Virus record (IMG/VR): IMGVR_UViG_3300045006_000031
Coordinates: 1 to 33,298 of that record
Length of the DNA: 33,298 nt
Reading direction: 5' to 3' (one strand)
From: a virus
In this document: positions 1-33,298 of the stretch, piece after piece
How the letters are laid out: each line of letters begins with the position of its first letter
Numbering within the stretch: position 1 is the first letter of the stretch
The notes under the pieces: generated by a model
The model's database searches: none
Told to the model about the DNA's origin: nothing
What the model saw: the letters and a program-made list of their open reading frames with translations, nothing else
Position numbers and translations under genes: made by a program

Positions 1-526
1 GGCAGCCAATATCAATGCGATCTTCGCCCCAATAGGAAACAGCATGACGGGAACCGATGATGTAGATGATCTGCGGCCGCTGGTTATCTTGTATATTGGC
101 CCCGTCGCCAATGCTGGCCCCGTCGCCAATGCTGGCCAAGCTGCCGATTCTGGCCCCGTCGCCAATGCTGGCCCCGTCGCCAATGCTGGCCAAGCTGCCG
201 ATTCTGGCCCCGTCGCCGATGCTGGCCCCGTCGCCGATGCTGGCCCCGTCGCCAATGATGGCCAAGCTGCCAATGCTGGCCCCGTCGCCGATGCTGGCCA
301 AGCTGCCGATGCTGGCCCCGTCGCCAATGCTGGCCAAGCTGCCGATTCTGGCCAAGAAACCGATGCTGGCCCCGTCGCCGATGCTGGCCCCGTCGCCAAT
401 GCTGGCCAAGCTGCCGATTCTGGCATCGGGGTGAATGCTGATTCCACGCTTATCAAGCTCGGCTGTATTGGCATGGTCGAACTTTTCCCAGCCTTTCCCG
501 AGTGTCCACAGATAAATATTGTTCAT
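1..526 (-). CDS. Hexapeptide-repeat (left-handed beta-helix) phage protein, partial
   Basis: The gene starts at the ATG at 526 after a GGAGGAG ribosome site and reads openly to the window edge, so its C-terminus is missing. About 35 N-terminal residues are followed by 18 consecutive six-residue units (97-421) of the form A-S-I-G-D-G or A-R-I-G-S-L, the pattern of left-handed parallel beta-helix proteins. After the repeats comes a segment with IIGSRHAV and YWGED that I associate with small phage hexapeptide proteins. The repeats are nearly identical at DNA level (18-nt units), suggesting recent expansion. No catalytic histidine can be assigned, so an acyltransferase activity is not claimed. 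It is the last visible gene of the leftward region and has its own promoter at 564-592. Confidence 0.75.
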   Translation of the reverse strand, partial: MNNIYLWTLGKGWEKFDHANTAELDKRGISIHPDARIGSLASIGDGASIGDGASIGFLARIGSLASIGDGASIGSLASIGDGASIGSLAIIGDGASIGDGASIGDGARIGSLASIGDGASIGDGARIGSLASIGDGASIGDGANIQDNQRPQIIYIIGSRHAVSYWGEDRIDIGC

Positions 527-563
527 CTCAATCTCCTCCGGCGCATCAGCACCTTATGAGATA

Positions 564-592
564 AGTATAACCCTACATGATGGATTATGCAA
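564..592 (-). promoter_or_regulatory. Sigma70-type promoter for the hexapeptide-repeat gene
   Basis: On the minus strand, TTGCAT (587-592) is separated by exactly 17 nt from TATACT (564-569). It lies in the short gap between the HTPGPW gene and the hexapeptide-repeat gene and points at the latter. The -10 box matches the consensus at five of six positions; the -35 box is weaker. Confidence 0.55.
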
Positions 593-614
593 GTATTATT
601 TCCAACTATTTTTT

Positions 615-884
615 TCAGCGGTTTCCGCCGACGGCTTTTTGGATTGCCGCGTTGATGCGGTCGACTATGCCAAGCGGCACATCGTATTCACTCCAATACT
701 CTGCGCACTCCTGCAGCTCCATGAGCACCTCAAGCAAATCTGGAGCGGCGGCAATCAATTTTGAGTTTGGCTCACGACAGGAAAAAGGCGGCCCGAAAAC
801 TTGTGCCACCGTTGTTTCGGCACTTTTGATGTATCCATGGCAATCAGTTACCCATGGTCCTGGCGTATGCTTTTGCTTTTCCAT
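615..884 (-). CDS. Small HTPGPW-type phage protein
   Basis: This 89-residue protein begins with MEKQKHTPGPW and continues with NSKLIAAAPDLLEVL. Those two motifs mark a very common family of small phage proteins of unknown function. The ATG at 884 follows GGAGGAA at short spacing and overlaps the stop codon of the upstream gene, so translation is probably coupled. No catalytic motif or membrane segment is visible. Confidence 0.8.
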   Translation of the reverse strand: MEKQKHTPGPWVTDCHGYIKSAETTVAQVFGPPFSCREPNSKLIAAAPDLLEVLMELQECAEYWSEYDVPLGIVDRINAAIQKAVGGNR

Positions 885-1183
885 CACTTCCTCCGTTTCC
901 TCATTGGTCGCCTGGCCGGCTTGGTCAGCTTGGCAAGCTCGGCGGCGCTCAGGTCAGACAGCGCACGGCCAGCCAGGCGGGTGTATAGCGTTGTCGGATT
1001 GATGCCACTCGCCCTGGCAAGCGCCGCTACGGTGCCCAGCCTTGGCCTATGCCGTCTTAGATCGTCAAGATCCTCCAGGGTGTAGTCATGCCAGTGCTTC
1101 AGCCCATACCGATCCAGCATTCTGCCCCTGATGGTGCTTTCAGGTACACCGACGCTGGCGGCAAAATCACGTATTGATTGCAC
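884..1183 (-). CDS. Small helix-turn-helix-like protein
   Basis: The product is about 99 residues, basic at its C-terminus (KPARRPMRKRRK), with two possible helix-turn-helix segments: one near the N-terminus (IRDFAASVGVPESTIRGRM) and one around VAALARASGINPTTLYTRL. I chose the GTG at 1183 because GAGGA stands 8 nt upstream; a TTG at 1210 would add nine residues and has no better signal. The gene overlaps the end of the VRR-NUC gene. It probably binds DNA, but the target is unknown. Confidence 0.6.
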   Translation of the reverse strand: MQSIRDFAASVGVPESTIRGRMLDRYGLKHWHDYTLEDLDDLRRHRPRLGTVAALARASGINPTTLYTRLAGRALSDLSAAELAKLTKPARRPMRKRRK

Positions 1184-1487
1184 GGCAAATATCCTCAACG
1201 CTTCTTGCAACTATATATTCATGCCCAAGCGATTCGACACGGGCCTGGAAGCGTTTCTGTGCATCGCTTTGTTTACCGTCCTCAGCTTTGACCTCGACGA
1301 ACACAACCCGGCCAAGCAATACCACTACCAAGTCAGACGCGCCAGCCCGCAGTCCCATGCTGACCAACTGCATCTGCTGTACGGCTGACCGTCCATGTGC
1401 TTCGTTATTTATGGCAAAAAAATAATGCCCGCGATCTTGGAGCCACTTACATAGCTCGATCTGTAGCTTCGCTTCCTCGTGCTTCAT
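1167..1487 (-). CDS. VRR-NUC domain nuclease
   Basis: This 106-residue protein resembles stand-alone VRR-NUC proteins of phages, a PD-(D/E)XK-type nuclease fold. The visible core is E4/E5 in the first helix, the segment GRSAVQQMQLVSMGLRAGASDLVVV, the E-V-K motif in VFVEVKAEDGKQSDAQ, and a C-terminal strand-helix (YIVARSVEDICRAI). VRR-NUC proteins are linked to branched-DNA cleavage and often sit beside a phage helicase, as here. The start overlaps the helicase 3' end by 41 nt, which indicates one operon. Activity on Holliday junctions is inferred from the family. Confidence 0.85.
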   Translation of the reverse strand: MKHEEAKLQIELCKWLQDRGHYFFAINNEAHGRSAVQQMQLVSMGLRAGASDLVVVLLGRVVFVEVKAEDGKQSDAQKRFQARVESLGHEYIVARSVEDICRAINT

Positions 1488-3999
1488 CGTCTGGCCTCCA
1501 GTGCATAAAATCAGGTAACGTATCCTTGTAGAACTCTTTGCGCACTACCTTAGTGTATTTCCCATCCGGTATTGTCCAAATGGTATGCGGCCCCTCTATC
1601 TTCCTACCATTGGCAATCGACACCCATGCGTGGGCATCTTCACATGCCAGGACACCAAACGCCTTGCATTCTTTCAGATACCCGGATCGAAACTTGCTTT
1701 TCGGGAACACCCAATCATAGTAGTACTCACCAAGCCCGCATTCATACTCGATCTTCACGCACGCATCTTTCCCTGGCTTGCTGTGCACCGAAAACCACGT
1801 TTTGTTGACCTTGCGTTCGACTGGCACGATATCAGTCGATAACACTGGCGCATCAGATGCGACGTGTTCGATGTTCTTTTCTGGTACCGGAAACTCATAA
1901 CCGCACGCTGGGCATTGCATGGTCGCAGCCGGCAGGATATAGTCGCAAACAGGGCAGCATTTGCTCGGCGGTATACCGTCGCCTTTGCCTGGCTTGCGGT
2001 CTGGATCTATCTTGTCGATCGGCCCGAACCGCATGCAATTGCCAGCGTAGTCAAGGACGACGCAGTTGTGGACTAATAATCCCTCAACAGTGAAACAATT
2101 TCTTGGTCCGGAATTGAGAATGTCCCATACACGCCTTTTGGTTTGCACGATTTCTTGTTGAATCTTTCTATGATATCCTGGAAAGACATCCCTTTTGAAA
2201 ACATTGCAACCAAGGTTGAGTCGGCATACCGTATCTCTGGGTGTTCCATTCTGAATTTGTGCATCATTGGAGTATTCTGTTTTCTTCTTGTGTTGTTCAT
2301 ATTTGATTTTCTTTTCAAATATCTGATGTTCCCTATTTCGTAGCCTTTTGAATTGTCTATCCTGTCTATTTCCATATCCGGATGAATACCTATGTTTTCT
2401 TGGATATATATAGCCATCTCCAATGGAGTAGAGAATTTGAAAAGTATCCCTCTCCCGCCGTAGTTTTTGTATTCTCTGGTTTTTGGATTTGTGCATCTTT
2501 CTTTTGCTGATGAACATCTGCTGTAAAGCCATTTTGGAACACTTCTTGGGTTCCCGCATTTCCTGCACCCAGCTATATTTCTTTTCAAATTGGACATCGA
2601 TACCAATTTTTCTTCTTCGCATCTCATGCACTTTACCAACATCAAGGCTCTCTTCTTTTCGTTCCGAAAAACCGTCCCTGATATAACCTTCAGATAATTG
2701 AATTCCATCCCGACCATTTCCGGTAACTCTGATGGGAATTTGTTTTTGGGAACACTCCCCAAAGGTGCGCCAACCTTCTTTGGTGTAGACTTTATGGTCT
2801 GGTGTTGCTGTGAGTCCTGCATATGTTATTACCTCCCTTTCCCCGCGTAATACTATACCATCATGACTTACATAAGTCAACCCATCCCATACCTTCATAT
2901 ATTTTTTTACATTCTGGATTTTTACTAAACCGTAGTCAGTTAAAACCATTTGGTCTTCCGCAATGCAATCTCTTTTCCCTTCTGCTCTACGCATGCCTCG
3001 GCCAAGGATCTGGATATGCAGTCCGGCGCTTTCGGTCGGGCGAAGGATTCCAATCATGTCAATCCTTGGATTATCGTACCCGGTAGTCAGTACTGCGACA
3101 TTGACCACACATCTGGTTTCGCCTGACTTATGCCGCCTGATTATCTCGTCGCGCTCTTCCTTCGGCGTGTCGCCCGTTACCATTTCGGCGCTCACGCCAT
3201 GCACCATCAGACAGTCAGTTATCTGCTTTGCATGATCGACGCCAATGGCAAAGACAATCCAGCATCGCCGGTCTGATGCCCTGGCTATCATATCCGATAC
3301 CGCAATCTCGGTTATGTCGCCAGCCATGGCCGCCTTCTCAAGTTCCCCCGTGACGAACTCGGCCCCGCGATGCGCAACCTTTGAGGTATCAATTGTAACC
3401 TTGCCAGCCTTGGTCGTCAGATTCGACAGCCAGCCGTCAGCTATCAGCCGCAGGATATCGGCATTGTATGCCATGTGATGAAATATCCGGTCATCGCCTT
3501 TGTGTATCCAGCCGGTCGTCAGTCGGAACGGCGTCGCGCTCAAGCCAATGACGCGCATGTTCGGGTTCATCGTCAAAAGCATGTTGAGCGTCTTTTTGTA
3601 TAGCGTGCCTTCTTCTGTGGACACGGAATGTACCTCATCAACGATTACGATGTCGAACGCGTCGCGCTTATGGATATGCTTGGCGATTGACTGGATGCCG
3701 GCAAACACAATCGGCTCATGCAATTCGCGCTTACCAAGGCCAGCGCTATAGATCCCGACAGGAGCCGATGGCCATAGATGCAAAAGTTTCTCGGCGTTTT
3801 GGGCAATCAACTCCCGCGAATGGACCAGCATCAAGATCCTGGCTCCCCACTGGCTATGCAGCCGCTCGACAAGCGCCGCGATGACCAGCGATTTGCCGGA
3901 GCCGGTCGGCAGACAAATAACATAGTTTCCAGGTATTCCGGCTGCCCATCCATCAAAAACAGCCTGGACGGCATCCTGCTGATAGTCGCGCAAAACCAT
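1447..3999 (-). CDS. Superfamily 2 DEAD/DEAH helicase interrupted by an intein
   Basis: The precursor has 850 residues; removing the 301-residue intein leaves about 549, a usual size for a phage SF2 helicase. Visible motifs are the Q-like R-D-Y-Q-Q at the N-terminus, Walker A PTGSGKS (31-37), DEVH (121-124), SATP (154-157) and motif VI QILGRGMRR (330-338). A C-terminal zinc ribbon has CPVC (682-685) and CPAC (696-699). The intein sits 6-7 residues after motif VI, and the extein resumes with CVVLDYAGN, giving a normal helicase sequence once spliced. I chose the ATG at 3999 because GAGAGG lies 7 nt upstream; the TTG at 4005 is less likely. It probably unwinds DNA in phage replication or recombination together with the neighbouring Gp157, DUF669 and VRR-NUC proteins. 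Confidence 0.9.
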   Translation of the reverse strand: MVLRDYQQDAVQAVFDGWAAGIPGNYVICLPTGSGKSLVIAALVERLHSQWGARILMLVHSRELIAQNAEKLLHLWPSAPVGIYSAGLGKRELHEPIVFAGIQSIAKHIHKRDAFDIVIVDEVHSVSTEEGTLYKKTLNMLLTMNPNMRVIGLSATPFRLTTGWIHKGDDRIFHHMAYNADILRLIADGWLSNLTTKAGKVTIDTSKVAHRGAEFVTGELEKAAMAGDITEIAVSDMIARASDRRCWIVFAIGVDHAKQITDCLMVHGVSAEMVTGDTPKEERDEIIRRHKSGETRCVVNVAVLTTGYDNPRIDMIGILRPTESAGLHIQILGRGMRRAEGKRDCIAEDQMVLTDYGLVKIQNVKKYMKVWDGLTYVSHDGIVLRGEREVITYAGLTATPDHKVYTKEGWRTFGECSQKQIPIRVTGNGRDGIQLSEGYIRDGFSERKEESLDVGKVHEMRRRKIGIDVQFEKKYSWVQEMREPKKCSKMALQQMFISKRKMHKSKNQRIQKLRRERDTFQILYSIGDGYIYPRKHRYSSGYGNRQDRQFKRLRNREHQIFEKKIKYEQHKKKTEYSNDAQIQNGTPRDTVCRLNLGCNVFKRDVFPGYHRKIQQEIVQTKRRVWDILNSGPRNCFTVEGLLVHNCVVLDYAGNCMRFGPIDKIDPDRKPGKGDGIPPSKCCPVCDYILPAATMQCPACGYEFPVPEKNIEHVASDAPVLSTDIVPVERKVNKTWFSVHSKPGKDACVKIEYECGLGEYYYDWVFPKSKFRSGYLKECKAFGVLACEDAHAWVSIANGRKIEGPHTIWTIPDGKYTKVVRKEFYKDTLPDFMHWRPDDEARGSEATDRAM
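2073..2822 (-). CDS. HNH homing endonuclease nested in the intein in an alternative frame
   Basis: This 249-residue protein is read from the same strand as the helicase but one base out of frame, and lies wholly inside the intein DNA. It has an N-terminal basic region and a zinc-knuckle-like set of cysteines (CMRC at 65-68, CRKC at 86-89). Next come a helical segment WLYSRCSSAKERC and YKNYGGRGI (118-126). The HNH core is IDRIDNSKGYEIGNIRYLKR (152-171), followed by NMNNTRRK. This is the layout of free-standing phage HNH endonucleases. AGGGAGGT (2831-2838) is an excellent ribosome site 8 nt before the ATG, and TAG ends the gene 5 nt before the last intein codon. It would cut intein-less helicase genes and so promote intein homing; that role is inferred. 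Confidence 0.88.
   Translation of the reverse strand: MQDSQQHQTIKSTPKKVGAPLGSVPKNKFPSELPEMVGMEFNYLKVISGTVFRNEKKRALMLVKCMRCEEEKLVSMSNLKRNIAGCRKCGNPRSVPKWLYSRCSSAKERCTNPKTREYKNYGGRGILFKFSTPLEMAIYIQENIGIHPDMEIDRIDNSKGYEIGNIRYLKRKSNMNNTRRKQNTPMMHKFRMEHPEIRYADSTLVAMFSKGMSFQDIIERFNKKSCKPKGVYGTFSIPDQEIVSLLRDY
2831..2838 (-). promoter_or_regulatory. Shine-Dalgarno site of the nested HNH gene
   Basis: The minus strand reads AGGGAGGT, then 8 nt, then the ATG of the HNH gene. In the intein frame the same bases code for the residues just before block B (R-E-V-I-T-Y). A near-perfect ribosome site at the right distance is independent support that the nested gene is translated on its own, not only as part of the helicase. 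Confidence 0.8.
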
Positions 4000-4018
4000 A
4001 CACAAACCTCTCTACTCA

Positions 4019-4090
4019 AGCCCGATGCAGGAATTGCACCCACGACATCCGCGATACAAAGGCGGCGTTCTGCTGCTGAACTAATCGGGC
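4019..4090 (-). tRNA. tRNA-Thr(TGT)-like gene, partly degenerate
   Basis: The cloverleaf is clear. A perfect 7-bp acceptor stem (GCCCGAT/ATCGGGC) is followed by a 4-bp D stem (GTTC/GAAC), then an anticodon arm with stem CCGCC/CGCGG and loop TTTGTAT. The loop gives anticodon TGT (threonine) with T33 and A37. The T stem GTGGG/CCTGC contains two G-T pairs. Departures from consensus are a C-C mismatch at the base of the anticodon loop, a 7-nt D loop without the GG pair, and a T loop TGCAATT in which the usual T55 is G. No CCA is encoded. It could be a functional divergent phage tRNA or a decaying one. Confidence 0.6.
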
Positions 4091-4092
4091 AA

Positions 4093-4168
4093 TGGAGCCA
4101 GTCGGGGATGATCCGACTACGCAATGCGCAACGGCCGGAATTTATACTGCATTCTTTCCGTTGGCCCC
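4093..4168 (-). ncRNA. tRNA-sized folded element, possible tRNA remnant
   Basis: The 76-nt element directly precedes the tRNA-Thr-like gene. Its ends pair as a 7-bp acceptor (GGGGCCA/TGGCTCC, one G-T), and a T-arm-like hairpin GTCGG/CCGAC with a 7-nt loop lies at the expected place. A possible D stem is GGAA/TTCC with an unusually long loop. No acceptable anticodon arm forms, so I do not call a tRNA; a decayed tRNA or chance folding are both possible. Confidence 0.25.
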
Positions 4169-4360
4169 GTTTGAAAGCGTCCGGGCGGAATTGTGACCCG
4201 GTGGCGGCTCGGGGCCGGCTGGCCCCGTTGGTTCCCACATGCCGCTCACGCACATCATCAAGCCCATTGGGCCTGGCAGGGCGCGACCCTGCTGCCGCAT
4301 TACTCCTTCGGCCTCGCTTCCAGGCTGTTTATTTACGTCACTACAGCCATTAGGTGACGG

Positions 4361-4885
4361 CTAAAAAATCTCGTGTTGCTCAACCTGCTGCGCCGGCTGC
4401 GCTGGCTGCACAGACTCCCACGGCTTGCTCGTCGCCTGAGCAGTCACCGGTTGCGGCGCGGCAGCGGGCGCGGCAGGTGCTGCTGTCTTGGCAACCGGCT
4501 TCCAGCTCTTGATGACGTTTTGCGCATCGTAACCATCGGATGCCGGCTTGATGCCAACGGTAATCAACACCGGCCTGTTATGGAACTCGACAGTGTCGGT
4601 AGCATTGGGCTTTCCGGTGGCGATCTTGATGCTTGCCATCTCGCGCTTGGCAATCGCTACCGCCTGCTCGTTCCGGTTCCACAGATTCAAGTTCTGCCAC
4701 AGCTTGCGCTTCTTGTACTTGCCGTCGACAATCTCGACTTCAAGCTTGATATACTTGCCGGTGTAATCCTTGGTCTGCTTGACCTCGCTTGCCACAATTA
4801 CGGCAACATACTCGCCAACCGGGATCGGAGAAAAATCATCCTGCGGCTCAACGCCGTTCATGTCTACGTCTGCAAATCCTGCCAT
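4361..4885 (-). CDS. DUF669 family protein, likely single-strand DNA-binding
   Basis: The 174-residue protein has the DUF669 hallmark KLWQNLNLWNRNEQAVAIAKREMASI (about residues 61-86), which aligns with this phage family. The core is followed by an Ala/Pro/Gln-rich linker (about 134-165) and ends in EIF. The combination of a beta-rich core, a flexible linker and an acidic tip resembles single-stranded DNA-binding proteins, and DUF669 genes commonly lie in phage replication or recombination operons. The ATG overlaps the stop of the Gp157-like gene (TAATG) after GAGGG. ssDNA binding is inferred from family context and was not read from residues. Confidence 0.8.
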   Translation of the reverse strand: MAGFADVDMNGVEPQDDFSPIPVGEYVAVIVASEVKQTKDYTGKYIKLEVEIVDGKYKKRKLWQNLNLWNRNEQAVAIAKREMASIKIATGKPNATDTVEFHNRPVLITVGIKPASDGYDAQNVIKSWKPVAKTAAPAAPAAAPQPVTAQATSKPWESVQPAQPAQQVEQHEIF

Positions 4886-5370
4886 TATTTTACCCTCAAA
4901 GATTTGGTCTGCACCAGCTTACAGCCGGCGATTTCGATTCCGTCAAGTAACGCTTTCTTGAGTGCTGCCTTGTCTGCCTCAATCTTGACGCGTTGGTACT
5001 CAGCCGGCAATTTTTCTGCCTCAAGCATCATCTCGACTGACTGCGGATTGTTTTGGATGCGCACACTGAACAACGCACCGTCAACCTTGTCGACACCAAT
5101 CGACTCCATCTCATACTGCATATACTCGCGCAGCCGCTCGATCTTGGCCTCAATGGCCTTCCTGCGAGTATCCAGCCTGGCGCGTTCATCGGTGATGGCG
5201 TCTGACTGTGCTTTAGCATTGGCAAGCACCATGCAGCAGTTCTCGATCTTCTCGGTCAGACTTACTTGCAGTCCAGCATATAGATCAGCAAATGCCTGGA
5301 TGTCGTCGTCAGTATCCAACTCGATTGAATCGAGCGCCCGGAACTGGTCTTTGATTTCGTAGAGCTTCAT
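4885..5370 (-). CDS. Gp157-like siphovirus protein
   Basis: The 161-residue protein resembles the Gp157 family of siphovirus early proteins. It has an acidic helical N-terminus, a long coiled-coil-like helix (about 58-90, with LDTRRKAIEAKIERLREYMQ), then a beta-strand region SVRIQNNPQSVEM and LPAEYQRVKIEADKAALKKAL near the C-terminus. Known relatives have been linked to phage resistance or replication operons, but the mechanism is not settled. The start codon overlaps the stop of the pentapeptide-repeat gene, and the stop overlaps the DUF669 start. Confidence 0.85.
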   Translation of the reverse strand: MKLYEIKDQFRALDSIELDTDDDIQAFADLYAGLQVSLTEKIENCCMVLANAKAQSDAITDERARLDTRRKAIEAKIERLREYMQYEMESIGVDKVDGALFSVRIQNNPQSVEMMLEAEKLPAEYQRVKIEADKAALKKALLDGIEIAGCKLVQTKSLRVK

Positions 5371-6113
5371 TTTTTCAACCTCCCGACCACTGCTTTGAAA
5401 AACGCAATGGCATCGCGGTAATTCTGGCCGTGAACAGAATCACCATGGGTGGACTGCACCTTAGCCTCAAATTCAGCTAAGGTTCCCACGAAGCACCCGC
5501 ACCAAATCTTGTCTTCCTCAACCCAGAAGAGTGTCTGGCGGCCTTCGCGGCCAATACCAGCGACTGACAAGATAGTATTGACCTCACGTCCGCCGATATT
5601 GCGCAAGTTGGCCCCGACCGAGCTGGCCTCGACCAAGCTGGCTCCGACCAAGTTGGCCCCGACCAAGCTGGCCCCGTCCAAGCTGGCCTCGACCAAGCTG
5701 GCCCCGTCCAAGTTGGCCCCGTCCAACCTGGCCCTGACCAACCTGGCCCCGACCAAGCTGGCCCTGACCAAGTTGGCCCCGTCCAACCTGGCCCCGTCCA
5801 AGTTGGCCCTGACCAACCTGGCCCCGACCAAGCTGGCCTCGACCAAGCTGGCTCCGACCAAGCTGGCACCGTCCAAGTTGGCCCCGACCAAGCTGGCCCT
5901 GACCAAGTTGGCCTCGACCAAGCTGGCCCCGACCAAGCTGGCCTCGACCAAGTTGGCCCCGTCCAACCTGGCCCCGTCCAAGTTGGCCCCGTCCAACCTG
6001 GCCCCGACCAAGTTGGCCCTGACCAAGTTGGCCCTGACACCATCCTCATTACCATCCAACCACTTGCGATGCTTGGCGATAATTTCGGCGAGTTGTTCAG
6101 TTGTATAAGTCAT
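5367..6113 (-). CDS. Pentapeptide-repeat protein
   Basis: Residues 26-170 hold 29 uninterrupted five-residue units such as [15 protein letters not shown] and VGARL, which predict a right-handed quadrilateral beta-helix. A short N-terminal segment ([16 protein letters not shown]) precedes the repeats, and about 78 C-terminal residues follow, ending with a region rich in aromatic and basic residues. Similar phage proteins carry the same N-terminal lead and C-terminal domain. Some pentapeptide proteins mimic DNA and bind gyrase, but nothing here proves that. The 15-nt DNA units are almost identical, so copy number likely varies by recombination. The gene is coupled by ATGA overlaps on both sides. 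Confidence 0.85.
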
Positions 6114-6850
6114 AAGTACACCTCGAACGGGTTCGCGTCCTTGGTGAACACCAGGTCTTGGTCGATGCCGAAGCGGTTCTTGCTGATGTGGCTGGCGGTC
6201 GGGTAGCAGGTAATGACGCGTTCGCCGGAATCAACCGCCCGCTTTTTGTCGCCTTCGCCGGTCGTGAACATCTTCAACTTGATGAACGCCACCACGTCAA
6301 CATTGTCGGAATAATGGCTAATCGACTTGTTGTTCATGCGGATGGTGTAGCGCATGTACGGCTCTTGATCCGGGCTGTTGACCGTCTCGCTATCGGCGTG
6401 TGCGATGAAGACGATGTGCATGTTCCGTAATTCTTGGAGCTTCCGGCACTCATCACGCAGCCGGAAATGGAACCCGCTGACGGCGCTATGGCCAGCACCG
6501 TAGCCGCCAAGCGCTTGGTTGATGCCTTTGGCCTTGCCATCCATGGCAATGACTTCTTGCTCGGCGATGGTGTTATACTGCGTCACCGAGTCAATGACCA
6601 GCGTGCGGAAGTTATGCTTTTCCGTTTGCAGTGCCCGCACCTGCTCCAGGATCTCGTATGAGAACAACGAGACGGGGAACAGTGCGACATCGGGGCGATG
6701 CGCGATGGCCTGCGTGCCGTCCTCGGTCCGGCAGAATACCGGGTTCGGGAACATCGACGCCAGCGTCGTTTTCCCGAGCCCGCCTGACGATACCAGGGTG
6801 ATGGTGATTGGCCGCTTCGTGGGGCTGACCAACTGATCGAGTAGACTCAT
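6110..6850 (-). CDS. Phage RecA-fold NTPase (AAA_24 / Sak4-like)
   Basis: The 246-residue protein has Walker A SSGGLGKTT (21-29) and Walker B FRTLVIDSVT (about 81-90). It also has IVFIAHAD, typical of RecA-fold phage nucleotide-binding proteins of the AAA_24 group. Some members (Sak4-like) act as single-strand annealing or recombination proteins, and its place with Gp157, DUF669 and a helicase fits recombination-dependent replication. It is the first gene of the leftward operon, with AGGAGG before the ATG and the promoter at 6880-6908. Assignment to Sak4 rather than another RecA-fold group is uncertain. Confidence 0.8.
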   Translation of the reverse strand: MSLLDQLVSPTKRPITITLVSSGGLGKTTLASMFPNPVFCRTEDGTQAIAHRPDVALFPVSLFSYEILEQVRALQTEKHNFRTLVIDSVTQYNTIAEQEVIAMDGKAKGINQALGGYGAGHSAVSGFHFRLRDECRKLQELRNMHIVFIAHADSETVNSPDQEPYMRYTIRMNNKSISHYSDNVDVVAFIKLKMFTTGEGDKKRAVDSGERVITCYPTASHISKNRFGIDQDLVFTKDANPFEVYL

Positions 6851-6877
6851 ATCTACCTCCTCTTTCCTTTTCTTTCT

Positions 6878-6906
6878 TGACTATATCATCGAATCGTGGT
6901 AACGTC
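6878..6906 (+). promoter_or_regulatory. Possible weaker divergent promoter overlapping the leftward one
   Basis: On the plus strand TTGACT (6878-6883) is followed 17 nt later by TAACGT (6901-6906). The -35 is good, the -10 poor. It would serve the HTH gene at 6930 and shares its bases with the leftward promoter, so polymerase could not occupy both at once. Confidence 0.35.
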
Positions 6907-6908
6907 AA
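6880..6908 (-). promoter_or_regulatory. Strong sigma70-type promoter of the leftward early operon
   Basis: On the minus strand, TTGACG (6903-6908), 17 nt, then TATAGT (6880-6885): five of six bases match the consensus in each box, with ideal spacing. It drives the AAA_24 NTPase gene and probably the whole leftward operon. Confidence 0.75.
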
Positions 6909-6929
6909 GCCACAGGAGTAACAAAAAAA

Positions 6930-7118
6930 ATGGAAAAGATTGGGTTCAAGGAAGCGGCAGAATTGATCGGCTGCACTGAGAAAACGCTTAAGGCCAGATA
7001 TAAGGCGTGGGGCGTTCCATATTACAAGATTGGGTCAATGACCCGTTTCTCACCAAGGGAGGTGTATGGCTGGATTGAATCGAACGCGCACAATCGGCCT
7101 GTCACCACTGAGGAGTAA
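6930..7118 (+). CDS. Small HTH (excisionase/MerR-like) DNA-binding protein
   Basis: The 62-residue protein contains a winged-helix-type start, FKEAAELIGCTEKTLKARYK, and then YYKIGSMTRFSPREVYGWI. This is the pattern of the HTH_17 / excisionase-like family, where the second half forms the wing and binding helix. An AGGAG site lies 10 nt before the ATG. It is the first rightward gene from the divergent control region and could regulate the early promoters; this is inferred from position. Confidence 0.75.
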   Translation: MEKIGFKEAAELIGCTEKTLKARYKAWGVPYYKIGSMTRFSPREVYGWIESNAHNRPVTTEE

Positions 7119-7122
7119 CTCC

Positions 7123-8913
7123 ATGGACGTACAAACATGGGTTGCGCAAAATATGCGCGTGGCCAGGGCTGGCACAGACAAAATAATCGTGCATTGTCCA
7201 CTCGATGGTCACGAACATGGCGACGCTACGCCATCCGCCTGCGTATATCCCGATAATACATGGTTTTCGTGTATGAAGCATGGCGACATGCCATTGTCCG
7301 CCCTGGCGTCGCTACTTGGCGTCGATCCGCTGCCATACGAGAAACCGCAATCGAGCGCGGTGGCAAGATACGACTACTACGACCGCGGCGTGCTCCTGTA
7401 TTACAAGGAAAAGTACGTCAAGCCGAATGGTGACAAGTCGTTTTGCTTTTTCGATTCCGATGGCAAGAAAGGCTTGAACGGCGCCAGGCGCGTATTGTAT
7501 CGCGTGGACCAACTGCGCACGGCGCTCAAGCATGGCAAGACCATCTACATAACCGAAGGCGAGAAAGACGTTGACACGCTTGTCAATCTTGGCTTCATAG
7601 CTACCTCAAGCGACTCAGGCGCTTCACGACCATGGGGCGAGGAGTACTTGTCTGAGTTTACTGCCGGATCTCATGTGGTAATATGTCCAGACTTTGATGG
7701 CGTCGGCATCCAGTTCGCCACGGCCAATGCCGCAGCACTCAAGTCGCGCGGCGTCAACGTCAAGTGGCTCGACCTTGGCTACCAGATCACTGAAAGCCAT
7801 GGCAAGGACATCTCGGACTGGATAACAGAAGGACACAAGCCGGATGAGATAAGCCGGCATATCACCAGCGAGTTCCGCGCAGTCCATCCAAACTTCAAGC
7901 TGAAAAAGCTATGCGAATTCAGTCTGTCGCCGCCTGACTGGTTGATACATGGCCTGATCGAACCGGACAGCCTGGCTATGTACTATGGCCCAAGCAACTC
8001 GGGAAAGTCATTCCATGTGCTTGATATGTCGCTGTGCGTCGCATCTGGAAAAGACTTCCACGGCAGAAAGACAAAAAAAGGCCCTGTCATATACCTGGCC
8101 GGCGAAGGTCATAAGGGCATCGTTAAGCGCACGTTCGCATGGTGTCTACACAATGGGATAGACATAGATGAACAAGAATGGTGGCTTGCTGAGCGTCCAT
8201 TCGACATGATGTCAGATTCATCGGTCGGCGACGTGATCGCGTCAATTGATCATTATTCAAAATCACCGCCAGCTATGGTTGTCATAGATACCCTGGCGCG
8301 TAACTTTGGCGACGGCGACGAAAACGCCACCAAGGATATGGCCAGGGTAATCCGGTCAGCTGATGCAATCCGCATAAAATACCGGTGCTTGGTTATCATA
8401 GTGCACCACTCAGGCCATACCGAAGGCAGGGCGCGCGGCAATTCATCGCTGCGTGGCGCTATGGATTTTGAGTATGAGGTCAACCAAAGCGGCGACACAG
8501 TAACTGTCGTCAACAAAAAAATAAAGGATGGTGAAAAGCCGAGGCCGATGGCGTTTGAGTTTGTCAGCGTTGAGCTTGGGATCGAGAACCTGGCCTCCGC
8601 TGTGCTGAAACAGGTTGAAACGCTGGCTGACAAACAGGAAAAAAAGATCACTGGTGAGAACCAGAAAAAGGCGTTCGCGGTGCTTGAAAAGCTCTATGAT
8701 GAGCAGAGGAAAAACATCGAGGCAAGCGGCATTGGAAGCGAACCGCTCGTGTTGATCGAGGACTGGAGGGAGGCGTTGAAGGCCGAAGGATTCGGGAGAA
8801 AGGAAATCATGAGGGCCAAAACAGACCTTGTAAAACACATGCTTGTGACCATAAACGAACCGCATATTATGATCGGAGACTCCATGGATGGCTTCTTGGA
8901 GGCCAATAAGTGA
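7123..8913 (+). CDS. Phage primase-helicase (zinc finger, Toprim, RepA-like ATPase)
   Basis: Numbering from the ATG at 7123 (AGGAG 7-8 nt upstream) gives 596 residues; an in-frame ATG at 7066 lies inside the previous gene and is unlikely. An N-terminal zinc finger has C25, H30, C50 and H53 with ATPSA between. A Toprim domain has ITEGEKD (143-149) and the acidic PDFDG (189-193). A RecA-like ATPase follows, with Walker A GPSNSGKS (289-296), Walker B MVVIDTLA and HHSGH. Together these suggest a primase fused to a replicative helicase of the RepA/AAA_25 type, acting at the phage origin. The repeat array just after the gene supports a nearby origin. Confidence 0.88.
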   Translation: MDVQTWVAQNMRVARAGTDKIIVHCPLDGHEHGDATPSACVYPDNTWFSCMKHGDMPLSALASLLGVDPLPYEKPQSSAVARYDYYDRGVLLYYKEKYVKPNGDKSFCFFDSDGKKGLNGARRVLYRVDQLRTALKHGKTIYITEGEKDVDTLVNLGFIATSSDSGASRPWGEEYLSEFTAGSHVVICPDFDGVGIQFATANAAALKSRGVNVKWLDLGYQITESHGKDISDWITEGHKPDEISRHITSEFRAVHPNFKLKKLCEFSLSPPDWLIHGLIEPDSLAMYYGPSNSGKSFHVLDMSLCVASGKDFHGRKTKKGPVIYLAGEGHKGIVKRTFAWCLHNGIDIDEQEWWLAERPFDMMSDSSVGDVIASIDHYSKSPPAMVVIDTLARNFGDGDENATKDMARVIRSADAIRIKYRCLVIIVHHSGHTEGRARGNSSLRGAMDFEYEVNQSGDTVTVVNKKIKDGEKPRPMAFEFVSVELGIENLASAVLKQVETLADKQEKKITGENQKKAFAVLEKLYDEQRKNIEASGIGSEPLVLIEDWREALKAEGFGRKEIMRAKTDLVKHMLVTINEPHIMIGDSMDGFLEANK

Positions 8914-8914
8914 C

Positions 8915-9066
8915 CGGGACAATTTCAAATTGTCCCGCCATTGTCCCGCCATTGTCCCGGGGTGCATTTAGTGGTATAGGGGCGGGACAAACGTCACAAA
9001 TGCCTTAAGGCATGTGAGAATTGTCCCGCCTATACCCAGCACTTGACCGAAAAAAAATGTCCCGGG
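8915..9066 (+). repeat. TGTCCCG iteron-like array, candidate origin or operator
   Basis: The region starts with a 23-bp palindrome (8915-8937, arms CGGGACAATTT around a central C). It overlaps three tandem copies of ATTGTCCCGCC (8929, 8940, 8951). GGCGGGACAA (8981-8990) then faces TTGTCCCGCC (9021-9030), with the perfect 14-bp palindrome ATGCCTTAAGGCAT (9000-9013) centred between them. A last TGTCCCG lies at 9059. Such regularly placed copies in both orientations, right behind the primase gene, are typical of a protein-binding array. No T-run follows, so a terminator is unlikely. Confidence 0.65.
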
Positions 9067-9110
9067 GCCCGTGACGGATTTTAGACCGGGGCAGTGTCCA
9101 TGTGTCCCTG

Positions 9111-9139
9111 TTGACTCAATGCGCGTGATGTGCTATTAT
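9111..9139 (+). promoter_or_regulatory. Sigma70-type promoter
   Basis: TTGACT (9111-9116), 17 nt, TATTAT (9134-9139). Both boxes match the consensus at five of six positions. It stands just upstream of the small gene at 9158 and just after the iteron-like array. Confidence 0.7.
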
Positions 9140-9157
9140 TGTCGTAAGGAGCCAAAA

Positions 9158-9397
9158 ATGAAAATAGCATTTCCAGATGGTTCGGAGCGAGAGGTCATCA
9201 AGGCAAGCCATGCGTCAAAGCTCATTGAGTCTCGTGGCTTGAATCCCTGGACGTTTCTCAGGAACCTGACCAGGGAAAAAATTCCGTCGGTAAAACTTGG
9301 TGCGTCCAGATACGTCGAAGTCGCCATTGTCGATCAATGGACAGGATCGGTTGGCGGTATCAAAAGTGAGCCAATCTTCACTGGATATAATTTCTGA
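9158..9397 (+). CDS. Small hypothetical DNA-binding-like protein
   Basis: Seventy-nine residues. I chose the ATG at 9158 because TAAGGAG precedes it and the promoter at 9111-9139 would exclude a start further upstream. The segment ASHASKLIESRGLNPWTFL followed by KIPSVKLGASRYVEVAIVDQW resembles a small HTH protein with a following wing, but the match is weak. I do not recognise a family. Confidence 0.6.
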   Translation: MKIAFPDGSEREVIKASHASKLIESRGLNPWTFLRNLTREKIPSVKLGASRYVEVAIVDQWTGSVGGIKSEPIFTGYNF

Positions 9398-9415
9398 TGG
9401 GGGAAGGATAGGAAG

Positions 9416-9853
9416 ATGAGTAAAATTATTAGATTTTGTGGTGTGGATTTTCGCATTGAGGACCATGCGAGATGGGCAGCGTTTTTTCAGGTGGCCGGGG
9501 TCGAGTGGGAGTACCTTAAGCAGGGAGCATTATTTTTCCCGAACAAGTTCTGCGGGTTCTCATTCGCGGTGCTCACACCGAAGAACGTGTTTGAAAAGTC
9601 TTTTTCAGAAAAAAGGGCCATCATACTTGATGGCGAGCCGAGGCCGACCATGTTCTACTCATGGGAAGATGGATGCCTGCAAGACTATTCTTTCTGCGCC
9701 GGGGATTGTTCATACATTGCCGACAGTGGGAAAGATTGGGGCAGATACGTATGCTCAGGATGGGATAGGCGCGAGGACAATAGCGAATATTTCGGCGATT
9801 CATATATTTTTGCATGCAAAGTAGCCAATTCAATAAAGTTCAAAATTGTTTGA
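9416..9853 (+). CDS. Hypothetical protein, 145 aa
   Basis: I do not recognise this protein. It is rich in aromatic residues (many F, W and Y) and has four scattered cysteines in its second half, one pair as CAGDC. There is no signal peptide or membrane helix. GGAAG stands just before the ATG. The gene lies between two strong promoters in a block of small genes and may be an early accessory protein. Confidence 0.6.
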   Translation: MSKIIRFCGVDFRIEDHARWAAFFQVAGVEWEYLKQGALFFPNKFCGFSFAVLTPKNVFEKSFSEKRAIILDGEPRPTMFYSWEDGCLQDYSFCAGDCSYIADSGKDWGRYVCSGWDRREDNSEYFGDSYIFACKVANSIKFKIV

Positions 9854-9878
9854 CAATTTTTTTATGGCGGTTTATACT
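9850..9878 (+). promoter_or_regulatory. Near-consensus sigma70 promoter
   Basis: Perfect TTGACA (9850-9855), 17 nt, TATACT (9873-9878). The -35 box overlaps the last codons of the preceding gene. The small gene at 9896 follows with an excellent GGAGG site, so this looks like a strongly expressed transcript. Confidence 0.8.
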
Positions 9879-9895
9879 TGCAATCGGAGGATCGC

Positions 9896-10069
9896 ATGAA
9901 GAAATATCGCAAGGTGCTGAACCAGGAAATCGAGCGCACGTTCGAGTTCACTGCCGATGACGTCAAGGCGTTGATCGCCAAGCGGGTGAGCGCTGCCAAA
10001 GCGGTGTCGTATACCATCACCATCAATGCCGACGGCTCGGCCGTTGCCGTGCTCAATCAGGTGCGGTGA
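9896..10069 (+). CDS. Small basic hypothetical protein, 57 aa
   Basis: The ATG at 9896 follows CGGAGG. The product starts MKKYRKVLNQEIERTFEF and ends with a short strand pair (YTITINADGSAVAVLNQV). This is an alpha/beta layout seen in small phage proteins of unknown role. The near-consensus promoter and ribosome site suggest high expression. No family recognised. Confidence 0.65.
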   Translation: MKKYRKVLNQEIERTFEFTADDVKALIAKRVSAAKAVSYTITINADGSAVAVLNQVR

Positions 10070-10138
10070 GGGTTGCGGTACACTTCCGCGATCCGGATCA
10101 AAAATAGGGCCGTTTTGAGCGGTTATAGAGGATCTTGT

Positions 10139-10387
10139 ATGAGATGGTGCGAATATGAAAACGAGAGACACATGTTCCATTCCTTCGGACTGTATGGGAA
10201 TGAGTTTTCAAGATCATGCGCAATCATAGAAAATGCCCAAGGTGATATCAAAATGGTTGACCCTATGTCTGTAAAATTTTTGTTTCCATGGAAAAATTAC
10301 GATGTGCCAGTGAAAAAAGATGGCAAGGTCCAGGAAGAGCCCGCTCCAAAAGCAGCGCCCAGTAGGCGGGTAATACCAAGGATTTAG
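10139..10387 (+). CDS. Hypothetical protein, 82 aa
   Basis: I chose the ATG at 10139, preceded by AGAGGAT, over an upstream TTG at 10073 that has no ribosome site. The sequence begins MRWCEYENERHMFHSFGLYG and has a central strand-rich part (SCAIIENAQGDIKMVDPMSV), then a Lys/Pro/Ala-rich tail. Function unknown. Confidence 0.6.
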   Translation: MRWCEYENERHMFHSFGLYGNEFSRSCAIIENAQGDIKMVDPMSVKFLFPWKNYDVPVKKDGKVQEEPAPKAAPSRRVIPRI

Positions 10388-10398
10388 GGGGGGGCGTC

Positions 10399-10755
10399 AT
10401 GTCTGACTCTGCTAACAAGAGAAATACAAGCGGCCTGAGCAAGCCAGGGATGACTAATAACCCTAATGGTCGGCCTAAAACTCCCGAATCGGTGAAGCTG
10501 GCGTTCGCCGGCATGATGCCGCTTGCGCTTGAGGCCATGCGTGCTATACTTGATGGCTCGGACACCGAGGCCAGGGCATCGGACAGGATAAAGGCTGCTG
10601 ATATTGTGTTCGACCGCAATCTCGGGAAAGCCGTCGAGACTGTCAACATGGAAAGCCAGGTCAACTACGTTGACACAAGCAAGCTGACAGAACAACAGAA
10701 GGACGTTTTAGTTTCCCTCGCAATCACCAACATTGACAATACAAACGAGATGTAG
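10399..10755 (+). CDS. Putative terminase small subunit
   Basis: The 118-residue protein has an N-terminal segment SGLSKPGMTNNPNGRPKTPE, the NPNGRPK pattern common at the N-terminus of small phage packaging proteins. Two helices (AFAGMMPLALEAMRAIL and ASDRIKAADIVFDRNLG) and a polar C-terminus follow. Its place before the large terminase, separated only by a homing endonuclease gene, supports a DNA-recognition role in packaging. The match is by pattern and position. A G-rich ribosome site precedes the ATG. Confidence 0.65.
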   Translation: MSDSANKRNTSGLSKPGMTNNPNGRPKTPESVKLAFAGMMPLALEAMRAILDGSDTEARASDRIKAADIVFDRNLGKAVETVNMESQVNYVDTSKLTEQQKDVLVSLAITNIDNTNEM

Positions 10756-10761
10756 TATCTT
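10733..10761 (+). promoter_or_regulatory. Promoter of the GIY-YIG gene inside the end of the putative small terminase gene
   Basis: Perfect TTGACA (10733-10738), 17 nt, TATCTT (10756-10761). The predicted transcript start falls at or just before the ATG at 10768, and no Shine-Dalgarno sequence is visible there, so the endonuclease mRNA may be leaderless. Confidence 0.6.
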
Positions 10762-10767
10762 GTCTGT

Positions 10768-11493
10768 ATGGGTGTAGTTTACTGCGCAACAAACAAAATC
10801 AACGGGAAAAAATATATAGGCTTTACGTCTATAAGTTTGAAACACCGTAAGGGCCAACATCTCGCGGCAGCACAAACTGAAAATGGGGCATCATTTTTCC
10901 ATTATGCCATAAGAAAGTATGGCGCCCATAATTTTGAATGGGAAGAAGTTTTCACATCTGATGATGTTAGAGAACTAAAGGCTATGGAGAAAAGTTTAAT
11001 TTCTGAAAATAAATCCTTACGTCCAGGCGGTTATAATTTAACGCATGGAGGAGAAGGAAATGTTTTGACAGAAGAAACAAAAAGAAAAATAGGTGCTGCA
11101 AATAAAGGCAGGAAGCCAACACAATACTGCATTGAAAGGGCTTTGGAATACTGGAAAACTCATCAAGTATCAGAAGAAACAAGGAAAAAATTACGCGGGA
11201 GAAAGGTTGTAATCTCACAGGAGATGCGCGATCGAATCAGTAAAAAACTGATGGGACATAAACATTCAGAAGAAACAAAAAGAAAAATAGGCGAAGCAGG
11301 CAAAGGTAAAAATACTGGCAAAAACAACCATAAATCAAGAATGGTAATGTGCGTTGAGACTGGCCAGGTATTTGAAACATTGACAGCTGCCGCAAAACAT
11401 TGCGGCGGAAGTATTGAAAATATATATAGGTGCGCATCTGGTAGAAATAAGACTGCTTTTGGATTCAAGTGGGAATATGTTGAAAAGGAATAA
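10768..11493 (+). CDS. GIY-YIG homing endonuclease with NUMOD motifs
   Basis: The 241-residue protein has the GIY-YIG core: VVYCATNKINGKKYIG (3-18), R27 in HRKGQH, the catalytic glutamate E74 in LKAMEKSLI, and N90 in GGYNLTHGG. Two NUMOD3 helices (TEETKRKIGAANKGRK and SEETKRKIGEAGKGKN) and a C-terminal NUMOD1-type domain (VETGQVFETLTAAAKHCGG) form the DNA-binding part. The gene is much richer in A+T than its neighbours, a sign of transfer. It lies between the terminase genes and overlaps the start of the large terminase by 17 nt, the usual place for a free-standing endonuclease that homes into packaging genes. Confidence 0.92.
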   Translation: MGVVYCATNKINGKKYIGFTSISLKHRKGQHLAAAQTENGASFFHYAIRKYGAHNFEWEEVFTSDDVRELKAMEKSLISENKSLRPGGYNLTHGGEGNVLTEETKRKIGAANKGRKPTQYCIERALEYWKTHQVSEETRKKLRGRKVVISQEMRDRISKKLMGHKHSEETKRKIGEAGKGKNTGKNNHKSRMVMCVETGQVFETLTAAAKHCGGSIENIYRCASGRNKTAFGFKWEYVEKE

Positions 11494-12895
11494 TATTTTA
11501 GGCGCACTTGTAGACCTTGGCAGATCATCATTTTATCACTATTGCAAAATGCGACTGCCAACTGTCTATACCGAAAAAAGGCCGCACCTTCGTATCTTAT
11601 GCAAAGAGCTTCAATCTTTCATCGAATCAGATACAGAACAAAACCTGATGATATGTATGCCGCCGCGATTTGGTAAATCAACATCGGTGCAGCTTCTTAC
11701 TGAATGGTTTCTTGGAAAGAATCCAAGGAAATCTGTAATCACCGCAAGTTATAACGAAATGCTATCGAGCAGATTTTCAAGGGCTGTGAGAAATGGTATA
11801 TCAGAAAAAAAAGTTAGTGGATCAAATAGGCTTGTGTTTTCTGATTGGTTCCCTGGAATAAAAATAAAGGACGGCGATAGCTCAGCTCAGATATGGAGCC
11901 TTGATGGTTCATTTTTTTCATACTTGGCAACTAGTCCTGGCGGGACGGTTACTGGCGTAGGTGCATCAGGATTAATGATAATTGATGACCTTATAAAGAA
12001 CGCCGAAGAAGCATACAATTTGCGTGTGCTCGACGAGAACTTTGCATGGTACTCAAACACAATGCTATCAAGATGTGAGCCAGGGTGTAAAAAAATCATA
12101 ATTATGACAAGGTGGGCGACGAATGACATCGTCGGGAAACTTACCGCTTTGGAGCCAGACAACTGGCGCGTTATAAAAATGCCGGCCAAGAATGACGATG
12201 GCACAATGCTGTGCGATGACATCCTGAGCGCAGCCGAATATGAAGACAGGAAAAACAAGACCGATCCGGTTATCATTGCCGGCAACTATCAACAGGAGCC
12301 ATACGACAACATAGACAAGCTGTATGGTGAATTGAAAACGTACCAACCTGGCATGGTTCCAGATGGCGGCAGAATCGAGGCGTACATCGACACGGCAGAC
12401 GAGGGGCAGGACTACCTTGCCGGCGCCGTGTATCGAGTCGTGAACAATACAGCGTATGTGCTCGACATGGTGTATACTCAAGATCCGATGGAAATAACGG
12501 AAGGCCAGGCTGCCTTGATGTTGTCAAACAATCGGTGCCAGGTTGCCTATATCGAGTCAAACAATGGTGGCCGCGGGTTCAGCCGGAACGTGGAACGCAT
12601 TATGCGTGAGATTGCAAAGTATTCGAGCTGCCGCGTGGTGTGGTTCCACCAGGGTGCTAACAAAATGGCTCGGATATTGTCAACGGCCACCAATGTGTGT
12701 AATTCTGTAATCATGCCGCATGATTGGCACGAAAGGTGGCCAGATTTCCACCGACATGTTATCATGGCAGGAAGGAATGCAAAAATGACGCATGATGACT
12801 TTGCGGACATGCTTGCCGGGATAGTTGAGAAGTCTCTAACATCAGCCAAGGTGTCGGTGCCGTCAACTGACATCCGGGGCGCGTTTGCAGTATAA
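11477..12895 (+). CDS. terL: Terminase large subunit
   Basis: With the ATG at 11477 the protein has 472 residues, a normal length. The ATPase has Walker A MPPRFGKS (61-68) and Walker B LMIIDD (166-171), with the coupling segment IIMTRWATND after it. The nuclease domain has YIDTADEGQDYLAG (303-316), with D305 as a likely metal ligand, and IESNNGG further on. It packages DNA into the procapsid through the portal. The first bases overlap the end of the GIY-YIG gene, and the ribosome site is weak, so TerL translation may be coupled to the endonuclease gene. Confidence 0.92.
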   Translation: MLKRNNILGALVDLGRSSFYHYCKMRLPTVYTEKRPHLRILCKELQSFIESDTEQNLMICMPPRFGKSTSVQLLTEWFLGKNPRKSVITASYNEMLSSRFSRAVRNGISEKKVSGSNRLVFSDWFPGIKIKDGDSSAQIWSLDGSFFSYLATSPGGTVTGVGASGLMIIDDLIKNAEEAYNLRVLDENFAWYSNTMLSRCEPGCKKIIIMTRWATNDIVGKLTALEPDNWRVIKMPAKNDDGTMLCDDILSAAEYEDRKNKTDPVIIAGNYQQEPYDNIDKLYGELKTYQPGMVPDGGRIEAYIDTADEGQDYLAGAVYRVVNNTAYVLDMVYTQDPMEITEGQAALMLSNNRCQVAYIESNNGGRGFSRNVERIMREIAKYSSCRVVWFHQGANKMARILSTATNVCNSVIMPHDWHERWPDFHRHVIMAGRNAKMTHDDFADMLAGIVEKSLTSAKVSVPSTDIRGAFAV

Positions 12896-12904
12896 GGGGG
12901 CAAT

Positions 12905-14236
12905 ATGACCACCGACCAAATCAAGAAGTACGTCGATAAGATCCAGTCCAATGCCGGGCGGTACAAAGACCAGAAGGCATACGCAATCGGCAATAACGTG
13001 TCAATCTACCGACCGCTGCCGAAGTCGTCGCCGGATAACCGCAAGCCGATCCCGTTTGCCCGCAGGGCCGTGGCCATGATCAAGGGATACATGGCAAAGC
13101 CGGGCAATATCGTTTATACCGGCGAATACTACACCAGCACGCTCGCCGAGATTTACAACGCCAACGACGAAGAAATCATCACGGCAAACGAGTTCGAGGA
13201 TGCGCTTGTGCACGGCTCCTGCTACGAACTGCACTGGATGACCGAAGGCGTCAAATATTTTTACCCGGTGCCGGTTGAGCAAGGCTGCCCGGTGTACTCC
13301 GACGACCTCAAGCCCAAGTTGATCGCCTTCGTCTGGCACCGGGTGCTTGAAGACGAGACCGAGATTGCCACTTGCTACGACGACACCTACGCCCAGGATT
13401 TCGTCTACAGCAGCCAGGCCGGCAAAAAGACATGGATAGCCCAAGAGCCGCAGCCCCATGGTTATGGCGTGGTGCCGGTCAATGTCGGTCAAATCGACCG
13501 CGACAAGCGCAATCTCTTCGACCATGTGTTGCCATTGATCGACCTATACGACAAACTCATGTCCGAGGATATTGGCAACGAGCTTGAGCGCTTCAATGCG
13601 GCGATCATGTTGATGGCCAATCGGATTGATGCAACCAGCACCGACGAGACTGGGCGAACGATGGTTGACCGCCTTAAAGAATTGCGGCTGCTTGATGGCG
13701 TGGCCGAGGACGGTACCGATGTGCGTAACAAGGTTGCATTCGTTGGCCGCGATATCCCGACCGCGTTTATCTCGTTCGCATCAACTCAGATTGAACGCTT
13801 GATTTACGAGATGTTGATGATCGTCAATCCGAATGACGACAATTTCGCTACCGCTTCCGGCGTCGCCCAGGCGTACAAGCTGCTTGGCATGGAATACTTG
13901 TGTGCCAGCATCGAGTCTTATTTTGGCATGTTCCTGCAAAACCGGATCAAAATAATCTCCGGCATAGACTCGACCATCAACGGCACGTCTGGCGTCAACG
14001 ACGTATCCATCAGCTTCAAGCGAAATCTGCCACATAACCTGACCGAGATTGCCGACAACATGGCCAAGCTGACCGGGCTGGTCAGCACCGAGACCTTGCT
14101 TAAGATGCTACCAACGTCTGTCGTGCCAGACATCGAGGAAGAGCTTGAACGGATTGAAGCGTCGAAGCCGGAGACGCCATTCTCCGCGCCTGAAATAGCC
14201 GACCAGGACGAAGACGAGTACGAGGCACAGCCATGA
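12905..14236 (+). CDS. SPP1 Gp6-like portal protein
   Basis: The 443-residue protein matches the SPP1-type portal family. The features seen are an N-terminal part with IPFARRAVAMIKGYMAKPGNI, a middle part with ALVHGSCYELHW, YGVVPVNVGQ and LIDLYDKLMSEDIGNELERF, and the long helical region that forms the stem and crown. The acidic C-terminus (EDEYEAQP) is typical. It forms the ring through which DNA enters the head and to which the connector proteins bind. The end overlaps the next small gene by 4 nt. Confidence 0.88.
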   Translation: MTTDQIKKYVDKIQSNAGRYKDQKAYAIGNNVSIYRPLPKSSPDNRKPIPFARRAVAMIKGYMAKPGNIVYTGEYYTSTLAEIYNANDEEIITANEFEDALVHGSCYELHWMTEGVKYFYPVPVEQGCPVYSDDLKPKLIAFVWHRVLEDETEIATCYDDTYAQDFVYSSQAGKKTWIAQEPQPHGYGVVPVNVGQIDRDKRNLFDHVLPLIDLYDKLMSEDIGNELERFNAAIMLMANRIDATSTDETGRTMVDRLKELRLLDGVAEDGTDVRNKVAFVGRDIPTAFISFASTQIERLIYEMLMIVNPNDDNFATASGVAQAYKLLGMEYLCASIESYFGMFLQNRIKIISGIDSTINGTSGVNDVSISFKRNLPHNLTEIADNMAKLTGLVSTETLLKMLPTSVVPDIEEELERIEASKPETPFSAPEIADQDEDEYEAQP

Positions 14237-14430
14237 TGATAGCCACCAAGTTTGACATTGGCGATGTGGTAAAATGCGGCCCGCATATCGAAGCCAGGAT
14301 AACAAGAATAATCGTCGGAATGTCACTAACGTATATTGTAAGCTATTGGGTTGATGGTCATCCATGCGAATACACCGCTTATGATTGGGAGCTTTCGTTA
14401 GTCGAAAAGGCCGAAGATGCAAACGTCTGA
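14233..14430 (+). CDS. Small hypothetical protein between portal and minor head genes
   Basis: Sixty-five residues with a beta-barrel-like feel: FDIGDVVKCG, then ITRIIVGMSLTYIVSYW and the acidic end. It starts with an ATGA overlap with the portal stop and itself overlaps the minor head gene. The layout of FDIGDVVK and a later YIVSYW recalls small SH3-like phage proteins, but I cannot name the family. Confidence 0.55.
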   Translation: MMIATKFDIGDVVKCGPHIEARITRIIVGMSLTYIVSYWVDGHPCEYTAYDWELSLVEKAEDANV

Positions 14431-15379
14431 TTTCGAGGAGCTATTGCGCCGCCACCAGAAGATGGTGGACAAAGATAACGCCATAGTCGAGAAGCGCTTG
14501 GCGCAAATGTACGCCGATTCGTACAGGAAGGCCGCCGCCGACTTAGCCACGCTGTACGCCCGGCTCGGTGACAAAATGAGTCTGCCCGAGGCGCAAAAGT
14601 ACAGACGGCTTGAAGCAGTGATGAAGTCGATTGCCAAGGAATACCAGACCTTGACTGGCAAGTCGATTCTCCTGGCGGTCGATACCTCAGCCCAAAACTA
14701 CTCCGAGGCTTTCTATGGCTTCCGATGGGCGGTTGAGCAATCAATTGGCGTTGATCTTACGTGGGGCGTGTTGTCCGTTGATGCGCTTCGGGCATCGGTA
14801 TTCTCTGAAGATTCTGGCCTGACCATCATCAAGACGTTCCGCAAGAACTCACGGCAAGCGCTTGCGGACATCCAGTCAATCATCACCCGTGGAATTGCGA
14901 CCGGAGCCGGCTACAAGAAAACTGCGCAAGAGATGCAGGGCGCATTTGTGCGCGGGTACAATGACGCAATCCGCGTTGTGCGCACCGAGGCTGGGCGCAA
15001 TTATACAGAAGGCTATCTTGCGTCATATGATGAGGCCAATTCCATGGGCATCGACATCAAGAACAAATGGTCAGCCGCAAAGGATGACCGCACAAGAACT
15101 TCACACGGCGCGCTTGATGGACAGCTTGAAGACAAGAACGGCAATTTTAGGTCAATTCTTGGCTCGGTAGGCCCTGGCCCAGGATTGCTCCGTGGGCCTA
15201 ACAGTGCCGCCGATATAATTAACTGCCGGTGTCGTCTGGTCGGTGTAATTGAAGGCATAGCACCAGAATATGTGCGCATCAGGGGCGAGGGCATTGTGCC
15301 ATATCAGACTTTTGCCCAATGGGCCGAGCCGCAAGGATGGACGCGAGAATCCGGCTGGCCTCGGGTGAAATTATTATGA
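14417..15379 (+). CDS. Minor head protein (SPP1 Gp7 / Mu F-like)
   Basis: The 320-residue protein ends in the Mu F-like domain. Diagnostic residues are R-T-E-A in VVRTEAGRNYTEGY, then DDRTRTSHGALDG with its conserved D, R and H. INCRCRLVG follows near the C-terminus. A helical N-terminal half precedes it. Such proteins sit in few copies in the procapsid next to the portal and may be injected or help DNA release. The gene follows the portal in the usual SPP1-like order. Confidence 0.88.
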   Translation: MQTSDFEELLRRHQKMVDKDNAIVEKRLAQMYADSYRKAAADLATLYARLGDKMSLPEAQKYRRLEAVMKSIAKEYQTLTGKSILLAVDTSAQNYSEAFYGFRWAVEQSIGVDLTWGVLSVDALRASVFSEDSGLTIIKTFRKNSRQALADIQSIITRGIATGAGYKKTAQEMQGAFVRGYNDAIRVVRTEAGRNYTEGYLASYDEANSMGIDIKNKWSAAKDDRTRTSHGALDGQLEDKNGNFRSILGSVGPGPGLLRGPNSAADIINCRCRLVGVIEGIAPEYVRIRGEGIVPYQTFAQWAEPQGWTRESGWPRVKLL

Positions 15380-15380
15380 C

Positions 15381-15409
15381 TTGCAAAAAATAAATATATG
15401 CCATATTCT
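15381..15409 (+). promoter_or_regulatory. Possible promoter for scaffold and coat genes
   Basis: TTGCAA (15381-15386), 17 nt, TATTCT (15404-15409) lies in the 80-nt AT-rich gap after the minor head gene. An imperfect inverted repeat (CTATATC ... GATATGG, 15424-15448) separates it from GGAGG at 15451. A strong separate transcript for the coat protein would be expected, but the -10 box is weak. Confidence 0.4.
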
Positions 15410-15459
15410 ATATATGAGAATCACTATATCGGATGAGTCTGATATGGTGAGGAGGAAAA

Positions 15460-16038
15460 ATGAGTCTGTTGGATTTCGTAAACGATCTTCCCGAAGACAA
15501 GAGGAAGGCATTTTCGGATGAGGCGGCCAAGTATGCCGATCTATCGACCATCGACCGGAACCCGGAGTTTCAGCGGCAGCTTAGCCTGAAGCATGAAACG
15601 ACCATGGCCAATTTCATGCGGGACAAATTGCCCGGCATGATTGACGAGGAAGTCAAGAAGCGCGGTACCAAGCAGCCGTGGGAAATCGAGATCGAAAACC
15701 TCAAGCGCGAGAATGCCGAGAAGGATCGCTTGATGGTTTTGAAGGAACGCAAGTCGCAGGCACTAGCCGAACTTGCTAAACATGGAATTGACCCTGACCT
15801 GGCTGATTTCGTCATCACTGACGACGAAGCCAAGTTCAAGGCTAATATAGACCGTCTCGTGGGCAAGATGACCAGCTTCCGGGATGATGCGATCAAGACC
15901 GAAAAGGAAAAGATTTATAGCACCAACCCGCCCCGTGGTGGATCGCAGACCGGTAAAAAGATGAGCGAAGAAGCCTTCTCCCGGCTGACGCCAAAGGAAA
16001 GAGCGGCCTTCATGGCCGACGGCGGTTCCCTCGAATAG
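15460..16038 (+). CDS. Scaffold protein (DUF4355-like)
   Basis: The 192-residue protein is largely helical and charged. A coiled-coil core (about 65-110, with IEIENLKRENAEKDRLMVL) is followed by a small domain HGIDPDLADFVITDDEAKF and a Gly/Ser-rich tail ending MSEEAFSRLTPKERAAFM. This is the usual form of phage scaffolding proteins placed directly before the coat gene. It would guide coat assembly and then leave or be degraded. A strong GAGGAGG site precedes the ATG. Confidence 0.8.
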   Translation: MSLLDFVNDLPEDKRKAFSDEAAKYADLSTIDRNPEFQRQLSLKHETTMANFMRDKLPGMIDEEVKKRGTKQPWEIEIENLKRENAEKDRLMVLKERKSQALAELAKHGIDPDLADFVITDDEAKFKANIDRLVGKMTSFRDDAIKTEKEKIYSTNPPRGGSQTGKKMSEEAFSRLTPKERAAFMADGGSLE

Positions 16039-16048
16039 GAGATAGAAA

Positions 16049-17179
16049 ATGGCTAACGTATTTACCGCCATCCAGCCCCAGCTTTACAGTGCTGCCCAGG
16101 AAGTCTCGAATGAGCCTTTCGGCGCAGTTGCCGCCGTCAATACCTTTTTTGATGACAAAGGTGTTGCCGTAGGCGATACCGTCAAGGTTCCCGTCGCTCC
16201 CAAGGCGACCACCTCCGCGTTCACCCCGGCCATGACCCCGACCGCTGGCACCGACGCCACCGCTTCCGCCGTGTCCGTTGCCATCACCGCTTCCGACAAG
16301 GTTTCCTGGAACCTGACCGGCGAACAGGTTCGCAGTCTGGAAAACGGCGGCAATCAGACCGAATGGGTGCGCCAGATGGTTGCCCAGGGTATGCGTGCCT
16401 TGCGCAACAACATCGAGGCCGCTGCTGTCCTGGCCATCCGAACCGGTGCTTCCCGTGCCTACGGTACTGCCGGCACCACTCCGTTTGTCTCCGACCTGTC
16501 GGCCTTGACCAATGCCCGCAAGATCCTCCAGGACAACGGCGCCCCGCTGGCTGACCTCCAGTGCATCGTTGACACCGCCGCCAATCTCAACCTGCTCAAC
16601 CTCGGCATCATCCAGCAGGCCTATCAGGCCGGCAGCGACGCCGAGCGCCGCAGCGGCATGGTCGCCCGGCAGTTTGGTTTTGCCATCAACGCCTCGGCTC
16701 AGATTAGCACTGTGACCAAGGGCACCGGTGCGTCCTATGTGACCTCCGGCTCTACCGCTCCCGGCGTGACTGACATTGCCTTGGTCACTGGTACTGGCAC
16801 CGTCCTGGCTGGCGACGTTGTTACCTTCGCGGCCGACACGGCCAACAAATACGTCGTCAACACTGGTGTTGCTGCCCCTGGCACCATCAGCCTTGGCCGC
16901 CCCGGCGCCCGCGTGACCATCGCCACTGCCAATGCCATGACCATCGGCAACAACTTTGTCCCCAACCTGGCCTTCGAGCGCTCGGCTGTTGTTGGCGTGA
17001 TCCGCCCGCCCATCATCCCGGCCAACCCGGCTATCACCCAGACCATCATCTCCGACCAGTACGGCATGAGCTACTTGCTCTTGCAGATCGCTGGCTACGG
17101 CATGACAACCTGGGAGCTGCACGCTGCCTACGGCTTCAAGACCGTGAATCCTGAACACGTCGTGCTCATAATGGGCTAA
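16049..17179 (+). CDS. Major capsid protein, P22 coat-like
   Basis: The 376-residue protein has the features of the P22 coat-like branch of the HK97 fold. These are an N-terminal segment with EPFGAVAAVNTFFDDKGVAVGDTV, the VSWNLTGEQVRSLENGG segment, and the central APLADLQCIVDTAANLNLLN. SGMVARQFGFAINASAQI leads into an inserted beta-rich domain (about 225-300). GAG then GATAG precede the ATG. Codon use is strongly GC-biased, fitting a highly expressed structural gene. A rho-independent terminator follows 8 nt after the stop. Confidence 0.88.
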   Translation: MANVFTAIQPQLYSAAQEVSNEPFGAVAAVNTFFDDKGVAVGDTVKVPVAPKATTSAFTPAMTPTAGTDATASAVSVAITASDKVSWNLTGEQVRSLENGGNQTEWVRQMVAQGMRALRNNIEAAAVLAIRTGASRAYGTAGTTPFVSDLSALTNARKILQDNGAPLADLQCIVDTAANLNLLNLGIIQQAYQAGSDAERRSGMVARQFGFAINASAQISTVTKGTGASYVTSGSTAPGVTDIALVTGTGTVLAGDVVTFAADTANKYVVNTGVAAPGTISLGRPGARVTIATANAMTIGNNFVPNLAFERSAVVGVIRPPIIPANPAITQTIISDQYGMSYLLLQIAGYGMTTWELHAAYGFKTVNPEHVVLIMG

Positions 17180-17187
17180 GATCGACA

Positions 17188-17213
17188 AGCCCCGGAGCAA
17201 TCCGGGGCTTTTT
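17188..17213 (+). terminator. Rho-independent terminator after the coat gene
   Basis: A 9-bp perfect stem AGCCCCGGA/TCCGGGGCT closes a GCAA tetraloop and runs into TTTTT. It separates the coat gene from the decoration/tail genes and would lower their expression relative to the coat. Confidence 0.92.
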
Positions 17214-17227
17214 CAAAGGGGTGAACC

Positions 17228-17602
17228 ATGGCGGCTGGCGTTTGCAACTTACTGATCCAACAGGGCGAGACTTTTTCCCGGCTCATCACCATCAAAGACG
17301 GCCAGACCGTGCCGCAGCCTATCAACTTGACCGGCTACACCGCCCGCGCATCGGTGCGGCCTACTGCTGACAGCACGACTATTACTTGCGCCTTCCTTTG
17401 CACTTTTGACCCCGACCGGGCTACCGGTAAAATAACCATTAGCCTGACCGATACGCAAACTTCGGCAATCCCAACCACCGGAAAAACCGCATACGACAAA
17501 TATGCGAAATATCAGTGGGACATGGAAATTGTTGACAGTCTTGGTAGTGTGATTCGCTTGCTCAATGGTGGCGTCGAGGTTAGTCCTGAGGTAACCCGGT
17601 GA
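17228..17602 (+). CDS. Phage structural protein, BppU-like beta domain
   Basis: The 124-residue protein has IQQGETFSRLITIKDGQ, LTGYTARASVRP, TGKITISLTDTQTSAIP and a C-terminal RLLNGGVEVSPEVTR. This set of short strands is common to small phage virion proteins located next to fibre genes. The end overlaps the next gene's GTG start (GTGA), so the two are coupled. The exact position in the particle is not shown by the sequence. Confidence 0.65.
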   Translation: MAAGVCNLLIQQGETFSRLITIKDGQTVPQPINLTGYTARASVRPTADSTTITCAFLCTFDPDRATGKITISLTDTQTSAIPTTGKTAYDKYAKYQWDMEIVDSLGSVIRLLNGGVEVSPEVTR

Positions 17603-18357
17603 GCGCTGACGTTACCGTCATAGTCAATAGCTCAACCGATATCACTGTCCAAGTTACCGAACAGCCGGTGATATCGGTAACGGTTGCGCCGGATGCGCCG
17701 ATATCTGTCGTCACTGTTGGCACACAAGGCCCAGCAGGGCCTCAAGGCGCTCAAGGCGAGATTGGCCCTCCTGGTACTACTACATGGGATGGCATAACTG
17801 ACAAGCCGTCAACATTTACGCCAACTGCCCATGGCAACGAGTCGCACACTTCGGTGTTCGTGACCACGACTGACCCGAGATTGTCTGATGCCAGGACTCC
17901 GACGGCGCATAGTTTAAGCCACCAATCGGGTGGCACTGATGTGCTGAACCATAACAGTCTTGGAAGTTTGAACTCCGGAAATTATCTGCATTTGACGGCG
18001 GCAGAAAAAGCGGCGATGATGCCAGAAGCACCGATTGATGGGAAAACTTATGGTCGCAAAAACGGCGCATGGGCCGAGGTTACAGGCGGCGGAGGTGGCA
18101 CATTGGCAACAGTAACAGGAACGCTTGATTTCGGAGCAGGTGGTGTATCGGCGCAGGTGGCGGTATCATATCCAGCCATCACTGCTACCACCGTCATTTC
18201 GACCATCGAGTATACGAATAAACTTGAAGAAGTTTTGATCCAGGACATGAAAATCAAAGAGGTATCCCGATCCGTTGGCGTAGGATTCACCGCGATGGGA
18301 TTCGCACCGCAAAAGGCTGCCGGGACATACAATTTCCGGGCAATCATACAGGAGTAG
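17599..18357 (+). CDS. Collagen-like fibre or decoration protein
   Basis: The 252-residue protein starts at GTG 17599. After a beta-rich N-terminal part (about 1-40) comes a short collagen-type G-x-y run (GPAGPQGAQGEIGPPG, about residues 46-61). A shaft-like region with WDGITDKPSTFTPTAHG, DPRLSDARTPTAH and LTAAEKAAM follows, all common in phage fibres. A glycine-rich linker (about 165-171) leads to a C-terminal domain. It is probably a trimeric virion fibre. Its place directly after the coat gene suggests head decoration instead of a tail fibre, but this is inference. Confidence 0.7.
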   Translation: MSADVTVIVNSSTDITVQVTEQPVISVTVAPDAPISVVTVGTQGPAGPQGAQGEIGPPGTTTWDGITDKPSTFTPTAHGNESHTSVFVTTTDPRLSDARTPTAHSLSHQSGGTDVLNHNSLGSLNSGNYLHLTAAEKAAMMPEAPIDGKTYGRKNGAWAEVTGGGGGTLATVTGTLDFGAGGVSAQVAVSYPAITATTVISTIEYTNKLEEVLIQDMKIKEVSRSVGVGFTAMGFAPQKAAGTYNFRAIIQE

Positions 18358-18360
18358 AAA

Positions 18361-19770
18361 ATGGCCATCCAATTAACCGACAATACGGCAGACCTTAACG
18401 GATTGTCTGTCAATACCGATCATGAGGCGCTGGTAGCGCTGAATCGGGATAGCGCTAAAAGCGGCTTTGTTTCAGTGGCATCCGAGAAAGGCGTATTGCC
18501 GAATGGCACTCGAATAATGCGTGAGCTGGAAGTCAGCGAGGACTACCAGCTACGCATCGCCGAAGACAATATCCTGTTCAATGAATACCCGACCGGCACC
18601 GCACTGAACACCTCAACCTTGTCCACCCGCGTCACTACTCAGACTGTGGTTATTGGATCGAACCGTTGGGAACTGAACTCAAGCGGCATCAACACGATTA
18701 ACACTGGTTCGATGCTGCGCACCAACCGTACGTTTCCTTGGTTCAAAGCTAATGCACTGTACGGCGAGTGCGCTTTGGCATGGACTGCGCCCCCGGTGGC
18801 GAACTGGGTGGCTGAATGGGGTTTCATCAATACAACTTCTGCAATTGCGGCTATCACTGACGGCGTATTTTTCCGTATTATAAACGGCACATTCCGCGGC
18901 GTGGCTTGTAACAACAGCGTTGAGACGTATGTTGATCTGGGTGCGCTTCCGGCATTCGCTGATGTGCATGACTTCGCAATTGAAGTATGTCAGGATGTTG
19001 TGTACTTCTGGGAAGAAGGCACCTTGCGTGGTAAGGTTGACATTCCGGCCACTCAGTTTGCACCGATGGCGCTTGCACAATGCCAATTTGCAATCAGAAC
19101 CTACAATGGTGCTGTTATTCCTGCGACCGCTATCAAACTTCAAGTATCAGCCATGCAGATTAGCAACGGTGGCGCGAACTTCAACCGGCTCTGGTCGCAC
19201 GTCCGTGTCGGCATGGGTGGTGGTGCGTATCAGGTCCCGAGCGGTGCGACCGCTGGACAGACTGCCAACTGGACTAACTCAGCGGCCGTCACTGCGGCTA
19301 CCCCTACCAATACAACTGGTGCATTTTCTGGACTTGGTGGACAGTTTGCTTGTAATGCCACTGCCGCCGCCGATACTGATTTGCACGTCATTCGGTATTC
19401 AGTGCCGGTTGGCAGTACACTGGTAATTCGCGGCTGTTGGATTGATACCGTCAACTTGGTAGCGGCGGTTGCCACTACGGCTACTGTTTTGCAGTGGGGC
19501 ATCGGTGTTGGCGGGACTGTTGACCAGCTTGCCGGCGCAGAAGATGCGGTAGGCGTCAAGATTCGCCGTGCGATCGCGTTGGGCATTCAGCATTGGGCTG
19601 TTGGTGCGGCAGTAGGTGCGCCAGCCGCCAGGATTGACGTAAAGTTTGACGATCCGCTGGTTATACATGGCGGTGAGTATGTGAGTTTCTTTTACAAGGT
19701 TTTGGTTGGCACTGCAACCGCTACCGAAGTTTTCCGTGGCGTGATTGGCGTGAATGGATTCTTTGAATAA
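18361..19770 (+). CDS. Putative head decoration / fibre protein
   Basis: The 469-residue protein follows the collagen-like gene by 3 nt and precedes the head-tail connector genes. It is almost entirely beta-strand in character, with many short hydrophobic/polar alternations and few charged residues. The central part (YGECALAWTAPP, FFRIINGTFRGVACN, DVVYFWEEGTLRGKVDIP) resembles a lectin-like jelly roll. A Thr/Ala/Gly-rich linker (about 305-320) precedes a C-terminal domain with LHVIRYSVPVGSTLVIRG. I do not recognise a named family; a host- or glycan-binding virion protein is the best guess. Confidence 0.6.
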   Translation: MAIQLTDNTADLNGLSVNTDHEALVALNRDSAKSGFVSVASEKGVLPNGTRIMRELEVSEDYQLRIAEDNILFNEYPTGTALNTSTLSTRVTTQTVVIGSNRWELNSSGINTINTGSMLRTNRTFPWFKANALYGECALAWTAPPVANWVAEWGFINTTSAIAAITDGVFFRIINGTFRGVACNNSVETYVDLGALPAFADVHDFAIEVCQDVVYFWEEGTLRGKVDIPATQFAPMALAQCQFAIRTYNGAVIPATAIKLQVSAMQISNGGANFNRLWSHVRVGMGGGAYQVPSGATAGQTANWTNSAAVTAATPTNTTGAFSGLGGQFACNATAAADTDLHVIRYSVPVGSTLVIRGCWIDTVNLVAAVATTATVLQWGIGVGGTVDQLAGAEDAVGVKIRRAIALGIQHWAVGAAVGAPAARIDVKFDDPLVIHGGEYVSFFYKVLVGTATATEVFRGVIGVNGFFE

Positions 19771-19781
19771 AGGAGTTGGTC

Positions 19782-20207
19782 ATGGCAATCATCACGACTG
19801 ACGAAGTAAAGACATTCTTGCAAATAACCGACTCAAGCAAGGACGACTTGATCGATGCCCTGGTACCAGTTGTTGACAGCGACATTACGCAGTACTGCGG
19901 AGTGTCGCCAACGGCAGCCGGAGCCAAGATCCCGGCAGCCATGATGGTTGGGTATCTTATGACTACCATGGCAGGCGGCGGGGCGTCGATTGGCAACAAG
20001 TCCGAAAGCCAGGGCGAATACTCGTATACCAAAGAGGAAACGCGAGGCTATCCGCTGTCTGTCATGATGATGCTCGACCGCTATAAGGTGCTCGTGCCGC
20101 GATATGGCTCAAAGATGCAGCAGCCGCGTGATCGTCGAGGCGAAAGTATTTCCGCCCTGGCGGCTGACAAATATGCTGACGGCGTTGATGGGATTGTCAT
20201 AAAATGA
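19782..20207 (+). CDS. Head-tail connector protein (HK97 Gp6 / SPP1 Gp15-like)
   Basis: Numbering from the ATG at 19782 (AGGAG 6 nt upstream) gives 141 residues. The start IITTDEVKTFLQITDSSKDDLIDALVP is the hallmark of helical connector adaptors that bind under the portal. The middle part, IPAAMMVGYLMTTM, is another long helix. It comes first in the usual run of connector, stopper, neck and tail completion genes and overlaps the next gene by ATGA. Confidence 0.85.
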   Translation: MAIITTDEVKTFLQITDSSKDDLIDALVPVVDSDITQYCGVSPTAAGAKIPAAMMVGYLMTTMAGGGASIGNKSESQGEYSYTKEETRGYPLSVMMMLDRYKVLVPRYGSKMQQPRDRRGESISALAADKYADGVDGIVIK

Positions 20208-20527
20208 GAATAAAGTTCAACGATGTCAGGATGTCATACTATAGCGCGACCAGGTCGGTATCGGCTGACGGCATACTCAAAGACACCTATGCCAAGGCAT
20301 TTGATTTCATGGCTGATTTGCAGCCGATTGGCAGCAAGTTCATCCCGGCAGAATACGGCATCGACTCGGCAACGGCTGAGGCCAAGAAATTGTTTCTTGA
20401 CATGGAATCAATTGCCATCGGCGGGGTTATTGCAATATATGGAAAATCGTATATAGTAAAAGCGTTACGCACATGGTATAGCCATCAAGAGGCTATAATC
20501 GAACCGTATGGAGTAGTACTGCCATGA
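20204..20527 (+). CDS. Head-tail stopper / joining protein
   Basis: The 107-residue protein is beta-rich, with DGILKDTYAKAFDFMADLQPIG, a central GGVIAIYGKSYIVKAL and WYSHQEAIIEPYGVVL. This is the usual form of the head-closure protein that follows the connector adaptor. Both ends overlap neighbours by 4 nt. The assignment rests mainly on gene order and size. Confidence 0.7.
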   Translation: MRIKFNDVRMSYYSATRSVSADGILKDTYAKAFDFMADLQPIGSKFIPAEYGIDSATAEAKKLFLDMESIAIGGVIAIYGKSYIVKALRTWYSHQEAIIEPYGVVLP

Positions 20528-20877
20528 CGATGGACGAGCAGTTGAAAAAACTACGAGCTGACTTCAAGTTATACGGCGTCAAGGCCGACACCGCTGTTGG
20601 TGAAGCCATGATCAAGTGCGCCATCTTGGTAGAGGGCCAGGCAGCGGAGCTTGCTCCGGTGGATACCGGATTGCTCAGAAAATCAATTAATCATCGCGTA
20701 CGAAAGACCAGCGGCGGATACATCGGCGAAGTCGGCACCAATGTCGAGTATGCGGCCTTCCAGGAGTTTGGCACGTCGCGGATGGAGCCGCAACCGTTCC
20801 TCACGCCGGCGCTCAAGATGAACCAGACGAAAATCAACCAGATTCTCGCAGCCGCTATCAGGAAGGCAGCTAAATGA
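20524..20877 (+). CDS. HK97 Gp10-like neck protein
   Basis: The 117-residue protein has the typical family pattern: a helical start, AAELAPVDTGLLRKSI (38-53), VGTNVEYAAFQEFGTSRMEPQPFL and a final helix. This family joins the head connector to the tail. It lies in the expected order before the tail completion gene, with ATGA overlaps. Confidence 0.9.
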   Translation: MTMDEQLKKLRADFKLYGVKADTAVGEAMIKCAILVEGQAAELAPVDTGLLRKSINHRVRKTSGGYIGEVGTNVEYAAFQEFGTSRMEPQPFLTPALKMNQTKINQILAAAIRKAAK

Positions 20878-21248
20878 CAGACACCAAAACCGCGCTGATG
20901 ACATTGCTTACCACTGACCCTGGCGTATCAGCGCTGGTGCCTGCTGGCAGGATCTATCAATCCTGGCCGACTTCGTTTGCTACCTTGCCGCTGATTACAT
21001 TTACTGAAATCAACAACAGCGTCGAGGATGAGGACTACGCCGACGACGTAACAATCAGCGGCACATCTGAAATGCAAATAAGCGTGTTTTGCACACCGCA
21101 AACAAGCACGACGCCGATTGTTTTGGCGCTCAATGCCGCGATGGAAGGCGCACTGTGGAACCGCGATTACTCGGGGGATTTTGTCGAAAAAGACACTGGA
21201 ATACAGCAAAAAGTTTTGCGGTATTCAAAGAGGATTTATGAGCCATAA
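20874..21248 (+). CDS. Tail completion protein (DUF3168 / SPP1 Gp17-like)
   Basis: The 124-residue protein has LMTLLTTDPGVSALVPAGRIY, LPLITFTEI and MQISVFC, characteristic of the DUF3168 tail terminator family, which caps the growing tail tube. Its stop is followed by a 110-nt gap before the tail tube gene. Confidence 0.85.
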   Translation: MTDTKTALMTLLTTDPGVSALVPAGRIYQSWPTSFATLPLITFTEINNSVEDEDYADDVTISGTSEMQISVFCTPQTSTTPIVLALNAAMEGALWNRDYSGDFVEKDTGIQQKVLRYSKRIYEP

Positions 21249-21259
21249 TCTTGTCCGCA

Positions 21260-21300
21260 TGGCGTGGCTTGACCTCCACAGGCTGCGCCATGTCGGGCAT
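21260..21300 (+). other. Hairpin in the gap before the tail tube gene
   Basis: CATGGCG and CGCCATG form a 7-bp inverted repeat with a smaller GTGG/CCAC pairing inside. It stands between the tail completion gene and the promoter-like sequence ahead of the tail tube gene. There is no proper T-run, so it may be an imperfect terminator or an mRNA-processing or stability element. Confidence 0.35.
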
Positions 21301-21309
21301 TTTAATTAC

Positions 21310-21339
21310 TTGTGATTTATGCCTTTAATGGTGTAAAAT
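21310..21339 (+). promoter_or_regulatory. Possible promoter for the tail tube gene
   Basis: TTGTGA (21310-21315), 18 nt, TAAAAT (21334-21339), followed by AGGAGG (21350-21355) and the GTG start. The -10 box is good; the -35 box is partial and the spacing is one base long. Confidence 0.4.
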
Positions 21340-21361
21340 ATAGGAAACAAGGAGGCCAATC

Positions 21362-22273
21362 GTGCCACTTAACAACAAACCGGCGATAGGCTTGCGGAAA
21401 ATCCGCTACGCCGTAATGCTGACGGACAACGCGGCAGACAGCGTTCCAACCTACGATACCATCTATAATCTGCCAGATGCTATCCGGCTGTCGTTCAATC
21501 CGAACAGTAGCCGCACCAATCTCTTTGCCGACGACGGTATTGCCTTTACCGGCGTGTCGTCCATCGGTGAAGGAACTCTGACCCTGGAAACTGCCGACCT
21601 GACCCCGGATCACGAATCCCGGTTACTCGGCAACAGCTACGCCAGCGGCGCGTCGGTGCTCAAGACCAGCGACCAGCCGGCCTACGTTGCCATCGGCGGC
21701 GAAATGCTGCTCGATACCGGCGCGTATGCCTATGTCTGGTTCTACAAGGTTAAGTTCAGCGTCCCGACCAGCGAAGATACCACCAAGGGCGCGAGCGTCG
21801 AGTTCCGCACCAAGAGCATGGAAGGTTCGACCTTGAAGCTGAACAGTACCGCCAATCTCGGCGCCGTCCGCATCAAGACCCGCACCGATGACCCGGCTGC
21901 TTCGTCCACCTTCTTGACCAACTTCTTCACCACTGTTCCGTTCGCCACCAGCGACCTCAACGCCGTGACCGTGACCGCTGCTGCTGGTACTTCCGGCAAG
22001 ATCGTGTTCACCTTCACCAAGGCTGGCGGCGGCAACATCACCCTCAACGAAACCACATTTACCGCGTCGAACATCTACGTCAGCATCGACTCGACCGGTG
22101 CATTGGTCACACCGTCTGGATGGGTGTTTGGCACTGGCGGAGCCGCGCCGACTCAGACCGCGACCGCTTCCGGCTTTACTGCCGTCAAGCACGACTACGT
22201 TGTCACCTCGGGCATCAAGGACGCATCCGGCGTTGGCTGTACCGCCAAGGCTGGCAGCGTAACCGTAGTCTAA
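21362..22273 (+). CDS. Major tail tube protein with C-terminal extra domain
   Basis: Translation starts at GTG 21362 after AGGAGG. The first about 190 residues match the phi13/HK97-type tail tube family: GLRKIRYAVMLTD, YNLPDAIRLSFNP, FADDGIAFTG, EGTLTLETADL and WFYKVKFSVPTSED. The remaining about 110 residues form a Thr/Ala-rich beta domain (VTVTAAAGTSGKIVFTFTKA to the end), probably an Ig-like decoration on the outside of the tube. The strong GC codon bias matches the coat gene. A terminator follows, as is common for this abundant protein. Confidence 0.85.
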   Translation: MPLNNKPAIGLRKIRYAVMLTDNAADSVPTYDTIYNLPDAIRLSFNPNSSRTNLFADDGIAFTGVSSIGEGTLTLETADLTPDHESRLLGNSYASGASVLKTSDQPAYVAIGGEMLLDTGAYAYVWFYKVKFSVPTSEDTTKGASVEFRTKSMEGSTLKLNSTANLGAVRIKTRTDDPAASSTFLTNFFTTVPFATSDLNAVTVTAAAGTSGKIVFTFTKAGGGNITLNETTFTASNIYVSIDSTGALVTPSGWVFGTGGAAPTQTATASGFTAVKHDYVVTSGIKDASGVGCTAKAGSVTVV

Positions 22274-22291
22274 GGACTAATCGCATCAACA

Positions 22292-22320
22292 CCCTGGCCC
22301 AATCGGGCCGGGGACTTTTT
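22292..22320 (+). terminator. Rho-independent terminator after the tail tube gene
   Basis: The 9-bp stem CCCTGGCCC/GGGCCGGGG (one T-G pair) with loop AATC is followed by ACTTTTT. It lies directly behind the tail tube gene. Confidence 0.85.
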
Positions 22321-22340
22321 ACCATAAATGGAGGAAAATT

Positions 22341-22697
22341 ATGGCAAAAAACACCGAGAATATCAGGCCGAAAGGCGTCCGAATCGTGCTCGACCGCGAG
22401 CGGCATATGCGGTTTTCGTTCGCGGCGCTGGAGTACTTGGCCGAGAAATATGGCGATCTTCATACGGCGTTTTCCAAGATGCCGACGGGTGGCGATGGCT
22501 TAGGCCGAGAATCTGTAGCGGCAATCGTGGATTTCACCTACGCTGGCCTCATGCACGAAGATGGCAGCTTGACCCGCGATAAGGTTGCGGAGATTATTGA
22601 CATATCCATGGTCAACGAAATTGCGTCTGCCATTGTTGAGTCGATTACCGGCAGTCTCCCGGCTGCCAAAAAGGCGGAAAATGGAAACCCTCAGTAG
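22341..22697 (+). CDS. Tail assembly chaperone, short (G-like) form
   Basis: The 118-residue protein has the helical layout of G-type tail assembly chaperones: RHMRFSFAALEYLAEKYGDL, AAIVDFTYAGLMHEDGSLT and DKVAEIIDISMVNEIASAI. It lies between tail tube and tape measure genes, where this pair always occurs. Near its 3' end, CAAAAAG offers a site for slippage into the -1 frame to make the longer GT-type product. Confidence 0.85.
   Translation: MAKNTENIRPKGVRIVLDRERHMRFSFAALEYLAEKYGDLHTAFSKMPTGGDGLGRESVAAIVDFTYAGLMHEDGSLTRDKVAEIIDISMVNEIASAIVESITGSLPAAKKAENGNPQ
22667..22673 (+). promoter_or_regulatory. Predicted -1 ribosomal frameshift site
   Basis: The heptamer CAAAAAG is read as GCC AAA AAG in the chaperone frame; slipping back one base lets translation continue into the T frame. 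The -1 frame is open from here to the stop at 22942, and the short form would otherwise stop only 8 codons later. Confidence 0.65.
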
Positions 22698-22942
22698 CGA
22701 CCGATGATAAGCATGGATGGCCATGGGAATACCTGTACACCATGGCCACAGTTTACTTAAATCGGTCGGATAGTGAGTTTTGGGCAATGACGCCGCGCCA
22801 GTTGGTAGCGCTGATCGATCAGTGGAAGGAGATCGAAAAAAACCGGGATATATTGAAGGCGTTTGTAGCGAACGGCGGGAACCTGAACGAAGTAGGCCAT
22901 AAAGAGGCAAAAATAACCGGCGACCAATGGTTGCAATTATAG
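22673..22942 (+). CDS. Tail assembly chaperone, T portion reached by -1 frameshift
   Basis: This is the second part of the GT-type chaperone. Read in the -1 frame it starts GGKWKPS and continues with DKHGWPWEYLYTM, LNRSDSEFWAMTPRQL and a helical end. The GWPWEYLYTM to FWAMTPRQL stretch is the recognisable part. The conserved WPWEYL segment lies upstream of the only ATG in this frame (22742), which has no ribosome site, so frameshifting is more likely than independent initiation. The fusion binds the tape measure protein during tail assembly. Confidence 0.75.
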   Translation, partial: GGKWKPSVATDDKHGWPWEYLYTMATVYLNRSDSEFWAMTPRQLVALIDQWKEIEKNRDILKAFVANGGNLNEVGHKEAKITGDQWLQL

Positions 22943-22952
22943 GGGCAATTAG

Positions 22953-25421
22953 ATGGCTGAAACGATATCTGAATTAGTCGTAAAAATCTCGGCGGAAAAT
23001 GCCGAACTTAAAAAGAAACTTGATGAGTCCGTCAAAGAGGTTGACAAGTCGTTTGTCGAGATCGGCAAGATCGTCGCCGCTGCCGGCGCATCCGTTGGCG
23101 TGTTTGGGGAATTACTCAAAGGCATTGAGTTTAATAAGGCCGCCGAGCAAGCCCAGGTATCGTTCGAAGTCATGCTTGGCAGCGCCGAGGCTGCCAAGGC
23201 AATGCTTGCCGAGTTGAAAGACTTCGCAAACAAGACGCCGCTTGAGTTCAAAGACATTCGCGACGCAACGCAAACTCTGTTGCAGTTTGGCGTTGATGGC
23301 AACGAAGCCGTCGCCATGGTCAAAATGCTCGGTGATGTGTCGAGCGGCAACGCTGAGAAACTAAAAAGCTTGTCGGTCGTAATGGGTCAAATCCAGGCAA
23401 ATGGCAAGCTCATGGGCGGCGACTTGCTCCAGCTCGTTAACGCCGGGTTTAACCCGCTCAAGGAAATCAGCGAGACTACTGGCGAAAGCATGGAAAGCCT
23501 CAGAAAGAAGATGGAGAATGGCGCCATCTCGTCTGATATGATAACTGAGTCTTTCAAACGTGCAACGTCAGAGGGCGGCTTGTTTTACCAGATGCTTGAA
23601 AGACAAGCTGAGACCCTGGCTGGCAAGCAATCAACCCTCAATGATGCATATGAGACTTTCCTTGGTGCTTTGACGGAAGCGTTCACCGGGCCGCTTAAGA
23701 GCGGAATCACGATCCTCACCGATCTGCTAAATGTGATGACCGATTTGCCGCAACCGGTGCTTGCTGGCGCTACTGCCTTTGTGGCGCTTAGCACTGCGCT
23801 TGGTGCCGCACTGGCAGCAGCCAAGGCGCTCGGCATTGGACTCCCTGCGGCGTTTGGCCCAGTCGGACTCGCCATAGCCGGAGCCACGGCGCTTTTTGCT
23901 GGTCTTGCCGTGGCTATTGGTGAAAGCAAAACACAGACTGAAAACCTGCAACTCGCCATGCAGGGATCGTCAAAGATCACTGCCGACGAAGCTTTGAAGT
24001 CCTTGAAGATTGAACAGGACATGATCCAAAAAAGGATCAAAGAGCTAAGGCTCGGACTTGAGGAGGAAAAGTCCTTTGGTAATGAGCGCAGCGCATTGGC
24101 TAAAAGCTACGAAGAACAAATAAAAAAACTCACTGACAAATTAAAAGAAATTGGAAAGCTCCAAGTAGAATATCAGAAGAAAACCGCCGAAGGCATGGCG
24201 CAGGAATCGAAGGCGGCTGCGGCTGCGGCCAAGGCAGCCGAAGAAAAGGCCGAAAGAGATCGGAAGGCAAAAGAGGCTCTCGACAAAAGAACCAAAGAAG
24301 AAGACGAGTATTATGATTTTGTGTCAAAACTCGAAGACCAGCATACCGAGGAGTTCATAGCTCATGAGCTTGACAAGCTCGATGCTCAAATTAGGTCAAT
24401 CGAAGAGATGGAGGCCGGCTCTAACGCCTGGCGGGCGAGGGAGAAAAAGGCCGAAGAGGAAGAACTTAGATACAACGTTAAGCTGGCTGATGAAGAGTAC
24501 GAAGCCCAAAAAGCTATACTTGAAAAAGAAGAAAAAGATCGCGAAGAAGCAGAGAAAGAACGGCGGAAGATGCAGGAGGAGACCGTCAAGATTGTTGTCG
24601 GACTTGCCGATCAGGTCAGCGCATTGTTTTCAACAATCGGCGGCAAGGGCGGCGAAATCATGGCCACCTTTGCATCGCTTGCTGGCAATGTCATACAAAT
24701 AATCGCATCAAAAGGTGCAGACACTCAAGCTATTTTTGGCGCAATACAGACCGCAATCAAGCTTGCGTTTGAGGACAACGAAGCTGGAGCCGAAGCGTTC
24801 AAAGCCAAGCTCGATGAAATGGGCAAGGTGCTTCTTGAAGCCATCGGCCCGGCGCTTGATGTTATAATGACGTCACTTGAAGGCATGCTGCCGATACTTC
24901 AGCTTGTTAGCGAAAGCATGAAGTTACTCAAGCCATACTTCCAGGCTCTGGCAGATATTTCTGCCGGCGTCAACAATGCCATGGGTATGCTTGCAGACCT
25001 GATTTCTGGCAATGACAAAAGCCTTGAGGCAAGATGGAAGCTTTTCACCGATGGTGTGGCGGCAACATTCAATGGCCCATTCGGCACAGGGTTACGATTG
25101 ATTCTTGCTATACTCACCGGCGGCGCGTCTGAATTGGTTGCAAGTGCGCTATCAGGAGGCAACACGCTCCCGGCTCACGCATCCGGCACCAGTTTTGCCC
25201 CTGGCGGCTTGTCGCTTGTCGGCGAACAAGGCCCGGAGCTTGTCATGATGCCGCGCGGCGCACAAGTCAAGACAGCGGCGGAAACCCGTGATATCATGTC
25301 CGGGACTGGTGGCAGAACGATTTCGTTTACGTTCAATTCCCCCCGTGAATTGTCGCCATCTGAAATGATGGAACGTTCCAGGGAAAGCGCCAGGCGATTG
25401 GCATTTGAAGGGGCTTTTTGA
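22953..25421 (+). CDS. Tape measure protein
   Basis: The 822-residue protein starts with a coiled coil (AENAELKKKLDESVKEV) and has the N-terminal tape measure domain (EVMLGSAEAAKAML, ATQTLLQFGVDG, GGDLLQLVNAGFNPLKEIS). A hydrophobic segment at about 265-325 is followed by a long Lys/Glu/Ala-rich coiled coil (about 340-550). The C-terminal part contains LPAHASGTSFAPGGLSLVGE, then GPELVMMPRGAQV, a common tape measure ending. Its length sets the tail length: by the usual relation about 820 residues imply a tail near 120 nm. Confidence 0.93.
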   Translation: MAETISELVVKISAENAELKKKLDESVKEVDKSFVEIGKIVAAAGASVGVFGELLKGIEFNKAAEQAQVSFEVMLGSAEAAKAMLAELKDFANKTPLEFKDIRDATQTLLQFGVDGNEAVAMVKMLGDVSSGNAEKLKSLSVVMGQIQANGKLMGGDLLQLVNAGFNPLKEISETTGESMESLRKKMENGAISSDMITESFKRATSEGGLFYQMLERQAETLAGKQSTLNDAYETFLGALTEAFTGPLKSGITILTDLLNVMTDLPQPVLAGATAFVALSTALGAALAAAKALGIGLPAAFGPVGLAIAGATALFAGLAVAIGESKTQTENLQLAMQGSSKITADEALKSLKIEQDMIQKRIKELRLGLEEEKSFGNERSALAKSYEEQIKKLTDKLKEIGKLQVEYQKKTAEGMAQESKAAAAAAKAAEEKAERDRKAKEALDKRTKEEDEYYDFVSKLEDQHTEEFIAHELDKLDAQIRSIEEMEAGSNAWRAREKKAEEEELRYNVKLADEEYEAQKAILEKEEKDREEAEKERRKMQEETVKIVVGLADQVSALFSTIGGKGGEIMATFASLAGNVIQIIASKGADTQAIFGAIQTAIKLAFEDNEAGAEAFKAKLDEMGKVLLEAIGPALDVIMTSLEGMLPILQLVSESMKLLKPYFQALADISAGVNNAMGMLADLISGNDKSLEARWKLFTDGVAATFNGPFGTGLRLILAILTGGASELVASALSGGNTLPAHASGTSFAPGGLSLVGEQGPELVMMPRGAQVKTAAETRDIMSGTGGRTISFTFNSPRELSPSEMMERSRESARRLAFEGAF

Positions 25422-27043
25422 TGCGCAAGTTTACTTTCGGTAGTTTCTTGATCGGGCATGGCAGCGACTATTGCATCGAGTCGGTCGATGGCTTGAGCGA
25501 ACCGGGCATTGTCTGGCAGGAACAAAAAGCGCCGTATCAGGATGGCGCGACCTATATTGATAACCTGTTCGACGTGCGCGAAATCGTGGTCGAGGGATCT
25601 ATTGTTGCGTCAACCTTGAGCGCGATCAACACCGCCAAAGATACCATGATACGGGCGCTTAATCCTAAAAACGGCCAGGCATGGTTGCAGTACGATGCCG
25701 ATGGCGTATCTAAACGCATCATGGCTGTTGGCTCGGTCGTTTTTGGCAACAAGGACTACCAGGAGTCGTTCCAGAAATTCCAGGTTACTTTCCGGTGCGG
25801 CGATCCATTGTGGCAGGATTTGACGGCGGATAGCATCAATTTGCCTACTCAGGCTACGAGTAATTTTTACACTCTCTCGGAGGCTGTAAAATTTCAAACA
25901 ATTCTCGAGCGGCAGAATGGCAATCTTTTTATAACATACACTACAACTATTGGCGGAATTATTAAATCACAAGAATATAATGGATCCTCTTGGTCGTCTC
26001 CGGTAACAATAGCGTCGGCAAAACCTACGTATGAAAGTTCTTTTGACAGTAGATCAATTGAAATGTCAAATGGGAATATACTTCTGTTATATAGTGGTCT
26101 TGAATCAATGGATTCAGTATATAAAACAAAGTATAGAATATATACTGGCTCATGGGGTTCCCCAATTTTTATTGAGGATTCTGAACTGGCGATATTATGT
26201 TTAATAGAGCTTTTCAATGGGACCATATTGGCAATAGTTGATGACGGAATAAATGTACAAAAAAAGACATTTGACGGATCATCGTGGTCATCAAGCACTA
26301 CAATAATTGCAAAAAGTCTGTTTGTTCCGTCTAATATAATGCAAAAAACCGACGGTACAGTTATTATATCCGGACATGAAGGCGGGCCGAATTATAATGG
26401 CATTAGTTACAATTATGATTATCTAAACAATGTATTATCAAATAAAAATACAATAAATGTAAGCGGTGGAACACTTAACAATTATCCAATACAATTAATT
26501 GAGCTCAGAAGTAAGACATTGATTGCAATATACTGGAAAACTGCGGCAGGGCCTATTGTAAGCAGGTCTCTTTCAAATGGCGTCTGGTCAAGCGAATCAA
26601 TTATAAAATCAACCGGCGGTAATTTCCACGCATTGTTATCATTAGACGGTAGTTTATATATTCTATTTTCTGATAGAATTTCTGTCAGAAAAATAAACCC
26701 AGTCAACGCCGCAGTGACTGGCCATATCGGCGTGTCAATCAAGGTGACACTCAATGGCCCATCCACTAATCCGCGTATCATAAATGATGATACGCTGGAA
26801 TACATACGCCTCAACAAAACATTGGCGACTGGTGATTACTTCGTTGTCAATACCGAGTTCGGAAAAAAATCTATCGAACTATGGTCTGGCGGCATAAAAA
26901 CAAATGGGTTGGCCTATCTTGATCTTGGCTCGACGCTTTTCCAGTTGTCGCCGGGCGACAACACGGTGTACTATGAGGATGACGCGGTTGCAAGTACCGC
27001 GACGGCTACCATGGAATGGACGGAAAGGTATATTGGCGTATGA
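25421..27043 (+). CDS. Distal tail (Dit-like) protein with inserted propeller-like domain
   Basis: The 540-residue protein starts at ATG 25421, overlapping the tape measure stop. Residues 1 to about 140 are Dit-like (DSRE-type start, QEQKAPYQDGATYIDNLFDVREIVVEG, SFQKFQVTFRCGDPLW). The C-terminal part (from about NPVNAAVTGHIGVSIKVTLNGPS) matches the second Dit beta domain. Between them (about 25850-26695) lies a domain of roughly 280 residues with repeated WSS and NG turns, such as NGSSWSSPVTIASAK, DGSSWSSSTTIIAK and NGVWSSESIIKS. This resembles a sialidase-like beta-propeller. Its DNA is much richer in A+T than the flanks, so it was probably acquired separately. Glycan binding is inferred. 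Confidence 0.8.
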   Translation: MRKFTFGSFLIGHGSDYCIESVDGLSEPGIVWQEQKAPYQDGATYIDNLFDVREIVVEGSIVASTLSAINTAKDTMIRALNPKNGQAWLQYDADGVSKRIMAVGSVVFGNKDYQESFQKFQVTFRCGDPLWQDLTADSINLPTQATSNFYTLSEAVKFQTILERQNGNLFITYTTTIGGIIKSQEYNGSSWSSPVTIASAKPTYESSFDSRSIEMSNGNILLLYSGLESMDSVYKTKYRIYTGSWGSPIFIEDSELAILCLIELFNGTILAIVDDGINVQKKTFDGSSWSSSTTIIAKSLFVPSNIMQKTDGTVIISGHEGGPNYNGISYNYDYLNNVLSNKNTINVSGGTLNNYPIQLIELRSKTLIAIYWKTAAGPIVSRSLSNGVWSSESIIKSTGGNFHALLSLDGSLYILFSDRISVRKINPVNAAVTGHIGVSIKVTLNGPSTNPRIINDDTLEYIRLNKTLATGDYFVVNTEFGKKSIELWSGGIKTNGLAYLDLGSTLFQLSPGDNTVYYEDDAVASTATATMEWTERYIGV

Positions 27044-28509
27044 GTAACCCACGGGCACCGATATCAGTACTTGATAATACTTTGACAAAACTTGTCGAAG
27101 TTGATTGCTACAAAACGGCATACTTTGAGCAATCGCTGTCTGATTATGGTAGTTTTGAGATCCAAATCAATTGGAACATTATTGATGCCGCAGGATTTCG
27201 CTATGCCGAATATTTCACAATCGGGCGATTTGTTTTGATTGGCACTGATGGCAACAAATGCGGCCAGATCCTGGAAGTCGAGAAAAAGATAGACGAAGGT
27301 GGCAAAGGGTCGCAAATTGTTTCGGTCAGGGGAAAGCAAGCCAAGATCATCTTCAGCCAGCGAGTGGTCGAGCCTCCGGCTGGATACGCGAACTATACAC
27401 AAACCGCAGTGGCGGAAACGGTCATGAAAACCGTTACGGCTGCCCAGCTTGGAAGCACTGCTACGGCCTCACGTCAGATTTCGATAATCAATATACCAAC
27501 GACTGCGGGACTTGGCGCATCGTTTACATACTCCAGCCGCTACAAGCGCCTTGACAGCGACCTGACAAGCATTTCACAAGCCACCGGGCTTGGCTTCAAC
27601 TTGCAACTGAATCTATCGACAAAGAAACTTGATTTTGTAGTGATATCTGGCGTCAACCGCACCGCCAGCCAAACGACAAATCCGCGTTGTATAATCTCGA
27701 CCGATTTCGATACCCTGCGCACCGGTTCAATCAAAGACAGCTATGTGCTGTACAAAAACCTCATCATCGCTGCCGGGCAAGGCGTTGGCGAGTCGCGCAA
27801 TGTGCGAAAGGTGTACTCCGGCACCGAGCCGACCGGTATCGCCAGGCGTGAGACTTTTGCCGATATGCGCGATCTTTCCACCAACGCCGATATTGACGCC
27901 AGGGGTGCTTCGATACTTTCAGCCAATGGCGTTAGCAAATTCATCGACGCATCGGCGCTGTCTTACTCGCAATATGTTTTAGGTGTTGACTATAACCTTG
28001 GCGACTTCATCACAATATCGGCTTATGACGAAAGCCAGGACGTGCAAATTACCAGTATCAAGGAAACATGGTCGCCGGCAAGCTATGACATATCCATTGG
28101 GTTTAACCGCGGTTATCCTGAATTGTCCAAAGTGCAATCGGCTGAATATCAGGCAACGGCTCAGGCGTTGAATAACAGCGAGCCGCCAATGTCCGGCTCC
28201 AACGCCAATGGCAATTGGATCAAGTATCCTGATGGGACGATGGAGCAGTGGGGGAATATTGACTTTACAACCGCATCATCAACAACTACCGACATAACAG
28301 TAGGGGCTTTACCTCTTTTATTTGCTAATACAGCATCGCCAACATTAACTTGGGCATTGGGTTGGGAAACTGTAGATTGGTCAACCAGAACTGTATGGCA
28401 CGCAATGATTATCTCTGGATACGGGCCGGCTATTTCTGGAAGATACACACAGACTGGAGCAGGTAGGACTACTTCGATAAGATGGCACGCCATCGGGAAA
28501 TGGAAGTAA
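27040..28509 (+). CDS. Tail-tip baseplate protein (ReqiPepy6 Gp37-like) with fibre-like C-terminus
   Basis: The 489-residue protein starts at ATG 27040 (ATGA overlap with the previous gene). About 370 N-terminal residues match the Gp37-like family: CYKTAYFEQSLSDYGSFEIQ, GRFVLIGTDGNKCGQILEVE and SYDISIGFNRGYPEL. The last about 105 residues, from NANGNWIKYPDGTMEQWG, form a tip domain with the GxWxKxPDGTxxQWG pattern common in phage tail fibres, often receptor-binding. In this position it most likely takes the role of the tail hub (Tal). Confidence 0.82.
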   Translation: MSNPRAPISVLDNTLTKLVEVDCYKTAYFEQSLSDYGSFEIQINWNIIDAAGFRYAEYFTIGRFVLIGTDGNKCGQILEVEKKIDEGGKGSQIVSVRGKQAKIIFSQRVVEPPAGYANYTQTAVAETVMKTVTAAQLGSTATASRQISIINIPTTAGLGASFTYSSRYKRLDSDLTSISQATGLGFNLQLNLSTKKLDFVVISGVNRTASQTTNPRCIISTDFDTLRTGSIKDSYVLYKNLIIAAGQGVGESRNVRKVYSGTEPTGIARRETFADMRDLSTNADIDARGASILSANGVSKFIDASALSYSQYVLGVDYNLGDFITISAYDESQDVQITSIKETWSPASYDISIGFNRGYPELSKVQSAEYQATAQALNNSEPPMSGSNANGNWIKYPDGTMEQWGNIDFTTASSTTTDITVGALPLLFANTASPTLTWALGWETVDWSTRTVWHAMIISGYGPAISGRYTQTGAGRTTSIRWHAIGKWK

Positions 28510-28510
28510 A

Positions 28511-29053
28511 ATGATACCAGAAAGCTACAAGCCAAACAATAAATCATACCAAGGCCCGGAGCGTAGAATGACAGACGACAAGACAATTCTCCATGACGTA
28601 GTGGTACTCGTAGGCCGCATCGACCAGAAAATCGAAGGTCTTGAGGAACGGATGGAACAGCGGATCGCTGATACCCGTGAACTCGCCAAGCAACAGTCGG
28701 CAAGCCTCGAAAACTTGCTCGATCAGCTACGCCGCGACAATGAACAGCGCCGGACTGATGACCTCCAGCAACACCGCGACCTGATCGCCGCTTTTGACAA
28801 ACAGGTTGGCGTAACGGTCGATCTCTACAAGAACCATGAGGCCGAACAGGACGCCAGATTCGACGACATCGAGGAACGTGTCGCCAAATTGGAGCAAGCC
28901 CCGGGACAACAGGCGCTCAACGCAAAAGAGAAACTGGTCGAAATAGTCAAAGGCGCATTGATAACTGCTGGGGCTGGTGCTCTTGTAGCCGTAATCGCCG
29001 CATTGGTTCGCTGGGATGATTTCATCAAGCTTATCACAGGTGGTAAGCCATGA
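28511..29053 (+). CDS. Coiled-coil protein with C-terminal membrane anchor, possible lysis accessory
   Basis: The 180-residue protein has a short N-terminal segment with GPERRMTDD, a long charged coiled coil (about 30-140) and a C-terminal membrane segment (IVKGALITAGAGALVAVIAALVRW, about 148-168). This architecture recalls haemolysin XhlA-type phage lysis proteins, but the match is only by layout. It lies directly before the endolysin and overlaps it by 4 nt, so a role in lysis is plausible. Confidence 0.6.
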   Translation: MIPESYKPNNKSYQGPERRMTDDKTILHDVVVLVGRIDQKIEGLEERMEQRIADTRELAKQQSASLENLLDQLRRDNEQRRTDDLQQHRDLIAAFDKQVGVTVDLYKNHEAEQDARFDDIEERVAKLEQAPGQQALNAKEKLVEIVKGALITAGAGALVAVIAALVRWDDFIKLITGGKP

Positions 29054-29514
29054 GCCGCAGGATTGACAAACTCACTCCAGATACCCAAGAAAAACTCAGT
29101 GCCGCTATTGCCGACATGAAAAGCAACGGCATCAAGTTTTTCATTGATTCCACTCTTCGCACCACAGAGGAACAACAGGCGCTCTATGCCCAGGGCCGGC
29201 AACCCTTAGAAATTGTCAACGAAAAACGCAAGATTGCCGGGCTGACTCCGATTGTCGAGCGTGAAAACAAATACACTGTGACCAACTGCGATGGCATCAA
29301 GATCAAGAGCCGGCACCAGTCGGGCAAGGCTGTTGATATTGTGCCTATTGACACCCGTGGCAATCCATACTGGCCGTCAATATTTTCGTCGGCTTGGATG
29401 CTGATTTCCACTTGCATGAAAAAGCAGGGATTCGCCTGGGGGGGGAACTGGACGAAGGAAAAAGATGGCATAGAGCCAGATTTACCACACTACCAAAACG
29501 ATAATGGAGTATGA
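29050..29514 (+). CDS. M15 family peptidase endolysin
   Basis: The 154-residue protein matches T5-like L-alanyl-D-glutamate peptidases. An early DSTLRTTEEQQALYAQG is followed by the zinc site SRHQSGKAVDI (87-97, with H89 and D96). WGGNWTKEKDGIEPDLPHYQ (130-149) then brings the remaining ligand H147 and a catalytic acidic residue. It cleaves peptidoglycan cross-link stems. There is no signal peptide, so it needs a holin; candidates with membrane segments lie on both sides. Confidence 0.92.
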   Translation: MSRRIDKLTPDTQEKLSAAIADMKSNGIKFFIDSTLRTTEEQQALYAQGRQPLEIVNEKRKIAGLTPIVERENKYTVTNCDGIKIKSRHQSGKAVDIVPIDTRGNPYWPSIFSSAWMLISTCMKKQGFAWGGNWTKEKDGIEPDLPHYQNDNGV

Positions 29515-29515
29515 A

Positions 29516-29758
29516 ATGCCTGAAATGAAAGCAAAAACCGCTTCGCTGGTCAGCAAGGTTATTGCCTTGGCTTGGATCATCGTTGGTGAAACTCTTATTG
29601 GGCTTGAGATTTTCAAGGGCCTGGACTGGGTCTCCGTCATCATCATCGGCTGTGTGATGGCCGTGGTGTTCATCAGCACTGACATTAGCCTCATCCTCAA
29701 AAATGTATCAGCGGGGAAAATCGACCTGACCGGTGCCGTACCAAAGGACGACAAATGA
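29516..29758 (+). CDS. Putative holin with two membrane helices
   Basis: The ATG at 29516 follows GGAG at 6 nt. The 80-residue product has two hydrophobic helices (SKVIALAWIIVGETLIGLEI and VSVIIIGCVMAVVFISTDIS) and short charged ends, which is typical of a small class II holin. Position directly after the endolysin supports this. The stop overlaps the ATG of the next gene. Confidence 0.7.
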   Translation: MPEMKAKTASLVSKVIALAWIIVGETLIGLEIFKGLDWVSVIIIGCVMAVVFISTDISLILKNVSAGKIDLTGAVPKDDK

Positions 29759-30246
29759 CATGGACGCACTTGAAAAATTCAACGCATGGGTTCATGGGCT
29801 TCCGGCTTGGTGTCGCTGGTTTTTTGCTTTTCTTCTTACTCTTGCCATTATCGGCGCAAGTATCTTTTTTACCTTCTTTCGGCAACGAACCGAGCCAATT
29901 GAGTCAACCGGAAAAACCGGAGACGGAACCAGGAGCGAGCTTGATAGACAGACTGGTGGCGCAATTGGAAGCATGGGTGAACTGGTACGAGATGACGTGG
30001 ACACCCTGGAGCCAGGCCGACAGGAAATGGCACGAAGCGGTGAAAGTCTCGTTGACGCAAGCCGCGATCTTATTGCAGAAGCAAAGCGAGCGAGCGGAAA
30101 AAGCGGAAAATGAAGTCGCCGCGCTCCGGCTTGAAATCGAGCGGCTGAAACGCGACCGGCTTGTCATCGGCGCAATTTCTGCCGGTGCCGGATCCACCCT
30201 CGGCGCTATACTGTCGGCAATCATCGAACAGGCGATAAGGCACTGA
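29755..30246 (+). CDS. Exported protein with coiled coil and C-terminal membrane helix, spanin-like
   Basis: The 163-residue protein starts at an ATGA overlap with the holin gene. It has an N-terminal hydrophobic signal (LGVAGFLLFFLLLPLSA, about 19-35), a Pro/Glu-rich linker and an amphipathic region. A coiled coil (SERAEKAENEVAALRLEIERLKRDR) leads to a C-terminal hydrophobic helix (VIGAISAGAGSTLGAILSAII). There is no lipobox cysteine. The layout suggests a protein that spans the periplasm and disrupts the outer membrane. Most of the gene is shared with a second open gene in another frame. Confidence 0.6.
   Translation: MTWTHLKNSTHGFMGFRLGVAGFLLFFLLLPLSAQVSFLPSFGNEPSQLSQPEKPETEPGASLIDRLVAQLEAWVNWYEMTWTPWSQADRKWHEAVKVSLTQAAILLQKQSERAEKAENEVAALRLEIERLKRDRLVIGAISAGAGSTLGAILSAIIEQAIRH
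29760..30113 (+). CDS. Overlapping membrane protein gene, i-spanin-like
   Basis: The ATG at 29760 lies 5 nt after the start of the previous gene, in another frame, and all of this gene lies inside it. The 117-residue product has a clean N-terminal membrane helix (WFFAFLLTLAIIGASIFFTF, about 20-39), then a polar, charged region with helical stretches to a Lys-rich end. An N-terminal anchor followed by a hydrophilic periplasmic part matches inner-membrane spanin subunits (Rz-like). Overlapping spanin genes are well known, but here the two start almost together. Which frame is expressed, or both, cannot be decided from sequence alone. Confidence 0.5.
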   Translation: MDALEKFNAWVHGLPAWCRWFFAFLLTLAIIGASIFFTFFRQRTEPIESTGKTGDGTRSELDRQTGGAIGSMGELVRDDVDTLEPGRQEMARSGESLVDASRDLIAEAKRASGKSGK

Positions 30247-30321
30247 AAGATGCCAGCTTCGCCCGCCTGGCTGGCTCAGGTTGCAGGCTGTCGGCGCAGG
30301 CAAGCGCTCGGCAGTCGGGCT

Positions 30322-30654
30322 TTAGCCATGCTGCCCAACGGGCCGGCTTGGCTTGTTTTTGCTTGTGTATTTTGTTTGCGGCGATTTGCCGGCAAGTTCC
30401 CATGCTGACATGACGGACATTCGCACCGCCGATATGAAGTTGGCAAGCATCATTTGCCCTGGATCAAGTATCTCGATTATAGTCTGCATCATTTTATACG
30501 GTATCGTCGTCTTGCCCGAGCGATAGGCGCAGATGGTGTTTTTGCCGACGCCCATCAATTTTGCAAGATCATCGACGCTGACTTGCCTATGCTGCATCAT
30601 GATTATGAGCAATACACCGGCCCGGCGATGGTCATCAGAAAACGATTTACTCAA
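30322..30654 (-). CDS. XRE-family helix-turn-helix regulator
   Basis: The 110-residue protein has a clear XRE/Cro-type helix-turn-helix: VSVDDLAKLMGVGKNTICAYRSGKTTIP (about 25-52). A second hydrophobic helical part and a basic tail follow. It is the last gene of the right-hand leftward operon, converging on the lysis genes. It might be a repressor, but no integrase is seen, so this does not establish that the phage is temperate. The ATG overlaps the stop of the small lipoprotein gene. Confidence 0.78.
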   Translation of the reverse strand: MSKSFSDDHRRAGVLLIIMMQHRQVSVDDLAKLMGVGKNTICAYRSGKTTIPYKMMQTIIEILDPGQMMLANFISAVRMSVMSAWELAGKSPQTKYTSKNKPSRPVGQHG

Positions 30655-30857
30655 AACAAGTTCTCCTTTATCAGATAGGCATTCTCTGATTCATCGGACA
30701 AAAACCAACGCTGGCCATCAACGATGCCAAGATAGATACGCTTGGCGTGCATCTGCTGTGATAGCTCGTAGGCTCGGTGTATTGCGTCTGATATCGCACA
30801 GCAACCGATGAGCGCTATGGCAATTGCAAACAAGAAGGCGATGATGATCTTTTTCAT
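30651..30857 (-). CDS. Small predicted lipoprotein
   Basis: The 68-residue protein has a typical export signal, MKKIIIAFLFAIAIALIGC, in which LIGC forms a lipobox, followed by a short soluble part. GGAG 9 nt before the ATG at 30857 supports this start; a GTG at 31022 would give an N-terminal extension without a ribosome site. Small phage lipoproteins next to a regulator gene sometimes block superinfection, but there is no direct proof here. Confidence 0.65.
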   Translation of the reverse strand: MKKIIIAFLFAIAIALIGCCAISDAIHRAYELSQQMHAKRIYLGIVDGQRWFLSDESENAYLIKENLF

Positions 30858-31040
30858 GCTTAACTCCAAAGTTCCCCGGCAGGTCAACGACACCACCGGG
30901 GCAAGATATGTTCCATACTTCCAAGCGTCACAGGTCACCCCGTATACGCGCATCCAGGGGCTTATTGGTGTAGCCCTGGCCGGCGTTCTTAGCGCCGGAG
31001 CCTTCCTTTGTTTGTGATTCACCCACCCATACGGGCGGTG
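30858..31040 (-). other. 183-nt leader with a hairpin
   Basis: No separate gene is evident, though the lipoprotein frame stays open through it. On the minus strand CCCCGG and CCGGGG form a 6-bp stem with a 16-nt loop (about 30877-30904), close to the lipoprotein ribosome site. Further upstream GGCG/CGCC repeats add more pairing. A leader RNA or regulatory role is possible; no promoter is clear. Confidence 0.35.
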
Positions 31041-31544
31041 TTATTCTTTGATCCTCAGCTTATCGGTGGGGATGCCAAGCTTCTTGGCAATCTCCGCGAT
31101 GGTCAATTCGGTGACGGATTTTTCTTCGTTGAGTATAGCGAACCTCCAGTAAACAATAATGCCTGATGGGTAAAGAACTACGTTTCGATAGGGTTCATTG
31201 ACCTCTTCATAATAACCCAGGAAAATCGTTCCAGTCTCTCTTGATCGTGCATCTTCTTCCGATATGTCACTGACCCGGCACGGGTCGCCGCGCTTGAGGC
31301 CGTTGGGCGAATCGGTTGATTTTGGTGTGGTCTCTTGCATTTCCAGTTCCTCCATTCTTTGTTTGGCGCGTTGTTTGTTTTCTTTCAGAGTAGAGCGCCG
31401 ATTGATGCAATCAACGCCCGTTAATACTTTAGAAAACGGACAAGCTTTACCGGAATCAACGCAGACACATCCTTCGCACCACCCTGTTTCGATGATCTGG
31501 TTCAGCACATCGCGCCAATCGGGGCGCAGTTTGTAGGCGCTCAT
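31041..31544 (-). CDS. Hypothetical protein with N-terminal cysteine cluster
   Basis: The 167-residue protein has five cysteines within residues 23-46 (WCEGCVCVDSGKACPF and VDCINR), suggesting a metal site. A Lys/Glu/Gln-rich linker is followed by a C-terminal beta-rich domain (GTIFLGYYEEVNEPYRNVVLYPSGIIVYWRF) and a helix ending LRIKE. No family recognised. The start overlaps the stop of the upstream gene by ATGA. Confidence 0.65.
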   Translation of the reverse strand: MSAYKLRPDWRDVLNQIIETGWCEGCVCVDSGKACPFSKVLTGVDCINRRSTLKENKQRAKQRMEELEMQETTPKSTDSPNGLKRGDPCRVSDISEEDARSRETGTIFLGYYEEVNEPYRNVVLYPSGIIVYWRFAILNEEKSVTELTIAEIAKKLGIPTDKLRIKE

Positions 31545-31753
31545 GGCTGTGCCTCTTGTCCAGTAAATGGATGCAATTTTTTTATATCATATTGATATAC
31601 CCGCCATTGATCCATTGTATAGTTGGTTTTATTCAGCCTGTTGAACGCATTAAGCTCCGCTACGCCGTAAGTTACGTTAGCAAGAATGCAAGCAAGAAGA
31701 ATTATTATTAAAAGTCCCAGTATATAAGCTATAGCGTATTTCCAATCTTTCAT
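31541..31753 (-). CDS. Small membrane protein
   Basis: The ATG at 31753 follows GGAGGAAG and overlaps the stop of the gene before. The 70-residue product is an N-terminal membrane helix (AYILGLLIIILLACILANV) with a soluble, aromatic C-terminal part. Function unknown. Confidence 0.65.
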   Translation of the reverse strand: MKDWKYAIAYILGLLIIILLACILANVTYGVAELNAFNRLNKTNYTMDQWRVYQYDIKKLHPFTGQEAQP

Positions 31754-32019
31754 ATCTTCCTCCATTTTTCCAGCACGGCGCGGGCATCTTTTACTGTGTT
31801 CATTCTTGGAGCACAGCCACCACGGGTGTCTGTGATCGTATCTTCCAGCGCCTCCCGCATCTCATCGATGCACTGGGCCTGTTCTTCGATCTTCGCCAGG
31901 GCATTCTTAAGCGCCTCGGTGTTGCGGATGCCCTCACGCATAGGACAGTCCTCATTACTGCATTCGCCAACGGAATAGACTCGGTGCCCGCAATGCTTGC
32001 ATATATCGTAGATGGTCAT
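31750..32019 (-). CDS. Small zinc-ribbon protein, paralogue A
   Basis: The 89-residue protein starts MTIYDICKHCGH, has CSNEDC shortly after, and a helical part (ALKNALAKIEEQAQCIDEMREALED) ending AVLEKWRK. The four cysteines predict a zinc ribbon. The neighbouring gene at 32016 starts and ends with nearly the same sequence, so the two arose by tandem duplication. Start chosen by GGAGGAAGAA before the ATG at 32019. Confidence 0.7.
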   Translation of the reverse strand: MTIYDICKHCGHRVYSVGECSNEDCPMREGIRNTEALKNALAKIEEQAQCIDEMREALEDTITDTRGGCAPRMNTVKDARAVLEKWRKI

Positions 32020-32438
32020 TTCTTCCTCCATTTTTCCAGCACGGCGCGGAGCTTATCAGCACGTGCGCGGTTGCGTTCAGATTTTTCTTTCTTGTTATTG
32101 ATAGCATGATAGGTTGCGTATTCAGCAAACCAGCTATACCCATACTCCAGCGCCTCCCGCATTTCTTTGATGCACTGGGCTCGCTGGTCGTTAATGTCGC
32201 GCTCTTTTTGTATGCCGCGACAAGGCGGGCTATCTTCCCACGGTGACGTGCATTGCACTGACTTGTAGTGCCGCAATTCTTTTTCCAGTTCCTCTATCCG
32301 CGCCAAGGCATTGTAAAGCGTTTGAGTGTTGTCGGTGCAAATGGTGAGGTTCTCATATCCAGGGCAGGTTTTGTTGCCACACTTGCCCATAGCGGTGTAT
32401 GGATGTCCACAGTGTTTGCATATGTCGTAGATGGTCAT
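32016..32438 (-). CDS. Small zinc-ribbon protein, paralogue B
   Basis: The 140-residue protein shares MTIYDICKHCGH, CGNKTC and the ending RAVLEKWRK with paralogue A. It carries about 50 extra residues in the middle (ELEKELRHYKSVQCTSP onwards). The zinc ribbon and helices suggest nucleic acid or protein binding. Both ends overlap neighbours by 4 nt. Confidence 0.7.
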   Translation of the reverse strand: MTIYDICKHCGHPYTAMGKCGNKTCPGYENLTICTDNTQTLYNALARIEELEKELRHYKSVQCTSPWEDSPPCRGIQKERDINDQRAQCIKEMREALEYGYSWFAEYATYHAINNKKEKSERNRARADKLRAVLEKWRKK

Positions 32439-32674
32439 TGTTCACCTGCTTCGCGCCATTCTTTCACAGCGTCATCTATCGCGTCGTCCAGGGCTTCTTT
32501 TGACATTTCGCCGAATTCTATCATGGCGTCGTATAATTTTGCCGCCTCGTACAGCAGTGCCGATGCAACAGCAATTCCGTCAGCCATTGTATCAGTAGCC
32601 ACGCTGCTGGTTTTGTGGGCGCGATCATTTTTGACGGCTATTTCAATTGTATAGATTGACTTTTTTTCACTCAT
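32435..32674 (-). CDS. Small hypothetical protein, 79 aa
   Basis: The ATG at 32674 is 6 nt after GGAGG; a second ATG two codons upstream sits too close to that site. The product starts MSEKKSIYTIEIAVKND and continues with a helix-rich acidic region (AVASALLYEAAKLYDAMIEFGEM). No family recognised; a short early protein. Confidence 0.6.
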   Translation of the reverse strand: MSEKKSIYTIEIAVKNDRAHKTSSVATDTMADGIAVASALLYEAAKLYDAMIEFGEMSKEALDDAIDDAVKEWREAGEQ

Positions 32675-32855
32675 CGTCATCCTCCTGGTACTTGACTTCA
32701 ACGATGGGCTTGCCGCATTTGGGGCAGAAGCGTACATCGTTTTCCTTTGGCGTGCCTTCATCGAAGTACCAACAAGCGCCACACTCGCCTTCCCATGTGT
32801 ATGGCATATCCCCATGCGGGGAGGATTCCTTCCAGGTGCATTCTTGGGCACTCAT
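32667..32855 (-). CDS. Small zinc-ribbon protein, 62 aa
   Basis: The protein contains CGACWYF and CPKCGKPI, two CxxC pairs spaced like a zinc ribbon, and ends EVKYQEDDDE. Small phage proteins ending in a CPxCGKPI motif are frequent and of unknown role. It starts directly after the stop of the next upstream gene and overlaps the following start by 8 nt. Confidence 0.7.
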   Translation of the reverse strand: MSAQECTWKESSPHGDMPYTWEGECGACWYFDEGTPKENDVRFCPKCGKPIVEVKYQEDDDE

Positions 32856-33182
32856 TCAGTCCTCCGTTTCCCAGGCTTCAAGCTGGGCGATCAACGCGGC
32901 GGCGGCGGCTTGGCGCTCGGCGGCGGTGGTTGCCTCCAGCCAGCGAAAAAATGGCGATCCTGCACATGTGCATCTAAAATCATCACTGGTTGCCAGCGGG
33001 CATCCTATACAATCACAATGCCGAAACACCGTGCAACATGGGCAACTTGCGTGTTGCAATCGGATTTCCTTGTACCGTGGGAAGTCTACGGCCTTGCTTT
33101 TAATGGTAATCTCCGGGTGATCCCGGAGAAAAGACCAGAACTCGACGGCGAGCTGCTTATAATAGCTAAGTGGCTTTTTCAT
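32856..33182 (-). CDS. Cysteine-cluster phage protein
   Basis: From the ATG at 33182 (GAGAGGAT just upstream, ATGA overlap with the gene before) the product has 108 residues. A cluster CPCCTVFRHCDCIGCPL followed by CTCAGSPFFRWLEA is a pattern shared by many small phage proteins, in which C..C and GSP-x-x-x-W recur. A helix AERQAAAAALIAQLEAW ends it. It probably binds metal; role unknown. Confidence 0.7.
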   Translation of the reverse strand: MKKPLSYYKQLAVEFWSFLRDHPEITIKSKAVDFPRYKEIRLQHASCPCCTVFRHCDCIGCPLATSDDFRCTCAGSPFFRWLEATTAAERQAAAAALIAQLEAWETED

Positions 33183-33298
33183 ATCCTCTCCATCGAAGGC
33201 GAGTATTTGTTGGCGATTTCTTTCAGGGAAGAAAGCTTGATATTTCCATAGGTGCAATCAGCGATTGCCTGTTCCAGTTCATAGATGCGCGACTCAAG
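33179..33298 (-). CDS. C-terminal end of an unknown gene, partial
   Basis: A frame open from the window edge to TGA at 33179 codes for 39 residues (LESRIYELEQAIADC ... LKEIANKYSPSMERI), predicted coiled coil then a short helix. Its stop overlaps the next start (ATGA), as elsewhere in this operon, so it is probably a real gene cut by the window. Confidence 0.6.
   Translation of the reverse strand, partial: LESRIYELEQAIADCTYGNIKLSSLKEIANKYSPSMERI

What the first reader, a model, noticed from the sequence alone, without database searches (positions are those of the whole stretch)
2065..2967. Dual-coded intein: a full HNH endonuclease gene nested in another frame inside the intein DNA
Seen: an intein with complete splicing blocks has no in-frame endonuclease. 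The same strand, one base out of frame, encodes a 249-residue HNH protein (2073-2822) covering over 80% of the intein. The nested gene has its own ribosome site (AGGGAGGT, 8 nt before ATG) and its own stop 5 nt before the last intein codon. DNA coding for Hint block B also encodes the HNH N-terminus, and DNA for blocks F/G also encodes its C-terminus. About 200 central intein-frame codons stay open though they show no domain; under a uniform-codon null this has a chance of order 1e-4, suggesting selection to keep splicing possible. In typical inteins the endonuclease is fused in frame. Here the nuclease could be made without splicing and regulated separately, which would uncouple homing from host-protein expression. 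I am not certain whether this arrangement has been described.
Basis: partly seen in the sequence, partly recalled or inferred. Interest (0 to 1): 0.95.

Follow-up and report, generated by a model that had tools for sequence, protein, structure and literature searches.

The report
Intein hiding an out-of-frame nuclease gene
A stretch of phage DNA encodes two proteins at once: in one reading frame it is an intein that should cut itself out of a helicase, and one base over it is a separate DNA-cutting enzyme that probably spreads the element; the same double-coded design is conserved across many unrelated phages and seems to have gone unnoticed in their annotation.

Summary
Observation confirmed and greatly extended. 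In the window (minus strand) an SF2 helicase gene carries a 301-codon class 1-type intein (2967-2065) with no in-frame nuclease. The +1 frame of the same DNA encodes a 249-aa HNH-family protein (2822-2073) with its own Shine-Dalgarno, ATG and stop. It is neither chance nor a frameshift artefact. In scans seeded only with the nuclease, 108 of 114 loci with a Hint domain have the host frame open and the HNH out of frame (+1 or +2); of 91 relatives without a Hint domain all but one have stops in both other frames. Codon-position variability switches phase where the nuclease starts and stops, and the nuclease is under purifying selection. The intein frame is conserved beyond what the nuclease imposes only in the two Hint pieces; the ~185 codons between are merely kept open and predicted disordered. 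Hosts are phage PolA and helicase genes, including Salmonella Jerseyvirus and APSE-1. Most likely a mini-intein overprinted by a separately translated homing endonuclease; splicing and cleavage remain untested. Two relatives are split inteins with the HNH gene between the halves. Closest published case: the ShiLan out-of-frame HNH insertion, which lacks a Hint domain.

The parts
1447..4005 (-). SF2 helicase precursor ORF (852 aa): N-extein 4005-2968, intein 2967-2065, C-extein 2064-1450, stop 1449-1447
   Evidence: Pfam ResIII 3e-24, DEAD 3e-14, Helicase_C 7e-13; PHROG_16 3e-85
2065..2967 (-). Intein, 301 codons, host frame, open throughout
   Evidence: C1, TxxH, D282, H300-N301, Cys+1 present; Foldseek top PDB matches are all inteins
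2719..2967 (-). Hint N-terminal piece (residues 1-83; block B TATPDH at 2794-2811)
   Evidence: pLDDT 95-97; T55 and H58 60/60
2146..2700 (-). Intein-frame passenger loop (residues 90-274), open but unconstrained and predicted disordered; overlaps the HNH core
   Evidence: pLDDT 36-57; identity explained by HNH constraint plus no stops
2065..2145 (-). Hint C-terminal piece (residues 275-301, blocks F/G)
   Evidence: pLDDT 86-96; D282 and N301 60/60
2073..2822 (-). Nested HNH-family endonuclease gene, 249 aa, +1 relative to the intein, stop TAG 2075-2073
   Evidence: PHROG_374 1.7e-23, PHROG_3377 1.4e-19; conserved in other phages in the same place; AlphaFold pLDDT 84, core 93-98
2831..2838 (-). 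Shine-Dalgarno AGGGAGGT, 8 nt before the HNH ATG (2822-2820), inside intein codons for REV
   Evidence: Sequence; SD of at least 5 nt in 94% of 62 relatives with the canonical ATG, 56% expected
2556..2630 (-). HNH zinc-binding Cys residues C65, C68, C86, C89
   Evidence: Invariant 58/58
2292..2366 (-). HNH presumed active-site stretch D153-R154...N165...N177
   Evidence: D153, R154, N165 58/58, N177 54/58
2062..2064 (-). Cys+1, first C-extein residue; present also in intein-less helicases
   Evidence: Empty-site alignment

Best explanation
This is a small (Hint-only) intein whose loop between the two Hint pieces is overprinted by a complete HNH-family homing endonuclease gene in another reading frame. 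Translation in the host frame makes a helicase precursor; the Hint domain, carrying a disordered loop of about 185 residues, should excise itself and join the exteins. Independently, ribosomes that start at the internal SD/ATG translate the same mRNA in the +1 frame and make a stand-alone nuclease, which should cut intein-less helicase alleles at the motif VI site so that the whole element is copied in. Shown: both frames, their conservation, stop avoidance, selection on the HNH frame, dual constraint at both ends, the empty site. Inferred: splicing, internal initiation, nuclease activity and homing.
For: Both frames are conserved in other host genes: Streptococcus and Gardnerella phage PolA inteins match the intein over its whole length and the HNH in the other frame at the same place. 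Census: 81 distinct full-length class I members, all +1, none in frame 0. HNH-seeded scans: 43 of 46 class I loci open through (2 cut by contig ends, 1 single-base indel); 65 of 68 Hint-bearing loci of classes II and III open and out of frame (39 at +1, 26 at +2); 91 HNH relatives without a Hint domain average 15.4 and 8.7 stops in the two other frames, one open. Synonymous shuffles: 70 representatives, 0 stops observed, 673 expected. Phase switch of the variable codon position at the HNH start and stop. Codons 89-272: HNH-silent/intein-changing differences 178 against 54 expected, the opposite kind 27 against 60; the reverse in codons 1-47. Intein-frame identity exceeds HNH-imposed identity strongly only at codons 49-90 (0.65 vs 0.31) and 273-303 (0.60 vs 0.36). 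The intein frame folds only at the Hint ends, the HNH frame as a unit. Empty helicase sites.
Against: No expression, splicing or cleavage data. The expected general-base His is Arg throughout and no solved structure matches well. About a quarter of full-length members lack the ATG at the canonical place and must start elsewhere; many have an ATG at intein codon 45 with a strong SD, some have no obvious good start. Standard intein models barely recognise this Hint domain. The zero-stop count of the 70 representatives is partly conditioned on an open host ORF; the HNH-seeded sets are not.
Confidence: 0.88

Rival explanations
1. Two compensating sequencing or assembly frameshifts make an ordinary in-frame intein/HNH fusion look out of frame.
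For: Indels do occur in two relatives (L135, L156).
Against: The same offset recurs in isolates and prophages of many groups, with two different offsets in different clades; no intact full-length relative has an in-frame HNH. The intein frame stays open through the HNH region, which frameshift errors would not give.
Confidence: 0.01
2. The HNH is made by programmed ribosomal frameshifting out of the host frame, as an extein/N-intein/HNH fusion, not by internal initiation.
For: Some relatives lack the canonical ATG. A very weak Rfam frameshift-element match lies in the overlap (17.8 bits, cut-off 40).
Against: SD and ATG are kept above what the intein protein and codon usage predict; relatives without the canonical ATG often have an SD/ATG at intein codon 45; the variable codon position switches at the HNH start.
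Confidence: 0.07
3. The HNH frame is a decayed or unused relic in the window, and only the intein functions now.
For: HNH-truncated (L004) and HNH-deleted (L119, L007) relatives exist; the active-site variant is unproven.
Against: The window HNH is full length with all invariant residues, SD and stop; HNH-changing differences are depleted in relatives.
Confidence: 0.12
4. RNA-level splicing: the insert is a group I intron with an HNH gene.
For: HNH genes are common in phage group I introns (PMC3428280).
Against: No intron family in Rfam; complete Hint motifs in the host frame, which stays open.
Confidence: 0.01

Closest known systems
ShiLan domain (mycobacteriophage methylase insertion with a hidden out-of-frame HNH; Arsenault, Gosselin and Gogarten 2025, PMC11855218)
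   Same: Insertion that leaves the host frame open at a conserved site of a phage gene, with an HNH endonuclease in another frame and its stop near the insertion end
   Different: ShiLan has no detectable splicing domain and no SD and is thought to remain in the host protein; here a complete Hint intein is present, usually with an SD, in PolA and helicase genes of many phage groups
Canonical large inteins with an in-frame LAGLIDADG or HNH domain
   Same: Hint splicing domain plus homing nuclease at the usual place between blocks B and F
   Different: The nuclease is not part of the intein protein but a separate gene in another frame
Split inteins with a free endonuclease gene between the halves ('fractured genes', Dassa et al. 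2009; from memory)
   Same: Separate nuclease gene lying between Int-N and Int-C coding parts
   Different: Here Int-N and Int-C are one continuous ORF that runs through the nuclease gene; relatives L269 and L273 do have the split form
Phage group I introns in DNA polymerase genes with HNH ORFs (I-HmuI, I-PfoP3I; PMC3428280)
   Same: HNH gene with its own RBS inside an insertion in phage PolA
   Different: RNA splicing; no requirement for an open host frame

Membership tests
Intein (class 1-type Hint) | C1 nucleophile, block B TxxH, block F Asp, C-terminal HN and Cys+1 | tested here: met
   All present in the window; C1, T55, H58, D282, N301 60/60, H300 46/60 in relatives
Intein (class 1-type Hint) | Hint fold | tested here: met
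   High-confidence model of residues 1-83 and 275-301; Foldseek top hits all inteins, probability 1.0, E about 1e-3
Intein (class 1-type Hint) | In-frame insertion at a conserved site of a host protein that also exists without it | tested here: met
   Helicases L151 and L152 continuous at the site
Intein (class 1-type Hint) | Autocatalytic excision and extein ligation | not testable with these tools
   Needs expression
HNH homing endonuclease | Sequence similarity to HNH endonuclease families | tested here: met
   PHROG_374, 3377, 2081; BFVD HNH endonucleases E 1e-9 to 1e-11; Pfam HNH_3 weakly in 7 of 58 relatives
HNH homing endonuclease | H-N-H active site in a beta-beta-alpha metal fold | tested here: inconclusive
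   D-R...N...N pattern, with Arg at the presumed His position 58/58; only a weak PDB match, PacI Z 3.4
HNH homing endonuclease | Cuts the intein-less allele | not testable with these tools
   Needs a cleavage assay
Canonical intein with in-frame homing endonuclease | Nuclease domain in the intein reading frame | tested here: not met
   HNH is at +1; no in-frame nuclease in any full-length relative
ShiLan-type insertion | No splicing domain | tested here: not met
   Complete Hint domain
Split intein | Int-N and Int-C on separate ORFs | tested here: not met
   One continuous ORF in the window; the split form is seen in relatives L269 and L273
Group I intron | Conserved intron RNA core | tested here: not met
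   No intron family in Rfam at E up to 1 in 1400-4100

The most novel reading that the evidence does not exclude
Overprinting of inteins by an out-of-frame HNH gene arose at least twice (offsets +1 and +2) and is a common way for HNH nucleases to live in phage inteins: the nuclease is expressed apart from splicing, the intein keeps only an open disordered loop, and when the host frame breaks the element becomes a split intein with the nuclease gene between its halves, so dual coding is one route to split inteins.
Probability: 0.45. Interest if true: 0.92.

Novelty: new variant of a known kind. Interest (0 to 1): 0.82.

Why it matters
Inteins are described with the homing nuclease as an in-frame domain, so large phage inteins without one look like relics. 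Here many of them hide a complete nuclease in another frame: a same-strand overlap of about 250 codons held in both frames over great divergence. It separates nuclease expression from splicing, explains long disordered intein loops, links contiguous inteins to split inteins with free nuclease genes, and offers many cultured phages, including E. coli and Caulobacter ones, in which both products can be tested. Public annotation mostly reports the polymerase and misses the nuclease.

Tried and rejected
The search for related loci with the window HNH alone found nothing; alignments were needed. The 30-34% intein-frame identity across the middle first looked like a conserved domain; resampling shows it is a by-product of HNH conservation. 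Pfam and NCBIfam scans of either alignment were uninformative. PDB profile and Foldseek searches with the HNH gave no usable match; the VIA second look gave PacI only weakly, and the absence of other HNH structures there says nothing. Sequencing frameshift, intron and chance-ORF readings were tested and rejected. L182, the only Hint-less relative with an open alternate frame, looks GC-rich and was treated as chance. Literature: ten searches found only the ShiLan-type out-of-frame HNH without Hint; the preprint it cites (bioRxiv 2025.01.02.630785, Actinobacteriophage inteins, non-canonical architecture) is not held, so priority there is unresolved.

Full report
WHAT IS THERE. On the minus strand a helicase gene of superfamily 2 (4005-1447; ResIII/DEAD/Helicase_C, PHROG_16) is interrupted after motif VI by 903 nt (2967-2065) that translate in frame as an intein: Cys1, block B TATPDH, block F D282, and a VHN^C end. 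No nuclease is found in that frame. One base out of frame, 2822-2073 encodes a 249-aa protein matching phage HNH families (PHROG_374 E 1.7e-23, PHROG_3377 1.4e-19). Its ATG lies in the block B region, 8 nt after AGGGAGGT, and its TAG stop lies 5 nt before the last intein codon.

IS IT CHANCE? Permuting synonymous codons of the HNH gene leaves on average 11.8 stops in the intein frame; in 60,000 permutations the minimum was 2. Seven free-standing HNH relatives from phages have 4-44 stops in the corresponding (shift-2) frame.

IS IT CONSERVED? Yes. tblastn with each frame separately hit the same places in DNA polymerase I inteins of Streptococcus phages (Javan101/104/107/113/255, PhiSdyV1524) and Gardnerella phage vB_Gva_AB1, at 30-34% (intein) and 36-37% (HNH) identity. 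APSE-1, Shewanella SFCi1, Caulobacter GB2A, Pseudomonas MR14, Vibrio 97.13 and EBPR siphovirus 2 have the same design with more distant nucleases; in APSE-1 an annotated gene, P46, lies inside P45 where the nested HNH lies. Salmonella Jerseyvirus, Kagunavirus and Dhillonvirus PolA inteins are also of this kind; in phage Ent2 the intein is annotated only as encoding splicing domains. 157 phage records hold that nuclease at 80% identity or more. Scans of IMG/VR and GTDB gave 286 loci, some of them the same contig.

CENSUS. Among the first set there are 101 distinct inteins, mini-inteins and outgroups included, in 75 clusters at 60% identity; all 81 full-length members with a class I HNH (the window's clade) have it at +1. 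Host genes are PolA (mostly at the O-helix site), other polymerase-like genes, and the SF2 helicase (window, L041, L042, L043), whose nucleases form one clade. The scans seeded with the HNH protein do not presuppose an open host frame: 43 of 46 class I loci are open, 2 are cut by contig ends and L135 has a single-base indel. In the class II and III scans, 68 loci carry a Hint N-block; 65 have the host frame open and the HNH out of frame (39 at +1, 26 at +2). Of 91 relatives without a Hint domain, 90 have stops in both other frames. Two different offsets mean that the overlap was probably made at least twice; each class is one clade and class III lies near free-standing enzymes, but the tree does not prove the number of origins.

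SELECTION. In 47 members of exactly 309 codons the most variable codon position is intein position 3 before the HNH start (identity 0.73/0.85/0.42 at positions 1/2/3, codons 1-48), intein position 1, i.e. HNH position 3, within it (0.47/0.72/0.77, codons 60-270), and position 3 again after the HNH stop (0.86/0.90/0.51, codons 301-309). In ten disjoint pairs of relatives, codons 89-272 show 178 changes that are silent in HNH and change the intein (54 expected), and 27 of the opposite kind (60 expected); codons 1-47 show the reverse. Resampling HNH codons synonymously with stops forbidden nearly reproduces the intein-frame identity of the middle (0.37/0.31/0.27 observed, 0.32/0.29/0.25 expected), but not of codons 49-90 (0.65 vs 0.31) or 273-303 (0.60 vs 0.36). 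So both proteins are constrained at the two ends, and between them the intein frame is essentially only kept open. Seventy representatives hold 0 stops where 673 are expected; that count is partly conditioned on an open ORF, the HNH-seeded counts are not.

STRUCTURE. AlphaFold with 60 aligned inteins gives pLDDT 95-97 for residues 1-80, 86-96 for the last 27 residues and 36-57 between; the top PDB matches are inteins. The HNH frame gives pLDDT 84 overall and 93-98 in the core. C65, C68, C86, C89, D153, R154 and N165 are invariant in 58 relatives, N177 nearly so. Arg stands where the general-base His is expected, and no solved structure matches well, so catalysis is inferred from family membership and selection only.

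EXPRESSION. At the canonical site 62 of 86 full-length members (all classes) keep the ATG, and 94% of these have an SD match of 5 nt or more against 56% expected from the intein protein and host-gene codon usage. Several others have an ATG at intein codon 45 with a 6-nt SD match. Internal initiation is therefore favoured over frameshifting, but not shown.

LIFE CYCLE. Helicases without the element are continuous at the site. Mini-intein L119 is 98% identical to L095 in the shared part but lacks exactly 555 bp in frame, and PhiSdyV1524 has lost the HNH C-terminus: losses as expected of homing elements. In L269 and L273 the host frame stops 84-91 codons into the intein, the HNH gene follows, and the C-half restarts at an ATG overlapping the HNH stop (ATGA): split inteins with a nuclease gene between the halves.

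KNOWN OR NEW. The nearest published case, the ShiLan domain (PMC11855218), has an out-of-frame HNH but no splicing domain. Ten literature searches found no Hint intein with an out-of-frame nuclease, but the library lacks most subscription journals and the relevant preprint. It is filed as a new variant of a known kind.

Noticed in passing
L269 about 3735-4716 and L273 about 3742-4704: Split inteins in PolA: Int-N of 84-91 aa ends in a stop, an HNH gene of the same family follows, and Int-C (MKVYDI...VSN^C) restarts at an ATG overlapping the HNH stop (ATGA); candidate natural split inteins for trans-splicing.
   Followed up: partly
L141 (Salmonella phage Ent2) 2522-3418 and about 157 phage records: Jerseyvirus, Kagunavirus and Dhillonvirus PolA inteins hide an HNH gene at +2 that their annotation does not mention; for Salmonella phage LPSE1 a 247-aa uncharacterised protein matches the window HNH model.
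   Followed up: partly
L010 (APSE-1) 3431-3853: Annotated gene P46 lies inside the PolA gene P45, over part of the nested HNH frame.
   Followed up: partly
L004 (Streptococcus phage PhiSdyV1524): HNH truncated after 195 aa by TGA while the intein frame stays open.
   Followed up: yes
L156 (Salmonella phage record close to L141): Indels inside the intein put HNH and Hint pieces in shifted frames; sequencing error or decay.
   Followed up: no
window 4019-4090 (-): A tRNA gene (Rfam, 49.7 bits) lies immediately upstream of the helicase gene.
   Followed up: no
window 10768-11493 (+): By eye a GIY-YIG-type homing endonuclease ORF just before a terminase-like gene, a second possible homing element in this phage.
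   Followed up: no
window 5367-6113 (-) and 1-559: Long pentapeptide-like repeats; several frames stay open because of the repeat.
   Followed up: no
window 29733-30246 (+): Two ORFs overlap in different frames (29733-30113 and 29755-30246), both with a hydrophobic N-terminal stretch; possibly a nested membrane-protein pair.
   Followed up: no
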